DNA of 64,000 nucleotides from Veillonella denticariosi JCM 15641 (GTDB lineage: Bacteria > Bacillota > Negativicutes > Veillonellales > Veillonellaceae): positions 186,001 to 250,000 of the forward strand of contig NZ_PPDB01000001.1 in NCBI RefSeq assembly GCF_002959855.1, written 5' to 3'. Every line of letters starts with the position of its first letter. Within the stretch, counting starts at the first letter, position 1. Both the position numbers and the translations under genes were made by a program. The notes under the pieces are model-generated. The model saw only the letters and a program-made list of their open reading frames with translations, ran no database searches and had not been told where the DNA came from. Shown one piece after another: positions 1 to 64,000 of the stretch.

Positions 1-133
1 GATCCGTAAATCTATTTAGTGCAATTGTTCAAGTTTTTTGATTTTCAAATCGCCGTTAAGTCGATGATTTATAAAGATGTATATGTAAATTTTTATTTTT
101 GGTATAGACAGTTTGTAAAGAGTGAGTATCCTT

Positions 134-1036
134 ATGTTATTAAAACAGCTGGAGTATTTTGTGTCTGTCGTAGAGAATAACAGCTTTACCCAGGCCGCAA
201 ATGAACAATATATTTCTCAGTCCGCCATATCGCAGCAGATCAAGGCTTTGGAAACGGGGTTGGGCGTGGAGTTGATTGTGCGTGAAAAACGCAGCTTTCA
301 CCTGACACCGGCCGGGCAGTATCTGTATCGGACGGGCAAGAAACTGTTGGAGCGATTTCATGACATTACGGTGGAAACGACACGTATCGGTACAGATGCA
401 AGGGTCAGTTTGCGCATCGGCTATTTAAATCGCTATAGCGGCGTAGTTTTGCAACAGACCGTCATCCGCATGGCGAAGTGTCATAAAAATCTCGATATCC
501 GCATGTACAGCGGCAGTCACGAAGAATTGTACGGTATGCTACAGGATCGTCGCGTAGATGTTGTGTTTAATGATCAATGGCAGGTCCTGGCGGACATATA
601 TGACACTCATCTCGTAGGGACCGCACGGTCTGTTATTGAGGTTCCGCAAGGGTACACGACAGCTGAAAGTATCGATATCAAACAGATCGATGATGTGCCG
701 CTCATCCTGGTGTGTCGCGGTAAGTATACCCTCGGCGAGGAGGAACATTATCGAAAGGCTATCGGCTATAATGGTGCCTTTGCGTACGCCCGTACGTTGG
801 AGGAGGCGAGATACCTGGTAGCCGGTAATCAAGGATTGCTGTTACTGGACTGTTTTGAGCGTTTGACGGAGCCGATGCAGGGCATAGAGCGTAAACAGGT
901 GACCAATCATGGGCATGTCATAGAAAAACAGTATTTTTTCATATCCCAGTTAAATCAGACAAATACATATATTAATATATTCAGTGGTATGTTCAAACAC
1001 ATATTGGATGAACTATCCGTAGAAAAAAACCGTTAG
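134..1036 (+). CDS. LysR-family transcriptional regulator
   Basis: A 300-residue LysR-type regulator. An N-terminal winged HTH (about residues 1-60, with the typical SQSAISQQIKALE recognition helix) is followed by a substrate-binding effector domain. I chose the ATG at 134 because LysR proteins normally start two or three residues before the LEYF segment; a GTG at 122 in the same frame is possible. A strong terminator follows. The neighbours are a broken LysE exporter and a YeiH exporter, both on the opposite strand, so it may control one of them. The effector is not evident from the sequence. Confidence 0.9.
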   Translation: MLLKQLEYFVSVVENNSFTQAANEQYISQSAISQQIKALETGLGVELIVREKRSFHLTPAGQYLYRTGKKLLERFHDITVETTRIGTDARVSLRIGYLNRYSGVVLQQTVIRMAKCHKNLDIRMYSGSHEELYGMLQDRRVDVVFNDQWQVLADIYDTHLVGTARSVIEVPQGYTTAESIDIKQIDDVPLILVCRGKYTLGEEEHYRKAIGYNGAFAYARTLEEARYLVAGNQGLLLLDCFERLTEPMQGIERKQVTNHGHVIEKQYFFISQLNQTNTYINIFSGMFKHILDELSVEKNR

Positions 1037-1060
1037 CAATGAGGTGCTAACGGCTTTTAT
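1030..1060 (+). terminator. Rho-independent terminator after the LysR gene
   Basis: A 9-bp perfect stem (CCGTTAGCA / TGCTAACGG) with a 6-nt loop, followed by CTTTTAT. It overlaps the end of the LysR gene. Confidence 0.85.
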
Positions 1061-1093
1061 ATTAGTTCTAAGTTTTTATAGTTGTTTTAATAA

Positions 1094-1708
1094 TTAAAGT
1101 AATTCTAACAGCATATGGATTCCGTCGATGGCAAGTTTTATGCCGTACACGATGAGGATACTACCGCAAATACGGTTGATTATTGTCATATGTGAAAACT
1201 TTATTTTCTTTGATAACAGATGCATCGCCGTTGCGAGAGAGCCGAATCAGATCGGTGTCATGGTCAGGAATCCCGCAAAGAATTGATAAATACCTTCTCG
1301 CGGCAAGTTTGCCTGAAAAGCCCCCAACATCATGCTCGCATCGATGATGGCCTGTGGATTGCCCCAGGATACGACGAGTGCGGACATCATGATTTTCTTT
1401 ATGGGTACATTGGTATCTACATTGCGTATATCCGGCTCCGTATTGAACGTGGTATAGCCCATATAAGACACTAATACACCGCCTATAAGAAGGACGCCCA
1501 GCTTCAGCAAAGGCCAGATTTCAAGGAGTGCACCGATGCCGAAGAAGGCGGCTATACTGAGCGACATGTCAAAGACACCTACGATGAGAATCGTCAATAG
1601 GATACGTCTCACCGGCTGAACAAGAGCCGTATTGATGATGAATAAGTTTTGCATGCCTACCGGTGCAAAGGTGGCGAGACCGATGAGCAGCCCTTGTAAG
1701 AAATACAT
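1094..1708 (-). pseudogene. LysE/RhtB-family exporter interrupted by an in-frame TGA
   Basis: The gene encodes a multi-helix membrane protein of the LysE amino-acid exporter family (GLATFAPVGMQNLFIINTAL near the N terminus). The ATG at 1708 follows a GGAGAG ribosome site; a longer upstream reading has none. Reading stops at TGA 1247-1249 after 153 codons, yet the same frame continues without any other stop for another 50 codons to TAA at 1094. That continuation has hydrophobic LysE-like content (ICGSILIVYGIKLAI). Total length of about 204 codons is normal for the family, and the TGA falls where TGG (Trp) would be expected. The simplest reading is a point nonsense mutation. Readthrough or a sequencing error cannot be excluded. 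Confidence 0.75.
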
Positions 1709-1908
1709 GTGATCTCTCCTCTCTCCTATAGATGTGATGGACTTATATAAATATAATAAAAAATACCCCCTATAATCGACTTTAATCAGTACCTGCAAGG
1801 GTACATCTTTTAAGAGATTATAGGAGGTATAACGTTCAGTTCCTATACATTAACTATACCATATGTCTGTTGTTGTTGACTAGATGGAGTTTGTTATTTG
1901 CTATAAAT

Positions 1909-2949
1909 TTACCATAAACCGATCATGTGCTGTGCCAAAAGGCTGACCGCCGTAATGGCGATCCAACAGCAGGCGCCCAACGCGAGGGCGGAACCGCCCG
2001 ATTTGATGAGCTTTACAATGTTCGTGTTGAGGCCTATGGCTACCATGGCCATGGTAATAAAGTATTTGGAAATAGGTTTAAAGATATTGAGAAATGCAGT
2101 GTCTATCTTCATATAGGATAACACTGTAGTGATCAAGGAACAGATGACGAAATACAGTACAAATTTTGGAAAAATCTTAGCGATGCTGACAGAACCGCCA
2201 CCGGACTGAGCGGCATCTTTTTTTGCTTTATATACCTGATAGCTGGCAAGACCGAGACAGATAGGAATGATTGCGAGGGTTCTGGTTAATTTTACGATGG
2301 TTGCATATTCAAGAACCTGTGTACCGGTGCCTTTCATGCTGTCCCATACGGCCGCTGTCGCTGTAACGGATGATGTATCGTTAACGGCTGTGCCCGCGAA
2401 TAAGCCGAATCCCATGTTGGAGAGGCCGATCATATCACCGAAGGCAGGGAATACGAAGGCTGCCACTACATTGAAGAAGAATACGACGGAAATAGCCTGG
2501 GCGATATCCTGGTCGTCCGCTTTGATGACCGGAGCCGCAGCGGCAATGGCGGATCCGCCGCAAATGGAGGAGCCGACGCCGACGAGGACTGCCGTATTGG
2601 AATCGATATGGGTGAAGCGGTAGAGCGCATACGACACGATGAGCGATGTAGCGATGGTGGAAATAATGACAGGTAACGAAATCCAGCCTACATGCAGAAT
2701 CTGTGTAATATTAAGCCCGAAGCCGAGTAAGATAACGGCCCACTGCAAAATTTTCTTTGATGTGAATCCGATACCGGCCCCTGTTTTTTCACGCTTCCAG
2801 GAAGTGAATACGGATCCGATGATAATACCTAAAATAATGGCAAAAATAGGGCTGCCGATGAGATGGAACTGTTGTCCTAACAGCCAACAAGGAATAGCGA
2901 GAATCGCACAGAGCAAAATGCCGGGCAATGTCTTTTGATTGATACCCAT
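1909..2949 (-). CDS. YeiH/UPF0324-family putative sulfate (or related anion) exporter
   Basis: A 346-residue integral membrane protein with about ten hydrophobic segments and the family's GVGSSICGGSAIAAAAPVI stretch near residue 125. Members of this family (PF03601) are annotated as putative sulfate or sulfonate-related exporters; the substrate here is inferred from the family only. The ATG at 2949 has an AAGGAGG site at ideal spacing. The gene appears monocistronic. Confidence 0.88.
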   Translation of the reverse strand: MGINQKTLPGILLCAILAIPCWLLGQQFHLIGSPIFAIILGIIIGSVFTSWKREKTGAGIGFTSKKILQWAVILLGFGLNITQILHVGWISLPVIISTIATSLIVSYALYRFTHIDSNTAVLVGVGSSICGGSAIAAAAPVIKADDQDIAQAISVVFFFNVVAAFVFPAFGDMIGLSNMGFGLFAGTAVNDTSSVTATAAVWDSMKGTGTQVLEYATIVKLTRTLAIIPICLGLASYQVYKAKKDAAQSGGGSVSIAKIFPKFVLYFVICSLITTVLSYMKIDTAFLNIFKPISKYFITMAMVAIGLNTNIVKLIKSGGSALALGACCWIAITAVSLLAQHMIGLW

Positions 2950-3197
2950 GATAAAACCTCCTTACTGTACATACAGTTACGTCATATGTGGTATCATGCG
3001 GCGTAATATATTCTACGTAATTAATAGTATCACAGTCGGGGGACGTAAATCTATACTTCTATTAATAAAATATACATGATATTCAAGATATTCATTGTTT
3101 TTAGTATTAATTACGGTAGAGGATATTTAATCTAAATTAGTAATCAAGTGATACTCTGTACTTTTGATTTTTCTGTAAACTGAATAATTAAATACGG
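2950..3197. other. AT-rich divergent intergenic region between the YeiH and bioD genes
   Basis: This stretch holds the leftward promoter area of the YeiH-type gene. It is AT-rich and contains several imperfect dyads, but I see no feature I can name with confidence and no convincing small ORF. Confidence 0.4.
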
Positions 3198-3270
3198 TTG
3201 ACTATATATGCGGTTCGGCTGTATACTGCAAATGAGATTGTTAACTCGACAGAATGAAACAGTTAACTCA
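3198..3270 (+). promoter_or_regulatory. bioD promoter with BirA-type operator
   Basis: A -35 TTGACT (3198-3203) and a -10 TATACT (3222-3227) are 18 bp apart. Directly at the expected start point lies ATTGTTAAC (3237-3245), 16 nt, then GTTAACTCA (3262-3270). This matches the layout of Firmicutes BirA operators, two GTTAAC-containing half-sites about 15-16 nt apart. The left half is a full match to the consensus I know; the right half matches for six bases. A biotin-loaded BirA repressor here would block transcription initiation. Confidence 0.8.
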
Positions 3271-3299
3271 TAGTTTGTTATATGATGGGAGGTTTCCCG

Positions 3300-4055
3300 A
3301 TGAAACAGCTCGGTATATCGATAATCGGTACGGATACAGATGTGGGGAAGACGTTCGTAACAGGTTTATTAGGTGCAATGGCTCAAGATGACGGCTTTTC
3401 CGTGGGAATGGTGAAGCCCGTGTCATCCAGTGCGGTGCCGTTTCCGGAGTGCATTACGATGGATGAGGATAATGTAAGAAATGATCTGGAAAGCAAGGAT
3501 GCTACGTATCTGATGCAGTCTGTAGGAATACCGGAATCACGCCGGCATGAGGTAAATCCGTATGCTTTAGCGGGGGATTACTCGCCGCGTCTCGCTGCGG
3601 AGCTGGCGGATGTAGTCATCGATTACGATGATGTGGTGCGTCATACATTAGATGTGGTATCGCGCTATGATCTGACATTTGTAGAGGGGGCGGGCGGTAT
3701 TACGACGCCTCTTTACGGGGATAAGACATTTACGGATTTTATGGCAGCCATCGAGCTACCGACGATTATGATTGCCGACGGTCGTCTGGGTTCTATCAAC
3801 CGGGCCGTATTGACCTGCGAGTATGCGAAGGCTCACGGAATCTCCGTGAAAGCAATCATCGTAAATGATACGACATTAGTGGACCCGTTTTTATTAAAGG
3901 CGAATATAGAGGATATGGAGCGGTATACGGGACTTCCTGTTGTAGGTGCATTGCCGCCGTATCAAGGCCCGAATATACATAGTGTACGGCTTGGATGGGG
4001 ACGGTCCTTTGTAGACTCGAAACAGTTGTGGAAGACGGTGTTGGATTTCCGTTGA
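3300..4055 (+). CDS. bioD: Dethiobiotin synthetase
   Basis: ATP-dependent ring closure of 7,8-diaminopelargonic acid with CO2 to dethiobiotin, the penultimate step of biotin synthesis, in the cytoplasm. A P-loop GTDTDVGKT lies near residues 9-17, the usual position, and the 251-residue length suits the family. ATG 3300 is preceded by GGGAGG at good spacing; an upstream in-frame ATG at 3282 lies before that site. bioA follows after 165 bp with its own leader. The BirA-type operator upstream supports the assignment. bioF, bioB and bioC/bioH are not in the window. Confidence 0.95.
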   Translation: MKQLGISIIGTDTDVGKTFVTGLLGAMAQDDGFSVGMVKPVSSSAVPFPECITMDEDNVRNDLESKDATYLMQSVGIPESRRHEVNPYALAGDYSPRLAAELADVVIDYDDVVRHTLDVVSRYDLTFVEGAGGITTPLYGDKTFTDFMAAIELPTIMIADGRLGSINRAVLTCEYAKAHGISVKAIIVNDTTLVDPFLLKANIEDMERYTGLPVVGALPPYQGPNIHSVRLGWGRSFVDSKQLWKTVLDFR

Positions 4056-4072
4056 AATAGCAAGGGAATATA

Positions 4073-4101
4073 TTACCATTGGTGTAAACTGATAATGGTA
4101 A
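4073..4101 (+). promoter_or_regulatory. Inverted repeat between bioD and bioA
   Basis: Perfect 8-bp arms TTACCATT / AATGGTAA separated by 13 nt, with no T-run after it. It could be a weak attenuating hairpin or a protein-binding dyad. It does not match the BirA operator upstream of bioD. The rest of the 165-bp gap is A-rich. Confidence 0.4.
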
Positions 4102-4220
4102 ATTGATCATATATATCATGGGTGTTCACAAGAATACCGAGGGATTTGAAAAACAATTGAAAATTATTAAAACAAAAATCATTAAAACAATAGTGATATT
4201 CGTAAGTATGAGGTGATATG

Positions 4221-5609
4221 ATGGCAGCAAAACAACTTTCACAGGCGGCACAATGGGATCATGAATTCGTATGGCATCCGTTTACGCAGATGCAGGACTG
4301 GCTCGCACAGGAACCGGTAGTAATCGAGCGCGGTGAGGGGATATATCTCATCGATGAAAATGGCAAGAAATATTATGACGGCGTGTCGTCCTTGTGGGTT
4401 AATATTCACGGACATAATCACCCCGTGTTGAATCAGGCTTTGAAAGACCAGGCGGATAAAATCGCTCACAGCACATTGTTGGGTCTTGTGAGCCCTCCGT
4501 CGGCACAGTTGTGTAAGGAATTGGTGGAATTGGCGCCGGAAGGACTCGATAAAGTATTTTTATCCGATGACGGCAGTACGGCCATAGAAATTGCCATCAA
4601 GATGGCCTATCAGTATCGTCAACAGGTCGGGCAAACTAAAAAGACAAAATTTATATCCCTTAACGCGGGTTATCACGGTGATACACTAGGAACCGTATCC
4701 GTCGGCGGCATTCAGCTATTCCATGAAGTGTTCCATAATTTATTATTTAAGCCGATTACTTTGCCAAGTCCCGGTGTGTATCGGGATGTAGCGGAACGGG
4801 AGCAGGCTTTTGAAGAGTCTCTGGCGGAATTAGAACGCATCCTGGACCGTGAAGGTGATGAAATTACGGCTCTTGTGATGGAACCGTTAGTACAGGCGGC
4901 TGCGGGTATGCTCGTCATGCCGAAAGGGTATTTGAAACGGGTTCGTGAGCTCACTAAAGCCCATGATGTATTCCTCATCGTTGACGAAGTGGCTACGGGT
5001 TTCGGTCGTACCGGCACATTCTTCGCCTGTGAGCAGGAGGATGTGGCACCGGATTTCATGACATTGTCGAAGGGTATCACGGGCGGTTATATGCCGTTGG
5101 CGGCGACGCTCACCACGAAACAGGTTTTTGACGGATTCCTCGGCACCTTTGAGGAACGAAAAACCTTCTATCACGGTCACTCCTACACTGGGAATGCGTT
5201 GGCCTGTGCCGTAGCGTTGGCTTCGTTGCAAGTGTTCAGAGATGAACATGTCATGGAACAGTTGCCGGCTAAGATTGAAGCTTTCACAAAGGCATTGAAA
5301 CCGATCGAATCCCTCGAACATGTAAAAGAAGTGCGCCAACGAGGCCTCATCGTGGGGATTGAGCTGGAAAAGGATGTGAAAACGCACGAAGCATATCGTC
5401 CGAATGATGCGGTCGGCGCGAAGGTTGCCGTATTGGCCCGCGAACAGGGTCTCATCTGTCGTCCGATCGGGGATGTGGTGATTCTGATGCCTCCGTTGGC
5501 CTCCACCGTTGAACAGCTTGAGGATATGGTACGCATCGTCGGTGAAAGCATTCGCCGTGCCACTGAAGAGGAAGGCGTACTGGAAGATATGAAGCCGATT
5601 ATTTTATAA
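4221..5609 (+). CDS. bioA: Adenosylmethionine-8-amino-7-oxononanoate aminotransferase
   Basis: A PLP-dependent class III aminotransferase that converts KAPA to DAPA using S-adenosylmethionine, the step before BioD. Diagnostic features are the N-terminal HPFTQMQDW segment, the YHGDTLG region, the VDEVATGFGRTG cofactor-binding block and the PLP lysine in LSKGITGGY. At 462 residues it is full length. Two adjacent ATGs exist (4218, 4221); the second is better spaced from AGGTG. It follows bioD in the same direction, so the two form a biotin cluster. Confidence 0.95.
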   Translation: MAAKQLSQAAQWDHEFVWHPFTQMQDWLAQEPVVIERGEGIYLIDENGKKYYDGVSSLWVNIHGHNHPVLNQALKDQADKIAHSTLLGLVSPPSAQLCKELVELAPEGLDKVFLSDDGSTAIEIAIKMAYQYRQQVGQTKKTKFISLNAGYHGDTLGTVSVGGIQLFHEVFHNLLFKPITLPSPGVYRDVAEREQAFEESLAELERILDREGDEITALVMEPLVQAAAGMLVMPKGYLKRVRELTKAHDVFLIVDEVATGFGRTGTFFACEQEDVAPDFMTLSKGITGGYMPLAATLTTKQVFDGFLGTFEERKTFYHGHSYTGNALACAVALASLQVFRDEHVMEQLPAKIEAFTKALKPIESLEHVKEVRQRGLIVGIELEKDVKTHEAYRPNDAVGAKVAVLAREQGLICRPIGDVVILMPPLASTVEQLEDMVRIVGESIRRATEEEGVLEDMKPIIL

Positions 5610-5636
5610 AGCGTTAACAGTATATAATAAACGAGA

Positions 5637-5696
5637 GCCGCACTTATCGATATATTGCTCCGTATGGGCAAACGATACGTGCGGCGCTTATTTTTA
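5637..5696 (+). terminator. Terminator after bioA
   Basis: GCCGCAC (5637-5643) pairs with GTGCGGC (5679-5685) around a long loop, followed by GCTTATTTTTA. Confidence 0.65.
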
Positions 5697-5799
5697 TGGG
5701 GGTATATTGAAACTTAAAAACTATATTCTATACAATGCTGTTTCACTATGATAATTAAGTATACTTATGATACTATATATGTATAAAGGAGGTCATCGT

Positions 5800-7140
5800 A
5801 TGGACATTTATGTAATTATGCAGATTATTATTTTGTTTGGGGCCATCTTCCTCGGTGTACGACTCGGCGGTATGGGTATCGGTTATGCCGGCGGGCTGGG
5901 GGTAGTCCTTTTGAGTCTCGGGATGGGGATGTTCCCGGGACAGATTCCATGGGACGTAATCCTTATAATCATGTCTGCTATTGCAGCGATTTGTGCATTA
6001 CAACTCGCCGGCGGCCTTGATTATCTGGTGCGTATTGCGGAAGGTATTTTGCGTAAAAATCCGAAGCATATCAACTATCTTGCTCCGACCGTAACGTACT
6101 TTCTTACGATTTTGGCAGGTACCGGTCATACGGCATTCTCCATGATTCCCGTTATCGTGGAAGTGGCGAAGAGTGAGAATATTAAACCTTCCGTTCCGTT
6201 GTCGATTGCCGTGGTGGCAAGTCAAATCGGTATCACCGCGAGCCCTGTATCAGCGGCGGTCGTGGCTATGAGCGGATTCCTTGAACCGTTTGGCGTGAAT
6301 TATCCGACACTGCTCGCCATCTGTATCTCCACAACCTTTGTGGGCGTTATGATTACGGCGTTTATCATGTCCACATTTGCGAATAATGATTTATCTTCTG
6401 ATCCGGTTTACCGGGAACGATTGGCGGCGGGCCATGTGGCGCCACCTCGTGAAAAGAGTGTTGATTTCCACTTGAAACCGGGGGCAAAGACGTCTGTTTT
6501 GATTTTCTTAATCGGCATTATCTGTATCGTATTTTATGCGACGGCTATTTCTAAAAATATCGGTATCATCAAGCCGGTTATCTTCGGTCGGAATGATGCT
6601 ATCGTAGGCTTTATGATGATTATCGCGGCAGCGATTACATTCTTCTGTAAGCTTGATACGGCGGATCTTGTTAATACAAGCACGTTCAAATCTGGCTTAT
6701 CCGCCTGTGTCTGCGTATTGGGTGTTGCATGGCTCGGGGATACTTTTGTGAAAGGACATATCCCTGAAATTAAAGCTCTCGCGTCCAGCCTTGTAACGGC
6801 ATATCCGTTCCTGTTGGCGGTGGCATTTTTCTTTGCCAGCACATTACTCTACAGCCAGGCGGCTACGACGCAGGCTTTGGTGCCGGCAGTAATCCTGGCG
6901 TTGGGTATTACACCGGAACATACGGAATCTGTGTACATCATTATCGCATCCTTTGCGGCTGTATCGGCGCTTTTTGTACTGCCGACATATCCGACACTGT
7001 TAGGGGCTGTTCAGATGGACGATACGGGTTCTACGCGAATTGGTAATCTCGTATTCAACCATCCGTTCTTCATTCCGGGCGTGCTCGCCATCGCTATCTC
7101 CGTGGCACTTGGATTCCTTGTGGCTCCGTTGATGTTGTGA
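5800..7140 (+). CDS. Anaerobic C4-dicarboxylate transporter, Dcu family
   Basis: A 446-residue inner-membrane protein with about ten or more hydrophobic helices, matching DcuA/DcuB over its full length (GTGHTAFSMIPVI near residue 105; SQIGITASPVSAAVV near 137). The family exchanges fumarate, malate or aspartate for succinate during anaerobic growth. The start at 5800 follows AAAGGAGGT; earlier in-frame ATGs lie before that site. It stands alone between terminators. DcuA and DcuB cannot be told apart by eye. Confidence 0.92.
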   Translation: MDIYVIMQIIILFGAIFLGVRLGGMGIGYAGGLGVVLLSLGMGMFPGQIPWDVILIIMSAIAAICALQLAGGLDYLVRIAEGILRKNPKHINYLAPTVTYFLTILAGTGHTAFSMIPVIVEVAKSENIKPSVPLSIAVVASQIGITASPVSAAVVAMSGFLEPFGVNYPTLLAICISTTFVGVMITAFIMSTFANNDLSSDPVYRERLAAGHVAPPREKSVDFHLKPGAKTSVLIFLIGIICIVFYATAISKNIGIIKPVIFGRNDAIVGFMMIIAAAITFFCKLDTADLVNTSTFKSGLSACVCVLGVAWLGDTFVKGHIPEIKALASSLVTAYPFLLAVAFFFASTLLYSQAATTQALVPAVILALGITPEHTESVYIIIASFAAVSALFVLPTYPTLLGAVQMDDTGSTRIGNLVFNHPFFIPGVLAIAISVALGFLVAPLML

Positions 7141-7189
7141 TTGGTGAAAGCTGAATACGGTTAAATAGAATATATTATGAAACTATAGA

Positions 7190-7218
7190 GGGCGTAACTA
7201 TACAGTTACGTCCTTTTT
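7190..7218 (+). terminator. Terminator after the Dcu gene
   Basis: A GGGCGTAACT / AGTTACGTCC stem (one G-T pair) followed by TTTTTG. Confidence 0.85.
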
Positions 7219-7294
7219 GTATATAGACGTATATTGCCCTTACCATCCTGTAAGGCTATGCTATATTGTGTTTTTAAGGTATCCAAAGTAAATA

Positions 7295-7335
7295 AAAATG
7301 ATGCCCGGCGTTTGATTCTCTGGGCATCATTTTTA
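7295..7335. terminator. Bidirectional terminator between dcu and zur
   Basis: AAAAATGATGCCC pairs with GGGCATCATTTTT, with A- and T-runs on both sides, so it can stop transcription from either direction. It overlaps the stop codon of the leftward zur gene. Confidence 0.85.
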
Positions 7336-7737
7336 TTTCTTGTTATTGCATTTTTTACATAGACCCGCTATTTCCAGATGATGTTCCGTCACGGTAAATC
7401 CCGCATCCTTCAGTTCTTTTGGCATTTCTACAACGGGACAGGTATGGAGCGGAACCATGGCGCCGCAATTAGTGCATACCGCATAGTGCCGATGTGTATG
7501 TGGTGTGATCTCGTAGTACGCCATATCGCTGCCCATGATGGTGGTACGCGTGATGATGCCCTTTGTTTCCAGTAATTCCAAGGTGCGGTAAATCGTGGAC
7601 ATCCATGTTGTACCATCGCCGATTCGGTCGGCGATGTCGATGGCGGTGACTGGTTTATCTGCAGTTGTCAATACAGACCAGATGGCTTCACGCTGTTTAG
7701 TCTTTTTTATGCCTTCCGGCCACTGTAAGTGTTTCAT
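7333..7737 (-). CDS. zur: Fur-family regulator, probably the zinc repressor Zur
   Basis: A 134-residue Fur-family protein with an N-terminal winged helix (TTWMSTIYRTLELLETKG), the HTHRHYAVC metal-binding segment, and two Cys pairs (CTNC and CKKC) that hold the structural zinc. Its place as the last gene of a znuC-znuB-zur run and near znuA makes a zinc sensor more likely than an iron or peroxide sensor. Fur-family paralogues are hard to separate by sequence alone, so Zur rests mainly on context. Confidence 0.85.
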   Translation of the reverse strand: MKHLQWPEGIKKTKQREAIWSVLTTADKPVTAIDIADRIGDGTTWMSTIYRTLELLETKGIITRTTIMGSDMAYYEITPHTHRHYAVCTNCGAMVPLHTCPVVEMPKELKDAGFTVTEHHLEIAGLCKKCNNKK

Positions 7738-7760
7738 AATTTTCTTTCTGTGCTGATTAA

Positions 7761-7786
7761 TTTTATCTAATTTTATGTAGATAAAA
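7761..7786. promoter_or_regulatory. Palindrome between znuB and zur
   Basis: TTTTATCTA - 8 nt - TAGATAAAA, a perfect 9-bp inverted repeat in the only gap of the leftward zinc operon. Possible operator for an internal zur promoter, or an mRNA hairpin that sets the zur level. Confidence 0.5.
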
Positions 7787-7799
7787 CTATTGTTTACTA

Positions 7800-8618
7800 T
7801 TATTTACTGAATTGGAGTCGACGTATGATGGCACGGATATTTTTGATGACCAGAACGATCAGTAGAATACCTACCGATGTGAGGGACACAAAGCCGCCCG
7901 GCGCCACATTGAGGTAGTAGGATCCGAAGAGACCGATAATCATGGCGAGCAAACTGAATCCGATGGAGCATAGGAGCGTTACTCTGAATCCTTTTTCCAG
8001 TTGCAGTGCGGATGCTACCGGAAGGGCAATCATGGCACTTAGTACGAGGACACCGACGATTTTTATGGAAATGGATACGGCGGCTGCCATGAGAATGGCG
8101 AAAATATAGTTGATGAGGTCAACCTTTACGCCCGCTACGCGAGCCGCTTCCTCATCGTACGCGATGTAGAGTAGGGAGTTATACAGGAAATACAGGGTTA
8201 GTACCGATAGAATCGTGAGTGCTCCGATGCTGATCATGTCCGTCATGTTGACGGTGAGGATACTGCCGAAGAAGAATACATTGGCGTTTGCTTTCAACAG
8301 ACCTGAACTGATCAAGGTGATGGCGGTGCCGATGCTGAGGGATAGAATAATGGTGAGGATAAGGTCGAGATGGTGTGCGAAATATTTTCGCAGGAACTCG
8401 ATGAGTGCGCCGCAGATGGCGGTGAAGATGAAAGCCCCCAGAATGGGATTCGTATTCGTCAACAGACCGAGCGTTATCCCCGCGAGGGATGCGTGGCTCA
8501 TGGTGTCGCCGATCATGCTGGAGCGGCGCAGTACCATAAAGATGCCGATACATGGGCAAAGTAGAGAAATGCAGAGGGCAACGAAGAAGGCGTTCTGCAT
8601 AAATGAATAATTAAACAT
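7800..8618 (-). CDS. znuB: Zinc ABC transporter permease
   Basis: A 272-residue ABC-3 family membrane permease with seven or eight hydrophobic helices. The GDTMSHASLAGITLG block near residue 40 is typical of zinc/manganese permeases of the ZnuB/MntB type. The ATG at 8618 has GGAGGTG upstream and overlaps the end of znuC by 8 bases, so the two are translationally coupled. It forms the transmembrane channel for ZnuA-bound metal. Zinc rather than manganese is inferred from the neighbouring Zur. Confidence 0.9.
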   Translation of the reverse strand: MFNYSFMQNAFFVALCISLLCPCIGIFMVLRRSSMIGDTMSHASLAGITLGLLTNTNPILGAFIFTAICGALIEFLRKYFAHHLDLILTIILSLSIGTAITLISSGLLKANANVFFFGSILTVNMTDMISIGALTILSVLTLYFLYNSLLYIAYDEEAARVAGVKVDLINYIFAILMAAAVSISIKIVGVLVLSAMIALPVASALQLEKGFRVTLLCSIGFSLLAMIIGLFGSYYLNVAPGGFVSLTSVGILLIVLVIKNIRAIIRRLQFSK

Positions 8619-9441
8619 GGTGCACCTCCTCGGCTGTAGCATTTGATAATGTATCAGTCTGCACTTCTGATGGTGGATTTGATTTTTCGTTACACATTGG
8701 AGCCGTATTATCTAAGCTTATTGTATCGCTGTTATTTCTGACATCCGTGAAACAGGAGCAGTCCGCGTGCGCTACAGGATTGCGCCCTGAACTGTGCATG
8801 ATTTCGTTGGCATACTGTTCCGGGGAGCAGAGATGTCCCTGTCCGTTTGCAATATGATAAATATTCGTGGAGTTCGCAAGGGCCATTTCCAAATTGTGTT
8901 CTACGGAAATAATTGTAATATGATGCTTCTGGTTGAGCTCGCGCAGGAGTGCGTAAATACCCTCCTGGCTTTTACGGTCGATACCTGTAGACGGTTCGTC
9001 GAGAATGATGAGGTCCGGATGACCGATGAGGGCGCGGGCTATGGAAATCCGCTGCGCCTGACCGCCGGACAGCTTGCTGATGAGACGGTTCTTAAAGTCT
9101 GTCATGCCGGTTAAAGATAGAACGCGATTTACTTCGTTTTTATCTTTAATTTTCAATAGCTTATGATAGGAGTCAAGGATTTCTCTTACGGTAATGGGAA
9201 ATCCGGCGTGGGAAAAATCATTCTTTTGAGAAACATAACGGATGTTGTTTGTACTCCGTTTGATACTGCCTTTTACAGGTGTCAGAAAGCCTAAGATAAG
9301 ACGAAGCAAGGTACTTTTACCGGAACCGTTGTCGCCGACGATGGATATATAATCACCGTTATGAATATGTAGATTAAGGTCGTTCAAGACGTATGGCGGT
9401 TGACCCTGATAGGAAAAATAAAGGTGTTTAATTGATAACAT
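8611..9441 (-). CDS. znuC: Zinc ABC transporter ATP-binding protein
   Basis: A 276-residue ABC ATPase: Walker A GDNGSGKST, signature LSGGQAQRISIARAL, Walker B LIILDEPSTGID. The last 60 or so residues are a tail rich in His, Cys and acidic residues (HADCSC, MCNEK, EEVHHV) beyond the usual ABC core. The tail might bind metal, but that is inference. It is the first gene of the leftward operon znuC-znuB-zur, divergent from znuA. Confidence 0.92.
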   Translation of the reverse strand: MLSIKHLYFSYQGQPPYVLNDLNLHIHNGDYISIVGDNGSGKSTLLRLILGFLTPVKGSIKRSTNNIRYVSQKNDFSHAGFPITVREILDSYHKLLKIKDKNEVNRVLSLTGMTDFKNRLISKLSGGQAQRISIARALIGHPDLIILDEPSTGIDRKSQEGIYALLRELNQKHHITIISVEHNLEMALANSTNIYHIANGQGHLCSPEQYANEIMHSSGRNPVAHADCSCFTDVRNNSDTISLDNTAPMCNEKSNPPSEVQTDTLSNATAEEVHHV

Positions 9442-9460
9442 ATGAAAACCACTTTTCTGA

Positions 9461-9527
9461 TTGACAAAATTTTTGGTACGTTTATACTATAACTATATTA
9501 CAAATGCAACTGAGTCGCAACTGCAAC
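9461..9527 (+). promoter_or_regulatory. znuA promoter and candidate Zur operator
   Basis: -35 TTGACA (9461-9466) and -10 TATACT (9483-9488), 16 bp apart. Just downstream lie three GCAAC repeats (9506-9510, 9517-9521, 9523-9527) within ATGCAACTG...GCAACTGCAAC. The repeats sit between two divergent zinc-uptake transcription units, where a Zur site is expected. They do not match the Bacillus Zur consensus I know, so the operator call is tentative; the promoter is solid. Confidence 0.6.
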
Positions 9528-9589
9528 AAAGAAGAGGTGTCATATTATTTGTGTGCGTAGACGATCAGTATTAAAAAAGGAGGACTACT

Positions 9590-10495
9590 ATGGTCAAGAA
9601 ATTGGTATTGTTAGTCATTGGTATATTGATGGCTGCTGTATTTGCGGGATGCGGTAATGATGCTCCGAAAGAACAGGCAAATAAGAAAGTCCAAGTGGTA
9701 ACAAGTTTTAATGCAATGGTGGAATTTGCGAAGGCCATCGGTGGTGATAAGGTGGAAGTATCAACGATTATTCCGGACGGCACGGAACCTCATGATTTTG
9801 AATTGAAACCGGAAAATATGAAACAACTATCTTCGGCACAGTTATTCGTGTATAACGGCCTCGGTATGGAACCTTGGGCTGAACAGGCCATTTCGGCGGC
9901 TAAAAATGATAAACTCGTGTCTGTAAAAGCATCCGACGGTGTAGAAGCCATTAAAAATACAGATCCGGAGGAAATCAAAGAACATGGTGCAGAAGATCCT
10001 CATGCATGGTTGTCTTTGAAGAATGCTAAGATTGAAGTGAAGAACATCAAAGACGCCCTTGTAAAGGCGGATCCGGCGAATAAAGAGTATTATGAAAAGA
10101 ACTATACCGATTATGTAGCGAAACTGGATGCTATGATTAAGAAGTATGAAGATCAATTCGCCAAAGCACCTCATAAAAATTTTGTAACAGGTCATGCGGC
10201 ATTTGCTTATCTCTGTCGTGATTTCGGGTTGAAACAGAACAGTGTAGAAGATGTATTTGCCGAAGGTGAACCGAATGCGGCACAGTTGGCAAAACTCATC
10301 GAATACTGCAAAGATAATCATATCACAACTATTTTTGCAGAGGAAATGGCAAGCCCTGATGTGTCTAAAACATTAGCACAAGAAGTAGGGGCTAAAGTCG
10401 AAACGATTTATACAATCGAAAGTAATGAAGATAATAAATCCTATCTCGATCGGATGGATGAAAATCTTACAAAAATTGTTGCATCATTGCAATAA
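9590..10495 (+). CDS. znuA: Zinc ABC transporter substrate-binding lipoprotein
   Basis: A cluster A-I metal-binding lipoprotein of 301 residues. A signal peptide ends at a lipobox (VFAGC, Cys at about 21). The metal-ligand histidines are visible in GTEPHDFELKP, EDPHAWLS and TGHAAFAYLC, with an acidic ligand near the C terminus. There is no long His-rich loop as in enterobacterial ZnuA. A strong AAAGGAGG site precedes the ATG. The gene is monocistronic, divergent from znuCB-zur and closed by a terminator. Confidence 0.92.
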   Translation: MVKKLVLLVIGILMAAVFAGCGNDAPKEQANKKVQVVTSFNAMVEFAKAIGGDKVEVSTIIPDGTEPHDFELKPENMKQLSSAQLFVYNGLGMEPWAEQAISAAKNDKLVSVKASDGVEAIKNTDPEEIKEHGAEDPHAWLSLKNAKIEVKNIKDALVKADPANKEYYEKNYTDYVAKLDAMIKKYEDQFAKAPHKNFVTGHAAFAYLCRDFGLKQNSVEDVFAEGEPNAAQLAKLIEYCKDNHITTIFAEEMASPDVSKTLAQEVGAKVETIYTIESNEDNKSYLDRMDENLTKIVASLQ

Positions 10496-10504
10496 CATAA
10501 TTAT

Positions 10505-10540
10505 AAAACTGGCGACCGCGGGTCGCCAGTTTTATTTGCT
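10505..10540 (+). terminator. Terminator after znuA
   Basis: AAAACTGGCGACC / GGTCGCCAGTTTT, a 13-bp perfect stem with a 3-nt loop, then ATTT. Confidence 0.92.
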
Positions 10541-10706
10541 TTGAGAGGTAAACAAATGGGGGAGCGGACAAAATTTAAGTTTAGCATATATTTTTATTAT
10601 ATATGTTAATGTCCTTTGATTACATGCGAATATTTAGTATCTAATTTATAAAAAAATATGATATAATGAGCCCAATATAGTTTGGTTTTAGTTTTTGGGA
10701 GGGAAA

Positions 10707-11366
10707 ATGGAAACAAAATGGTATTCAGATATTTGGGCTCTTGTAATTGCTCCGTTTAAACGGGGGATTCCTCAGATTGTAGAACAAGGGTCTTGTCATA
10801 AGGGTTTTATTGCCACATTGATGACTTTTTTGCTGTATATTTTCTGCAGTCAGATAATCCCTTTGATCTGCGATGCTTTTTTAGGCGTTCCATTAGGCGA
10901 GGTGGGGTCGGAGCTTGGTGCGGTAGTAGGACAAGGTTTATTTTCGATTACTCTCGGTATAGTGCTTCTTTATTTTATTCTAGCACTTTACTCGGTTATA
11001 TTTTCCTGGATTGCCGGTAAATTTAAGATAGAGACAACCTATGAAACTGTATTGACGGTTTGCTGGTATGAGATGGCATATGGACAGATTTTTAAGAGTG
11101 TTCTGGCTATATGGCAGACGATATTTCTGTTACTTTGCATAGTGTTAAACCTTTCAAATTATGTACGTTATATTGGTCTGGTGGTTTTTGTCTATTTATC
11201 ATATGCCGTAATACTTTGGTGTTTCTGGGTTAGTGTATCGTTGCTGAGCCGTCAGATTAATATCTCCCGTTTAACTGTGCTCGGTATTGCAATACTGGCA
11301 TTTCTGATACTTGTTGTGATCATATGGGGGGCAGGGTTCCTGCTTTTAAAGGGAATACATGCGTAG
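10707..11366 (+). CDS. Yip1-like multi-pass membrane protein
   Basis: A 219-residue protein with an amphipathic N terminus (DIWALVIAPFKRG) and five to six hydrophobic segments. The layout resembles Yip1/YIF1-type small bacterial membrane proteins of unknown role. ATG 10707 is preceded by GGGAGGG. It is followed at 11625 and 12302 by two further proteins of similar size and topology, so the three look like diverged paralogues. No catalytic motif is visible; function unknown. Confidence 0.7.
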   Translation: METKWYSDIWALVIAPFKRGIPQIVEQGSCHKGFIATLMTFLLYIFCSQIIPLICDAFLGVPLGEVGSELGAVVGQGLFSITLGIVLLYFILALYSVIFSWIAGKFKIETTYETVLTVCWYEMAYGQIFKSVLAIWQTIFLLLCIVLNLSNYVRYIGLVVFVYLSYAVILWCFWVSVSLLSRQINISRLTVLGIAILAFLILVVIIWGAGFLLLKGIHA

Positions 11367-11441
11367 CTTTACGGTGGAATTGGATCAGTGATAAATCATA
11401 TCATCATAGTCAGTATTAGTAGCAAAAATATATAGACTTAT

Positions 11442-11472
11442 AAAAGCAAGGTATATTGTATGCCTTGCTTTT
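11442..11472 (+). terminator. Terminator after the first Yip1-like gene
   Basis: AAAAGCAAGG / CCTTGCTTTT with a T-ending 3' arm. Confidence 0.75.
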
Positions 11473-11564
11473 GTGCTATAATGAGTATGAAATAAAATAG
11501 AATTTTTTAAATATATTTTATATTTATAGATATATTTAAAACTATTGATTATAGCAAGTTATTT

Positions 11565-11596
11565 ATGCCTATGTTTCATGTACATAGGCATTTTAT
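11565..11596 (+). terminator. Second terminator-like hairpin before the 11625 gene
   Basis: ATGCCTATGT / ACATAGGCAT followed by TTTTATT, only about 30 bp before the next gene. Its position in a leader could also make it an attenuator. Confidence 0.5.
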
Positions 11597-11624
11597 TGAG
11601 CGTTTGTGAAAGGTGGTGAAACAT

Positions 11625-12305
11625 ATGTTGGCCGGTCTTACAGAATTTGCGTATCGCCTATTGAGCCCTGTTGAAGATAAGAATGCTCGTATATATCGTT
11701 ACGATACAGTTTATGGGCAACTTGCCGCTATGCTGGTGCTGGCACTCATATGTTATCAATTTACCATTGTAGGGGATAGCGTTTATATGGAGGCCATTCG
11801 ATCGTTTATACGCAATTCCACTATATTCTTGAAATTACAAATCATTCCTTTACCGCTATTGTCTCATCATGATTTAGGATGTTTTGTAAATCGACTATGT
11901 TCACAACAGGATTTCTGGAACCTTTCACATCTGTTATGGGTGGTTGTGAAAGCTCTTATCATGTCTATTGTGGTAGGCGGGTATGCACTTGCCAGGGAAC
12001 GGACCTTCTATGTGCGGACTGTTGTTACCGGGGTACTTCACATCATGGCTGTCAGTCAACTGGTGATAGCTTTGATCACATTAACATTGGGCGTCTTATT
12101 AGTCCTTGCCACATTGCCGATAGGGGTGCAAATTATTATGGGGATAAGCTTGGTGAGCTTATGTGTGTTGAGTCTGATGCTGTTGTTCAATGTCGTGGGA
12201 CGTATTATCGGTGCCTGTGTCAGCGGTTCCGTCTTTGAAGGTGTGGCTGTTATGGTTGGGGCTGCGATTATCTGTAGTATTTTTGAAGGTATATATACAT
12301 TATGA
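11625..12305 (+). CDS. Yip1-like membrane protein, second copy
   Basis: A 226-residue protein with at least five hydrophobic segments and no recognisable motif. ATG 11625 is 8 nt after GGTGG; upstream in-frame GTGs fall inside that site. It overlaps the next gene by 4 bases (ATGA), so the two are translationally coupled and probably form a complex. Function unknown. Confidence 0.65.
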   Translation: MLAGLTEFAYRLLSPVEDKNARIYRYDTVYGQLAAMLVLALICYQFTIVGDSVYMEAIRSFIRNSTIFLKLQIIPLPLLSHHDLGCFVNRLCSQQDFWNLSHLLWVVVKALIMSIVVGGYALARERTFYVRTVVTGVLHIMAVSQLVIALITLTLGVLLVLATLPIGVQIIMGISLVSLCVLSLMLLFNVVGRIIGACVSGSVFEGVAVMVGAAIICSIFEGIYTL

Positions 12306-12931
12306 GCTGGTATAAAGAAATATTACACCTCTTTACAAAATTAAGTGACAGATCATTTTGGAATATTGTTGACGGCGGAACCTTTAGAAAGGCTCTGATC
12401 AACTTGGTGGCTTCCACCATCATTTTATATTTGGTTACCTATCTTTCACCATTTGTAGTGGCAGACGTAATTTCCGTTACGGGCGTTAAATTTCTGAAAG
12501 GATTGCCTCAATTTGATGGGATTACTGCATTAGCAAGTGTTTCTTTTCTCGTGGTTCAAGTCGTATTGGGCGGATGTATCTTATGGCGTTTATTGGACCT
12601 TGTCGGTGGCCGAGGTTCTTATAAAGGGGTTGTACAGAATTACATATATGGCCTGTCCTATATGAACGCGTTACGCACGTTGATCATAGTTTTAATTCAT
12701 TTGATAGGGGTTGTCTTATATACTCTGTCGTGGAGACGATACATAGTTGATGTAGCGTATTTTATCACGACCTTCAGTCAGTATTATGCCGTATTTATCG
12801 CTGCGCAAATCATGCGTCGTTATGTAAACTTAGGAATTGCCAAAACCTTTTTGGTTATGTTTATCGTAACGGCACTGTCCATTTCGGTGCTCCAACATTG
12901 GAATCAATGGCTTCATACCGTATTGAAATAA
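12302..12931 (+). CDS. Yip1-like membrane protein, third copy
   Basis: A 209-residue multi-pass membrane protein that begins inside the stop codon of the previous gene. Its N terminus (SWYKEILHLFTKLSDRSFWNIV) resembles the amphipathic start of the 10707 protein, and its hydrophobic pattern is the same. Function unknown. It is the last host gene before tRNA-Thr. Confidence 0.65.
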   Translation: MSWYKEILHLFTKLSDRSFWNIVDGGTFRKALINLVASTIILYLVTYLSPFVVADVISVTGVKFLKGLPQFDGITALASVSFLVVQVVLGGCILWRLLDLVGGRGSYKGVVQNYIYGLSYMNALRTLIIVLIHLIGVVLYTLSWRRYIVDVAYFITTFSQYYAVFIAAQIMRRYVNLGIAKTFLVMFIVTALSISVLQHWNQWLHTVLK

Positions 12932-12980
12932 TATAAATTGACAATACCTGTATATAGATGTACTATAAATCTATACATAT

Positions 12981-13056
12981 GCTGGTATAGCTCAGTTGGT
13001 AGAGCGGCTCATTCGTAATGAGTAGGTCGTAGGTTCGAATCCTATTATCAGCTCCA
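12981..13056 (+). tRNA. tRNA-Thr (anticodon CGT)
   Basis: A complete cloverleaf: acceptor GCTGGTA / TATCAGC (one G-T), D-arm GCTC...GAGC, anticodon stem GCTCA / TGAGT with loop TTCGTAA, T-arm GTAGG TTCGAAT CCTAT, discriminator T and an encoded CCA. The 3' part is the attachment core for the prophage, and the gene remains intact after integration. Confidence 0.95.
13042..13056 (+). other. attL core of the prophage
   Basis: The 15-base sequence CTATTATCAGCTCCA at the 3' end of tRNA-Thr is repeated exactly at 50446-50460. The integrase gene lies beside this copy, as expected for a tRNA-targeting tyrosine recombinase. Confidence 0.92.
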
Positions 13057-13060
13057 CAGC

Positions 13061-13183
13061 TACTTGATAATTAACAGATTGTAACGCATTATAACAAAGT
13101 GTAACAAATGCAGTAGTTATCAAGTAAAATTGAAAGGGGTAAGACTTTGAAGTGTTACGGATTGTAACGCATTATAACAAAGT
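13061..13183. repeat. Candidate integrase arm-binding repeats next to attL
   Basis: A 24-bp direct repeat occurs exactly at 13077-13100 and 13160-13183 (it begins GATTGTAACGC and ends ACAAAGT). Extra GTAAC copies lie between them, and a TACTTGATAA / TTATCAAGTA inverted pair lies around 13061-13126. Repeats of this kind between attP and int are the usual arm-type binding sites of tyrosine integrases. Confidence 0.7.
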
Positions 13184-13231
13184 TTTGCCCCTTTTTTGCC
13201 ACCTTTTCGCTGCCCCTTTTTATAAAAAATA

Positions 13232-13260
13232 AACCCATCACAAGTTTAATGTGATGGGTT
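13232..13260 (-). terminator. Terminator of the integrase gene
   Basis: AACCCATCACA / TGTGATGGGTT (11 bp, 7-nt loop), with a T-rich tract on the minus strand. Rightward readthrough from tRNA-Thr would also meet this hairpin. Confidence 0.85.
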
Positions 13261-13264
13261 CGAT

Positions 13265-14428
13265 TTATTTATGGGAAATAGATTTGCCTATAGAATTAAT
13301 AGCATTGTTCATTTCCTTACGCATTTCATCTGTTACATGAGTATAAACAGCTAATGTAGTGCGTGGCTCATTATGGCCTACACGTTCCATGATCGCTTTT
13401 AATGGTACATTTGCTTCTGCAAGGAATGAAATATGAGTGTGTCTAAATGTATGGGTGCTTATATGTTTATGGAAATTAATTTTACGTAGAATTTTATTAA
13501 CAAAATTTAGATCATAAGGTAGGCCCCCATCAGTTACAAATATATAATCTGTATTAGTAAATTGTCCTTTCCATAATTTACGAGCCTGGTTAGCAGTAAG
13601 AAAATAATTAATGATTTGGGAAGCACGATGATCCAATTGAACCTTTCTGATAGAATGTACATTTTTGGGTGGCAATCGTTTGTCCGGGTCTTTTGCACTA
13701 CCGTACGTGGATAATGTGCCGTTAATATCAATTTCATTTGTAGCTTTATCATAATCCTGTGTACGTAAGGCAACCATTTCACCGAATCTAAGGCCGGTCA
13801 AAGATTGGAATTCACACAATAAAGCAACATGGTGATGTGTTTTATCGATAAGTTGAAGGAGCTGTTGTAATTCTGATTTAGTTAAGAATTTAGAACGCTG
13901 TTTCTTGATTCGGTCAACATCGGTAGGAGGCTTTTGTATTTCGATATTATCTAGAAAAGAAATATCATAGATGTGGCCCATACGCCTTGCATACTTTAAT
14001 GATTGCTTGATAAGGCTTACAATGGCACGTGTTGTATTATAGGCGTATTTTGCTGAGATAGTATCAAGCGTAGTTTGAATGATATATGTTGATAATTTAG
14101 ACAGCAGAATATCTTCCGGAAAACAACGCACAATAATTTTATGTAAGCGATCTAAGGCATAAATAGTAGATGGTTTTTGAAAACTACGTTTAGAGTCAAG
14201 ATAATTTGAGATAACATCATTAAACAGTATATCTTTATTAACATCGGTATTAGTTAATTCAGCAATCTTATTTTGCAACTCTGCTGATGCGGCCTTATAT
14301 GCTTGTCTACTATTAGAAGAATAGGTTACGGAAGCACGTTTTGTTTTACCACTATATGGGTCTACATAGCGTTCTAAAAATTTATATTTGGTAACACCAG
14401 ATTTAGAAATAACGGTTTCAACCCACAT
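13265..14428 (-). CDS. int: Phage tyrosine-type integrase
   Basis: A 387-residue tyrosine recombinase with an N-terminal arm-binding domain (1-55), a SAM-like core-binding domain (about 65-155) and a catalytic domain. Catalytic residues are visible: Arg in TGLRFGEM, HxxR in HTFRHTH, His in VGHNEP and the nucleophilic Tyr in LAVYTHV. It lies beside attL and reads away from the phage interior, so it should catalyse integration at tRNA-Thr. No excisionase is certain; the HTH protein at 20024 is one candidate. Confidence 0.95.
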   Translation of the reverse strand: MWVETVISKSGVTKYKFLERYVDPYSGKTKRASVTYSSNSRQAYKAASAELQNKIAELTNTDVNKDILFNDVISNYLDSKRSFQKPSTIYALDRLHKIIVRCFPEDILLSKLSTYIIQTTLDTISAKYAYNTTRAIVSLIKQSLKYARRMGHIYDISFLDNIEIQKPPTDVDRIKKQRSKFLTKSELQQLLQLIDKTHHHVALLCEFQSLTGLRFGEMVALRTQDYDKATNEIDINGTLSTYGSAKDPDKRLPPKNVHSIRKVQLDHRASQIINYFLTANQARKLWKGQFTNTDYIFVTDGGLPYDLNFVNKILRKINFHKHISTHTFRHTHISFLAEANVPLKAIMERVGHNEPRTTLAVYTHVTDEMRKEMNNAINSIGKSISHK

Positions 14429-14587
14429 AAAAGCACCTCCAATGATAAGTTAAATTACAGGGTACCATATTATAAGTTGGAATTATAAAAAATTCCAACT
14501 CAAAAATTAGTAAAAATTTGCGTTGAGTCTTGTGGATAACTAAAAAAAAAGAATTTTTTTGAGTTGAAAGAAGTGGATAACTAAATT

Positions 14588-15742
14588 TTAAACAAAAATA
14601 AGCAAATAATCAGACATAACATAATGATTATGTCGGCTACCAGGAATATCAAATTCATCTAAAATTTCTGCAGCAACCAATGTATTAACAAGATTTCGGG
14701 CTGTATTATAAGTAACACCAATAGTTTGAGATAATTTTGTTATAGTTAAAATGGGAGAGGCATAGAATGCATTAAAAACAGCCCTTAAATTCTCCTTATT
14801 CCCTTTTAATTTGGTTAATTGTTCATTGTGTTTATCAACTAGTAATAAAACATTTTCAAATTTTTCTCTTCCTACACGTGCTGTTTCAATAACCGCTTGT
14901 AAAAAGAATATGATCCAACCAGATAAGTCATTAAAATGGCGGACACGATCTAATGCATCATAGTATTGAATTCTATTTTTTTCTAAATAATTTGAAATAT
15001 AGAAGCAAGGTTTTGATAGAAGCTTATTACTTAATAAATATAAAGGAATTATTAATCGTCCAACCCGGCCATTTCCATCCAAAAAAGGATGTATAGTTTC
15101 AAATTGATAGTGAAGAATGGCAATTTTAATTAAATGAGGAACATATATTTGTTCATTGTGGATAAAATTTTCTAAGTCGCTTAATAAATTATTTAATTCA
15201 CTTGCTGGTGGCGGAACAAAATTAGCATCAGAAGGCTTATTACCGCCAATCCAATTTTGAGTTGTTCGATATTGACCGGGTGTTTTACGCTCACCACGTA
15301 CTCCGAATAATAATTTTTCATGGATTTCTTTAATTAAACGGGTGGATATTGGAAAATCATCATTGATAATGCGATTAATACCATGGTTCATTGCAGTAAT
15401 ATAATTTTTTACTTCTTGTTGATCGTCACGCTTTTCAGGAGTTAAATCTTCAATATCTATAAAATCCTCTTCGATTGTAGTTTTTGTTCCCTCGATTTTG
15501 CTAGATTTATTGGCTTCTATAGATATATGCATTTGGATATATAACTCTACATTAGGGATGCGATCAGAGTACATTTCTAATTTACCAAGTTCTTGATCTG
15601 CAATAGAAAGAAGCATATTGATTTGAGGATTCATCCAAACCCATTCTTTGTTTATATAGGAAGGTATAAAAGACTTAAAATCTCCCATATTTTGATAATA
15701 GCCGGATTCAAAGTTTTCAAATTGTGTTGTTTCGGTATTCAT
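14588..15742 (-). CDS. Fic-domain protein, class II (self-inhibited AMP transferase type)
   Basis: A 384-residue protein with an N-terminal Fic_N region, a perfect Fic core HPFLDGNGRVGR at about residue 213, and a C-terminal winged-helix region (TKLSQTIGVTYNTARNLV). An SSKIEG segment near residue 80 fits the (S/T)xxxE(G/N) inhibitory helix motif, placed N-terminal to the core as in class II Fic proteins. Such enzymes usually transfer AMP to protein hydroxyl groups; the target is unknown. The location beside int suggests lysogenic cargo, perhaps regulatory or anti-phage. No separate antitoxin is expected because the inhibitor is built in. Confidence 0.88.
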   Translation of the reverse strand: MNTETTQFENFESGYYQNMGDFKSFIPSYINKEWVWMNPQINMLLSIADQELGKLEMYSDRIPNVELYIQMHISIEANKSSKIEGTKTTIEEDFIDIEDLTPEKRDDQQEVKNYITAMNHGINRIINDDFPISTRLIKEIHEKLLFGVRGERKTPGQYRTTQNWIGGNKPSDANFVPPPASELNNLLSDLENFIHNEQIYVPHLIKIAILHYQFETIHPFLDGNGRVGRLIIPLYLLSNKLLSKPCFYISNYLEKNRIQYYDALDRVRHFNDLSGWIIFFLQAVIETARVGREKFENVLLLVDKHNEQLTKLKGNKENLRAVFNAFYASPILTITKLSQTIGVTYNTARNLVNTLVAAEILDEFDIPGSRHNHYVMSDYLLIFV

Positions 15743-15785
15743 AATATTATATCTTTCTGTTTATGATGGAATATATGAATTGTAA

Positions 15786-15822
15786 GCCCCTATCTAGTAG
15801 TAGTTAGATAGGGGCATTTTTT
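15786..15822 (+). terminator. Terminator-like hairpin between the P63C and Fic genes
   Basis: GCCCCTATCTA / TAGATAGGGGC, 11 bp, followed on the plus strand by ATTTTTT. Its strong direction is rightward although the adjacent genes read leftward. Confidence 0.65.
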
Positions 15823-15850
15823 ATTTATATTCTATAGATTAACACTAAAA

Positions 15851-16747
15851 TTAAATGTCAAAATCTAACTCATCTTGAACGAAGTTACCAAATGCTTTCT
15901 TAAAATTATTCATAAAATCAGGCCAGTTTTTGGAAATTCTCATGATTGCAATGACTTGCATAAGATGATCATGTAAATCACGTTGACCAATATCATTAGT
16001 TAAATGTTGATGATGTGTTGCCTCTCTTCGTCCGGTACGTTTATTTTTTATAGGATTTAGTCGCTTTAACTCCTCTAATACTCCAGGTGGTAATTTTTCA
16101 TAGATTAGTAAGTTTGTGAGTTTACCTACAATTTGAGGACGTTTAACACTCATAGGATTGTAAGACCAACCCTTTAATCTAAATAATTGCTTATAGAATT
16201 CATCAGGAAACATTTTAGCCCATTTTAGACGTTCTTCAGATAAATAGGCAGACAAAAGTTTTTGAAGGGCCTCTTGTTCTCTATCGGCTTGATATCCAGT
16301 TGCCTCATCAACTAATGCAACAATTCCAATGTGAGCTAGACCACGCATAATAATTTCTGCAGTTTGTGCTTTATCTAATTGATTTGCCATTAGAACACCA
16401 GCAGCTCTAGCTTCTAACCAAATATTACAAACAACTGGTAGTGCATCAGCTGTGAATCCAGTTACAATTTTATTGTTACTATTAATATATTCTATGCGAG
16501 CAAGGGGGCCATCCAATAAATCCGCATGAATAAAAGGTTTTAGGTTATTTGATGCTAAAAATATTGGTAAAGGGGACCCGCTATTTTTTAATTCTTTTGC
16601 TAATAGTCTTGAAGCCCCACTACGACCACCCAAGACAGCATTAGTAATACCTGTTTCGCTTAAAACTCGTGTTCCATCTTCAAGTACTGCACAAGGTATT
16701 TCTTTTTTCCCAATTTTAATCTTTCCTTGGTGGGTTGCTTTTAACAT
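15851..16747 (-). CDS. P63C-domain phage protein
   Basis: A 298-residue soluble protein resembling the phage P63C family: the N-terminal block (DGTRVLSETGITNAVLGG), the central RMFPDEFYKQLFRLKGW-like segment and the HHQHLT motif near residue 235 are what I recognise. Family members are common in prophages and plasmids of diverse bacteria and have no established activity. The ATG at 16747 follows GGAGG. It lies in the lysogeny-side cargo group and could be expressed from the prophage. Confidence 0.75.
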   Translation of the reverse strand: MLKATHQGKIKIGKKEIPCAVLEDGTRVLSETGITNAVLGGRSGASRLLAKELKNSGSPLPIFLASNNLKPFIHADLLDGPLARIEYINSNNKIVTGFTADALPVVCNIWLEARAAGVLMANQLDKAQTAEIIMRGLAHIGIVALVDEATGYQADREQEALQKLLSAYLSEERLKWAKMFPDEFYKQLFRLKGWSYNPMSVKRPQIVGKLTNLLIYEKLPPGVLEELKRLNPIKNKRTGRREATHHQHLTNDIGQRDLHDHLMQVIAIMRISKNWPDFMNNFKKAFGNFVQDELDFDI

Positions 16748-16774
16748 GAATTTATACCTCCTTTATATGGGAAT

Positions 16775-16900
16775 TTAACCAGGATACGTTTTTATAATAT
16801 ATTGATCACAAGAATATTGATAAATAGACTTATCAATATTATCTTCCATATGAAGATGAAGTTTTTCCTTAAGTTTAGGTAATGGCTTATCGTATGCCAT
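16775..16900 (-). CDS. Small hypothetical protein (41 aa) upstream of P63C
   Basis: An open frame of 41 codons encoding a charged, hydrophilic peptide (starts MAYDKPLPKLKEK) with AAAGG 9 nt before the ATG. It directly precedes the P63C gene in the same direction. There is no known family. Whether it is translated is uncertain. Confidence 0.35.
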   Translation of the reverse strand: MAYDKPLPKLKEKLHLHMEDNIDKSIYQYSCDQYIIKTYPG

Positions 16901-16914
16901 AATAAAACCTTTGA

Positions 16915-16990
16915 TATATAAAAAAGGCACTATCCGAAGATAGCGCCTTAGTGACCAACGCCCGTAGCATTGAAGTCAATTCACTATCTA
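16915..16990 (-). ncRNA. Candidate small RNA with UUCG-capped terminator
   Basis: Minus-strand reading gives a TATACT -10 (forward 16992-16997), then about 40 nt without a good ORF. A near-perfect 11-bp hairpin follows at 16924-16949, closed by a TTCG tetraloop and followed by a T6 run. The transcript would be about 70 nt. The layout resembles RNA regulators of small type I toxin-antitoxin loci of Firmicutes, but I see no hydrophobic toxin ORF in the 370-bp gap, so the role is open. Confidence 0.45.
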
Positions 16991-17058
16991 TAGTATATCA
17001 TACTTGACACTAAATAATATTAAAATTGTAAGTTATATACTTCTTAGGTTGTATGATA

Positions 17059-17100
17059 GCCCCTTATCCTACATGTTAGAGGATAAGGGGCATTATTTTG
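17059..17100 (+). terminator. Terminator-like hairpin after the lipoprotein gene
   Basis: GCCCCTTATCC / GGATAAGGGGC, 11 bp, with ATTATTTTG on the plus strand. It is very like the 15786 hairpin in sequence and orientation. Confidence 0.55.
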
Positions 17101-17116
17101 TTTAGTTACATCCGAT

Positions 17117-17428
17117 TTATTTCAATCCAGCTTGTGCTTTCATATCAACATGATTATTAGTAAATGAGATTTGCATATTAGATCCATCGCTATTTTGCCA
17201 TTGATAGATTTTAAAAACAACTTCACCAGATACCCCTTCAATAGCAGGCATTTTGCTTTCTGCTGAAGGTTGTCCAGGGTCTCCCAAAATATCTTTGACT
17301 TGTTCGTATGTCATACCTGTTTGAATTTTATTGTATTTCTCTAAGGTATACTTATTGCTGGTTACACCGCCACAACCACTAGCAACTAAAGATGCTACAA
17401 TTAAACCTGCTAATAATGTTTTTTTCAT
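17117..17428 (-). CDS. Small prophage lipoprotein, SmpA/DUF3862-like
   Basis: A 103-residue protein with a signal peptide and lipobox VASGC, then a domain of the BamE/SmpA/DUF3862 type (KYNKIQTGMTYEQVKDILGDPG). The start at 17428 follows GGGAG; a longer frame upstream has no ribosome site. The protein should sit on an envelope membrane and is expressed from the lysogenic side. Possible roles are envelope modification or superinfection exclusion, both inferred only from location. Confidence 0.7.
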   Translation of the reverse strand: MKKTLLAGLIVASLVASGCGGVTSNKYTLEKYNKIQTGMTYEQVKDILGDPGQPSAESKMPAIEGVSGEVVFKIYQWQNSDGSNMQISFTNNHVDMKAQAGLK

Positions 17429-17538
17429 AATAAAATCTCCCATTTTAATAATGAAATATATAAAGGTTGCCATTGCAACTCAAACGGCCTATATAAGTGA
17501 TCTATGATTTTGTTGATGTCAACAAAAAGGCATGAAAT

Positions 17539-17826
17539 CTATAATACATGATGATAAAAGTCGATTTCTTCTAATACATCATCAGTAAGTTCTCTACGTC
17601 TTACCATATGTTCAATTAAATTAACATGATGATCTAAGTAAAAATCATCATTAATAATATGCAATAACTCGTGCTTTATTTCGTTACGCATATCTTCAAT
17701 AGACATATTTTTACGGATATAAATATTGTGTACACCTTCATCTTCCCCAGTTGATGAAATGGCTTTTACATTAGGAATATCACACTCAATAATATTAATA
17801 ATCAAACTAACAACCCCTAATAGCAT
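17539..17826 (-). CDS. ImmA/IrrE-type metallopeptidase
   Basis: A 95-residue protein with the zinc-protease motif HELLHI (residues 53-58) and preceding KNMSIEDMRNEI context typical of ImmA. Its ATG overlaps the stop of the repressor gene by one base. In ICEBs1-type switches ImmA cleaves the co-transcribed repressor to allow induction, and the same job is likely here. The protein is short, with only the catalytic core. Confidence 0.8.
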   Translation of the reverse strand: MLLGVVSLIINIIECDIPNVKAISSTGEDEGVHNIYIRKNMSIEDMRNEIKHELLHIINDDFYLDHHVNLIEHMVRRRELTDDVLEEIDFYHHVL

Positions 17827-18233
17827 TATTTTTTATTTCTAGATTTGATAAATTCAATGTAATTTACTGCCTCTTGCATTTCCTCTTTAGAAATACCTCT
17901 TGATGCGGAGAATAACATACGCATTTCTGGACGAGTGCGAAGCATTTCCGCATACTCTGCAGCTTCTGCATCTAAATAGTAACTGTCGGTTTGGTTGGAA
18001 TTAGTATTGAGTGTAGATTGATGCGGATTTTCCCATCCCATTAAATATGCAGGAGTAGTATTTAATATGTTTGCAAGTGGTTCAAGTATCGTTAATGGTA
18101 ATTTTTCTATTTCATTACTTTCATATCGATAATAGGTCGCACGAGAAATATTTAATTTTTTAATGATCTCATCTACAGATAAGTTATTCTGTTTGCGTAA
18201 ACGTTTTATACGCTCATGTATCCTTTCAGTCAT
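17826..18233 (-). CDS. CI-like phage repressor (XRE family)
   Basis: A 135-residue repressor: N-terminal HTH (LSVDEIIKKLNISRATYYRYE) and a C-terminal part with no visible Ser/Lys autopeptidase dyad. The absence of that dyad and the linked ImmA gene suggest induction by protease rather than RecA self-cleavage. ATG 18233 follows AAAGGAGGAG. It is divergent from the Cro-like gene, and the shared gap carries operators. Confidence 0.88.
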   Translation of the reverse strand: MTERIHERIKRLRKQNNLSVDEIIKKLNISRATYYRYESNEIEKLPLTILEPLANILNTTPAYLMGWENPHQSTLNTNSNQTDSYYLDAEAAEYAEMLRTRPEMRMLFSASRGISKEEMQEAVNYIEFIKSRNKK

Positions 18234-18309
18234 AACTTCTCCTCCTTTGAGACAAGTATAGTATAAGTGTATCATATTTGCAACAAATAAATTTAAAAAG
18301 TTTAAAATG

Positions 18310-18383
18310 TTTCAAAAATGAGAAAAAATATCTTGACGAAATATAATGATAGGGATATACTTTAATTAATCTCAAAAATGAGA
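18310..18383. promoter_or_regulatory. Lysis-lysogeny switch: operators and rightward early promoter
   Basis: A 14-bp dyad TCTCAAAAATGAGA occurs at 18370-18383, and with one change (TTTCAAAAATGAGA) at 18310-18323. Between them lies a sigma-70-type promoter, TTGACG (18333-18338) and TATACT (18356-18361), 17 bp apart, pointing to the Cro-like gene. The perfect operator overlaps the expected start point, so repressor binding should block early transcription. Confidence 0.85.
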
Positions 18384-18407
18384 CAAACATCAAGGGAGGT
18401 GATGTAT

Positions 18408-18614
18408 ATGGATGTACAGGCTTTAAAAGCAAAAATATTAAGTTGTGGGTATAATATTGTAGAGTTTTCTGATAGAGTTGGAATTGATAGAAGCACGTTT
18501 TATAGAAGACTTGATAAAGATGGAAACAATTTTACAATAGAAGAGGCATTACGAATTAAAGCGGTACTTTCATTAACTGATTCGGAAGCTTATTCTATTT
18601 TTTTATCAAAATAG
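18408..18614 (+). CDS. Cro-like small HTH regulator
   Basis: A 68-residue protein with a helix-turn-helix (FSDRVGIDRSTFYRRL). ATG 18408 is 8 nt from GGGAGG; ATG 18402 is too close. It is the first gene of the rightward early operon, opposite the CI-like repressor. Probably represses the repressor gene on entry to lytic growth. Confidence 0.75.
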   Translation: MDVQALKAKILSCGYNIVEFSDRVGIDRSTFYRRLDKDGNNFTIEEALRIKAVLSLTDSEAYSIFLSK

Positions 18615-18628
18615 TCTCAAAAATGAGA
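18615..18628. promoter_or_regulatory. Third repressor operator, after the Cro-like gene
   Basis: An exact third copy of TCTCAAAAATGAGA begins at the base after the stop codon of the Cro-like gene. Located inside the early transcription unit, it could act as a roadblock. Confidence 0.7.
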
Positions 18629-18648
18629 TTTTTAATGAGGTGATAAAA

Positions 18649-18731
18649 ATGAAACAGGAAAAGTAAAATGCCCCAAATGTAATACAGAAGTGATAGATGG
18701 AAATTTCTGTGAACATTGTGAGGCAAGATAA
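18649..18731 (+). pseudogene. Frameshifted zinc-ribbon micro-ORF
   Basis: The ATG at 18649, with a GAGGTG site, opens only five codons. In another frame the sequence reads KCPKCNTEVIDGNFCEHC and ends at TAA 18731, a clear two-CxxC zinc ribbon without a start codon. A single-base change in the A-rich start region would join them. Probably a decayed or misread tiny gene. Confidence 0.4.
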
Positions 18732-18780
18732 ATGTAAATTAAATTGTTAATTGTTTAAGACTGGAAACGAGGTTTAAAAG

Positions 18781-18936
18781 ATGGAAGGGTATACATATGT
18801 GTTATTAACACTGGGATTTTTATTTTCAACGTTTATTAACGTTACTGTAGCGGGATTTTTAACAATAAAAATGTTTGGATTTATGGAGAAGAAAATTTTT
18901 GAATCAGAGACAGATTTTTTTAAAGCTAAAAGCTAG
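18781..18936 (+). CDS. Small single-pass membrane protein (51 aa)
   Basis: One hydrophobic helix (YVLLTLGFLFSTFINVTVAGFLTI) and a charged C-terminal tail, with GAGG before the ATG. Its 3' end overlaps the convergent DUF4393 gene by 33 bases. No family recognised. Confidence 0.5.
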   Translation: MEGYTYVLLTLGFLFSTFINVTVAGFLTIKMFGFMEKKIFESETDFFKAKS

Positions 18937-19680
18937 CTCAGTTAAATAACCGTTGTAGGTAACTATTTCATAATCTGAATAATCAGATAATGGATTATTA
19001 CAATCAGAAACTATAACTGAATAGAGATTAGTCGCTTTAAATCTAGTAATAGCATCTGAATTTTCTGAATCGACCAAAATACCACCTAAGTTTCTAGTTG
19101 GAATTGAAATTAAGCCTAATCGGTCTAGATTTGCTATAGAAATACAGTGTGATTGGTCAAATTCTTTAAAGTTTTCTGACAAATATATATCTGTTATAGA
19201 TAATGATACATCTGGGGTAGATTTTCTTCTTATAAGACAGCGTAAAAGTGTTGTAGGATTATCAAATTCTGCAAGTATTTTAGCATCAGTAGGATTCATT
19301 TGCTTTAATATTTCAATAAATGAATGATGTACTAAATTTCTTTTTCGATCATCCATATCTGCTGTTATTAATTTGGAAAACATTTCTCTAATAGATTCTT
19401 CCTCTATGTAGTACTTAGAAGCTTCTATAGCAGGTCCGACAATACTTAATCGTGGTTCAACTAGATGATTTTCAGGAATATTAGCAAAATTTTCTTCAAT
19501 ACTACGTTTGTATTCTAAAAGTGAATGTTCGTGTTTAATAACTTGTTTTTTAGACCAAGTATTTACATAGGCAAAGCAACCATTCCAAATATTTGCTAAG
19601 GTTTCACCGGCAGCACTTGTGACAGGGTTTAACACTTTATTTACTGGTTCAGGCAAATTGAGAGTAAGGTTTAAATCCAT
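18904..19680 (-). CDS. DUF4393 / Abi-alpha-type protein, possible anti-phage cargo
   Basis: A 258-residue soluble protein resembling the DUF4393 (Abi_alpha) family: N-terminal GETLANIWNG region, then the PRLSIVGPAIEASKYYIEEESIREMFSKLI block near residues 75-105, which is the family's most conserved part. Members are associated with abortive infection, by name and genomic context. It is the only minus-strand gene inside the rightward early region, so it is an autonomously expressed moron. Mechanism unknown. Confidence 0.75.
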   Translation of the reverse strand: MDLNLTLNLPEPVNKVLNPVTSAAGETLANIWNGCFAYVNTWSKKQVIKHEHSLLEYKRSIEENFANIPENHLVEPRLSIVGPAIEASKYYIEEESIREMFSKLITADMDDRKRNLVHHSFIEILKQMNPTDAKILAEFDNPTTLLRCLIRRKSTPDVSLSITDIYLSENFKEFDQSHCISIANLDRLGLISIPTRNLGGILVDSENSDAITRFKATNLYSVIVSDCNNPLSDYSDYEIVTYNGYLTELAFSFKKICL

Positions 19681-19836
19681 AAAAATACTTCCTTTCTAGA
19701 ATGTTTATAGCATTCATAATAATCAAAAGTTAAAAGCAAAGAGGTATTTAATTGAGTAATTAAATAATCATCTATAATAACAATCTATTTTCTAAGGCGA
19801 TTATAACAACAACTTATTAATAAAAATGAAACAAAC

Positions 19837-20019
19837 ATGAAAAGAATATTAAAGGAGAATATCAAAAAGAAAATGGGTAGAAAGAAAAAGATTAAACAAC
19901 AACCAATATATTACAAACGATACTTACATAATGATGGTGGATATATGGCAATCAAAGTAGAGCCAATTCATCATAAAAAACATTTGATAGAACATAACAT
20001 ATTAACAATAAGAGGGTAA
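19837..20019 (+). CDS. Small basic hypothetical protein
   Basis: A 60-residue, very Lys-rich frame just upstream of the HTH gene. A start at 19873 (MGRKKKIKQQ) is also possible; neither has ideal ribosome-site spacing. No family seen. Confidence 0.4.
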   Translation: MKRILKENIKKKMGRKKKIKQQPIYYKRYLHNDGGYMAIKVEPIHHKKHLIEHNILTIRG

Positions 20020-20023
20020 CTAT

Positions 20024-20239
20024 ATGGATAATATTAGTCCTAAATACGTTCCCATTAGCAAATTAGCTAAAATATGGGGGCGCAGTAAAATGTACATTTA
20101 TCGGCGGATTGACATAATCCGCAATGAAGGAAAGTTTGACGAAATTTGTATGCAACTTGGACCACAACAAACATTGGTCCATGTAGATAAATTTGAAATG
20201 TGGATGCGTTCACAACATATGAAATGGTTAAAGGCATAA
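20024..20239 (+). CDS. HTH-domain DNA-binding protein, excisionase-like size
   Basis: A 71-residue protein with a clear helix-turn-helix (ISKLAKIWGRSKMYIYRRIDII). Size and early position suit an excisionase or an early regulator. No second domain. The function between these options is not decided by sequence. Confidence 0.55.
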   Translation: MDNISPKYVPISKLAKIWGRSKMYIYRRIDIIRNEGKFDEICMQLGPQQTLVHVDKFEMWMRSQHMKWLKA

Positions 20240-20250
20240 GAGTGGTAGAT

Positions 20251-20475
20251 ATGGATAAGGTAATTACAGCGATACAGTGGTTATTTGGTGTCATTGTATT
20301 TGGTTTATATGGTGGCATTGAATTTGCAGAGTCATGGGGGGATGTTTTGTTTAATGTCATCAACATGATCGCTTACAGTATAGGAATTTATTTACTTCAA
20401 AAAATTAAACGAATATGGCTTTATAACAAGAAAATTAAAGAACTAAAAAGGAAACAGTATGCAGCAATTAGATAG
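20251..20475 (+). CDS. Small membrane protein, two predicted helices
   Basis: A 74-residue protein: hydrophobic helices around residues 5-22 and 31-49, then a basic tail (KKIKELKRKQ). The start at 20251 is chosen because the upstream extension overlaps the HTH gene without a ribosome site. It overlaps the next gene. Unknown function. Confidence 0.5.
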   Translation: MDKVITAIQWLFGVIVFGLYGGIEFAESWGDVLFNVINMIAYSIGIYLLQKIKRIWLYNKKIKELKRKQYAAIR

Positions 20476-20806
20476 TTGGGAGCTATTACCTTACTTAAAT
20501 AGGAAAAGAGATGATTTAAATAAGGCCCTTACGATTGCCAAAGAGCGAGGCATAGAGTTAGCAGCAGCAGAACGGAAATATAGAGTTGAAAAACGTAAGG
20601 CTATATTACAGGCAAAACATAATGGAGAAAAAGTATCTCTAATTATGGAACTGGTAAATGGGGATGAGGTTATCAGCCAATTACGATATGAACGAGATGT
20701 AGCTAAAACACTCTATGCCAGTGCTACGGAAGCCATCAATATTTATAAATTGGATTGTAGATTAGTTGAGGCCCAAATAGCTAGGGACTGGGATAAAAAT
20801 GCTTAA
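20459..20806 (+). CDS. Helical hypothetical phage protein
   Basis: A 115-residue, highly charged and mostly helical protein with likely coiled-coil stretches. It overlaps both neighbours by a few bases, so it belongs to the early operon. No family recognised. Confidence 0.6.
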   Translation: MQQLDSWELLPYLNRKRDDLNKALTIAKERGIELAAAERKYRVEKRKAILQAKHNGEKVSLIMELVNGDEVISQLRYERDVAKTLYASATEAINIYKLDCRLVEAQIARDWDKNA

Positions 20807-21137
20807 AAGGACACCATTAAGAGCCAAAACAAGACTGGTTTCAAAGAAGCCATTAAGCAAGAAAAGTAGAAATAAGAAAAAGAATGATATGGAGTTGGAG
20901 AAAATCCGGCCGAAAGTAATAGAGCGAGACCACGGAAAATGCATTTTATGTGGGGCGCATTATGAAGAGGTCCATCATATCAAATATAGGTCAGCAGGAG
21001 GGAAAAATAACATAGAAAATCTATGTTGCTTATGCTGGCATTGCCATAGAATTAAAATTCACGCTGGATCACATCAAAGAGAATACAGAAAAGTTTTACA
21101 AACAATACTAAAAGAAAGGCATGGATATGAGTACTAA
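20799..21137 (+). CDS. HNH endonuclease domain protein, early region
   Basis: A 112-residue protein with a basic N terminus and an HNH fold: CILCG, EEVHHIKYRSAGG, NIENLCCLCWHCHR. Cys pairs bind a structural zinc, and His in VHH acts as the general base. One of two HNH proteins in the prophage; this one is away from the terminase and may act in recombination or DNA degradation. Confidence 0.8.
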   Translation: MLKRTPLRAKTRLVSKKPLSKKSRNKKKNDMELEKIRPKVIERDHGKCILCGAHYEEVHHIKYRSAGGKNNIENLCCLCWHCHRIKIHAGSHQREYRKVLQTILKERHGYEY

Positions 21138-21309
21138 ATGGTATGAGAAAGCACTAAATAATACATGTCCGGAATGTAAAAAAGCAATCAAGCATGCTGT
21201 AGTATGTCATAGACATAAACAGTTGATATGCATGGATTGCTGCAGTAATTGCCAATACCTAACAAAGTCTCAAGGTGATTGGCATTGTAATTTTGACAAA
21301 GAAAAATGA
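21127..21309 (+). CDS. Cys/His-rich small zinc-binding protein
   Basis: A 60-residue protein with CPEC, CHRHK, CMDCC and CQY clusters, so likely two zinc sites. It overlaps the HNH gene's end. No named family. Confidence 0.55.
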   Translation: MSTKWYEKALNNTCPECKKAIKHAVVCHRHKQLICMDCCSNCQYLTKSQGDWHCNFDKEK

Positions 21310-21469
21310 CCGTGTCGGGAAACACGGCCATTAAAGTTATGTGATAACTAAAACCTTACATGTTTAGTATATCACGTATAGTGGGAAAAGTCTAGTAAAA
21401 TAGCGGTTTGATAGCTATTTTGTGAGACTAGATAGATACATTAACAACTCAACATAAGGTGATAACTAA
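21310..21469 (+). other. Structured non-coding stretch before rep, candidate replication origin
   Basis: A CCGTGT...ACACGG hairpin follows the previous stop codon. A two-part hairpin lies at 21391-21432: outer arms TCTAGT / ACTAGA, inner arms AAAATAGC / GCTATTTT and a 9-nt loop GGTTTGATA. Placement directly before an HUH Rep gene is where a nicking origin is often found. Confidence 0.5.
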
Positions 21470-22252
21470 ATGAGAAGAAGAACAACTATAACATCTAAAA
21501 ATATGATTGAAGTATCAGATCATATTACAGGGAATTCATACTATGGGAAACCAGGAAGAAAAATACGGAGTGAAAGAAAGCAAGTAACACCAGAAGTCAT
21601 AAGAAAGAATAATTTAAGGATGGCTGAAAAGCAATTGAGGTTACTAATAGATATGAATTTCAAGGCAGATGATTATTATCTAACACTCACATTTAGGAAT
21701 GAGGAAGATGAATTAGATGCAAAAGAGATGATACGAAAATTCTTTAGAAAGGTAAGAGACTTATTTAATAAGGCGGCGGAAACCTGTAAGTACATTTATG
21801 TGATGGAAAAGCAGGGGCGCATACATTTTCATGCATTACTTTCAAGAGGGATTGAACTAACCACTCAATTATTAAAAAAACTATGGCCACATGGTTATAC
21901 AAAAATTGAGTACTACAGAGGGGAAGCAGAAGATGCTATAGGGTTGGCTAAGTATTTTATGAAGGAGAGAAAATCTGACATTGATCATAATGATGCGCAG
22001 ATAAGAAAGAAATGGGTATCTAGTACAAATCTTGAAAAGCCGAAAGTAAAGAAAAAGATACTAAAGGCTACAGAGTGGCGTAAAGATATTAAAGTACCTA
22101 ATGGATACTACTTAGATAAAGATAGTGTTTATGAAGGGGTAAATAATTATGGATTTTCATTTAGAACATATAGGCTAATTCGATTACCTGATTGGAGGGG
22201 AGAATATGAACAGAGAAAATCGACTAAGGCCCTGTCCGTTTTGCGGGAATAA
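21470..22252 (+). CDS. HUH-type rolling-circle replication initiator
   Basis: A 260-residue protein with the ordered motifs of HUH Rep endonucleases: motif I YYLTLTF (near residue 65), motif II GRIHFHALLS (near 120) with His-hydrophobic-His, and motif III with a catalytic Tyr and downstream Lys (GLAKYFMKE, near 160). The C-terminal part is basic. It resembles the Rep/ORF2-G2P group known from small ssDNA phages and plasmids. No DnaB/DnaC-type replisome loader is visible in the prophage, so this is the best candidate initiator. It should nick one strand and stay bound to the 5' end. Confidence 0.8.
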   Translation: MRRRTTITSKNMIEVSDHITGNSYYGKPGRKIRSERKQVTPEVIRKNNLRMAEKQLRLLIDMNFKADDYYLTLTFRNEEDELDAKEMIRKFFRKVRDLFNKAAETCKYIYVMEKQGRIHFHALLSRGIELTTQLLKKLWPHGYTKIEYYRGEAEDAIGLAKYFMKERKSDIDHNDAQIRKKWVSSTNLEKPKVKKKILKATEWRKDIKVPNGYYLDKDSVYEGVNNYGFSFRTYRLIRLPDWRGEYEQRKSTKALSVLRE

Positions 22253-22397
22253 AAATATGAGAATTATGACAGGAATAAAAGTAGGAGTAAAACATCATAT
22301 GGTGGCATGTGATAAATGTGGAGCCGTTACTCATTTTGAAGAATGGCCAATGTATTTGGATTGTGAAAAGGCATGGAATAAAAGGGTAGATAACTAA
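22206..22397 (+). CDS. Lar-family restriction-alleviation-like zinc ribbon protein
   Basis: A 63-residue protein with the Lar pattern: LRPCPFCGNKN at the N terminus, a second pair CDKCGA, then AWNKR near the end. Lar of Rac prophage modulates type I restriction. Whether this one does is unknown; many phage homologues are unstudied. It overlaps rep and the next gene. Confidence 0.75.
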   Translation: MNRENRLRPCPFCGNKNMRIMTGIKVGVKHHMVACDKCGAVTHFEEWPMYLDCEKAWNKRVDN

Positions 22398-22684
22398 TGG
22401 AATATAGAGGACTTGTATTTGTTCCAAGAACAACTGGAGAAGCGATCATAAATGCATATGCAATGAATGCATGGAATGACACAGGGAAGTATATCTATTT
22501 TCAAGAGGATGGAATATCAGTAGGGATACATACAACAGATGACGGGATATACATAAATTCATTTATGGATGTAGCTATATGTGCTGCATGGTTAAATGGG
22601 GAGATATCAATTACCGAATTAAAAGAGGTAGAAGGTATCTATACAAATAGAACAAATAGAGTAAAGGAGAATAAGCATGAATAA
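22397..22684 (+). CDS. Hypothetical early phage protein
   Basis: A 95-residue mixed alpha/beta-looking protein with no recognised motif. It shares one base with the Lar gene and overlaps ssb by 8 bases. Confidence 0.6.
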   Translation: MEYRGLVFVPRTTGEAIINAYAMNAWNDTGKYIYFQEDGISVGIHTTDDGIYINSFMDVAICAAWLNGEISITELKEVEGIYTNRTNRVKENKHE

Positions 22685-23057
22685 TGTTAATCTAATGGGA
22701 AATCTAGTGAGGGACCCGGAAGTAAGATATACAAAAACTGGTAGAGCGGTAGCAACATTTACAGTAGCTGCAAGTAATACCTATATTGATGCCAATACAA
22801 AGGAAGCAAAAGAACAGACGGCATTTGTAAACTGTGTAGCGTGGGGAACACTGGCAGAAGAAATAGGGAACTTACGGAAAGGGAACAAATGTTTGGTACA
22901 GGGAAGAATTCAAACACGATCATATGAAAATCAGAATGGTGAAAAGCGATATGTAACAGAAGTAGTTACAAGTTTTGTAGGGGCCACATTGAATGGGGGC
23001 CATAATGAACCATCGAATTTTGACAACTTCAATAATGATGAACAAATCCCCTTTTGA
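22677..23057 (+). CDS. ssb: Single-stranded DNA-binding protein
   Basis: A 126-residue SSB with an OB fold from residue 1 (MNNVNLMGNLVRDPEVRYT) and the acidic C-terminal tip DEQIPF that recruits partner proteins. GGAG lies before the ATG. An SSB close to an HUH Rep suits replication that exposes single strands. Confidence 0.95.
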   Translation: MNNVNLMGNLVRDPEVRYTKTGRAVATFTVAASNTYIDANTKEAKEQTAFVNCVAWGTLAEEIGNLRKGNKCLVQGRIQTRSYENQNGEKRYVTEVVTSFVGATLNGGHNEPSNFDNFNNDEQIPF

Positions 23058-23136
23058 TAAGGGCAATGCAGAGATATTGCCAATAGAGAAGAAACGAAAT
23101 AAGGCCATAGAAAGAGCGGAAAGGTTGATGCGGTAA
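23038..23136 (+). CDS. Micro-ORF overlapping the 3' end of ssb
   Basis: 32 codons (starts MNKSPFDKG) in a different frame from ssb; its TAA overlaps the ATG of the next gene, which suggests coupling. Weak ribosome site. Tentative. Confidence 0.3.
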   Translation: MNKSPFDKGNAEILPIEKKRNKAIERAERLMR

Positions 23137-23369
23137 TGGCAAGACCAAAGGATATGTTTTTAAAAGCAAAAACCTGTAAGCATGCAGTAAAGTTTACAGG
23201 CAATCAAGGATTGTTTGTAAGAACTACTTGTAAATGCCCAAATAAATTAATGCTGCCGGTGCCGGATAAAAGAGGAATTAGAGTAAAAGTACCTTATATC
23301 ATGGCTAAGAAGTGCATAAATTGTAACGGGTATATAGATGCTAGAAAAGAAAAGGCAAAGAGAAAATAA
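23136..23369 (+). CDS. Cys-containing small hypothetical protein
   Basis: 77 residues, basic, with CKHAVK, TTCKCP and KKCINCNG motifs that may bind one zinc. No family. The following 60 bp are non-coding and contain one TGATGCGG octamer. Confidence 0.5.
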   Translation: MARPKDMFLKAKTCKHAVKFTGNQGLFVRTTCKCPNKLMLPVPDKRGIRVKVPYIMAKKCINCNGYIDARKEKAKRK

Positions 23370-23428
23370 TGCTAATCACGCTGATGCGGACATTTAGAAA
23401 GTAATAGAGTAGCGAGGGGATTCAATTA

Positions 23429-23761
23429 ATGAGTAAGAAACTTATCTATGTAGCCCATCCTTATGGTGGGAAGAAAAGAAATAGAGAAAAGATAGATGTA
23501 ATCATGAATGAATTAATATTTGCAGATACAGCAAATGATTATGTATCGCCTATCCACAACTATGGATTTGTTTATTTGACAGGCGATGAATACCAAAAGG
23601 GGCTAGATATTTGCTTAGGTCTCTTAGGTCATTGCGACATCCTAGTATTATGTGATGGATGGGAACAGAGTAGAGGATGTAAAGGTGAATATGAATATGC
23701 TCAAAAGCATGGTAAGGCTGTATTCAAACTAGATGAATGGAAGGCATTGAACAGAATATGA
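23429..23761 (+). CDS. DUF4406-like (nucleoside deoxyribosyltransferase fold)
   Basis: 110 residues: IYVAHPYGGKKRNREKI at the start, SPIHNYGF in the middle, then CDILVLCDGWEQSRGCKGEYEYA. This pattern matches DUF4406 proteins related to nucleoside 2-deoxyribosyltransferases. A role in nucleotide handling or protein-DNA modification is conceivable but unproven. Its stop overlaps the ATG of the methyltransferase gene. Confidence 0.7.
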   Translation: MSKKLIYVAHPYGGKKRNREKIDVIMNELIFADTANDYVSPIHNYGFVYLTGDEYQKGLDICLGLLGHCDILVLCDGWEQSRGCKGEYEYAQKHGKAVFKLDEWKALNRI

Positions 23762-24535
23762 AAGTAGAATTATTTAATGATAATTTTCAGAACTATAAAA
23801 GATATGGCATACCTAAGGCACAACTTGTAATAGCCGATATTCCATATAATTTGGGGGGGGGCAGCATATGCCAGCAATCCCATGTGGTATATAGGCGGGA
23901 ACAATAAGAATGGTGAAAGTAAGAAAGCAGGAAAGGCATTCTTTAATACAGATCATAACTTCAATATTGCAGAATATTTTCATTTCTGTAACCGCCTATT
24001 AAAAAAAGAACCAAAAGAGAGGGGCAAGGCTCCATGTATGATTGTGTTCTGTAGCTATGAACAACAATCTATGGTAATCCAATATGCTAAGAAACATGGA
24101 TTTAAGAATTACATTCCTATTTTTTTCATCAAGAATTATTCGGCACAGGCATTGAAAGCAAATATGAGGGTAGTAGGGGCCACAGAATATGCCTTAATTT
24201 TGTACAGGGATAAACTACCTAAGTTTAATAATAATCACAAGATGATATTTAACTGGTTTGAATGGCGTAGGGATAATAAGAATATGATCCCTAAAATTCA
24301 TCCAACACAAAAGCCTGTATCAGTATTAAAGAGATTGATAGAAATCTTTACTGATGAAGGTGATGTAGTAATAGATCCTGTGGCAGGTAGCGGCACAACA
24401 TTAAGAGCAGCTATGGAGTTAGGACGTAGTGCATATGGGTTTGAAATATCAAAGGAATTTTACATAAAGGCTAAAGAGGAAATGCTTAGCGATGTAAAAA
24501 CACAAGGGAATTTATTAGAATATTGTGAATTATAA
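23758..24535 (+). CDS. Beta-class DNA amino-methyltransferase, frameshifted at a G9 tract
   Basis: Reading from ATG 23758 (overlapping the previous stop as ATGA) gives the catalytic motif IV DIPYNLG at about residue 27, then enters nine consecutive Gs (23853-23861). In that frame the sequence goes wrong. In the +1 frame it resumes as AYASNPMWYIGG and runs to TAA 24535 with motif I DPVAGSGTT near the C terminus. Motif IV before motif I is the beta order, expected for N6-adenine or N4-cytosine methylation. With eight Gs the two halves join exactly. As given, the gene is off; it may be phase variable, or the tract may be misread. Confidence 0.8.
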
Positions 24536-24550
24536 AGAGGAAATAAATAG

Positions 24551-24721
24551 ATGAAAGAAAAGGTATATGCAGTATTTACTATGTTGGGCGGAGAAAAGGC
24601 TATGGTAGGCATATTTACTAAGAAAGAATTAGCAGAAGAATATATAAGAACAGTAAAGAATCATAAAGAATTAGATTTAGAATTTGAAATTGTTGAGTTT
24701 AAATTAAATAAAGGATGGTAA
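24551..24721 (+). CDS. Small hypothetical protein (56 aa)
   Basis: 56 codons; mixed sequence (starts MKEKVYAVFTML) rich in Lys and Glu; AGAGG before the ATG. It resembles small phage proteins of unknown role. Confidence 0.55.
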   Translation: MKEKVYAVFTMLGGEKAMVGIFTKKELAEEYIRTVKNHKELDLEFEIVEFKLNKGW

Positions 24722-24726
24722 AAGTT

Positions 24727-25056
24727 ATGCAAATGAAATGTCATAGGTGTGATAAGTTATTCACACCAGTAAGGTCAGAAAAGCATTGTCCGGATTGTAT
24801 AGAAGGAAAGCCAATACCAAAGAAGAGAACAGTAGCTGAGGTAAGGGCAGAAATACAAGCGAAGCGTGATGCGGAAGAAGCAAAGAAATATAAGTATGAA
24901 CGGTACTGTATATGTTGTGGTAAGAAATTCTATACAAATAAAACCAACCGAGTGATATGCAGTGATTATGATTGTGAAGAGAAAATGCGTATAGAACGGT
25001 TGCAAACTAATAGAGCAAGATATAGGGCGAATGCAAAACAGAAAAGAGCCAAATAA
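24727..25056 (+). CDS. Double zinc-ribbon phage protein
   Basis: 109 residues with two cysteine clusters: CHRCDKLF...CPDC and CICCGKKF...CSDYDC, separated by a charged helix. The ATG at 24727 has AAGGATGG at good spacing; ATG 24715 does not. Possible DNA-binding role, unknown. Confidence 0.6.
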   Translation: MQMKCHRCDKLFTPVRSEKHCPDCIEGKPIPKKRTVAEVRAEIQAKRDAEEAKKYKYERYCICCGKKFYTNKTNRVICSDYDCEEKMRIERLQTNRARYRANAKQKRAK

Positions 25057-25079
25057 GGTAGCATAAGGGGCTGTAAGAT

Positions 25080-25538
25080 ATGACGGAAGAAGAAATACAA
25101 AAGAAATTGGGCCGGCATTTATTTTTAAAGAATATTACCATTCCTAACATAACAATGCATGGAGATGGAAGAGGTAAGGGGCAATATGAAGCAGATCTAA
25201 TCTACTTCAATCTTAAAGCAAGAGTTATCACTGAAGTAGAAATAAAGATAAGCATTCAAGATTTTAGGGCAGATTTTAAGAAGAAAAGATATCATGATCA
25301 TTTACATGTAGGATATTTGTATTATGCAATACCACAAGACCTGTATGAAGACCATAAGGATGAAATAGAAAGCTTATTAGGTGATGCGGGGTTAATAGTG
25401 GTTAATTTATTTCAAAACAAAGGCGAAGCAGTTAAATACATTAAGAGGGCAAAGAAACGCAAAAATGTAAGGTTGTTGAATGAAAGCGATGTTATGAACT
25501 ATTTAAGGATTGGTTGTATGAAGTGGGTTAATAGGTGA
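25080..25538 (+). CDS. PD-(D/E)XK-like nuclease-fold phage protein (MmcB-like)
   Basis: 152 residues. The YEADLIYF...EVEIKIS pattern gives the Asp and Glu-x-Lys of a PD-(D/E)XK core, followed by a basic Lys-Arg-rich region (DFKKKRYHDHLH). Similar in outline to MmcB-type repair proteins. It could act in recombination; the nuclease activity is inferred from motif spacing only. Confidence 0.6.
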   Translation: MTEEEIQKKLGRHLFLKNITIPNITMHGDGRGKGQYEADLIYFNLKARVITEVEIKISIQDFRADFKKKRYHDHLHVGYLYYAIPQDLYEDHKDEIESLLGDAGLIVVNLFQNKGEAVKYIKRAKKRKNVRLLNESDVMNYLRIGCMKWVNR

Positions 25539-25544
25539 AAAATT

Positions 25545-25898
25545 ATGGATACAATGGAATGCATCAATAATAATATAGAAGCACAATTAAGAGGAGAAAG
25601 AATAAGAAATCTTAACTGGGATAAAGTAGCAGAACATATTGTAAATCATGGCCCTAATATAATGGTATATGCTGGTATTAATGAAGACTGGGAAAATACA
25701 TGTGGGGTTATATATGATCATGGTGAAGTAATCCATAATGATGCATATGCAACGAGTACATGGGGGACACCAAGCATCTTTACATATGTAGAAGGGAAAA
25801 ATAAAAAGATAGACGGTAAAGATGGATATTTTATATATGCGGATGAGCATATATATGATTGGACAGAATCGGCATTAAAAGTGGTACAAGGGGAATAA
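25545..25898 (+). CDS. Hypothetical phage protein
   Basis: 117 residues, acidic, no recognised domain. It lies between the PD-(D/E)XK-like gene and the late activator. Confidence 0.5.
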   Translation: MDTMECINNNIEAQLRGERIRNLNWDKVAEHIVNHGPNIMVYAGINEDWENTCGVIYDHGEVIHNDAYATSTWGTPSIFTYVEGKNKKIDGKDGYFIYADEHIYDWTESALKVVQGE

Positions 25899-25928
25899 GT
25901 ACAAGGTACTTGATGCGGGAGGTAGCCA

Positions 25929-26462
25929 TTGACTGAACAGGAACTAATAAGAGAGATAACGACTATTGCGGCTAAAACAGCAATAGAAGAATATAGGAAA
26001 GAAATAAGTAAGAATGAAAAGGAAACGGTAGATACTCTTAGACACAATACCATGAAGCTATTCAAACATTACAATAAGTTAAAGACTTATGTAGAGAATA
26101 GTATATCTGACTCATCACAAGCTAAAGATTTATGGCTTGATAAATTATTAGGAGAAATGTTTGATGATGATAGCAAGGTAATGGTTAAATCGATAATTAA
26201 GAGTAAGGAGCAAACCGAACTCATGATGCGGCATATAGATAACATGATTGATATCTATAATGAACGTTGCAAATGCAGGCGAGTTAATTACTGTGATTGC
26301 GTAAGACGATATTATATTGACAATGAATCCTTGCAGAACATTGGCGATTCATTTAATCCTAAAGTCGATGAAAGAACAGTGCAGCGATACATCAAAAGAG
26401 GATTGGAAGAGATGTCCATTCTTCTGTGGGGATTAACCGGGATTAAAAATAAATTGTCGTAA
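25929..26462 (+). CDS. ArpU-like late transcription activator
   Basis: 177 residues with a TTG start after GGGAGG. The C-terminal region has a sigma-like HTH: CDCVRRYYIDNESLQNIGDSF...DERTVQRYIKRGLEEMS, as in ArpU/RinA-type proteins that switch on late phage genes. It is the last gene before the packaging module. The three TGTCGT repeats begin in its last codons, so it may also feed back on that promoter. Confidence 0.75.
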   Translation: MTEQELIREITTIAAKTAIEEYRKEISKNEKETVDTLRHNTMKLFKHYNKLKTYVENSISDSSQAKDLWLDKLLGEMFDDDSKVMVKSIIKSKEQTELMMRHIDNMIDIYNERCKCRRVNYCDCVRRYYIDNESLQNIGDSFNPKVDERTVQRYIKRGLEEMSILLWGLTGIKNKLS

Positions 26463-26499
26463 AAGTGTCGTGGACGTGTCGTAAAGATAAAGGTATAAT
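26455..26499 (+). promoter_or_regulatory. Candidate late promoter with phased TGTCGT repeats
   Basis: TGTCGT occurs at 26455-26460, 26466-26471 and 26477-26482, an exact 11-bp period (one helical turn). It is followed 11 nt later by TATAAT (26494-26499) with no recognisable -35 element. This is the layout of an activator-dependent promoter. Confidence 0.7.
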
Positions 26500-26533
26500 G
26501 ATAGTGTAAATAAATATGGAATGAAGAAGAAAT

Positions 26534-26565
26534 AAAAGGCACCCATTATTAGTGGGTGCCTTTTA
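26534..26565 (+). terminator. Terminator between late promoter and HNH gene
   Basis: GGCACCCA / TGGGTGCC, 8 bp with a 7-nt loop, then TTTTATG. It lies just downstream of the late promoter and before the HNH start, so it may require antitermination. Confidence 0.75.
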
Positions 26566-26578
26566 TGTGGAGATACAA

Positions 26579-26941
26579 ATGAAAAGAGCAAGGCATGAAT
26601 GCAGGTATCCTGGATGTCATGAATTAACAACAGATAGATATTGTGAAAAGCATAAAGTAAAACAAGATAATACAAGACTATCTGCACATGCTAGAGGGTA
26701 TACCTCTAAATGGGATAAAGCTAGAAAGGTATTTCTTGCAGAACATCCAACATGTGAATGTGCCGAATGCAAGGCATCAGGAAATCCATTGGCGGCAAAT
26801 GTAGTGGATCATATCATTCCTCATAGAGGAAATATGAAATTGTTTTGGGATAGGAATAATTGGCAAGCTATGAATAAACGCTGTCATGATAAGAAAACAG
26901 CAAGAGAAAATGGCGGTTTTGGTAATATGGTTAAACGATAA
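26579..26941 (+). CDS. HNH endonuclease next to terminase
   Basis: 120 residues with CRYPGCHEL...CEKH, then CAECKASG...VVDHIIPHRGNMKLFWDRNNWQAM and CHDKKTA, a complete HNH motif. ATG 26579 follows GGAG; a GTG 27 bases earlier lies inside the terminator. HNH proteins encoded beside terminases assist cos cleavage and packaging in HK97-like phages. Confidence 0.88.
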   Translation: MKRARHECRYPGCHELTTDRYCEKHKVKQDNTRLSAHARGYTSKWDKARKVFLAEHPTCECAECKASGNPLAANVVDHIIPHRGNMKLFWDRNNWQAMNKRCHDKKTARENGGFGNMVKR

Positions 26942-27069
26942 TGATAAATAGTGAGAATACCCCCCTATTTAAAAATGTTTGAACCTTGAAAACCCAGACC
27001 GTGTGGCTCCTTTCTTCGTAAAAAGTTCGTGAAATAAACTATTTCTGAGAAACGAAAATTTTATAGGCA
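26942..27069 (+). other. Likely cos region
   Basis: A 128-bp non-coding gap between HNH and the small terminase gene: a run of ACCCCCC followed by an A/T stretch, then CAGACCGTGTGG and TTCGT-containing repeats. The position and a C-run followed by AT-rich sequence resemble cos sites of HNH-encoding HK97-type phages. The cut site cannot be read from sequence. Confidence 0.45.
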
Positions 27070-27090
27070 ATGAAAAGAGGTGAAAAAGTA

Positions 27091-27669
27091 GTGGGCCGAA
27101 ATGCGAAACCTATAGATTTAATAATGGCTGATGGGAATAAACGACATTTAACAAAAGCTGAAATTGAACATAGAAAAAACACAGAAATACGTTTTGGAAA
27201 TGATAAATTAGTATGTCCAAAACATATAAAAAATAACAAAAATGCATATGCAAAATGGAAAGAATTAATGCGTCTTTATAAAGATTTTAATTTTGTAGCA
27301 TCCGGAGATGTTGGGATGCTAGGTCGCTACTGTATGGCCTATAGTGAATATCTTGATTTAATTGAACGAAGAGCGATAATCAACCAATTATCAATTAATA
27401 TTGAAGAACATTATTATATTGAAAAAGAGTTGAAAGATGAAGGAGTCCCTGAAAAACGAATTGAGAAGATGATAGAGAAGTACGAATTTATCTTATCAAT
27501 AGGTGGACTCATTGCACTTGATAAAGCAATCAATGCAAAGATGGATGCATTGGTTAAAATGGAAGATAGGTTATTCTTGAATCCATTGGCTAAAATTAAA
27601 AACGTACCTAAGAAACCGCCAGAGGAAGAAAAAACAGAATTAGATCAGAATGGATTTGGTGATATATGA
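27091..27669 (+). CDS. Terminase small subunit, P27 family
   Basis: 192 residues. The GTG at 27091, 10 nt after AGAGG, gives a MGRNAKPIDL start like other P27-family small subunits; ATG 27070 lies before that site. The protein recognises the packaging site and loads the large subunit. Confidence 0.88.
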   Translation: MGRNAKPIDLIMADGNKRHLTKAEIEHRKNTEIRFGNDKLVCPKHIKNNKNAYAKWKELMRLYKDFNFVASGDVGMLGRYCMAYSEYLDLIERRAIINQLSINIEEHYYIEKELKDEGVPEKRIEKMIEKYEFILSIGGLIALDKAINAKMDALVKMEDRLFLNPLAKIKNVPKKPPEEEKTELDQNGFGDI

Positions 27670-29414
27670 CAATAAAGGAAGAGTTAATACAATATGCTAA
27701 AGACTGTATTAATGACACCAAGCATTGTTGCCAGAAACATAGATGGGCATGTGAAAGATTTCTGAGGGATATAAGCCGTGAAGGAACGGATGAATTCCCT
27801 TATATCTTTGATGATGCAAAAGCAGAGAGATTTTATAAATGGGCAAGTTTACATAAGCATACTAAAGGCGTGCTAGTAAATACGCCCATTATATTTACAC
27901 CAATACAGCGGTTTATATTTGGTAACATTTATGGATGGATTCATAAAGATACTGGGTATAGAAGATTTACAAAGGCATATTGGCAAGTGGGAAGAAAAAA
28001 TGCAAAATCTCAATCATTAGGTCTAGTTGGTGATTATGAATTAATGGCACTTGGTGAAGATAATTCAGAAGTTTATATAGGTGCGACTAAAACACTCCAG
28101 GCAAAAATCATTTACAATGAAGTATTGGCAATGCTTAAAAAATCAAGTGCTTTGTTTAAAGGCAAATGGAAAGAAGCATATAGTACGATTGTACATATTA
28201 AAAGTAATTCAATAATGCGTGCTTTGTCTAAAGATGATGGAAAAACTGGCGATGGTTTAAATCCACAATGTGGACTGATTGATGAATATCATGCGCATCC
28301 AACAGATGAAATATTAGAAGTCATTAAGACAGGTATGATTGCACGGCGACAACCTTTATTATTTATTATTACAACAGCAGGTAATAATTTAGGGGGGCCT
28401 TGCTATAGAATTGAATATCCATTAGTAAGTAAAATCCTAAATCCGGATATCGAATTTGATATACCGGATTATTTTTGTATGGTTAATGAATTAGATCGAG
28501 ATGAAGAAGGGAATCTGATTGATGACATAAACGATGAAGAGTGTTGGATAAAAGCAAATCCAATTGCAGCTACATATGAGGTAGGATTAAAGAATATCAG
28601 AAGTAATTATATGTCAGCGATAGAAAGCCCAGAAAAGATGGTGTCATTTATGACTAAGAATATGAATATATGGGTTAAACAATCAGCGCAGTCATATATT
28701 GATATGGCAAAATGGAAGGCACGAGGAAGATTAAATGAGGACTTTGAAAACGATTTAGGAATATCACTATATGGATATGATGCATATGTAGGTATTGACG
28801 TATCAAAAACAATTGACCTTACAGCTGCTGGGATAGTAATCCCGGTAGATATTAATAACAGTAAGAAATTTATTACTTTAGCACATGGTTTTATACCGGA
28901 AGAAACAGTACAAACAAAAGAACGAACAGATAAAATCCCATATAGACTATGGAGTGAAAGAGGATGGCTAACAATTACTCCAGGTGAAATTGTTGATTAT
29001 CGATTTATGACTAAATGGATTGAAGAAACATTAAATAAATATGGATTAAATATTAAAGATGTTTGTTATGATCCATATAATGCTACTCACTATACCCAAG
29101 AATTAGAGTCAAATAAAGGATGGGGAATTGTAGAAATCAGGCAAGGTATTATTACATTGTCAGAACCTACAAAGTCGTTCAGAGCAGAAACATATCAAGG
29201 CAATATATTGCACCCAACTAATGATTTATTAGATTGGGCAATTAGTAATGCTGTAACAAAAGTTGATGCTCAAGAAAATATTATGTTAGATAAGGCAAAA
29301 AGTACTGAACGTATTGACCCAATAGCAGCCATAATAAATGCATACACAAGGGCAAAAGTAGCAGCTGATGATGATTTAAGTGCATACATAATGAGTGATG
29401 AGTTTAGTCTATAG
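27666..29414 (+). CDS. Terminase large subunit
   Basis: 582 residues. The ATPase part has a VGRKNAKSQSLGLVG Walker-A-like loop (near residue 108) and LIDEYHAHP as Walker B (near 205). The C-terminal nuclease part has acidic residues in YVGIDVSKTID and DVCYDPYNA. HK97-type (Terminase_1) motor that cuts and packages DNA. Overlaps the small subunit gene by 4 bases. Confidence 0.95.
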   Translation: MTIKEELIQYAKDCINDTKHCCQKHRWACERFLRDISREGTDEFPYIFDDAKAERFYKWASLHKHTKGVLVNTPIIFTPIQRFIFGNIYGWIHKDTGYRRFTKAYWQVGRKNAKSQSLGLVGDYELMALGEDNSEVYIGATKTLQAKIIYNEVLAMLKKSSALFKGKWKEAYSTIVHIKSNSIMRALSKDDGKTGDGLNPQCGLIDEYHAHPTDEILEVIKTGMIARRQPLLFIITTAGNNLGGPCYRIEYPLVSKILNPDIEFDIPDYFCMVNELDRDEEGNLIDDINDEECWIKANPIAATYEVGLKNIRSNYMSAIESPEKMVSFMTKNMNIWVKQSAQSYIDMAKWKARGRLNEDFENDLGISLYGYDAYVGIDVSKTIDLTAAGIVIPVDINNSKKFITLAHGFIPEETVQTKERTDKIPYRLWSERGWLTITPGEIVDYRFMTKWIEETLNKYGLNIKDVCYDPYNATHYTQELESNKGWGIVEIRQGIITLSEPTKSFRAETYQGNILHPTNDLLDWAISNAVTKVDAQENIMLDKAKSTERIDPIAAIINAYTRAKVAADDDLSAYIMSDEFSL

Positions 29415-29422
29415 GAGTCGTA

Positions 29423-29629
29423 ATGAAATATATAAAAATAATAGGAAGTATAATTGATGACATGCTATTTACAATAGGGGCCATCTTTTTTTGCATCGGA
29501 GGATTTATGATCCATACGATAGTAGGCATATATAGTGTTGCGTTGGCCTCCTGTGTACTTGGGTACATAATTGGAACGGCGTATCATGTTGAAAGAAAAG
29601 GAACGAGGGATAGACCATATGGAGAATAG
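29423..29629 (+). CDS. DUF1056-like small membrane protein
   Basis: 68 residues with two hydrophobic helices (about 14-31 and 35-52). A protein of this type commonly lies between terminase and portal in HK97-like phages; role unknown. Confidence 0.65.
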   Translation: MKYIKIIGSIIDDMLFTIGAIFFCIGGFMIHTIVGIYSVALASCVLGYIIGTAYHVERKGTRDRPYGE

Positions 29630-29646
29630 GAAAGGAGATATAACAA

Positions 29647-30960
29647 TTGATACTAAGAAAGTTCATTGAAAAAAGGGATGGCTATATGCAGCCTAATCAT
29701 GTTGATGCGGATTCAATTATAGATTTCTTAGGAACATCAACAAATAAATTTATGCGGGTAAGTGATGTTATAAAAAACTCAAATGTATTTGCCTGTGTCA
29801 GCATCTTGGCAGATGATTTAGCAAAACTTCCAATCCATACATATTATGGAGATGGAGATAGAACAAAAGGGATGAAACATCCTGTAGCAGAATTGTTATA
29901 TACAAGGCCTAACCATTTAATGAGTGCATTTACATTGAAACAAACATTACAAATGCATGTGGGGTTGTATGGCAATGCCTTCGCATTTATTGACTGGGGA
30001 AATGATGGATTTACAAAAGCAATATGGCCATTAGAACCATCATCTACTGCTCCATATTTGGATGTAAAAACTGGGCGATTAACATATCAAACACAAACAT
30101 TACAAGGTGAAACAATTACATTACAACCATCTGATGTATTGCATTTTAAAACAATGGCTAGAGATGGCATTGTAGGTAAAGCACCATGGAGAACATTGGT
30201 TGATGAATTACGAGGGCAGAATTCAACGAAAGAATTTATCAGCAATTTCTACAAGAATGGAACACTAGTGTCAGGTGTATTGCAGACAGATTCAAAAATC
30301 AATCAAGAAGCAAAGGATAAGTTGAGGAAAGATTTTGCAAGCCGGTATGCGAGTCCAGATAATGCTGGTAAAACAGTTGTATTGGATATGGGCTTAAAGT
30401 TTCAGACCATAGGTATGCAACTTGATCAAGCACAATTTATTGAGACGCAAAAATTTGGGATTAATGAGGTGGCTAAAGTTTACCGGGTACCTCCTCATAA
30501 ATTAGCACAACTAGATAGAGCAACCTATGCAAATGCGGAAGCAATGGGGCTTGAATATATCAAGTCAACACTGCTTCCTATTTTTATGCAATGGGAACAA
30601 GAACTAAACTACAAATTATTTACTAAAATAGAACGGCAACAATATTATGTAAAATTTAATGCTGATGCGGAACTTCGAGGAGATAGTAAGTCTAGGGCTG
30701 AATACTACACAAAGATGATTCAGACTGGGGTATACACACTAAATGAAGTGCGAGCCATGGAAGAGCAAAAGCCTATGAATGATGGTATGGGTGATAAGCA
30801 TTTTATATCTCTAAATTATACGACTACCGATAATTTGGAGAAATTACAACTGGCAAAAATTAAAGCTGGTGAAGACTTAACAGTGAAAGGAGGTGAGGGG
30901 AATGGACAAGGAACGGAGGACACTTCAGACCAAGATAGAAATCCGGAAGGTGGAGAATGA
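29647..30960 (+). CDS. Portal protein, HK97 family
   Basis: 437 residues with a TTG start 8 nt after GGAGA. Typical features are VIKNSNVFACVSILADDLAKLP near the start, LHFKTMARDGIVG and the FGINEVAKVYRVPPHKL clip region. It forms the dodecameric DNA gate of the capsid. The 3' end overlaps the protease gene. Confidence 0.95.
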   Translation: MILRKFIEKRDGYMQPNHVDADSIIDFLGTSTNKFMRVSDVIKNSNVFACVSILADDLAKLPIHTYYGDGDRTKGMKHPVAELLYTRPNHLMSAFTLKQTLQMHVGLYGNAFAFIDWGNDGFTKAIWPLEPSSTAPYLDVKTGRLTYQTQTLQGETITLQPSDVLHFKTMARDGIVGKAPWRTLVDELRGQNSTKEFISNFYKNGTLVSGVLQTDSKINQEAKDKLRKDFASRYASPDNAGKTVVLDMGLKFQTIGMQLDQAQFIETQKFGINEVAKVYRVPPHKLAQLDRATYANAEAMGLEYIKSTLLPIFMQWEQELNYKLFTKIERQQYYVKFNADAELRGDSKSRAEYYTKMIQTGVYTLNEVRAMEEQKPMNDGMGDKHFISLNYTTTDNLEKLQLAKIKAGEDLTVKGGEGNGQGTEDTSDQDRNPEGGE

Positions 30961-31516
30961 TAACGGTGAGTTACCATATATCGAAGGTTATGCATTGAAG
31001 TTTGGAACCCGGTCAGAAAATATGGGTGGCTTTGTGGAAATGTTATCTAAAAACTGTTTGGACAATACAGACATGAATAATGTCGTTGCTTTGTATAACC
31101 ATGATGAAAGTTATCCATTGGCACGTAATACTGTGCCATCAGGGGCGGGGTCATTGGAGCTTAAAGTTGATGACACTGGTTTGTATTTTAGATTAACACC
31201 AACAGAAACAACATATGCAAAAGATTTAATTACAAATCTTGATGCGGGTGTTGTAGGTCAATGCTCATTTGCATTTTCATTGGCTCCAAGTGGTTCTGAA
31301 TGGATATGGGATGAAGATGATAATGTATACATTCGAACAATTACGGCGATCAAACGATTATGGGATGTTTCGATTGTTACGACACCGGCATATCCAGATA
31401 CAGAAGCAGATACGGCAAAACGTGATTTGGAAGAGTTCAAGAGGACTCAACAAAATGAACTAGATGAAGTTCGAAAACGTAAATTAGCAATTGAATTGGA
31501 ATTATTGGAGGGATAA
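30902..31516 (+). CDS. Prohead protease, HK97/S78 family
   Basis: 204 residues. Family features: EGYALKFGTRSE, the catalytic His in YNHDES and the catalytic Ser in QCSFAFSL. ATG 30902 has a strong AAAGGAGGTG site; a GTG 9 bases upstream lies within it. It processes the capsid protein next door and overlaps portal by 59 bases. Confidence 0.92.
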   Translation: MDKERRTLQTKIEIRKVENDNGELPYIEGYALKFGTRSENMGGFVEMLSKNCLDNTDMNNVVALYNHDESYPLARNTVPSGAGSLELKVDDTGLYFRLTPTETTYAKDLITNLDAGVVGQCSFAFSLAPSGSEWIWDEDDNVYIRTITAIKRLWDVSIVTTPAYPDTEADTAKRDLEEFKRTQQNELDEVRKRKLAIELELLEG

Positions 31517-31519
31517 ACA

Positions 31520-32662
31520 ATGAACGAAAAAGAACGTGAATTACGCCAAAAGATGGCAGCAAAAAATGAAGAAATCCGTGGCCTGATGAATGAAGGTAAA
31601 CTGGATGATGCGGAGCAAGCAACAGAAGAATTGCGCCGCTTAAAACGTGAATTACAAGTAGAAATTACATTGGGTGAAAACAGTGTAGATACTGTACCAC
31701 CAGAAGCACGTCAACATCAAAATCATGATAATGATATTGATGTAAATCAAATCATGGCTCGTGCTTTGCGTGGCAATCAATTATCTAAAGAAGAAAATGA
31801 AGTATTGGTGCGTGCTAGCACACTGAATGAAGGAACGGGTAAAGATGGTGGGTTTATTGTTCCTAAAGATGTACAGACAGCTATTAATGAATTGAAACGA
31901 ACATTAAATCCATTGGATGAATTAGTACGTGTTGAAAAGGTTGCCACTATGAGTGGGGAGCGAACTTATGAAAAGCTTTCTACCATGACAGCATTCCCAA
32001 ATGTAGCTGAACTGGCAAACATTGCAAATTTGGAAACTCCGGAATTTAATCGTATTGAATACAAAGTTCAAAAATATGCAGGAATTTTACCGATTTCTAG
32101 TGAACTATTGGCGGATACAGACCAAAACTTATTGGAATATTTGTATCGTTGGTTGGCTAAAAAGGATACAATTACTCGTAATACGGAAATTGTTAAATTA
32201 ATCAATACGCTTACGAAAAAACCAATTACAGGTATTGATGGGTTAAAAGACATTTTAAATGTGGATTTAGATCCAGCAATTGCGTTGTCTTCGGTGATTT
32301 TAACTAACCAAGATGGTTATAACTATCTTGATAAATTGAAAGATACACAAGGTCATTATTTATTGCAACCTAACCCATTAAATCCAACTGAGAAAATGTT
32401 AAGCGGTGTTGTGGTTAAAGTGGCAAGTAATAAAGTATTACCTACAGATACTACTGGTAGCGGGAAAAATGCACCAGTAATTGTTGGGGATTTAACAGAA
32501 GCAATTACATTGTTTGACCGTGAAGCAATTACATTGTTAGGTACAAACATTGGGGGTAACGCGTTCGTAACAGATGGATATAATATCCGTGGTACACTTC
32601 GTTTTGATACAAAAGTAGTAGATAATGAAGCGGCTGTATTTGGGCAGTTGAAATTAGCATAA
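31520..32662 (+). CDS. Major capsid protein, HK97 fold
   Basis: 380 residues. The first 100 or so residues are a charged helical delta/scaffold segment, then the mature capsid begins (near the ASTLNEGTGKDGGFIVP block) with typical HK97 sequence PLDELVRVEKV and GNAFVTDGYNIRGTLRFD. The likely cleavage site is before about residue 95. Confidence 0.95.
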   Translation: MNEKERELRQKMAAKNEEIRGLMNEGKLDDAEQATEELRRLKRELQVEITLGENSVDTVPPEARQHQNHDNDIDVNQIMARALRGNQLSKEENEVLVRASTLNEGTGKDGGFIVPKDVQTAINELKRTLNPLDELVRVEKVATMSGERTYEKLSTMTAFPNVAELANIANLETPEFNRIEYKVQKYAGILPISSELLADTDQNLLEYLYRWLAKKDTITRNTEIVKLINTLTKKPITGIDGLKDILNVDLDPAIALSSVILTNQDGYNYLDKLKDTQGHYLLQPNPLNPTEKMLSGVVVKVASNKVLPTDTTGSGKNAPVIVGDLTEAITLFDREAITLLGTNIGGNAFVTDGYNIRGTLRFDTKVVDNEAAVFGQLKLA

Positions 32663-32672
32663 GGTAATTGCT

Positions 32673-32945
32673 ATGCAAAAGTTACTGGATCATGTAAAAG
32701 AATATTTACGGGTAGACAGTAATGATGAAAATACAGTAATTGAAAATTATATTGAAGCAGCAAAAACATATATAGAGAACGGCACAGGAAAAGCATTTGA
32801 CGAAAATAATAGTCAAATGCTTTTAGTCGTTAATATGTTATGTGGGCATTGGTATGATAATCGGAATGTAGTAGGCGGTGGTGGTGAACTACCGTTTACT
32901 ATTACTTCATTATTACTGCAGATTGAACATAAGAAAGAGGGGTAG
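32673..32945 (+). CDS. Head-tail connector protein, gp6 family
   Basis: 90 residues (starts MQKLLDHVKEYLRVD; ends with a helix near IEHKKEG). Matches the small adaptor of HK97 gp6 type, which forms a ring below the portal. Confidence 0.85.
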   Translation: MQKLLDHVKEYLRVDSNDENTVIENYIEAAKTYIENGTGKAFDENNSQMLLVVNMLCGHWYDNRNVVGGGGELPFTITSLLLQIEHKKEG

Positions 32946-32948
32946 CAA

Positions 32949-33185
32949 ATGAAAGTAAAAGTATTGCATCCAACAATCATTGATAGCCAATGGCTTCAAA
33001 TTGATGACGTAGTAGACATTGAAATCGAAACAGCACAACCATATGTAGAATTGGGATTAATTGAAGCTGTTGATGAAGAAACAATTATACAGTCAAATAA
33101 CAATAATGACGGTGATGAAAACACATCGGATGATGAAACAAATGATGACGGTGGTAAAGGTCCTAAGTCCGGTAAAGGTAAGTAA
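32949..33185 (+). CDS. Hypothetical protein with acidic disordered tail
   Basis: 78 residues; a short folded part (about 1-45) followed by an Asn/Asp/Gly/Lys-rich tail. No family recognised; head or connector position. Confidence 0.55.
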   Translation: MKVKVLHPTIIDSQWLQIDDVVDIEIETAQPYVELGLIEAVDEETIIQSNNNNDGDENTSDDETNDDGGKGPKSGKGK

Positions 33186-33187
33186 TC

Positions 33188-33508
33188 ATGTTACGGATTG
33201 GATCTATGAAGAACCGGATAGAAATATTACGGCAGACCATAGAGCCGGATGGACAAGGTGGTTTAAAAAAAGAAAAACCACGTAGAATTGCCACGGTATG
33301 GGCCGCTATTTTAAAACCAAGATTTTGGGATGGTGATAGTGGGAAAGGTCCTACTACAGCAATTACACAAGGTATACAGATACGACCGTTAAAAGCAATT
33401 GATACTGATTGTATTATTAGGTACCGTAATACAAATTATGAAATATTAGACATAGAGTATAATACGGACTCTTATATATTGACATGTCAGGCAATCAAGA
33501 AACGGTAG
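33188..33508 (+). CDS. Head closure / head-tail joining protein
   Basis: 106 residues with the MKNRIEILRQT...DGQGGLKKE start and YEILDIEY block typical of the SPP1 gp16-like head-closure family. Confidence 0.85.
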   Translation: MLRIGSMKNRIEILRQTIEPDGQGGLKKEKPRRIATVWAAILKPRFWDGDSGKGPTTAITQGIQIRPLKAIDTDCIIRYRNTNYEILDIEYNTDSYILTCQAIKKR

Positions 33509-33514
33509 GTAACT

Positions 33515-33955
33515 ATGGCATTTGTAAAAGCTGATATATCTAATGCCACTTATAAGGCAATGCGAGATATTCACAATTATAATTCTGAAACACAAGAACG
33601 AATTAAAGAAGTTACAAGGAATAAAACGCATGAAGTATTAACTGTGGCAATTCAATTGGCACCTTATATAACCGGTAAATTTAAAGGAACAATAAGGGAA
33701 GAAATTAAAACACATAGTCAAGGTATCTATGGACGGGTATTCACAAATTCACCGGTAGCACATTTAATTGAATTTGGGACAAAGGGGCATGTAGTAATGC
33801 CTAAAAAGAAAAAAGCATTGGCGCCAGGAGCGGCTGGATGGTTTATGACTAATGCTACAATTCCTGCAATATCTGCAAAGCCATTTATGAAACCGGCTAT
33901 GGATAAGGTTCGTCCAACGATTGAAGGCGCAATTAAGGTGGCAATAAAGAAATGA
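33515..33955 (+). CDS. HK97 gp10-like tail completion protein
   Basis: 146 residues with APYITGKFKGTIREEI and VAHLIEFGTKGHV, both typical of the gp10 family at the head-tail interface. Overlaps the next gene by 4 bases. Confidence 0.88.
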   Translation: MAFVKADISNATYKAMRDIHNYNSETQERIKEVTRNKTHEVLTVAIQLAPYITGKFKGTIREEIKTHSQGIYGRVFTNSPVAHLIEFGTKGHVVMPKKKKALAPGAAGWFMTNATIPAISAKPFMKPAMDKVRPTIEGAIKVAIKK

Positions 33956-34368
33956 AGATAAAAACTATTCCATTTAATGCTGTACAAAAAGCATTTTATA
34001 AACTGCTGTCAGAAGGACAGACGGCCCCTGTATATGATCGTATACCTGCAGGGGATGAAGAAATGCCGTATATTTGGCTGGGTGAGTTTCATGGTGTACC
34101 TGTGGAAGATAATAAAACACATACAGTACATAGAATTAGTCAGCAAATAGATATATGGAGTAATCAACCTGGTAAGAAAGAGGTTAATGAAATTCTGAAT
34201 GATGTAGCTACATTAGTTAGACATTACCAATTACCACTTGAAGGGTTTAAACAGGTTGGTGATGCTCATATATCTTTATATCAGGCAATAGGGGAACGAT
34301 ACGAAGATAAGACTAGTGCTTATCATGGAATCATGATGATTGAGTACACAATTGAAGAAATTGATTAG
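33952..34368 (+). CDS. Tail terminator / completion protein, DUF3168-like
   Basis: 138 residues; AVYDRIP-like start (APVYDRIPAGDEEMPYIWLG) and the IDIWSNQPGKKEV strand match the DUF3168 family that caps tail tubes. Confidence 0.85.
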   Translation: MKIKTIPFNAVQKAFYKLLSEGQTAPVYDRIPAGDEEMPYIWLGEFHGVPVEDNKTHTVHRISQQIDIWSNQPGKKEVNEILNDVATLVRHYQLPLEGFKQVGDAHISLYQAIGERYEDKTSAYHGIMMIEYTIEEID

Positions 34369-34380
34369 GAGGTAATTAAT

Positions 34381-35112
34381 ATGGCATTAACACAAGAGCA
34401 AATTACAGCACTACCAGTGGCACCTAGTGATACAAAGGCGGTAGCTGGTAAAGATACGTTATTGTATATTGCATCTAAACAAACACCATTAACATGGTTA
34501 TTGGTTGGTGGTCAAAAGAACTCACCACTTAAAGAACAGGCAGATTCCTTGGATGGTTCTGATAAATCTAGTGGTGGATGGAAAAAAGGCATCCCTGGTA
34601 TGAAATCTTGGAGCATCGAATATGATGGTCTATATGTGTTAAATGATAATGCAGTGGATATCTTGCGCTATTCCTTCCGTGAAGGTAAGGCTGTGTATGT
34701 TCGTGTAGAATATCCGGATGGTTCTTACAAACAAGGATGGGCGAATGTAACATCTTTTGAAGATAACAACTCTTCTGATGCAATTCAAACATTAAAGGTA
34801 TCCTTGACAGGGTATGGCGCAATTAGCGATTTGATTGCGATTGGTGAAGTTAAAATCACATCTCCTACAGCTGCATTCTCTAAGGCAGCTACAGCAGATA
34901 AAACTGTAGCTGTAACACCAACAGACATTACAATTCGTACTGTAACCGATGATACTGGTACTGTATTGGTATTCGGAAAAGACTACGAATTTGCAGAAGG
35001 TACATTAACTTTGAAAAAGGAATACCTTAAAAATATGACAGTAGGTAACCATGTACTTGAAGCAAAATTTGCAGCAAAGACAATTCCTATCACAGTAACT
35101 GTAACAGCATAA
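34381..35112 (+). CDS. Major tail tube protein with a C-terminal Ig-like X2 domain
   Basis: 243 residues. Residues 1-155 form a TP901-type tail tube domain. Residues about 160-243 match an X2 Ig-like domain (ITSPTAAFSK, then FGKDYEFAEGTLTLKKEYL). Extra Ig-like domains decorate tails and are thought to help surface contact. GGAGG before ATG. Confidence 0.9.
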   Translation: MALTQEQITALPVAPSDTKAVAGKDTLLYIASKQTPLTWLLVGGQKNSPLKEQADSLDGSDKSSGGWKKGIPGMKSWSIEYDGLYVLNDNAVDILRYSFREGKAVYVRVEYPDGSYKQGWANVTSFEDNNSSDAIQTLKVSLTGYGAISDLIAIGEVKITSPTAAFSKAATADKTVAVTPTDITIRTVTDDTGTVLVFGKDYEFAEGTLTLKKEYLKNMTVGNHVLEAKFAAKTIPITVTVTA

Positions 35113-35125
35113 TTTTGTAATACAA

Positions 35126-35152
35126 AGGGCGGGTTAAAACCCGCCCTATTTA
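35126..35152 (+). terminator. Terminator after the tail tube gene
   Basis: AGGGCGGGTT / AACCCGCCCT followed by ATTTAT. Likely reduces transcription of the tail assembly genes relative to the abundant tube protein. Confidence 0.75.
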
Positions 35153-35167
35153 TATAAGGAGATAAAA

Positions 35168-35530
35168 ATGAAAGAACAGACTACATTGACCGTCAATGGG
35201 GAAAAATATGAATTATTGTATACACTTGGTATTATGCGACAGATTGAACGAACATTAGGGTGTTCGTTGATTTCAATTCTAACAAGATTTGATGGCAACG
35301 CACAGGAACGAGTAGGCATTGATTTCATTATGGCAAACTTGCAATATGCGGTAGTTGGTGGCTTATCGGAAGATGAAGCATATGATCTCATCGATAAATA
35401 TTGTGAAGGTGAAGGCACACTAGATACATTGGCAGGGTTCCTAATGATGGCGTTATATAATACTGGTTTTTTTATCCCAAAGCTACCAGAAGAAGTGGAA
35501 GCACAGGTGGAGGAACAGAAAAAGAAGTAG
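35168..35530 (+). CDS. Tail assembly chaperone (G-like)
   Basis: 120 residues, G-type chaperone that coats the tape measure protein. It ends in an acidic stretch (PEEVEAQVEEQKKK). A T7 run in the form GGT TTT TTT (35467-35473) is a perfect T-TTT-TTT slippery heptamer in frame, and a CAG AAA AAG site is near the stop. Confidence 0.85.
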   Translation: MKEQTTLTVNGEKYELLYTLGIMRQIERTLGCSLISILTRFDGNAQERVGIDFIMANLQYAVVGGLSEDEAYDLIDKYCEGEGTLDTLAGFLMMALYNTGFFIPKLPEEVEAQVEEQKKK

Positions 35531-35829
35531 CCTCCATTGAAGAATGGATTAGAACTGTAGAACCAATTGCATATGGACCATTACATCTATTGCCTGATGC
35601 TCTTGAAAATCTAACTATGAAAGAGTTCTATTTGTTACTTGATGGCCATTATGCCCGTAAAAAAGAAGAGGACTATAAGCAAGCATATTTCACATATTGG
35701 ATGCTTGCTCCAAACTTAGGGAGAGAAAGCAAAATTACAGTAGATGATATCTTCAATCCATTGCATCAAGATATGGTAAAGGATAAGGAAAGCGAAAAAG
35801 AGGAGCTATTACGTACATTTAATTTATAA
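35407..35829 (+). CDS. Frameshift extension of the tail chaperone (T-like part of GT)
   Basis: The -1 frame is open from 35407 to 35829 and encodes EVASIEEWIRTVEPIAYGP, then MKEFYLLLDGHYARKK and more, typical of the T part of lambda-type GT fusions. It has no good ribosome site of its own (the first ATG, 35590, has none). So a fraction of ribosomes must slip -1, at 35467-35473 or near 35518, to make GT. Confidence 0.8.
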
Positions 35830-35843
35830 AGAAAGGAGGTGGA

Positions 35844-38800
35844 ATGATGGGAACAACCATAGCAGATTTAGAGGTTAGGATAGGTGCGGATAGTAATCAG
35901 TTTAAACAAGAACTACAGAAAGTAGAAACGCAGGTAGGGAAAGCATTTAATGTAAACCCAATTAATGAGTTCTCTACAAGTGTAGATAGTGTAACGGGTC
36001 GTGTAGGTAGTTTGGTTAGTAAGTTTACAGCTATAGCAGGAATTATGGCCGGAGGATTTGGACTAACATCCATGATTGAAGGTTCTGTGAAAGCTGGCGA
36101 AGCAGTTTACCAATTATCTCAACGGTACCAGATCACAACTAAAGAAGCATCTGAAATGAACCGAATTCTAAAAATTACAGGTTCTGATGCGGATACAGCA
36201 GCTAAAACAATTATGCGATTGGATAAAGCGTTATCCGGAAATAGTAATGAAGGTAAGAAAGCCCAAGAAACACTAAAACTATTTGGTGTTTCATTAACTG
36301 ATACTAATGGTAAGATGTTACCAATTAATCAACAATTGGCGGAGTTAGCCAAAGGATATAAAGCGGCTGCTGATGCGGGATATGGGCAGGAATATGTGAT
36401 GAATACCCTTGGTGTTCGTGGTCTTGCTTTAATTTCTGTATTGCAGAATTACAATGAAGCGGCGGAAGTTGCTAGTAAAGTCAAAGGAATTGGTCTAAAT
36501 CCAGAAGAAATGCATAAAGCATCTCTTCAATTGAAAGAGATGGAATTGCAGTTTGGACAACTTAAACTAGCGAGTGGCGCAGCCATTACACCATTAGTAA
36601 TGGAATTATTACCACAATTACTACCGTATTTGCAAGAATCGGCAGTATGGATTAATAAAAATAAAAATGAGATTGCAAGCACGGCTAAAACATTAGTTCA
36701 GATTGTAGCATTGTATGAAAGCATTAAGATTGCTAAAAAAGCAGCGGCGGCAGTTAATGCAGTAGTATCAACTGTGAAAAATTCGCAAGGCTCAATGGGG
36801 TTAGATACGGCTGAATTAACAAGAGCGCAAGAAGTACAGATTAATAAAGCCCTTAGAGATAATGAACGTGTATATGCACAAATGCGAAGAGAAGCGATTA
36901 AAACAGCTAATCAACAAAAGTTATCTGCAGAAGAAACGAGTGCATTTTTAGCGCAGGAATTTAGCAAGATTAGTATTAAGGCAACGCAATCAGCAGAGCA
37001 AATTCGAGCGGCTATGACTATTGGGTTTCAAAGCGCACGAGCAGAAGCGGCAGAAAGTTCAATTGCAGTTAATAGATCCATATTATCTACAGGCGTAGCA
37101 GCAGAAGAATCAGCAAATCTACATGTAGCGGCTAATGTTCGTAAAGTAGAAAGTGATATGGCTGTAGTAGCCAGTCAAGGTAAAGTAGGTGTAGCTGCAA
37201 CGGTTGCAGGCACAAAAGCCGTAGAAGCTAGTGCAACAGCAACAGCAGCGGCAACAGCAAATATTGAAAAGAATGCAGTGTTAGCAGCAAGCTATGAAGG
37301 TGTCGGTGTAAGAGCCACAACAGCAGGAGAGGTAGCAGTTAGTGCGGCAGGTAGAGCATTAGGGGCCGTTACTACATTAACACGTGCAGTATGGGGGCTT
37401 GCTGGTGGATGGCTAGGTGTAGCGACAGCCGTAGGATTTGCATTATATTCTATGGGACAAGCAAATAAAGCAGAAGCAGAATTCCAACACGCTAATGAAG
37501 TTACCTTGATGGATAAGGGAAAGAAATATCATCTTGCAAAAAATAAAGATGGTAAAGTTGTTTATGCAAATGATAGTGCTGGTTATGTAGAGGTTCCAGA
37601 ACGACTAAGGAAAAAATATGAATCTTATGTAGCTGCTCAAAAGAAAGCCAGTGCAGATGCGGCATTAGGTGATATTAAAGCAGAACAAGCTAAAATGCAA
37701 GCTGAGCTAGCTACACAAATGCAAAGCATATCAAATATTGGAGATTCTATAAATAAAACATCAACTACTACGACTCATAAAGATGCATCAAGTGCAGCCG
37801 AAACAGTTAGGTTCATGATTAATCAAGGCATTGATCCACGTATAGCATTTGGTATGGCTGGTGGAAATATGCTTGAATCAGGCGGAAATACAAAGAACTT
37901 AAATGCAAAGGCTGTAAATCCAAATGGGGGAGCATTCGGTATTCAACAATGGTTGTTAGATAGAAAAGAAGACTTATTTAACTTTGCCAAACAGAATCAT
38001 TCAGATCCATATGATATTCATACTCAACAAGCGTTTCAGGTATATGAAATGCTATATGGGAAAGAAAAGGATAATTATAAGAAGGCATTAGCAGAACTTG
38101 GAAATAGTCAAGATGTAGGATTAGCGGCTAAGTTAGTTGACAAATGGATAACACGTTCAGAAGGAACGGAAGATATTAGGTCTCAAAAGGCAGCCAATGC
38201 ACAATTACTTTATAAAGATATGAAGGGTGAAGGGGGCCTTACTGGGGCTGATATATTACGCCGTCAAAAATCAATTGATGATGCTAAAAAGGATTTAAAG
38301 AATTTAGAAGGTGAATTAAAGCAAAGTATCACCGGAGAAATTGGTACATCTTATGAAAGTGAAATTCAAAAGATTGAAGAGGATGTACGGAAAAAATCTG
38401 AAGCAATCAAGAAGATTAAAGATGTAAGTGATACGATTGATACCTCAAATGCTGAAAAGCTATTAGATCAGTTTAAAACTGTTGAAGTAGATAAAGTAAA
38501 TAAAAAGCTACAGGAACAACGGGATAAATTAAAACTGGATACAGCTAAGACTAATGCAGAGATCTTAGGAAACTATAAAGATTTAGCTGAAAAGCAATTT
38601 ATAGTATCTAAAAGCGAACTAGATAGAGAGCGAGAAGAGCGCTTAAAATCAGTTGCAAAACAAAAGGATGATGCGGAAGCTAAAGCACAGGTTGAAGAGT
38701 GGTATACAGCCAAATATAAAGCCTTAGTAACAGAACGTGAAACGGCAGAGCGTGAGTCATATGATAAAGCTGTTAAATTAGCAATTAGCCGACATGATAC

Positions 38801-39530
38801 AAATAGACTCCAACAATTAACAAGTTCAAAAGATGCAAAGCAATATAGGGATTGGGAAGGCGATACAGCCAAACTACAGACATTCTATAAGCTTTGGGAA
38901 CAAGGTAATATGTCAATGTCAGCTGCTACAGCAGAGGCGGCAGAGTCATTTGCTAGTGGATTATCCTCAATCTTTTCAAATCTAGCGACAGATATTACAA
39001 GCGTAAAAGATTTAACCACAAATATGGGGAAATTAATTCTTAGTACAGTAGTAAATATCATTGCTAAGATAGCGGCTGCAAGATTAGCGGCAGCATTGTT
39101 AGGGCAGTCATTGGGCGTAGGAGCACCAAGTGTTGCTAGTGGGGGTAATGTACAAACATTAACAATGCAGGGGTTTGTAAATAGTGCCATTGCTAGAATG
39201 CCCAATATGCCTACATATAAGTTTGCAAGCGGTGGTGTAATTACTGCTCCAGTAATGTCATTAATGGGGGAAGGTAAAGATCATGAGGCTGTATTACCTT
39301 TAAACCAAAATACATTTGCTAGTCTTGGGCGTAATATTGCGAGCACCATAGGCGGGGGACCGGTTATGGTGAATGTAAATAATTATACCAACAGTAAGGT
39401 TACAGTTACGGAAGAGACATCAACCGGTGATATGAAAACACAAATTGTAAATATTGTGATTGAAGAAATTGCTAGTAACCGAAATGGAAGCCAAGATATT
39501 TTGAAACAATTAATAGGAGGTAGGCGATAA
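35844..39530 (+). CDS. Tape measure protein with a tail lysozyme domain
   Basis: 1228 residues. The N-terminal part is helical with TMP-type sequence (DLEVRIGADSNQFKQELQKVE) and a hydrophobic patch near 45-70. Residues about 650-790 match a phage tail lysozyme domain: NQGIDPRIAFGMAGGNMLESGG and GAFGIQQWLLDRK, with the likely catalytic Glu in MLESGG. Then there is a coiled-coil region. This length predicts a tail of roughly 180 nm by the usual 1.5 angstrom per residue rule. The lysozyme would open peptidoglycan during DNA entry. Confidence 0.93.
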   Translation: MMGTTIADLEVRIGADSNQFKQELQKVETQVGKAFNVNPINEFSTSVDSVTGRVGSLVSKFTAIAGIMAGGFGLTSMIEGSVKAGEAVYQLSQRYQITTKEASEMNRILKITGSDADTAAKTIMRLDKALSGNSNEGKKAQETLKLFGVSLTDTNGKMLPINQQLAELAKGYKAAADAGYGQEYVMNTLGVRGLALISVLQNYNEAAEVASKVKGIGLNPEEMHKASLQLKEMELQFGQLKLASGAAITPLVMELLPQLLPYLQESAVWINKNKNEIASTAKTLVQIVALYESIKIAKKAAAAVNAVVSTVKNSQGSMGLDTAELTRAQEVQINKALRDNERVYAQMRREAIKTANQQKLSAEETSAFLAQEFSKISIKATQSAEQIRAAMTIGFQSARAEAAESSIAVNRSILSTGVAAEESANLHVAANVRKVESDMAVVASQGKVGVAATVAGTKAVEASATATAAATANIEKNAVLAASYEGVGVRATTAGEVAVSAAGRALGAVTTLTRAVWGLAGGWLGVATAVGFALYSMGQANKAEAEFQHANEVTLMDKGKKYHLAKNKDGKVVYANDSAGYVEVPERLRKKYESYVAAQKKASADAALGDIKAEQAKMQAELATQMQSISNIGDSINKTSTTTTHKDASSAAETVRFMINQGIDPRIAFGMAGGNMLESGGNTKNLNAKAVNPNGGAFGIQQWLLDRKEDLFNFAKQNHSDPYDIHTQQAFQVYEMLYGKEKDNYKKALAELGNSQDVGLAAKLVDKWITRSEGTEDIRSQKAANAQLLYKDMKGEGGLTGADILRRQKSIDDAKKDLKNLEGELKQSITGEIGTSYESEIQKIEEDVRKKSEAIKKIKDVSDTIDTSNAEKLLDQFKTVEVDKVNKKLQEQRDKLKLDTAKTNAEILGNYKDLAEKQFIVSKSELDREREERLKSVAKQKDDAEAKAQVEEWYTAKYKALVTERETAERESYDKAVKLAISRHDTNRLQQLTSSKDAKQYRDWEGDTAKLQTFYKLWEQGNMSMSAATAEAAESFASGLSSIFSNLATDITSVKDLTTNMGKLILSTVVNIIAKIAAARLAAALLGQSLGVGAPSVASGGNVQTLTMQGFVNSAIARMPNMPTYKFASGGVITAPVMSLMGEGKDHEAVLPLNQNTFASLGRNIASTIGGGPVMVNVNNYTNSKVTVTEETSTGDMKTQIVNIVIEEIASNRNGSQDILKQLIGGRR

Positions 39531-39892
39531 TGTATGTGTTTCCTACAGATATTCCGGAGCCAATCATACCGGCCGCATCGAATTCCGGAAGTACTTATAC
39601 GGAAGTACTAACAGATAGTACAATCACATCCACTACGGATGCCAACTATAAAATCACACGGCCGAGAACAACAAGGGTTATTGGAAGCTGGACATATACA
39701 TGGCTAGGACTTAGCGATGAAAATTACGAAAAGTTGAAAGCGTTTTGGAAAAAGGTTAGAACATCAGAAAAGTTTGAATTTAAGAATTATACTGATGGGA
39801 AAACATATAGATGTAGATTCGTAGATAAGTTTAGTTTCCGATTGGATTATCCTGTTGGATGGTATGGATCATTACAATTTGAGGAGGTGTAA
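39530..39892 (+). CDS. Minor tail protein, lambda gpM-like
   Basis: 120 residues. The WTYTWLGLSDENYEKLKAFW and FSFRLDYPVGWYGSLQFEEV segments and the position between tape measure and L-like gene point to a gpM-type tail tip component. Confidence 0.75.
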   Translation: MYVFPTDIPEPIIPAASNSGSTYTEVLTDSTITSTTDANYKITRPRTTRVIGSWTYTWLGLSDENYEKLKAFWKKVRTSEKFEFKNYTDGKTYRCRFVDKFSFRLDYPVGWYGSLQFEEV

Positions 39893-39895
39893 CAA

Positions 39896-40489
39896 ATGCT
39901 AAGATGGCCTGCTACGGCAATTATTGAAAAGAATAAATTAGCAAGTGATGCCCCTTTCTTAGTATTGGTTAAAATGATCCATTCAGAATTAACAGAGCCA
40001 ATATGCTTGGTTAGAAATACAGAAAGTATTACATGGGATGGTAAACAGTGGCAAGCATATCCTATGAATTTTGACATCAATACAATTGATGGGCAAACAG
40101 AACCTAAGTTAAGTTGGACTGTATCTAACTGTGCTGGAACATTGCAACAGTATATACAAAAATTCAAAGGGTTTACGGATGCGGAAGTAACAATATATGT
40201 TGTACATGCAAATATGCTAGATAATACAGAGCCGTTACAAGCCTTTGAATTTACTGTTACAACGACTCAATACGATGAGGAATGGGTAACATTTATACTA
40301 GGGGCATCACCGGAAACAGTAGTTAAGTTTCCAACTCATATTTATATGGCTCATTATTGTCCATATAGATTTAAATCAGTTAGATGTGGGTATGCCGGAG
40401 GTAAAGAGCCTTGCAATAATACATTAGAAACATGTAGAATACCATCACGATTTGGGGGAGAGGAAGGCATGAATGGAAACAATGTTTAA
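39896..40489 (+). CDS. Minor tail protein, lambda gpL-like with Cys cluster
   Basis: 197 residues. The C-terminal CPYRFKSVRCGY...PCNNTLETC pattern has four conserved Cys as in lambda gpL, which binds a [4Fe-4S] cluster in the tail tip. The N-terminal part is a beta-rich tail domain. By homology it may carry the cluster here. Confidence 0.8.
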   Translation: MLRWPATAIIEKNKLASDAPFLVLVKMIHSELTEPICLVRNTESITWDGKQWQAYPMNFDINTIDGQTEPKLSWTVSNCAGTLQQYIQKFKGFTDAEVTIYVVHANMLDNTEPLQAFEFTVTTTQYDEEWVTFILGASPETVVKFPTHIYMAHYCPYRFKSVRCGYAGGKEPCNNTLETCRIPSRFGGEEGMNGNNV

Positions 40490-40886
40490 TTATGATGATC
40501 TAATAGGCATTCCATTTGTAGATGGGGGCCGAGATATAACAGGCTTAGATTGTTGGGGCCTTGCGTTGGAATTATTTAAACGACAAGGCTATATTATTCA
40601 TGACTATTCTATATCTTCGGAAGAGGCACATGTAATATCAGATACTATGCAACATGATTTGAATGAGATGTGGCAAAAAATAGAAGAGCCTAAAATAGGA
40701 TGCTTGGTGATTATTCGACTGGCAGAAAATGAATGGGCGAACCATTGTGGCGTTTATATTGGTGATGGTCATTTTATTCACGCCTATTGTCATGAAACAG
40801 GGGTAGTAATTGATAGAGTTCGTAAATGGAAGTCAAGAATACTAGGTTTCTATATTCCAACAGAAAGGGTATTATATAATGATTGA
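40473..40886 (+). CDS. NlpC/P60-type tail peptidase, lambda gpK-like
   Basis: 137 residues with a catalytic Cys (LDCWGLA), His (HCGVYIG) and a downstream His (HFIHAY). Cell-wall peptidase in the tail tip. It overlaps both neighbours. ATG 40473 is 5 nt after AGGAAGG. Confidence 0.88.
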   Translation: METMFNYDDLIGIPFVDGGRDITGLDCWGLALELFKRQGYIIHDYSISSEEAHVISDTMQHDLNEMWQKIEEPKIGCLVIIRLAENEWANHCGVYIGDGHFIHAYCHETGVVIDRVRKWKSRILGFYIPTERVLYND

Positions 40887-43800
40887 AATTGTTGAAATAA
40901 AGAATCCGTTTGAACCGAATAAAAAGGAACGAAAAAAGGTAGAGTGTACAGATGGTACACTCTATTCTTATTTAGATCCAACAGATAAAGATGTGTACCT
41001 AAATGGAATACTTGTATTAGACCCTGTAAATTGTTTTCCACAAGATGGAAATCAAATTGTAGTAACCCCACATATTGGTAAAAGTCTAAAGGGGATACTT
41101 GGTATGGTGGCTATGATAGCACTAGCCGTTTATGCTCCTGCATTAGCTGCAAAGTGGCTACCTGCAACAGCTAGTAAATTAGCAATCGGACTCATGACAG
41201 GGGCCATTACAATGGTTGGTGGCAAACTGATAAATAGCATGCTTCGATTAAACCAGATAGGTAGTACATCAGAAAATTCACAAAGCACATCTTATGGATG
41301 GTCATTGCCAAGTGTACAGACATATGAAGGTGGTGTGATTGCAGAAACATATGGGGAATGTATTCCAACCCCTCAATTATTAATGTGTCATGTAGAAACC
41401 ACAAATACAGATGATCAAGATAAAAATGTTCAATATTTAAATCTCTTGTATTGTGGTGGATGGGGTCCTGTGGATAGTATTAACAATATCCGTATCGGAA
41501 CAACCCCCATAGAAAACTTTACAGATGTTCAGATTGAAACAAGGTTAGGCGAAAATAATCAAGAGCCGATATCATTCTTTCCAACTACTGTATTAGACCA
41601 ATCAATAGGTCTTGAGTGTGCTGAAAATAAACCATTAATTAGAACAACAGATACTAAGAAAGCTAAGAAGTTAGAGGTAACAGTTGAATTTCCAAATGGC
41701 TTATACAAGGTAAATGATAAAGGGGATTATGATAAGAATACAGCCGAGTTTCAAATTCTGTATAGGAAAACGGGTACAGCGGAATGGAAAGATTTTAGCG
41801 GCGATGATAGTAATCACATTGTTAAATCAAACGGAAGATTATCAAATATAGTTACAAATGTACAATCCATAGGTAATGCAGCACCATTGGAGGTATGGAC
41901 ATTAGTAACAGCTAAGGGCAAAGACACTGTAAGTGTAACGGGGAGTATAAGCGGCAAGAAAAAAGATGCTAAGTATGGTGAGCATTATGACAATGGCATA
42001 ATATCCTTTGATTTGAAGAGACGAGAAGTCTTTATGAAAAGAGAAGGTACCATAACCATTACAGTACAGAAGTCTAGATTTAGTTTAACGAAAGCAACCA
42101 GTCAAGCTGTGCGCAGATCATATCAATTTGAAATGCCAGAGGCAGGACAATATGATATTAAGGTTGTAGGTACTAAGTTACCAACGACAACAAGAGCAAC
42201 GGCTTATATGACATGGTCAACGTTATCAAGTTTTATTATGGATAGCGCATATAGTAGACCAGGTAAGGTATTAATTGGACTACGGATAAAGGCAACTAAT
42301 CAATTATCCGGAGGCATTCCAAATGTAAATTGGAGGCAAACAAGAAATACGGTGCATGTATTTGATTGGGACACAGGAACATATGTTGAAAAAGATGCAA
42401 AGAACCCTATATGGGCAGCATATGATATGTTACATAACTGTAAACGACTGTATAACATCAATACAAATGTTGAAGAATATGTAGTTGAAGGTGTACCGGC
42501 TAATAATTTTAAACAGTATTGGGATGAATGGAAAAGTGCGGCGGCTTATGCAGATGAAGAAGTATCTATGATTAGTGGAGAAAAAGAACAAAGGTTTAGA
42601 TTTGATGCGGTTATGGATACGACACAGACCAGATGGGAAGCAGCACAAAAGGCTGCAACATCAGGACGAGCTACAATATTAAGACATGGTACACAATATG
42701 GCATAGTAGTGGATAGACCAAGTAACATTGTGCAGGTATTTGGAGAAGGGCAAATAGTAAAGTCATCTTTTAAAGGTGAATATTCATCTAGGGACGATAG
42801 GGCCCGTTCAGTAGAAATTACGTACAATGATACAGATAATGACTACAAAAATACTGTATTTATGGTGCGAAGTCCAAACTATGCAAACGATTTAAGGAAG
42901 AATGATAACACAGCTAAATTGTCATTGTTTGGTGTAACAAGGCGTTCACAAGCATACAGAGAAGGAATGTATCTAATGGCTACGAATGAGCGACAGTTAC
43001 AGACTGTTACATTTGGTACAGATATAGGCGGTATGGTGTGTGAATATGGCGATGTTATAGGTATCAATCATGCGGTTCCTCAATTTGGAGATGCTAGCGG
43101 CCGTATTGTAAAAGCAGAAGGCAATACAGTCGTATTGGATAAATTTGTTGTATTGAAACCGAATAAAAATCATAGCATTATGATTCGGTTAGAAGATGAC
43201 AGTATTATTACAAAGCAAATACAAGCGGTAACAGAGGAAATAAATACAGATACAATTACTGTAATTGGTGAATTTTCACAACAAGAATTACCTAAACGAT
43301 ATGATCCATATATGCTCGGTGAAGCAAATAAGGAAGTCAAACCATTTAGAATTACAAAAATCACAAAGAATGGAGATAATCAAGTAACGATAACAGCCAC
43401 AGAATATGATGCGGCTGTATATGAACTTGATTATAGTCGGTATCCTGTAATTGATTATGCCAAGGTAGAAAAAGAATTATCGGTAAAGGATATTCAGCTA
43501 ACCAAAATTGTAAACACATTAAAAGATGGGACTGTATTATGTGATATCAAAGTTGACTGGGTATTGCCAATTAGTAATCAATGTAAACAAGTACAGGTAT
43601 ATTACAAACGTACAAATGAAGAAACATATACTTTGCTAAATATATTCAGTGGAAATGAAACATCAGCGGTCATTAGATCAGTGCTTACAACACAAAATTA
43701 TGTAGTCCGTATCATATGTTTGAACGATTTAGGCATTGCCGGACCTGGAATAGAAAAAACTATATATATTGCTGGTAAGGAAACAGCACCTGCAGGAGTA

Positions 43801-46068
43801 AAACAATTCACAGTCACACAGGATGTTGTAAATAGTAGTATTCTACATCTGCAATGGGCGCCTAATCAGGAGCCTGACATATATGGCTATCGTTTATATG
43901 ATAATGCCGGTAAGGAACTTGTAAATTATATAGGAGCCACAAATTATACGTTTTTTGCAACCGAAAGTAAGACATATACATTTGGGATTAAAGCAATTAA
44001 TACATCCGGAATTGAATCTGAAACCGCCACAAAGGTAAGTATTCAAATTACAATTTCAGAGGGAAGTATAGCAGTACCTGACAAAGTTGATTCGGCAAGT
44101 ATTGAATTAACAAAAAATGGGGTATTACTAGAATGGACACCAATCACAAATACATACATCGATTTCTATGAAGTTAGAAGTAATAGTAATACAGGTGATT
44201 TACAAGGATTAATTGTAAAATCAAATTCAATTCGAGAGATCATACAACTTAAAAACAGAAAAGGTACATTATTAATTTATGGACATAATCCAGTAAAAGG
44301 ATATGGACAAGGCCTCAATGTATCTTATGATTTCAAACAATTAGATGCGCCAGTAGTAACATCTATGAATATGGTTAAAGGATTTGCGTTATTGGTATCT
44401 AATATGCCAAGCACAGCGAATAGTATTCGATTTTATATTGTAGGTTCTGCAAAAACAGATATTTTAAACTCTACAGGTAATATGATTACATATACTGGTG
44501 CTGCAGATATTTATCGTGTAAAAGCAGCATTTATAGATGCTGTAGGTGAAGGAGTCCAATCAAATGAAATTTTAGTTACTATTTCGGCAACAATAGACCC
44601 AGCATTGTTGGATAAGGAACGTTTGGGAATTAACGACATCGATCGCCGAATAGCCGCCCTTGATAAAGGGACGTCAGGGGTTCTAGATTATGCAAAAGCC
44701 GTTGCCTTGATGTCACGGTCACCGCAATTAATGGAAGACCCTACATTTAAGACTAAGGCTGAATTGGTAACGTATGCCAAGGATGGACAACAAGTAATAC
44801 AAAAATTTGCGGCTCCATCGCCCAAATGGGGTGATATTAATACAGGCGGCAGGATGTGCGGCATATTAACAGGAGACACAAAATATACAGCTATCGGATA
44901 CGGAGGGTTCAAAATCACACCTGGTGGGAAACCACTAGAGGGGCAATTAAATAATACTTATATTGTCCGCATGGTGGCAAAAGTTAAATCTGATATTTCT
45001 TTATATTTGAATAACAATCATCTTGGTCGTGGTGATACGCCGACTGGATTCCTGACCTCCAACAAAGGCTCAGACAAACCGCAAGAGTATATATTCTTTT
45101 GGAAATATGGGAATGAGTGGAATCCGCAAAATACAGATGGGCGTGACTGCGGATATGTGTATTTTAAAAGTGATAACGGCAAAAACAACAGTCCAAACTT
45201 TATCGCATGGATTTACAAACTCGAAGTATATGCTGTAGACGGATATGATGACAGCGTCGCTAATATCAAGACCTCAATCACTCAACTGCAAGGAGCTATT
45301 GATTTAAGGGTTAATAACCTTGATAACAAGATGAGTACTCGCATTACTCAACTCGATAATGCGATTAAATCGCAAGTCATCGACGGCGATAAGGTCATGA
45401 GCGCCATAACTCAATACAAGGGTGGCACCCGTATTGACGGTAAGCTACTACACGTAACAGGTCAATCGTTATTTGATGACAATATCATCACGAACAAAAT
45501 GCTACAGGCAAACTCGATTGACGCCACCAAGTTAAGAGTTGATAGTTTATCCACTATCTCAGCATATATCGGTGGCACTCTCAGAGGCGGCAAGTTAGTC
45601 GGCACAGAAATCGAGAACGAAAGCGGCACTTTTAGAGTTGACAACAACGGTAACATTACAGGCTCCCATATCAACGGTGGATTAATTACCGGTGCAACAA
45701 TCCGAGGTGTTAACATAGAGGGTCAATCTATATACAATGCCGGCTACAAGGTTAAGAGTCTCGATGTGCGAACATATGAAGTTGCTCATGGAGATTATAC
45801 GCCGATCCCCGACGGATACAGCGAGGAACAATGTGTATTTGTACCAATATCGTACAAGATTAGTAATGGTAGACCAGCGATGCGAGAGGGCCCAAATATT
45901 GATTATTATACACGGTATTCGCCTAGTTTCCCAATATACACTTCTGATGACAGTAAGGTAGGGTTAATGGGCGCTCGTAGGGCATATGTCGCCAGGACAT
46001 TCTCAAATGACGTCTCGCGAAATTTAAAAACAGGGTGGATATATGTATTAGTAATCGCTAGACAATAA
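40879..46068 (+). CDS. Fused gpI-gpJ-like tail tip attachment protein
   Basis: 1729 residues. Residues 1-60 form a small ubiquitin-like part, and 70-130 are hydrophobic (ILGMVAMIALAVYAPALAAKW), both like lambda gpI. From about 140 the sequence is gpJ (YGWSLPSVQTYEGGVIAETYG; later YNTDDN-type strands), followed by FN3-type repeats (about 880-1230) and a C-terminal domain with parallel-helix-like repeats (IGGTLRGGKLVGTEI...GNITGSHINGG). Lambda encodes I and J as two genes; here they are one. The last third shifts to higher GC. Host recognition lies at the C terminus. Confidence 0.88.
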   Translation: MIEIVEIKNPFEPNKKERKKVECTDGTLYSYLDPTDKDVYLNGILVLDPVNCFPQDGNQIVVTPHIGKSLKGILGMVAMIALAVYAPALAAKWLPATASKLAIGLMTGAITMVGGKLINSMLRLNQIGSTSENSQSTSYGWSLPSVQTYEGGVIAETYGECIPTPQLLMCHVETTNTDDQDKNVQYLNLLYCGGWGPVDSINNIRIGTTPIENFTDVQIETRLGENNQEPISFFPTTVLDQSIGLECAENKPLIRTTDTKKAKKLEVTVEFPNGLYKVNDKGDYDKNTAEFQILYRKTGTAEWKDFSGDDSNHIVKSNGRLSNIVTNVQSIGNAAPLEVWTLVTAKGKDTVSVTGSISGKKKDAKYGEHYDNGIISFDLKRREVFMKREGTITITVQKSRFSLTKATSQAVRRSYQFEMPEAGQYDIKVVGTKLPTTTRATAYMTWSTLSSFIMDSAYSRPGKVLIGLRIKATNQLSGGIPNVNWRQTRNTVHVFDWDTGTYVEKDAKNPIWAAYDMLHNCKRLYNINTNVEEYVVEGVPANNFKQYWDEWKSAAAYADEEVSMISGEKEQRFRFDAVMDTTQTRWEAAQKAATSGRATILRHGTQYGIVVDRPSNIVQVFGEGQIVKSSFKGEYSSRDDRARSVEITYNDTDNDYKNTVFMVRSPNYANDLRKNDNTAKLSLFGVTRRSQAYREGMYLMATNERQLQTVTFGTDIGGMVCEYGDVIGINHAVPQFGDASGRIVKAEGNTVVLDKFVVLKPNKNHSIMIRLEDDSIITKQIQAVTEEINTDTITVIGEFSQQELPKRYDPYMLGEANKEVKPFRITKITKNGDNQVTITATEYDAAVYELDYSRYPVIDYAKVEKELSVKDIQLTKIVNTLKDGTVLCDIKVDWVLPISNQCKQVQVYYKRTNEETYTLLNIFSGNETSAVIRSVLTTQNYVVRIICLNDLGIAGPGIEKTIYIAGKETAPAGVKQFTVTQDVVNSSILHLQWAPNQEPDIYGYRLYDNAGKELVNYIGATNYTFFATESKTYTFGIKAINTSGIESETATKVSIQITISEGSIAVPDKVDSASIELTKNGVLLEWTPITNTYIDFYEVRSNSNTGDLQGLIVKSNSIREIIQLKNRKGTLLIYGHNPVKGYGQGLNVSYDFKQLDAPVVTSMNMVKGFALLVSNMPSTANSIRFYIVGSAKTDILNSTGNMITYTGAADIYRVKAAFIDAVGEGVQSNEILVTISATIDPALLDKERLGINDIDRRIAALDKGTSGVLDYAKAVALMSRSPQLMEDPTFKTKAELVTYAKDGQQVIQKFAAPSPKWGDINTGGRMCGILTGDTKYTAIGYGGFKITPGGKPLEGQLNNTYIVRMVAKVKSDISLYLNNNHLGRGDTPTGFLTSNKGSDKPQEYIFFWKYGNEWNPQNTDGRDCGYVYFKSDNGKNNSPNFIAWIYKLEVYAVDGYDDSVANIKTSITQLQGAIDLRVNNLDNKMSTRITQLDNAIKSQVIDGDKVMSAITQYKGGTRIDGKLLHVTGQSLFDDNIITNKMLQANSIDATKLRVDSLSTISAYIGGTLRGGKLVGTEIENESGTFRVDNNGNITGSHINGGLITGATIRGVNIEGQSIYNAGYKVKSLDVRTYEVAHGDYTPIPDGYSEEQCVFVPISYKISNGRPAMREGPNIDYYTRYSPSFPIYTSDDSKVGLMGARRAYVARTFSNDVSRNLKTGWIYVLVIARQ

Positions 46069-46082
46069 AGGGAGGTGCGTAC

Positions 46083-46397
46083 ATGAAAGAATACGATTTT
46101 AATTTACATATAGGCCAAGACTACGGATTGACCTATGTCATTGAAGGCGGCGGCCCATATGACGGCTGCACCGCTATTATGAAGATTAGGCGAAAGCCTG
46201 ACACGGTAGCCATACTTACCGTTGATGGGGTGATAGAGGGTAACCGCATCACATTCCGCATCAACGGCAATGACACAGTTAATAAGGTGGATGCTAAGGA
46301 CGTTCATCAGTACGACGCGTTCATTTATAACGATGAACATAGTATAAAATTGGGTTTCGGCGAAGTTAATATCATTCAAGATATTGCACGTCATTAA
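46083..46397 (+). CDS. Small beta-rich tail tip protein
   Basis: 104 residues, beta-rich (YDFNLHIGQDYGLTYVIEGG), placed between the tip protein and the fibre. Probably an adaptor for the fibre; no named family. Confidence 0.6.
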   Translation: MKEYDFNLHIGQDYGLTYVIEGGGPYDGCTAIMKIRRKPDTVAILTVDGVIEGNRITFRINGNDTVNKVDAKDVHQYDAFIYNDEHSIKLGFGEVNIIQDIARH

Positions 46398-46415
46398 TGA
46401 AAGGGGATTATTATC

Positions 46416-47393
46416 ATGGCAGAAGAATTAAACATTAATGTAACAGGTATTAACTTACCTCCACTCAAGGTAGAGGGGACATTTACTGTGCCCGCTATTA
46501 ATATATTAGGTCAAAATGGGAAAAGCGCCTATGAATTGTGGTTGGAATCAGGCCATTCCGGAACACGCGAGGACTTTATCAATTCCTTAAAAGGTCAAGA
46601 TGGCCGCGACGGTAACAATGGATTACCAGGTAAAGATGCCTCTGCACAAGGTGCATATGAAATGTTGATGGGGATGAACGTGTATTGCGAGAATGCAACG
46701 TTGGATGAAGTCCTAAAAGGTCTTATTCGTGGCTTGGGTGATGTGATTAAAAAGCCGTTCAAACCACTCGAATTTGACCGACCTGAAAGGGGACAAACAT
46801 ATATCAACGTATATGGAACACCACATTTTAAAGCGGCGATACTCGGTAAGGGAGCTGCATTTGGTGTTAATATTGGTGATGATGGTAGAGGTCGATTAGA
46901 CCTGGATAAGCCTTTCGCGTCCGATGACATCGAACTCGAATATTTCAATATGTTGGGCAGCATAGTGGGAACTTACAGAATATCCGGATACAGTGGCGAT
47001 AAAACAACGCTATCTAAAGGCGATGTAACTGATTTAAATACAACAGAAATTAACTTCCCAGAGGTAACGACAGTAGAGGCTGAGTCGTTATCTAATTTAA
47101 AAGAAGTGTCCACAATCATATTGCCTAAGGTTACAAGAATAGGAAAGAATGCATTTGATGAAAATTTGCCGCTTAACTTAATGCGAATCCCGTTGTACGT
47201 GCTTGACCAAGATTCTCCCGTTCTCGAGTTAATAGGCTTCAGAATTGGCGCAGAATTATATATCTCTGAAAAGTCTGATGTGAACGCACTATATTCTCTT
47301 TGGAATAAACAAAATTATTATTTAAAAATATATAACGGCGACGGGACTAAGAAGTTTGATCCTAAAACCAAAACTTGGGTACCGGTTCAATAA
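46416..47393 (+). CDS. Tail fibre with collagen-like and LRR segments
   Basis: 325 residues. After an N-terminal part come AYELWLESGHSGTREDFINSL and Gly-X-Y repeats (GQDGRDGNNGLPGKDA), then a globular region and a C-terminal BspA-type leucine-rich part (NFPEVTTVEAESLSNLKEVS, then LPKVTRIGKNAFDE). The collagen part suggests a trimer. It is the best candidate receptor-binding protein. Confidence 0.8.
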   Translation: MAEELNINVTGINLPPLKVEGTFTVPAINILGQNGKSAYELWLESGHSGTREDFINSLKGQDGRDGNNGLPGKDASAQGAYEMLMGMNVYCENATLDEVLKGLIRGLGDVIKKPFKPLEFDRPERGQTYINVYGTPHFKAAILGKGAAFGVNIGDDGRGRLDLDKPFASDDIELEYFNMLGSIVGTYRISGYSGDKTTLSKGDVTDLNTTEINFPEVTTVEAESLSNLKEVSTIILPKVTRIGKNAFDENLPLNLMRIPLYVLDQDSPVLELIGFRIGAELYISEKSDVNALYSLWNKQNYYLKIYNGDGTKKFDPKTKTWVPVQ

Positions 47394-47404
47394 GGAGGTA
47401 GCGA

Positions 47405-47860
47405 ATGGATGAAATCAGAATACTTCTGATGGATGCAGGCATTCCTCCTTACTTTGCGGATATAGGCTTTTGGGTGACCCTCTTGGGGGTCATCTGGGCC
47501 GCCCTTAGAGGGTCATTCCGGGCGATGGTGTGGTTCCTTGAACACACATCGATAGCAGAGGTTAAACGTCAACTTGATGATCATGTCGGCCGTAAGTTAT
47601 CTAAGCAAAGGGAATATTATGATGACCGCATGACCGATGCTATTAATAGCATCGGTAAATTAACGGAAAGCAATCAGGATATTCTAAGGCAATTAGTGAA
47701 GTTGGAGGAACGAGATGATGCCATATTTCACCGCCTGGATGCATTGGAGACGACAACGCAAACGCTAAATGCGGAGTTAATGCATATTCAATTACTCAAT
47801 AACATCCCAATTAAGAGGAGTATCACCATCCCGAATGACGGAGGTGAAAGCCTTGGATAA
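47405..47860 (+). CDS. Membrane-anchored coiled-coil protein (XhlA-like position)
   Basis: 151 residues: an N-terminal hydrophobic helix (FWVTLLGVIWAAL), then a long charged coiled coil. It lies immediately before the holin and overlaps it. Possibly a holin partner; function uncertain. Confidence 0.65.
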   Translation: MDEIRILLMDAGIPPYFADIGFWVTLLGVIWAALRGSFRAMVWFLEHTSIAEVKRQLDDHVGRKLSKQREYYDDRMTDAINSIGKLTESNQDILRQLVKLEERDDAIFHRLDALETTTQTLNAELMHIQLLNNIPIKRSITIPNDGGESLG

Positions 47861-48185
47861 GATGAAAGTAATTAATAAAGTTAAAACTATATATAGTTCA
47901 ATCCGAATCGCTAATATTCACCCTACTTTAGTATGGGGGGCAAGAGTAATTATTCTTGTCATGCTAACACCAATTATATTGGCAACCATGACTTATGCCA
48001 TTTCATTTTATTTAGGAGAAATATCTAGCGCAAACGATAAGATCATAACAATGGGAGCATTCTTAATTGACCATATGTTTGGTGCTCCAGGCGTGATTGT
48101 ATCACTCACAGGATTATTATGGCTTAGCGTTGATAGGGATAATAATGGTATCCCAGATAAATTAGAACAGGAGGATAAACGATGA
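47853..48185 (+). CDS. Holin
   Basis: 110 residues starting at TTG 47853, 8 nt after GGAGG. Two hydrophobic helices (about 24-46 and 64-83) and a charged C terminus. Between the coiled-coil protein and amidase, this is the holin position. Family not named. Confidence 0.75.
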   Translation: MDKMKVINKVKTIYSSIRIANIHPTLVWGARVIILVMLTPIILATMTYAISFYLGEISSANDKIITMGAFLIDHMFGAPGVIVSLTGLLWLSVDRDNNGIPDKLEQEDKR

Positions 48186-48703
48186 AAGTATTTATTAATC
48201 CAGGGCATGATATCGACTTAGATAGCGGCGCAGTAAATCCTAATACTGGACGTCGTGAATGCGACGTGGCTCGTGATGCGGGTAAATTATTAGCAGGATA
48301 TCTACAAGCAGCAGGATGCGACGTTCGAACTCTGCAAAATGACGATTTAGGCTTTGTGTGCGCCGAATCCAATGAATGGGGAGCGGATATATTCGTATCG
48401 CTCCATTGTAATGCTTGCGAGAGCCACATGGCACGCGGTACCGAGACATTGTTCAAATCGTTCAACGGTCAGCAACTGGCGAACGACATCCAATCGCAAA
48501 TCATCCGTAGCATTGATACCGTGGATCGCGGCGTTAAGGAACGTCAAGATTTATGGGTACTAAATGGCACGGATGCAACAGCCGTGTTAGTTGAAATGGC
48601 ATTCATTGATAATGATGATGACATTGCCATGCTAAATAATGATTTAGATACCATCGTTCGTGCAATTGCAAGGGGCATCACGGATTACGCAGGAGGGGTA
48701 TGA
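48182..48703 (+). CDS. Endolysin, N-acetylmuramoyl-L-alanine amidase (Amidase_3)
   Basis: 173 residues of a single Amidase_3 domain: FINPGHD (zinc His), ADIFVSLHCNA (zinc His) and the catalytic Glu in VLVEMAFI. No cell-wall-binding domain or signal peptide, so it depends on the holin. It overlaps the holin gene and the spanin-like genes. Confidence 0.92.
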   Translation: MKVFINPGHDIDLDSGAVNPNTGRRECDVARDAGKLLAGYLQAAGCDVRTLQNDDLGFVCAESNEWGADIFVSLHCNACESHMARGTETLFKSFNGQQLANDIQSQIIRSIDTVDRGVKERQDLWVLNGTDATAVLVEMAFIDNDDDIAMLNNDLDTIVRAIARGITDYAGGV

Positions 48704-49188
48704 TGTATGACAAAATCAAAGTATTACTTAATCACCCTATTTACCGCTATATTATTGTCTGTGGTATTGGGATCCTCGCCTGCCTTTGCCTCGGATACAT
48801 CTTCTATCAACCAAACGGAACCGACTATCAGCGTGCCCGTGAGTCAGTGGAACGAATTGAAAAGCAACAACGAGAAAGCCTTGAACTTAATCGAAGTATC
48901 CAACGTTCCATTGAACGAAGCACAGACCTTAGTCGTGAAGCAGCGACAAGAATTGAACGAAGCCAAGAATACAATCGACAAATTAACGACCGAATTGAGC
49001 AAGGCAAAAGCGGACTTAGTGAAGCAAGAGGTTACCTTGAACGTAATGCAGAACTCTTTGACCGAATTGAAAGGTCAAATAGAGAACGACAAGAAAACAA
49101 TCAAACGTCTACGGATGCAACGCAACCTATCACAGATGATAGGGGGCGGAGCAATAATCGGAATTGCGATACGCAGATAGCGAGGTGA
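48703..49188 (+). CDS. Spanin-like protein A: N-terminal anchor and coiled coil
   Basis: 161 residues, in the same frame as ATG 48700. A single N-terminal hydrophobic segment (YIIVCGIGILACLCLGYIFY) is followed by an Arg/Glu-rich coiled coil, as in Rz-type inner-membrane spanins. ILAC could also be a lipobox. The gene shares almost its whole length with gene B in another frame, and both are located after the endolysin, where Rz/Rz1 genes reside. Confidence 0.6.
   Translation: MYDKIKVLLNHPIYRYIIVCGIGILACLCLGYIFYQPNGTDYQRARESVERIEKQQRESLELNRSIQRSIERSTDLSREAATRIERSQEYNRQINDRIEQGKSGLSEARGYLERNAELFDRIERSNRERQENNQTSTDATQPITDDRGRSNNRNCDTQIAR
48707..49180 (+). CDS. Spanin-like protein B: signal peptide, coiled coil and short hydrophobic C terminus
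   Basis: 157 residues with an N-terminal signal peptide ending near AFASD, a long coiled coil and a C-terminal hydrophobic patch (MIGGGAIIGIAI). Its ATG is 8 nt from GGAGGGG (48692-48698), better than gene A's spacing of 4, so it is probably the better-translated of the two. It lacks the lipobox of classic Rz1. It could be the outer partner or a single-protein spanin type. Confidence 0.7.
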   Translation: MTKSKYYLITLFTAILLSVVLGSSPAFASDTSSINQTEPTISVPVSQWNELKSNNEKALNLIEVSNVPLNEAQTLVVKQRQELNEAKNTIDKLTTELSKAKADLVKQEVTLNVMQNSLTELKGQIENDKKTIKRLRMQRNLSQMIGGGAIIGIAIRR

Positions 49189-49249
49189 TCCAATATCTAC
49201 GGATTGCATGGTAAGCAATCATTAATCATCAATTAGAAGTCAATATTTA

Positions 49250-49295
49250 AAGGGGCTATCATTGTAGAGTCATTCTACTTTGATAGCCCTTTATT
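49250..49295 (+). terminator. Terminator of the late operon
   Basis: AAAGGGGCTATCA / TGATAGCCCTTT with an 18-nt loop, then ATTTTG. Confidence 0.8.
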
Positions 49296-49334
49296 TTGTA
49301 TTGGCTGTTAGTCTGTATATATTTTGTTTACGAG

Positions 49335-49363
49335 TTGAAATTCATGATTTTTTCATGTATGAT
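49335..49363 (+). promoter_or_regulatory. Promoter of the Panacea toxin-antitoxin pair
   Basis: TTGAAA (49335-49340), 17 bp, TATGAT (49358-49363). Two TTCATG direct repeats lie within the spacer, a possible autoregulatory site. Confidence 0.6.
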
Positions 49364-49430
49364 TAAGATAATTTTATTAGATATACGCGGCTGTATAAAA
49401 TCGGTAGGGTATAACAAGAAGGTGAGTGCT

Positions 49431-49913
49431 ATGGTAGGAGATACACAACGCTTTGTAGATACAGATAGAACAGCAACAGAAATTGCTACATGGTTTTTAC
49501 AAAGAAATGCATATGACAGAAAAAATAATTTAGATGTGGAAGGTATTTCTAATTTAAAATTACAGAAGCTATTGTATTATGCATATGGTTGTTTTTTAGC
49601 GCTATATGGGGAACGTTTATTCCATGACTATTTGTTGGCATGGCAACATGGACCTGTAGTAGCTCAAGTTTACGAAGATTATAAAAGCAATGGTGCAAAT
49701 TCTATTACAAATATTGATACTAGATTAGTAGAGTTTGATCAAAAAATCATAGATGTATTGGAATTTGTATATAGTGAATTTGGTAAGTACACGGCATGGG
49801 CATTAAGAAATATGACTCATGAAGAAACTCCGTGGAAAGAGACTCCACGCTCTAATGTTATTGAAGATGATTTGATTTTTAATTATTTTAGTGAGAACTA
49901 CATTGAAGCTTAA
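49431..49913 (+). CDS. Panacea-domain (SocA/DUF4065-like) antitoxin
   Basis: 160 residues with Panacea features: ISNLKLQKLLYYAYGCFLALYG and WQHGPVVAQVYEDYKS. The ATG at 49431 with AAGGTG is chosen; an upstream hydrophobic extension to 49296 lacks a ribosome site. Panacea proteins neutralise a variety of toxins, and the partner here is the overlapping downstream gene. The pair sits between the late terminator and attR with its own promoter, as a cargo unit. Confidence 0.85.
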   Translation: MVGDTQRFVDTDRTATEIATWFLQRNAYDRKNNLDVEGISNLKLQKLLYYAYGCFLALYGERLFHDYLLAWQHGPVVAQVYEDYKSNGANSITNIDTRLVEFDQKIIDVLEFVYSEFGKYTAWALRNMTHEETPWKETPRSNVIEDDLIFNYFSENYIEA

Positions 49914-50352
49914 AGGGAAAACACAAATAACACCTAAATTCTCTGAAGAGATAGCTGAAAAGTGTAGAGTTCCTAATTCAAAAATTATGCTTTCTTTTGG
50001 GTGTGTAACGAGTAATAAAAAATATAATTTTGGATATTTTAAAAAAGACATCAGAAAAAATCTAAATACAAGAGAAGCTTTAGATGAACTATTAGAAAAG
50101 ATAACATCTCTGACGTGGGCTGAGGCTAGTAATCTAAGTAAATCTGAGATAGGTGGATTTGAACTAATCCCATTTGAACAAATGACACCGATTCAGATTA
50201 AGAATTTAGATATTACTAAAGACACTGGCATTTACACATTTCGATTTAATTCTAATACTTGTCGACTTTGTGGTATTAAGGATAAATACTGTAATGTCTT
50301 ATATATTATTGCTTATGATTTTTGTTTTAAGTTATATAATCATGGAAGTTAA
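49891..50352 (+). CDS. Putative Panacea-paired toxin
   Basis: 153 residues, GTG start inside the antitoxin gene (23-base overlap) without its own ribosome site, so probably coupled. No catalytic motif is obvious; the C-terminal FRFNSN...RLCGIKDKYCNVLYIIAYDFCF part looks like the toxin-partner group found after Panacea genes. The mechanism is not clear. Confidence 0.65.
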   Translation: MRTTLKLKGKTQITPKFSEEIAEKCRVPNSKIMLSFGCVTSNKKYNFGYFKKDIRKNLNTREALDELLEKITSLTWAEASNLSKSEIGGFELIPFEQMTPIQIKNLDITKDTGIYTFRFNSNTCRLCGIKDKYCNVLYIIAYDFCFKLYNHGS

Positions 50353-50445
50353 AAAGAGGCTGAAATTAAATAGCCACTTTTTTGCCCCTTTATCAGCATT
50401 TACATATAAATAAGTACTGATTTTATAGTAAAACTTAAGATATAT

Positions 50446-50460
50446 CTATTATCAGCTCCA
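50446..50460 (+). other. attR core of the prophage
   Basis: Exact copy of the 15-base CTATTATCAGCTCCA found at the tRNA end (13042-13056). Upstream bases differ from the tRNA T-arm, so the phage carries only this core. Confidence 0.92.
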
Positions 50461-50469
50461 AACTAAAAT

Positions 50470-50505
50470 AACAGCAAGGCCATTTGTCCTTGCGGTTATT
50501 TTTTT
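50470..50505 (+). terminator. Probable original tRNA-Thr terminator, displaced by the prophage
   Basis: AACAGCAAGG / CCTTGCGGTT (one mismatch) with an 8-nt loop, then ATTTTTTT. It starts 10 bases after attR and so would directly follow tRNA-Thr in an unlysogenised chromosome. Confidence 0.8.
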
Positions 50506-50605
50506 ACATCGATGGCATAGTGCGCATCGGTATTAAAAATATACATTCTGTTCTATAAGCCTAGGAATAAATAATCTCGAGGCTAAACTGTGGCTTGGTT
50601 ATATT

Positions 50606-51505
50606 TTACGCGTCGTAGTTTTGCAGCAGCAGTTCTACATTATCTTCGTCGTATTCGATTTGTTGGGACCATCTGGCGACTTGTTGCAGCGGCTTACCGT
50701 TGATGGCACCGGTCATCAGGATATACTCCGTGCCGTCTTTTGCATAATCGAGCAAAGCTTCCAAGGAATGGTCGGCGAGCATATCGATTTGGCGATACAG
50801 AATATATTGATAGACTTTATTGAAAAATGTCGCATCATATTGTGTTTTACCGTCAGCTTTTACATAGTTCGTAACCGTATCAACTAAGGTTGATATATGG
50901 GCAGAAAGGTCGTTTAACTGGACTGTCCATTTTGCATCGATCGGTTCTGTCGTTTTGTAGAGACTCAACAGGCTCGCATAATAGTCTGCGCTCGGTGTCG
51001 GTGTATATTGTAAAAGTTCAGGCTCTAAGTCAAGTCCGAGCAGCTGAAACACATTTAATAACGTTATTGTCTCATCCGTATCGAATTCGTTGTCGTCGTC
51101 CTCGATGGTAAATTGTAAGGCGTCTCGCTCCAACAGTTTGACGGAGGCCTCACAGGCAAGACCTACGCCGCAAAGCTCCAAGTCCTCGATATATTTATAG
51201 AATCTCGGATGCATGTGACATGTTTCGCAGAGGCCTTCTTCGCCGAGTTCTAAGACGACTCTGCATAAACCTTGTTCGTTTAGTAACGGACAATATGGTT
51301 CTTTATCGGTAAAGACAAAGTGGCTGCCGTCATCGTCGACGGTTATGGCGCTACGCAAGCTTTCACCAAGAGGCCCGGGCATCGCCTGATAACGCCGGGC
51401 GGTGGCCTCATCGATGTCGATAGTCCACAGTTGGCAGCATGTATTTTCGCATTCGTCGGCCTTGCATTGAAATGTATGGTAAATGGTTGGATAAATAGAA
51501 ATCAT
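50606..51505 (-). CDS. FliB-like flagellin lysine N-methylase family protein
   Basis: 299 residues with the FliB Cys pattern: CKADECENTCCQLW at the start, CPLLNEQGLC and LCETCHMHPR near residue 95, GVGLACEA near 115. FliB is a radical or metal-dependent methylase of flagellin Lys. No flagellar gene is in the window, and the protein is shorter than FliB proteins I know (nearly 400). It may have another substrate. Confidence 0.75.
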   Translation of the reverse strand: MISIYPTIYHTFQCKADECENTCCQLWTIDIDEATARRYQAMPGPLGESLRSAITVDDDGSHFVFTDKEPYCPLLNEQGLCRVVLELGEEGLCETCHMHPRFYKYIEDLELCGVGLACEASVKLLERDALQFTIEDDDNEFDTDETITLLNVFQLLGLDLEPELLQYTPTPSADYYASLLSLYKTTEPIDAKWTVQLNDLSAHISTLVDTVTNYVKADGKTQYDATFFNKVYQYILYRQIDMLADHSLEALLDYAKDGTEYILMTGAINGKPLQQVARWSQQIEYDEDNVELLLQNYDA

Positions 51506-51661
51506 AAATGCTCACTTGTAAAGAGATAATAATACTATATGCATTGTATCACGGGCGATAATTTTACGCATCGAAAATTATTATGTTTGAAACTGATGAA
51601 TATAGTGTATAATTGTAATATATAGTGTATAGATACATGTGCTTTATGTATGGAGGAACTT

Positions 51662-52225
51662 ATGAAATCTTTATTTGTAAAAGGTAGTTTAGTTTTAGCG
51701 TTAGCCGCTGCGTTCGGCATGCCGAATGTGGTATCGGCGAAATTGGTGCCGGTTCAGCCGACCGTACAGGTCGTTGATGAAAGTCATGCGGCCATTGTAG
51801 GGGCCAACGGTTTGTTGAATGCATTTATTCAGAATCATCCTGATGCGGCCATCACGGAAATCTCCTTTGATGCCGATGGGGGACAGATCAAGTACGAAGT
51901 GGATGGCTTCAATGAAAGCGGAAAATATGAGCTCATATATATTTATGCGACCAATCAGATCTTTGAAAAACGAGACGGGGATTATCGCAAGTCGCTAAAT
52001 AAGAAGGCCTTTAATCCTCGCCAGATCCTACCGCCTGCAGCGGTCGTGAATTTCGCGTTTGCCCAGACTAAAGGTCGCGCTGTAAGCCTTAACAGCTGGT
52101 CCGTACATAACGAACACCGTAAACCGGTTTACAAGGTTGTATTCGGAACCGATGATTCTCATGAGGTAGCGGTGCGCATAGATGCTATGACCGGTAAATT
52201 GTTATCCGTTAAATTTGATGATTAA
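51662..52225 (+). CDS. Secreted PepSY-type protein, short copy
   Basis: 187 residues. A signal peptide ends near VVSAK. Two PepSY-like repeats follow: LNAFIQNHPDAAITEISFDADGGQIKYEVDGF and VNFAFAQTKGRAVSLNSWSVHN...YKVVFG...VAVRIDAMTGKLL. ATG 51662 follows GGAGG. Closely related in its last 120 residues to the 52590 protein. PepSY domains often inhibit peptidases or work in membrane sensing; the role here is unknown. Confidence 0.8.
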   Translation: MKSLFVKGSLVLALAAAFGMPNVVSAKLVPVQPTVQVVDESHAAIVGANGLLNAFIQNHPDAAITEISFDADGGQIKYEVDGFNESGKYELIYIYATNQIFEKRDGDYRKSLNKKAFNPRQILPPAAVVNFAFAQTKGRAVSLNSWSVHNEHRKPVYKVVFGTDDSHEVAVRIDAMTGKLLSVKFDD

Positions 52226-52236
52226 TATGTAATTGT

Positions 52237-52281
52237 ACAGCAGCTCCAATGTCGGATGTATTTGGAAGCTGCTGTTTTTTG
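52237..52281 (+). terminator. Terminator after the first PepSY gene
   Basis: ACAGCAGCTCCAA pairs with TTTGGAAGCTGCTGT, followed by TTTTTTG. Confidence 0.85.
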
Positions 52282-52589
52282 TTGTCAGAAATTTTTACGA
52301 CATTTTTGTGAACATTTACTCATGAATGATATAACCTGCTGTGATGAGAATGATGCTATCAAGGTCTCTGCCCCGTAAATAAGGGAACAGAGGCCTTTTG
52401 TACAGTGTTCATATAGGACTTAAATGGAAACGGAAAATACTGAAGTTTTCTGAAAATTATCGATAAATTCATTTTGCTTTCACCGATATGGAGCGAAATT
52501 TGAACCCTTCTACATTTTGAGTTCATAGACCCTCTGTAACATGGGTACCAGTTCAACGAAAGAGAACGACGAAACAGAAGGAGGATATC
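52282..52589 (+). promoter_or_regulatory. Leader region of the second PepSY gene
   Basis: About 300 bp without a gene. It contains two CTCTG-rich stretches and a hairpin-prone block (GGTCTCTGCCCC... GGGAACAGAGGCC near 52361-52397). A regulated promoter probably lies in it, but I cannot name the factor. The ribosome site AAGGAGG precedes 52590. Confidence 0.4.
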
Positions 52590-53582
52590 ATGAAGAAGTC
52601 TATTTTAAGAAATAGTATAGCCTTAGCAGTAGCAGGTGTATTCGGTGCTACCGTAGCGGTGACTGCGGCAGACGTAACACCGGTACCGGTAACTCAACAA
52701 CAAGAGGAAACCACATCTGTTGCTCCTATGGACCCGACTCCGGTACCGACTGCAACGAAGGGAACCGTTGCTGCCGCTAGTGCCGCAACTCCTGCAGCTC
52801 CTGTACCTGCGATAGATACTGCAACAGCGGCGAAAGCTCCTGGCCAAACGAAGGTAGTTCGTGCATCCAACAGAACAGTTGACGCTGTTGATGCCGATAC
52901 AACAGGATTAAAAGCTGAGAAGGTAACAAAAGCTGACAAGGCTGATAAAGTGATGAAAGCCGACAAAGGTGACAAAGCGATTAAAGGTGATAAGGGCGAT
53001 AAAGCAATCAAACCGATAGATGCGAAAAAGTCCGTAAAACCTGAAAAAGCCGATCCTATTAAAGGTGAAAAAAATGTCGCTAAAAAAGATGGTAAACAAG
53101 TGACGACGAAGAATGTGAAATCTCCGGCTCAACCGTCCGGTGTAGTTGATGAAAACAGCGTATTCGTAGTAGGTGCTAACCAGCTATTAGATCAATTTGA
53201 AACTAAATACGGTAACTCCAAGATTACCAATGTATCTTTCAAAGCAGAAAACAAAACAGCTGTCTATGAAGTAGAAGGTTTCAATACAAGTGGTGCACAT
53301 TCCATGAAATTAGATGTAGCTACAGGTAATGTTACAGAAGGCCCTGCAAAGGCTTATGACAAATCCATGGATACAGCTGCTATCGATCCGGGTACCATTT
53401 TACCTCCGCATGTAGCTATCAATGCCGCTTATGAACAAACAGGCAATGTAGCGACCGGCATCGATTCCTGGTCCGTAGCTAATAAGAACGGAACTCCTTT
53501 GTATAATATCCAATTCCATGATGCACAGAATAAACCTGTAAATATCACATTGGATGCGAAAACAGGGAAAGCTGTGAAATAA
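52590..53582 (+). CDS. Secreted PepSY-type protein with Lys/Asp-rich linker
   Basis: 330 residues. Signal peptide (1-28), an Ala/Pro/Thr/Val-rich segment (30-90), then a low-complexity stretch of KADK/KGDK units (about 108-170), then the PepSY-like region of the 51662 protein (from about 185). The linker is strongly cationic and anionic and likely disordered, as in wall- or surface-spanning linkers. The tandem copies suggest duplication. Function unknown. Confidence 0.8.
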   Translation: MKKSILRNSIALAVAGVFGATVAVTAADVTPVPVTQQQEETTSVAPMDPTPVPTATKGTVAAASAATPAAPVPAIDTATAAKAPGQTKVVRASNRTVDAVDADTTGLKAEKVTKADKADKVMKADKGDKAIKGDKGDKAIKPIDAKKSVKPEKADPIKGEKNVAKKDGKQVTTKNVKSPAQPSGVVDENSVFVVGANQLLDQFETKYGNSKITNVSFKAENKTAVYEVEGFNTSGAHSMKLDVATGNVTEGPAKAYDKSMDTAAIDPGTILPPHVAINAAYEQTGNVATGIDSWSVANKNGTPLYNIQFHDAQNKPVNITLDAKTGKAVK

Positions 53583-53853
53583 GCTTTCCTGGGGCTGTCC
53601 CTATGCTGTTGTGAAGAACTCTGAGACACACAGAAAAAACACTATACACACAAGACACACACATAATACACAACACACACATGCGCCCCCTGGATAGGAT
53701 AGACAAACATTGACTCTCTCCTATGCCGTCTATTGTTCAGGGGGCCCCCTTATGAATTCGATTCCTTTCCATTCATAAGTTATACACTATATAATACTCT
53801 CTCACAATAAGAACGTAACTTACTTCACGGTAAAACACGTATAGGGAACAGCA
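53583..53853 (+). other. AC-rich tract and long imperfect hairpin
   Basis: 53620-53685 is almost free of G and T-poor on one strand (many ACACAC units). It is followed by CCCCCTG (from about 53685) that can pair with CAGGGGG (from about 53740) around a long loop. No ORF. Possibly a structured 3' UTR of the PepSY gene. Confidence 0.4.
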
Positions 53854-53889
53854 GAAAAAGGCTCGTCCATAACGGACGGGCCTTTTTCT
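53854..53889. terminator. Bidirectional terminator before alr
   Basis: AAAAAGGCTCGTCC / GGACGGGCCTTTTT with a 5-nt loop; A and T runs on both strands. It serves the leftward alr gene and the rightward PepSY gene. Confidence 0.9.
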
Positions 53890-53906
53890 GTAGTTTATCT
53901 TTTCTG

Positions 53907-55019
53907 TTATATATATTGCCGAGGTACTCGTTCCGAGAATCCGCAGAAGATTTCGTACGGGATTGTCGATGCGAGGGCCGCAATTTCAAGGGCGGAGATG
54001 CTTTCGTGACCCTGTGAGCCGAGCAAAACCACCTTATCCCCCGGTTTAACGGTAATCGTATTCGGTACGGATACCATGAACTGGTCCATACAGATACGTC
54101 CCACTACAGGGCAACGGGTGCCGTGAATGAGAACGGTGCCTCGGTTTGAAAGACTGCGCGGATAGCCATCCGCATAACCGACGGGGATAGTTGCAATCGT
54201 CATCGGTTCCGGCGTTACATACGTGGAGCCGTAGCCGATACCTTCGCCCGCATCGAGGTGCTGTACGTGTACGACCTCGCTGTGAAAGGAGAGAACCGGT
54301 TTTAGTCCTAAACGATTCGGTACATCAAGGGACGGCATGATGCCGTACTGGATGATACCGGGGCGTGCATCCGTAAATAGACTGTCCTTTACAGACAAGA
54401 GGCCCGCGCTGTTGGCGAGGGAAAAACGATATTCCGCATCAGGACGGAATACACGAATTTCATCGACCATCTTGTGAAATTTTTCCGTCTGACTGTGTGC
54501 ATGTGTCTGATCCGCCGCATCGGCGTTGCTCATATGTGAAAAGAATCCATCAACAGCCAGATTTGGATATTGTTCCACCTCTTTGATGAAATCGACGGCA
54601 TTTTCGGGACGGATACCGATGCGATGCATGCCTGTGTCGACGGCGACAGCGACGTTGATAATCATATCGTGATTGTCCGCCACCTGATTAAGTGCCGCTA
54701 AATCGGTGGATTCGCATACGGCGGGGATGGAATTTGTATCTGCGATGACTTCAAAGGATTGCGGCCTTGTGAGCCCTAATAGATAAATTGGGACCATGAT
54801 ACCCGCATGGCGCAACGGAATGGCCTCTTCCGGAATGGCCACCGCTAAGGACTCGTAGCCTTCTTCGACGGCGATACGGCCCATCATAACGCTGCCGTGG
54901 CCGTAGCCGTTGGCTTTGATGACCGCCGTAGAGGTACTCCACTCCGGTAAGCTGTCTTTAATTTTACGCAAGTTCTCGCGAACGAGACTTGTATTGATGG
55001 TTAAATAGGTAGGTCTCAT
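53907..55019 (-). CDS. alr: Alanine racemase
   Basis: 370 residues; PLP enzyme making D-alanine for peptidoglycan. The PLP lysine lies in VIKANGYGHG near residue 35, and the C-terminal catalytic Tyr in the GEGIGYGSTY context. The ATG at 55019 follows AGGA; a TTG 12 bases upstream is possible. Single-gene unit. Confidence 0.95.
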   Translation of the reverse strand: MRPTYLTINTSLVRENLRKIKDSLPEWSTSTAVIKANGYGHGSVMMGRIAVEEGYESLAVAIPEEAIPLRHAGIMVPIYLLGLTRPQSFEVIADTNSIPAVCESTDLAALNQVADNHDMIINVAVAVDTGMHRIGIRPENAVDFIKEVEQYPNLAVDGFFSHMSNADAADQTHAHSQTEKFHKMVDEIRVFRPDAEYRFSLANSAGLLSVKDSLFTDARPGIIQYGIMPSLDVPNRLGLKPVLSFHSEVVHVQHLDAGEGIGYGSTYVTPEPMTIATIPVGYADGYPRSLSNRGTVLIHGTRCPVVGRICMDQFMVSVPNTITVKPGDKVVLLGSQGHESISALEIAALASTIPYEIFCGFSERVPRQYI

Positions 55020-55177
55020 GGTCTTCCTCAATTCTATGTAACATTACTTTTATTGTATAACTTTTAAGGAATTACACAATACTTTTATGAAAGAAATTTA
55101 TAATTTCTATGTAGTATAATTAATATATATGATATTACAAGTTTTCTATAATTGTATAAGAATTTGAGGAGGCTCTC

Positions 55178-56131
55178 ATGAACGAACGCGTGGTAGTGGT
55201 AAATGCCAGTAAAATGAATTACGATAAGGCATTAGATTTTTCCATATTATCCAATGATGTACAGGTTTATGATAATAGTACAAATGCTGAACTTATTGAA
55301 CGGATTCAAGGTGCTCGTGTCGTTGTTACAAAAGAAATACCAGTAGATGCTGATTTGCTTTCAAAGTTCCCTGACACTGTGAAACTCATTGTAGAAGCGG
55401 GAACAGGCTATAATAATATCGACCTTAACGCGGCGAAAGAAAAGGGCATCACCGTATGTAATATTCCGGCCTATAGCACGGAACGCGTCGCACATACGGT
55501 GATTATGATGATTCTTAATTTTGCATCCACCATGCAGCAGCAGATTGCGATGCTTGCGAAGGGGGACCGCAGCAATTTTACAAAATATCTACAGGTGAGC
55601 CATACAGAAGTTAATGGTAAAACGTTAGGTGTTATCGGTGCCGGTCACATCGGTATGGAAGTGGTAAAAGTGGCGAAAGCTCTAGGTATGAATATTCTTA
55701 TTCATACACGCACACCCAAGGCTGATGGCGACGGTATTCGTTATGTGAGTCTTGATGAATTACTGGCTAATAGTGATTATATTACATTACACTGCCCATT
55801 GAATGACCAGACTAAATATCTTATTAATAAAGAAACAATCTCTAAGATGAAGCCTAATGCGGTCATTGTGAATACTGGTCGAGGTCCCCTTATAAATGAA
55901 GCGGACCTCTGTGAAGCATTAGCGGCTAAACGCATTGGCGGTGCCGGCCTTGATGTGCAGGAGGTGGAGCCGCCTGCAGAGGATAGTCCGTTATATACGT
56001 TAGATAATGTGATTATTACGCCACATATGGGCTGGAAGGGCCTTGAAACTCGTCAGCGTCTCGTGGGTATCATCCGAGATAATGTACAGGCTTTCTTCAA
56101 AGGCGAACCGATTAATGTAGTATCTAAATAA
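55178..56131 (+). CDS. D-2-hydroxyacid dehydrogenase family protein
   Basis: 317 residues. NAD-binding motif GVIGAGHIGMEV (near 145), catalytic Arg in NTGRGPL, Glu in DVQEVEPP and His in ITPHMGW. Resembles glycerate dehydrogenase / hydroxypyruvate reductase or D-lactate dehydrogenase-like enzymes; the exact substrate is not readable. Good GAGG site before the ATG. Confidence 0.9.
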   Translation: MNERVVVVNASKMNYDKALDFSILSNDVQVYDNSTNAELIERIQGARVVVTKEIPVDADLLSKFPDTVKLIVEAGTGYNNIDLNAAKEKGITVCNIPAYSTERVAHTVIMMILNFASTMQQQIAMLAKGDRSNFTKYLQVSHTEVNGKTLGVIGAGHIGMEVVKVAKALGMNILIHTRTPKADGDGIRYVSLDELLANSDYITLHCPLNDQTKYLINKETISKMKPNAVIVNTGRGPLINEADLCEALAAKRIGGAGLDVQEVEPPAEDSPLYTLDNVIITPHMGWKGLETRQRLVGIIRDNVQAFFKGEPINVVSK

Positions 56132-56139
56132 ACGCAATA

Positions 56140-56172
56140 AGAGCCGTCCCCGGTTGTATGGGGGCGGCTCTA
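56140..56172 (+). terminator. Terminator after the dehydrogenase gene
   Basis: AGAGCCGTCCCC / GGGGCGGCTCT with a 9-nt loop; short T-poor tail. Confidence 0.8.
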
Positions 56173-56256
56173 TTGATTAGGTAGGGCAATATCATAGATC
56201 AAGTCCTAGTATATATGTGTATATATATCAAGGGAGGTAGTTATCCTCAAACTTGA

Positions 56257-57033
56257 TTATGATTGTTGTTGTGTTTTGATGGGATTCCACCAATGGCGAC
56301 GATAGGCCTTGATGCCTTCCAATACTGTTTTTGATGCCTGTGCAGCCATATCCTTTGTTGCGGCGGGTATGCCTTCAAGACGATAGTCAATACCTAGTTC
56401 CTTGTATTTGGCAACTCCCATAACGTGGTAGGGGAGACAGTCAACAGCTTGTAAATTCTTCAGGGACCCTAGATAAAATCCTAGCCGATAGTGTCGATCG
56501 GCATTATCCGTAATGGTCGGAACCACTACGTGGCGAACCCAAATCGGAACTTCCACGTCAGCCGTCAATCTGGCAAACCCGAGTATGGGCTCCAACGGTT
56601 TACCCGTTAACCATAGATGCTTGGCTGGATCGATTTCTTTCAGATCTAGGATGACGAGACTGGTGACACTGAGCAATTTACGGTAGGCCACCTCCTGGTG
56701 GGGATCAAAACAGATTCCACTTGTATCTAAACAGGTATGGACGTCTCTTTCACGGAAATATGTGAAAAGCTCGATAACAAAATCAATTTGCATGAGAGCT
56801 TCCCCACCGGTGACGGTGATACCCCCATTAGTATAAAATTGGCGGTTACGTTCGAACTGATCCCATAATTCCTGAACGGTCATGAATTTAGCGTCCGCGC
56901 TGTCCTCATTCCATGTGTCAGGATTATGACAATAAGCACAGCGCATGGGACATCCTTGCAGGAAAACCACCATGCGCATGCCCGGACCGTCAACCGTACC
57001 CATCGTTTCAACCGAATGAATACGTCCTGTCAT
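56257..57033 (-). CDS. pflA: Pyruvate formate-lyase activating enzyme
   Basis: 258 residues; radical SAM enzyme that installs the glycyl radical on PFL. The CPMRCAYC cluster motif (CxxxCxxC, near residue 29) and the GGITVTGGEAL block near 70 are clear. It is the third gene of the leftward unit barrel-radical domain-activase, 12 bp after the radical-domain gene. Confidence 0.95.
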   Translation of the reverse strand: MTGRIHSVETMGTVDGPGMRMVVFLQGCPMRCAYCHNPDTWNEDSADAKFMTVQELWDQFERNRQFYTNGGITVTGGEALMQIDFVIELFTYFRERDVHTCLDTSGICFDPHQEVAYRKLLSVTSLVILDLKEIDPAKHLWLTGKPLEPILGFARLTADVEVPIWVRHVVVPTITDNADRHYRLGFYLGSLKNLQAVDCLPYHVMGVAKYKELGIDYRLEGIPAATKDMAAQASKTVLEGIKAYRRHWWNPIKTQQQS

Positions 57034-57045
57034 AGAAAACCTCGA

Positions 57046-57282
57046 TTAAATACGTTGGTGGAAGGTACGGGAAATAACTTCGTCCTGTTGTTGTTTTGTC
57101 AATTTGTTAAAGTGCACCGCATAACCGGATACACGGATCGTCAATTGAGGATACAACTCAGGATGTTTTTGGGCGTCTAACAATGTTTCGCGAGTAAACA
57201 CGTTGACGTTCAAATGATGGCCGCCCTTTTGGGAATAACCATCCAATAACTCTACCAAGTTATCAACTTGTTGGTTGCTCAT
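57046..57282 (-). CDS. Stand-alone glycyl-radical domain of pyruvate formate-lyase
   Basis: 78 residues matching the last 75 or so residues of [24 protein letters not shown], then [12 protein letters not shown] with the radical-bearing Gly. It has its own AAGGAGGT site and ATG, 75 bp after the large gene's stop. The sequence begins exactly where the neighbouring PFL protein stops matching full-length PFL. It resembles the GrcA/YfiD spare-part protein but is shorter than E. coli GrcA (127 residues) and lies in the pfl unit. Confidence 0.9.
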
Positions 57283-57357
57283 GGGTATAACCTCCTTTCA
57301 ACCAAGACTAACACTCGTATCGATGCCGGTGAAAGCAGTTCGATACCGTGGAAGATA

Positions 57358-59475
57358 TTATTTATCTTCCTCTATAGTAACATTTGGCTCACTGCATGCG
57401 AAATTTGTATTGGCGTTAGGCAGTTGAGAAGGGTCTAACTCAATATCGAAATCGCTCAGGGAAACAAATGTTTCACCAGATTTACCTAATGCGTCCGGAA
57501 TGATGGAGAAAGTATTGGAGATACCGTCAGAGCAATCACGCCATGGCATTTTAGCTACGGATGCCAACGAGGATACGGCGCCGTGAGAGTCACGACCGTG
57601 CATAGGGTTAGCACCCGGAGCGAAAGCTTCACCTGCTTTACGACCGTCCGGAGTCGAACCTGTTGCGGTACCGTATACGACGTTGGAGGTAATTGTTAAC
57701 AAGCTCATAGTAGGAACGGATTGACGATAGGTAGGATGTTTGCGGATCTTGTTCATGAATGTGGAAACAACCATAGCCGCTAAACTATCTACACGGTCAT
57801 CATCGTTACCGTATTTAGGGAAGTCGCCTTCCGTTTCAAAATCGACGGCGATGCCGTTTTCATCTCGAATAGGTTTTACTTTAGCATATTTAATAGCGGA
57901 CAGGGAATCGGCCACGACTGAAAGTCCGGCAATACCGGTAGCGAACCAACGTGTTACCTTGCGGTCATGTAACGCCATTTCCAATTTTTCATAGGCGTAT
58001 TTATCATGCATATAATGGATGATGTTCAAAGCGTTTACATATACGCCAGCAAGCCATTCCATCATGTCGTCGAATTTTTCCCACACTTCGTCAAAGTCGA
58101 GGTATTCCGATGTGATAGGGCGATATTTAGGCCCAATCTGCTTTTTAAGCTTTTCGTCTACGCCGCCGTTGATAGCGTACAGTAAGCATTTTGCAAGGTT
58201 GGAACGAGCTCCGAAGAACTGCATCTCCTTACCGATGCGCATTGGAGATACGCAACATGCGATGGCGTAGTCATCGCCGGAGTTAGGACGCATCAATTCG
58301 TCATTTTCATATTGAATAGAAGATGTGGCGATGGACAACTTCGCGCAGAAACGGCGGAAGCCGATCGGCATGCGAGGGGACCACAGTACGGTGAGATTCG
58401 GTTCCGGTGCAGGTCCCAGGTTTTGCAATGTATGTAAGTAACGGAAGGACATCTTGGAAACCAACGTACGACCGTCGGTACCCATACCGCCGATGGATTC
58501 AGTAGTCCATACAGGATCACCGGTAAACAAGTTATTGTATTCATGGATACGTGCGAAACGTACCATGCGCAATTTCATGATGAAATGGTCTACGAATTCC
58601 TGGATTTGTTCCTCTGTATATGTGCCGTTGCGAAGGTCGCGTTCCGCATAGATATCGAGGAATGTGGAGTTACGTCCGATGGACATAGCCGCACCGTTTT
58701 GTTCCTTAACGGCACCGAGGTAGCCGAAGTAAATCCATTGCATCGCTTCGCGTACATCCTTCGCCGGTTCGGAAATGTCGTAGCCGTAGGAGGCCGCCAT
58801 CTCTTTTAATTCTTTCAGAGAACGGATCTGATCCTTGATTTCTTCGCGATCGCGGATGACATCCTCCAGCATATCACCCATGGTGATAGCAAATTCTTGA
58901 TTTTTTTCTTCGATGAGGTAATCTACGCCGTAAAGAGCGATACGGCGATAGTCGCCGATGATACGCCCACGGCTATACGCATCAGGTAGGCCTGTTACGA
59001 TATGTGCCGTACGAGCTGCACGCATTTCCGGTGTATATACGTCGAATACACCGTCATTGTGAGTCTTGCGATGTGTTTTGAAGAAGGCTTCCGTTTGCGG
59101 ATCCATTTTAAAACCGTATTCTTCGATGGCGGATTTTGCCGTACGCAAACCACCATATGGGAACATAGCGCGTTTTAAAGGTTTGTCCGTTTGTAAACCG
59201 ACGATGGTTTCAAGATCCTTGTCGATATATCCTGGCGCGTGCGCAGTGATGTGGGTTGCCACGGAAGTGTCGGCATCAAGCATGCCGCCTTTTTCGCGTT
59301 CTTCTTCGTAAAGCTTCAGTACCTGGTTCCACAATTTTGTGGTTCGTTCTGTAGGACCGGCAAGAAAGGAGTCGTCCCCTTCATAGGGGATATAATTTCT
59401 CTGAATAAAGTCACGTACGTCAATGGCTTTATCCCACACACCTGTGTTAAAATCTTTCCATGCAGTATGTTGCAT
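57358..59475 (-). CDS. Pyruvate formate-lyase catalytic subunit without glycyl-radical domain
   Basis: 705 residues from the ATG at 59475 (GGAGGTG site); a longer frame upstream has none. It contains the PFL barrel with the catalytic Cys pair (IACCVSPM) and [26 protein letters not shown]. It matches PFL up to [12 protein letters not shown]; then about 35 unrelated, acidic residues follow, ending in EEDK. There is no RVSGYA motif. Converts pyruvate and CoA to acetyl-CoA and formate only if the radical comes from the separate small protein. Confidence 0.92.
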
Positions 59476-59995
59476 CTTGCACCTCCATAAATGGATATAA
59501 GTATAGATTTCTATGCCTATAGTGTACAATGTTTGTAACAATTCCACAATGAATAGATGATATAGATTTTCAATACATACTATGCAATTTTGTGAAGTAT
59601 CTTATAAAGTTTCATAATCTGAAGTGTTTAATTTTGCTTATATATAGCTGTTCGTATGAGATTTTGCTTTGTGCGATCTCATTTAATGTATATATGATAA
59701 TATGAAATTGCGTATCAATATTATTAAGAGGGTTGATAATTTGATTATAGAGGCTGAATAAGGATTTTTTAATAGTATGGTCGGATAGTTTTTATTTGTG
59801 TACTATTCAGGCGGCACTTTATATCTTGTACAGAATCAGCCTGTAAGTCTTTATAAATGCACGCATATTGGAATGCTACGGAACGTTGCCAGCCAGGAAA
59901 ACAAGCGTTTCTTTTCTTCACTGACATCATATACTATACTCTGAGCAGCTCTTGTTGAAGAGTAACTGATATTGCCTAAAATAGGAGGTCACATT
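59476..59995. other. Large divergent intergenic region between pfl and the XRE gene
   Basis: 520 bp, AT-rich, no ORF. The pfl promoter lies at the left end (see next). ATGAGAT...ATCTCAT near 59656-59682 is a perfect 7-bp inverted repeat 13 nt apart. The right end holds the promoter and AGGAGG site of the XRE gene. Confidence 0.5.
59521..59549 (-). promoter_or_regulatory. pfl promoter with possible Rex-like dyad
   Basis: On the minus strand TTGTGG and TACACT are 17 bp apart, 46 bp from the ATG. The -35 region reads TTGTGGAATTGTTACAA, an imperfect dyad that resembles a Rex (NADH-sensing) site but is one base shorter than the 18-bp consensus. Confidence 0.45.
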
Positions 59996-60868
59996 ATGGA
60001 TTTTAATGAAAAATTACGGGAGTATAGAAAACAATCTGGATTATCTCAGGGGAAATTAGCAGAAACACTTAATGTGTCGAGACAGGCCATAACAAAGTGG
60101 GAATCGGGCAATGGAATGCCGGATATTTCAAATTTAAAGGCCCTTTCAGCTGTATTCAATGTCTCTGTGGATGAATTGCTTTCAGAAGAAGCGGTTAAAC
60201 CTCGATATCCTTATGAAAGCATCGTAGAATATGATATCGATGAGATAAAGCATTTCGATATTAAACTGGGATCTGTTAATCACGTAAAAATGAGAGCTGG
60301 AGAGGGTGAGAAGATAAAGGTTCAACTGGTCAGTGATACTATTGAAGATTTGACGGAACTGGTGAAAGTAAAAATCGATGATATCAAAAGGCGTATCGAT
60401 GTGGATGTAAATCGTTCCAAATCCTTATCTGAGGAGATTGTAAAAGAACATCTGTCGATTTTTATAAATTTGCCTGAAAAATATATGGGAGATACGGAGC
60501 TGGCGACCCATTGTGAAAAACTGGAGCTGTTTGATATTATTAGTGAAAAGTTTGAGCTGGACGGAGCGGCTAAAGAAATTTATATTGCCGGCGGTAACAG
60601 TCATATAGAGCTGGATAATAACTCTCCAATGGAAATATATGTATCGGATTATACGGGGCGAATTGATGTGAATCAGATATCGGCGAAATCTCGTCTGTAT
60701 GTCCCTCATGATTATGCTTTCAAAGCGGTGAAAAAAGGTATTCGCACTAAATTGCTCTTTGAAGAACGTGCAAATCTTGTAGACGCTTTTTCCGTGTCTG
60801 AATCAGAAAATCAAATTGAAATTAATGGAATCAATAGTGAACTTACGATAGTCAAGTTAAGTGAATAG
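59996..60868 (+). CDS. XRE-family regulator with a C-terminal beta-repeat domain
   Basis: 290 residues. HTH at residues 5-60 (LSQGKLAETLNVSRQAITKWESGNGMPD), then a long beta-rich domain similar to the DUF4097/adhesin-like repeat fold (IDVDVNRS, IYIAGGNSHIELDNN, EINGINSELTIV). ATG 59996 follows AGGAGG. It stands beside an ABC exporter operon but convergent to it. Probable sensor-type regulator with an unknown signal. Confidence 0.75.
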   Translation: MDFNEKLREYRKQSGLSQGKLAETLNVSRQAITKWESGNGMPDISNLKALSAVFNVSVDELLSEEAVKPRYPYESIVEYDIDEIKHFDIKLGSVNHVKMRAGEGEKIKVQLVSDTIEDLTELVKVKIDDIKRRIDVDVNRSKSLSEEIVKEHLSIFINLPEKYMGDTELATHCEKLELFDIISEKFELDGAAKEIYIAGGNSHIELDNNSPMEIYVSDYTGRIDVNQISAKSRLYVPHDYAFKAVKKGIRTKLLFEERANLVDAFSVSESENQIEINGINSELTIVKLSE

Positions 60869-60877
60869 TTGCGTTAA

Positions 60878-62701
60878 TCACATGGACATTCCTGCAGCAT
60901 AGTTTTCATAAAGTTTTTTATAGTATCCGTTAAGCGCCATGAGTTCATCATGTGTGCCTTGTTCTACAATGGTGCCGTTCTCTACGACTAGTAGAGAATC
61001 GGCATTTTTTATTGTGGATAAGCGATGGGCGATAACGATACTGGTTCGACCTTTGAGGAGGGTGTTCATCGCTTTTTGAACCTCTATCTCGGTACGGGTA
61101 TCTACGTTAGCCGTTGCCTCATCAAGGATGAGTATACCGGGGTCTGCCAAGAAGGCACGGGCGATTGTAATCAACTGGCGTTGGCCTTGAGATAGATCAT
61201 CGCCACCTCGGTTGAGCACCGTATCATATCCGTTTGGCAAGGTACGGATAAAGTGATCCGCCATGGCAAGTTTTGCTACATATTCGATTTCTTCTCGCGT
61301 AGCATTTGGCTTGCCGTAACCAATATTATCGGCGATAGTGCCTGTGAATATCCAGGCATCTTGTAATACCATGCCCACCGTATTATGTAAGCTTTCACGA
61401 GATACATCGCGAATATCCACGCCATCGATGGTGATGCGGCCATTCATAATGTCGTAGAAGCGCATGATAAGGTTAACCAAGGTGGATTTACCGGCCCCGG
61501 TTGGCCCTACGATAGCCACCATGGAACCGCCAGGGATGTGGATGTTAATATCCTTCATAAACACATTGGACGGTGAATAGCCGAAATCGACATGTTCAAA
61601 ATCGATTGTGCCTGTATGAGTCTGATTACCCGGTTTTGGAGACATCATAGGTGAGTTGCTGGTAACCGTTTCTGTATCAGTTCTGGAGACGTTATCGAAT
61701 AATGTCAGTTCTCCATCGTCAATCTCAGACGGTGTATCAATGACTTCGTAAATACGGCCTAAGGCCGCAGCGGTTTCTTGAAATTTCGTCATAATATAGG
61801 AACTACGGGACAGAGGATCGGATACCTGGCCTACATAAAGGAAGAATGCCTGAATGTCACCGATTGAAATAGAACCGCGTAACACCATGAGTCCACCTTG
61901 AATGGCGACGAGGCAATAGGTGAATTGATTTAGAAATTTTACGAGCGGTTCTACAAGCTGACTGGTAAAGGCAGCGTTTCGCATACTTTTGAATAGGTTG
62001 TTGTTCAATTCATTTATCTGACCCGTTGTAGTCTCTTCTAGACCAAAGGTCTGAATAATCGGTTTGCCTATAACAATTTCTTCAATGCCGCTGTTGAAAG
62101 CTCCCAATGCATTCTGATTTCTAAGATAGATGCGGCGGGCTCGTTTAGATAGCCACGTTAAACATACGATACCGATACATATAATGACGATGATGGATGC
62201 TCCTAAAATAGGGCTGATCCAGAGCATCATAGCCGTGGCGCCGATGATACCGATAATGGCGGATATGAGGCCCGGCACACCTTCACCTATTGTTTCCGCA
62301 ACGGTATCTAAATCAGATGTGAGGCGGCTTAATAGGTCTCCTCGTCGGTGATCGTGAAAGTATTCAATTGGCAATGAATATAAATGAGTACTCATACGTG
62401 TACGTAATGCTAATACTGTTTTGGAACCGATGGAGGCCATCATATATTCGCCGCAGTATGTAAATAATGCATGACCGCTGTAGATGGCGATGAGCCGGAG
62501 AATGATGGTATCTATCGAAGATATAATTGTATTAATATCTTGATCCGTTTTCAAACCGCTGACGATAGCATCTACAATTTTACCGAGTAAAACCGGAGCG
62601 GAGACTTCAAACATGGCTGCAGCGATAAGCGCTAAGACGAGTAGAGATAGCCAGCCCCATTGGCTCTTAGAATCGATCAGGAAGCGACGCAATGGATTCA
62701 T
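60878..62701 (-). CDS. ABC exporter half-transporter (canonical NBD)
   Basis: 607 residues: six-helix TMD (1-310) and NBD with Walker A GPTGAGKST, signature LSQGQRQLITIARAF and Walker B ILILDEATANVD with catalytic Glu. It overlaps the next gene (ATGA), so the two should form a heterodimeric exporter of the TM287/288 or LmrCD type. Substrate unknown (lipid or drug likely). Confidence 0.92.
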   Translation of the reverse strand: MNPLRRFLIDSKSQWGWLSLLVLALIAAAMFEVSAPVLLGKIVDAIVSGLKTDQDINTIISSIDTIILRLIAIYSGHALFTYCGEYMMASIGSKTVLALRTRMSTHLYSLPIEYFHDHRRGDLLSRLTSDLDTVAETIGEGVPGLISAIIGIIGATAMMLWISPILGASIIVIICIGIVCLTWLSKRARRIYLRNQNALGAFNSGIEEIVIGKPIIQTFGLEETTTGQINELNNNLFKSMRNAAFTSQLVEPLVKFLNQFTYCLVAIQGGLMVLRGSISIGDIQAFFLYVGQVSDPLSRSSYIMTKFQETAAALGRIYEVIDTPSEIDDGELTLFDNVSRTDTETVTSNSPMMSPKPGNQTHTGTIDFEHVDFGYSPSNVFMKDINIHIPGGSMVAIVGPTGAGKSTLVNLIMRFYDIMNGRITIDGVDIRDVSRESLHNTVGMVLQDAWIFTGTIADNIGYGKPNATREEIEYVAKLAMADHFIRTLPNGYDTVLNRGGDDLSQGQRQLITIARAFLADPGILILDEATANVDTRTEIEVQKAMNTLLKGRTSIVIAHRLSTIKNADSLLVVENGTIVEQGTHDELMALNGYYKKLYENYAAGMSM

Positions 62702-64000
62702 GCTGTCACCTCCTGAGATGCTAAAATCTGTTGATATACAGTAGATGTACCTGCTAGTTCATCATGTGTGCCATAGCCTGCAACTTGACCTCGGTTGATG
62801 ATTAAGATGTGGTCCGCTTTTTTGGCAGCGCTTACCTTTTGTTCTACTGAGATAAGTGCGGGATGATTGTCCTTTTGTAACTCTTCATGTAATGCTGTTC
62901 GAACAGCGCGCTCCGTAGTGTCATCGAGGGCGGAGAAACTATCATCGAAAATAAACAGATCTGGCTTGCGGACAAGGGCTCTGGCCATAGCAAGACGCTG
63001 GCGTTGGCCACCGGATAGATTTGTATCGCCTTGTGACACTATATACTGGTAACCACCTTCAAGGCGACTGATAAATTCGTCCGCCTTAGATAATCGGCAT
63101 GCATTTTCTATATCTTGAATTGAAATATCTTGGTCTGGTGCGGCACCGTAACGTACATTCATATCGATAGTGCCTGTAAATAAGTAGGCTGTTTGCGGCA
63201 CATAACCGATACGTGCACGCAAGTCGTCTACATTCCACTGGTAGATGGATTTACCTTTGAAGAGAATATCTCCGGATTCAATGGAGAATAGGCGAGGAAT
63301 GAGATTTGTAATCGTACTTTTACCTGAACCGATATCGCCCATGATGGCTAATGTTTCACCGTGATGAACGGTAAAGGAAATATTTTCTAGCGCAGGTGAT
63401 TCCGCATTATCGTAGCGGAACGTAACATTGCGGAACTCGAGCAATGGTGTATCCTGGGTTGCGGTTGCGGTTGCGGTTGCGGTTGCGGTTGCGGTTGCGG
63501 TTGCGGTTGCGGTTGATGGGGGTGTCTCATAACTTTGTCGCGTATGTTGCATCGATTTTGAGGTATTAGATTTTTCATCATCAGTGTGATAGGGCTCTGG
63601 AAATGTATTCGAATTTTCGTGTTCTAACAACTCTCGAATACGGGTATAGCATACGATAGCTTCAGGAATATCGATGGTTACGAAAATAGCCATGAGCATA
63701 CTCAATAAAATGAGGTTGGCGTATTCGATAACGGCCATGATATCACCTACCTGCAGGGAGCCCATGCTTACGTTGTAGCCTCCGAGCCATAGGATGGCTA
63801 CGGTACTCATATTAAACAGGATCAATATGGTAGGTAAACCTATGGCAAAGGTTTGGCGCAATCGTTTGTTGAGTTGTGCTGTTTCTGTAAAAATACAGAT
63901 TTCTTTATCGTTCTCATAGGTCCGTCTGTTGAAAGCTCGTATGACAGGCATGCCCACAATATGATCGCGTACCATGTCTGTAATATCATCTAATTTTATC
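62698..64000 (-). CDS. ABC exporter half-transporter (degenerate NBD), partial
   Basis: Truncated by the window end; the frame stays open to base 64000. It has the C-terminal half of the TMD, a Thr-Ala repeat linker (about 20 residues), then the NBD: Walker A GDIGSGKST, signature LSGGQRQRLAMARAL, Walker B LFIFDDSFSALD with Asp in place of the catalytic Glu. This is the usual asymmetry of heterodimeric exporters: the partner has the active site. The linker comes from the (GGTTGC)9 repeat. Confidence 0.88.
   Translation of the reverse strand, partial: IKLDDITDMVRDHIVGMPVIRAFNRRTYENDKEICIFTETAQLNKRLRQTFAIGLPTILILFNMSTVAILWLGGYNVSMGSLQVGDIMAVIEYANLILLSMLMAIFVTIDIPEAIVCYTRIRELLEHENSNTFPEPYHTDDEKSNTSKSMQHTRQSYETPPSTATATATATATATATATATQDTPLLEFRNVTFRYDNAESPALENISFTVHHGETLAIMGDIGSGKSTITNLIPRLFSIESGDILFKGKSIYQWNVDDLRARIGYVPQTAYLFTGTIDMNVRYGAAPDQDISIQDIENACRLSKADEFISRLEGGYQYIVSQGDTNLSGGQRQRLAMARALVRKPDLFIFDDSFSALDDTTERAVRTALHEELQKDNHPALISVEQKVSAAKKADHILIINRGQVAGYGTHDELAGTSTVYQQILASQEVTA
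63457..63515. repeat. Hexanucleotide tandem repeat (GGTTGC)9
   Basis: Nine perfect GGTTGC units (63457-63510) plus five bases. On the coding minus strand they make alternating Thr-Ala. Changes in copy number keep the frame, so the linker would vary in length without turning the gene off. Confidence 0.9.

Follow-up and report, generated by a model that had tools for sequence, protein, structure and literature searches.

Glycyl radical enzymes are prone to cleavage of the backbone by oxygen, and Escherichia coli keeps a spare part for the repair of this damage. Small partner proteins of enzymes of this type are the beta and gamma subunits of benzylsuccinate synthase and the gamma subunit of 4-hydroxyphenylacetate decarboxylase; in both systems it is the large chain that keeps the radical. 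These small partners carry Fe-S clusters (PMC11194802).

Pyruvate formate-lyase (PFL) of E. coli, PflB (TIGR01255; PDB entries 1h16 and 2pfl), is one chain of 759 residues with a barrel, a Cys pair and an RVSGYA loop, and is served by an activase. GrcA/YfiD of the same organism (TIGR04365; PDB entry 6owr) is a radical domain encoded on its own and completes PFL in trans. This protein has 127 residues, of which the disordered N-terminal half aids binding, and it repairs a PFL that is otherwise complete (PMC8683613). A truncated E. coli PFL (residues 1-695) together with YfiD was reported to show wild-type activity once activated; binding of the two was undetected by ITC, and activation was down 32-fold (PMC8683613). 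Binding in E. coli was helped by residues 696-733 of the cleaved PFL and by residues 1-60 of YfiD (PMC8683613).

Here we describe a PFL locus in a window of 64,000 nucleotides from Veillonella denticariosi JCM 15641, the whole stretch of DNA that was analysed. The original prediction, made from the letters and the open reading frames, was that PFL is divided at this locus into a barrel protein and a separate glycyl-radical protein, which looked like a two-subunit enzyme rather than a broken gene. In a number of gut anaerobes, the spare part seems to have become the only part.

Organisation of the locus

The genes for the large protein, the small protein and the activase PflA follow one another on the minus strand, the last two adjoining (Table 1). 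The large protein exceeded the cut-off of TIGR01255 (formate C-acetyltransferase) with 1092.6 against 994.2 bits and was matched along model positions 1-664 of 744, and the small protein covers positions 664-743 of the same model; the split is therefore exact. The RVSGYA motif was absent from the large protein and the radical glycine was found in the small protein only. The description given originally, of a 705-residue barrel with the Cys pair and without RVSGYA, a 78-residue neighbour with its own ribosome-binding site that is the missing radical domain, and PflA encoded directly after it (269.9 bits against a TIGR02493 cut-off of 231.75), was borne out in all these elements. In the window, the large and small genes are in the same frame, separated by TAA and TGA.

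Table 1. Features of the split PFL locus (positions in the window)
Feature	Position	Strand	Basis
Large subunit, PFL barrel, 705 aa	57358..59475	-	TIGR01255; PF02901 E 1.3e-220
Small subunit, glycyl-radical protein, 78 aa, GrcA3 type	57046..57282	-	NF038360; PF01228 E 4.3e-22
PFL-activating enzyme PflA (radical SAM)	56257..57033	-	TIGR02493, 269.9 bits
Catalytic Cys pair C407-C408 (E. coli C418-C419)	58252..58257	-	sequence; invariant in 47/47 large subunits aligned
Radical glycine G53 in RVSGYA	57124..57126	-	sequence; invariant in 33/33 small subunits aligned
Intergenic gap between large and small genes, 75 nt	57283..57357	-	sequence
Ribosome-binding site GAAAGGAGG of small gene	57291..57299	-	sequence
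Extra tail of large subunit, residues 666-705	57361..57480	-	beyond PFL homology
Tail Cys C694 of AC-x2-P-N motif	57394..57396	-	sequence
RNA hairpin in gap, constant loop UUUCACC	57317..57346	-	covariation in 10 distinct Veillonella sequences

The locus shares with E. coli PflB the barrel, Cys pair, RVSGYA loop and activase, at 56-58% identity over the aligned structure, but it employs two chains instead of one, with 40 extra residues ending the large one. The small protein is a member of the family of autonomous glycyl radical cofactors GrcA3 (NF038360), with a full-length match over the cut-off (165.4 vs 158 bits, positions 2-78 of 78), and remained under that of GrcA/YfiD (TIGR04365; 96.9 vs 170 bits, positions 64-125 of 126 only). 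Unlike GrcA/YfiD, it has no long N-terminal extension, does not stand beside a full-length PFL and is the sole source of the radical for PFL.

Profile searches of the genome (1.98 Mb, 99.99% complete) found no second PFL: its one PF02901 match is the large gene, which has no radical domain. PF01228 had three matches, namely the large gene, the small gene and one further open frame, which reads as the anaerobic ribonucleotide reductase NrdD and is followed by an NrdG-like ORF. A hidden full-length PFL, for which a search of the rest of the genome had been proposed at the outset, was rejected on the grounds of these two profiles.

The closest solved chains to the large subunit are those of PDB entries 38la and 38lb ("Formate acetyltransferase"), both without the radical domain; the window barrel gave 1122.6 and 1074.1 bits for them, respectively, versus 974.1 for E. 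coli PFL. Entry 38lb has a long tail after the barrel, and 38la ends with SLGKED, like the SLGKDD of a tail-less split locus considered below (L212). No chain of the two entries matched the window small protein at E 0.001. Since NCBIfam already covers the small protein and the PDB contains large chains without a radical domain, split PFLs are known to others and the split is not wholly new; the two-subunit reading stands, but the peculiarity of the arrangement to the window does not. Among the titles and abstract starts listed for open-licence PMC papers, none was on a naturally split PFL or on GrcA3, which is weak evidence of absence.

Conservation and occurrence of the split

The split is common to 25 of the 28 genomes of the window's family (Veillonellaceae, going by the nearest named records), as judged from a small protein over the GrcA3 cut-off, and all 25 genomes with such a protein among the 380 of the class belong to this family. 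Two of the remaining three, G365 (same genus as the window) and G353, have a full-length PFL, and the third, G375, yielded only a match that corresponds to NrdD. An 82-aa frame in another genome (G087), considered as a second split lineage of the class, was dropped as a cut gene, with its match at the contig end.

Mean distances among nine sequences of the family gave dN/dS of 0.046 in the barrel and 0.049 in the small protein, against 0.21 in the tail; 4, 3 and 17 of the 36 pairs, respectively, were saturated in dS. Both PFL pieces are under strong purifying selection. The gap between them varied from 1 to 174 nt in the nine sequences, with a stop and then ATG within 2 nt in four, and from 1 to 344 nt over 76 related loci and the window; frames 0, 1 and 2 were represented by 23, 29 and 25 of these 77.

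A scan of the collection with the small protein showed that at least 566 stretches encode a relative, of which the 80 best loci were retained. They came from Veillonella, many Lachnospiraceae and Oscillospiraceae, Erysipelotrichaceae, a Tissierellia bin and a spirochaete bin. The small protein was an ORF of its own in 79 of these best 80 of at least 566 and was fused in the other one (L089), and an ORF of more than 120 aa with C-x3-C-x2-C ended downstream in 73 of the same 80. Of the 291 Clostridia genomes sampled evenly around G389 (itself a split genome, as is G409), at least 16 had a protein over the GrcA3 cut-off and two more were just under it, the frame standing alone in all of these (78-106 aa); among the matches listed, the remaining frames had at least 191 aa. 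The survey of related genomes suggested in the beginning has thus recovered the same arrangement both in the family and beyond it.

Fifty genomes with split loci were searched for their PFL complement. The split PFL1 was the only one in 45, many of these genomes being draft bins and two having it as contig fragments; four also encoded a full-length PFL1 (G383, G385, G389 and, in two pieces, G403), and G401 had the fused form.

Tail and third protein

The 40 residues that end the large subunit had been noticed as a new acidic tail. Acidic they are (net charge -8 by hand count), but not merely so: the tail appears to be one form of a Cys module, which one in three of the relatives encodes as a third protein of its own. 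In the window it contains the motif AC-x2-P-[NT], with the upstream Cys of most third proteins missing (NTNFAC).

Tails were compared using 145 loci, which comprised 100 split ones (including a few repeats of one genome: L066/L150 and probably L083/L203 and L111/L200), 42 fused ones and three (L101, L213 and L214) that were left out, with the large subunit not in view. In the 100 split loci they extended 2-51 residues past LGK, and all were acidic (net -2 to -13). A Cys was found in the tail in 50 out of 52 loci with a gap below 130 nt and in one out of 25 with a longer gap. In the long gaps there is a third ORF, about 60-85 residues long (e.g. L042:4727-4978), the N-terminal half of which resembles the helix and strand that open the radical domain (e.g. 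IDELVKMIDSFMENNGGHMNITV), while its C-terminal half bears a motif like D-C-x(4-5)-AC-x2-P-T-L-x-E-G-L-D, as seen in Cys tails. An HMM built from 15 third proteins detected them in 34 loci at E <0.001 (among them L042, L044, L048-L050, L052, L053, L056, L057, L059, L060 and L064); a regular expression recovered 13 loci, and the HMM count is used here. The same HMM also matched the radical proteins that 104 loci encode separately (E 3.8e-7 to 0.018) and, in four fused PFLs, the opening part of the radical domain (E 0.0003 to 0.0095), and hhalign of third proteins with small subunits gave 95.8% and E 8.1e-9 over 31 columns. The Cys and Pro equivalent to those of the tail motif were invariant in 26 aligned third proteins. 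The N-terminal half of the third protein is homologous to the radical domain.

The tail Cys and the third gene did not occur together in any of the 100 split loci: 64 had a tail Cys, 33 the third gene and three (L041, L208 and L212) neither, where the tail-Cys class means any Cys in the tail and was defined after the data had been seen, and the strict motif was present in 50 of the 100. In the genomes of the three loci with neither, the third-protein profile matched the radical domain only. The Cys module thus goes with the split nearly always but is not indispensable everywhere, as these three split loci are without it. The third protein (E up to 1e-8) was present in eight of the 291 Clostridia genomes, all among the 18 split ones (Fisher 3.8e-11, with genomes treated as independent), and seven of the ten split genomes without it had a Cys tail.

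On a tree of 102 barrels, which after removal of identical ones included 60 with the tail form, 33 with the third gene, two with neither and one fused, we counted at least four switches between the tail and third-gene forms by well-supported branches and 11 by parsimony. The dN/dS ratio of third proteins was about 0.03-0.18 in the seven pairs, out of 11, in which dS could be measured (all dS >1), and by this measure selection acts on the third proteins. Upstream of the third gene, a loosely defined ribosome-site motif was located in 30 of 34 loci, a count made without a control. Because of mutual exclusion, form switching and selection, the Cys tail and the third protein look like a single component that is encoded in two ways. 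In L097, and seemingly also in L199, the third gene is found after the small gene rather than before it.

None of the 26 third proteins had a Pfam match over the cut-offs, and in NCBIfam only a weak cross-match to GrcA3 was obtained for 15 of the 26 (best E 5.3e-5, far below the cut-off); NF038360 names the small protein only. A search of the PDB with the third-protein profile returned chance-like matches only, mostly to designed proteins. The Cys module, as tail or as third protein, thus appears to be new and absent from Pfam and NCBIfam. It also differs from the small partners of benzylsuccinate synthase and 4-hydroxyphenylacetate decarboxylase: it has about two Cys and starts like half a radical domain.

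Evolutionary history of the split

For the trees, identical barrels were removed and two short ones (L041 and L206) were left out; the fused PFLs had been chosen for their resemblance to GrcA3 and are therefore an uneven sample. In the free tree of 80 barrels, 37 of the 38 split rows and the fused L089 made up one group (SH-aLRT 99), with the tail-less split L212 outside. A second independent split, represented by L212, was considered and dropped, as all 38 splits held together with L089 gave a higher likelihood (p-AU 0.875); a single split clade excluding L089 was likewise not rejected (p 0.151). Since these tests do not reject the unity of the split clade, a single origin of the split, with one re-fusion, is compatible with the data.

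Within the split group, L089:2910-5234 is a fused PFL of 774 codons with a Cys linker, TCGCEEVTCAV, between the barrel and the radical domain, as a re-fusion of a split PFL would have. Q, K and D at three sites, typical of split radical domains, were also found in L212 and L089. L212:3420-3730 has a minimal form of the split, in which the barrel ends with SLGKDD and is followed by a stop, a ribosome-binding site and the small gene, with neither tail nor third protein.

The splits of the window's family were placed among Clostridia (a set of 26 rows, support 97), and the full-length PFLs of G365 and G353 clustered with those of the same order (support 100). These positions suggest that the Veillonella split PFL was probably gained horizontally and replaced a full-length PFL. 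Barrel position 430 (window 58186-58188) is Cys in 98% of split barrels and mostly Ala (32 of 41) in fused PFLs.

Predicted structure

Structure prediction had been put forward as a check on whether the two proteins dock like an intact PFL. For the read-through model, the window pair was joined artificially in one chain and modelled with an alignment of 46 rows without naturally fused PFLs; its mean pLDDT was 68.5 and its pTM 0.69, with pLDDT of about 44-73 in the radical part, about 24-41 in the tail and below 50 in the active-site loop 404-421. VIA-align superposed residues 1-809 of this model onto residues 5-759 of E. coli PFL (2pfl) with Z of 41.6 and rmsd of 5.1 over 679 residues, and Foldseek gave TM of 0.72 and rmsd of 7.9 versus the same structure. 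The joined chain aligns along the whole of 2pfl and into the native radical domain, but the model is only fair and the chains were joined; the alignment is hence a check of plausibility. The large subunit modelled alone had pLDDT of 73.5, with residues 650-705 below 50.

Proposed mechanism

We consider it highly probable that the locus encodes an obligate two-subunit PFL with the radical in trans, the tail being one form of the Cys module. That the radical acts in trans is suggested because the split is conserved, purifying selection is seen and no full-length PFL exists in the genome. The large protein would supply the barrel, the substrate site and the Cys pair, and the 78-residue GrcA3-type protein the helix, the barrel strand and the glycyl loop. 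The small protein would dock at the site taken by the C-terminal domain in an ordinary PFL and, in the complex, would get its radical from PflA; catalysis would proceed in trans and oxygen damage would fall on a cheap and replaceable part of 9 kDa. If the radical always acts in trans, the costly barrel survives oxygen with only the 9-kDa protein lost, and the locus offers a natural two-component system that allows binding, activation and catalysis to be separated, for which engineered truncations were needed in E. coli.

Both elements that help binding in E. coli are missing from the natural split: the barrel homology stops around position 680 of the E. coli enzyme, and the small protein lacks a long N-terminal extension. 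By analogy with the binding and activation of E. coli PFL 1-695 and YfiD, a simple two-piece PFL may assemble poorly. The strand GGQHLNVNV at residues 701-709 of E. coli PFL is within the 696-733 element, and the third protein resembles this stretch and adds the Cys motif; on this basis the module is proposed as a recognition or gating element. It would aid or gate docking of the radical subunit, perhaps as a redox gate, in place of the E. coli elements (PFL 696-733 and the YfiD N-terminus). The Cys module is thus a concrete and testable candidate for the control of assembly of split PFLs.

Several other explanations have to be weighed against an obligate two-subunit PFL. The two genes might be one broken or wrongly sequenced gene, in which a stop or frameshift divides a single protein that is possibly joined by readthrough or frameshifting, and the common frame of the window genes, with TAA and TGA as the sole stops between them, would suit this. 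A sequencing error is unlikely because the split is common to 25 of 28 family genomes, and it recurs in 79 of the best 80 of at least 566 related loci. Gap lengths from 1 to 344 nt with all three frames represented, the ribosome-binding site owned by the small gene and dN/dS of about 0.05 for both genes likewise oppose a pseudogene or a frameshift, so that we rejected this explanation as having next to no chance of being true; the original view of a two-subunit enzyme instead of a broken gene is upheld by the same evidence together with the lack of a full-length PFL. The small protein could also serve, as in E. coli, only to repair PFL, with a full-length PFL elsewhere doing the main work. Both its name and its sequence do place it in the GrcA group, and four of the 50 split-locus genomes encode a full-length PFL1 as well; however, the nearly complete window genome has a single PFL gene that lacks the domain, 45 of the 50 genomes (many of them draft bins) are split-only, and 25 of 28 in the family have the split, which makes such a role very improbable.

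A further possibility accepts the working two-subunit PFL and regards the tail and the third protein as functionless leftovers of an old radical domain. The homology of the N-terminal half of the third protein to the radical domain, as obtained with hhalign, agrees with this, as do the three split loci that manage without the module and the diverged, partly degenerate tails, only half of which bear the strict motif. Mere remnants would be hard to reconcile with the exclusion of tail Cys and third gene (none of 100 loci with both, three with neither), with the switches between the forms, with the low dN/dS of third proteins in seven of 11 pairs (dS >1) and with the Cys and Pro invariant in 26 of them, and we regard this possibility as unlikely. 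Returning to a two-subunit PFL with a working module, we propose more tentatively, as an idea somewhat less probable than an even chance, that split PFL is a barrel plus two small functions, a radical subunit and a Cys placeholder. This descendant of the radical domain, in which the helix and strand survive, the glycyl loop is gone and the Cys motif has been added, would either fill the vacant slot or sense oxygen by its Cys pair and admit the radical subunit only under reducing conditions; in the window it would have shrunk to the tail of the large subunit. If true, the placeholder system would embody, in an evolved and permanent form, a condition that arises in E. coli PFL only through cleavage by oxygen.

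Gap hairpin and other signals

The gap contains an RNA hairpin (Table 1) with 85.6% of cells paired in 10 distinct sequences, a value reached in none of 500 shuffles, and six of the nine pairs of its stem have changed on both sides. The folding energy of the gap region is a weak sign (z -1.94, with eight of 200 shuffles as stable), and so the claim of a hairpin rests on covariation. There is one copy in the genome. The ribosome-binding site of the small gene follows 17 nt after the hairpin, and its UGAAAG is complementary to CUUUCA on the loop side; control of small-subunit translation by the hairpin would be a guess. The longer gap of L216 (174 nt) has a further copy of GCTTTCACC.

In the 15 loci searched, no Rfam family reached its gathering score in the vicinity of the gaps, and one SRP RNA was matched elsewhere in L057; a sub-threshold match on the window tail was taken as chance. 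Promoter-like sites around the genes were not in excess over shuffles, and five terminator-like sites were counted against a shuffle mean of 3.5, none of them on the minus strand. Elsewhere in the window, an ABC-transporter-like ORF (62698-63975, minus strand) includes an in-frame run of alternating Thr-Ala, perhaps a repeat of variable length.
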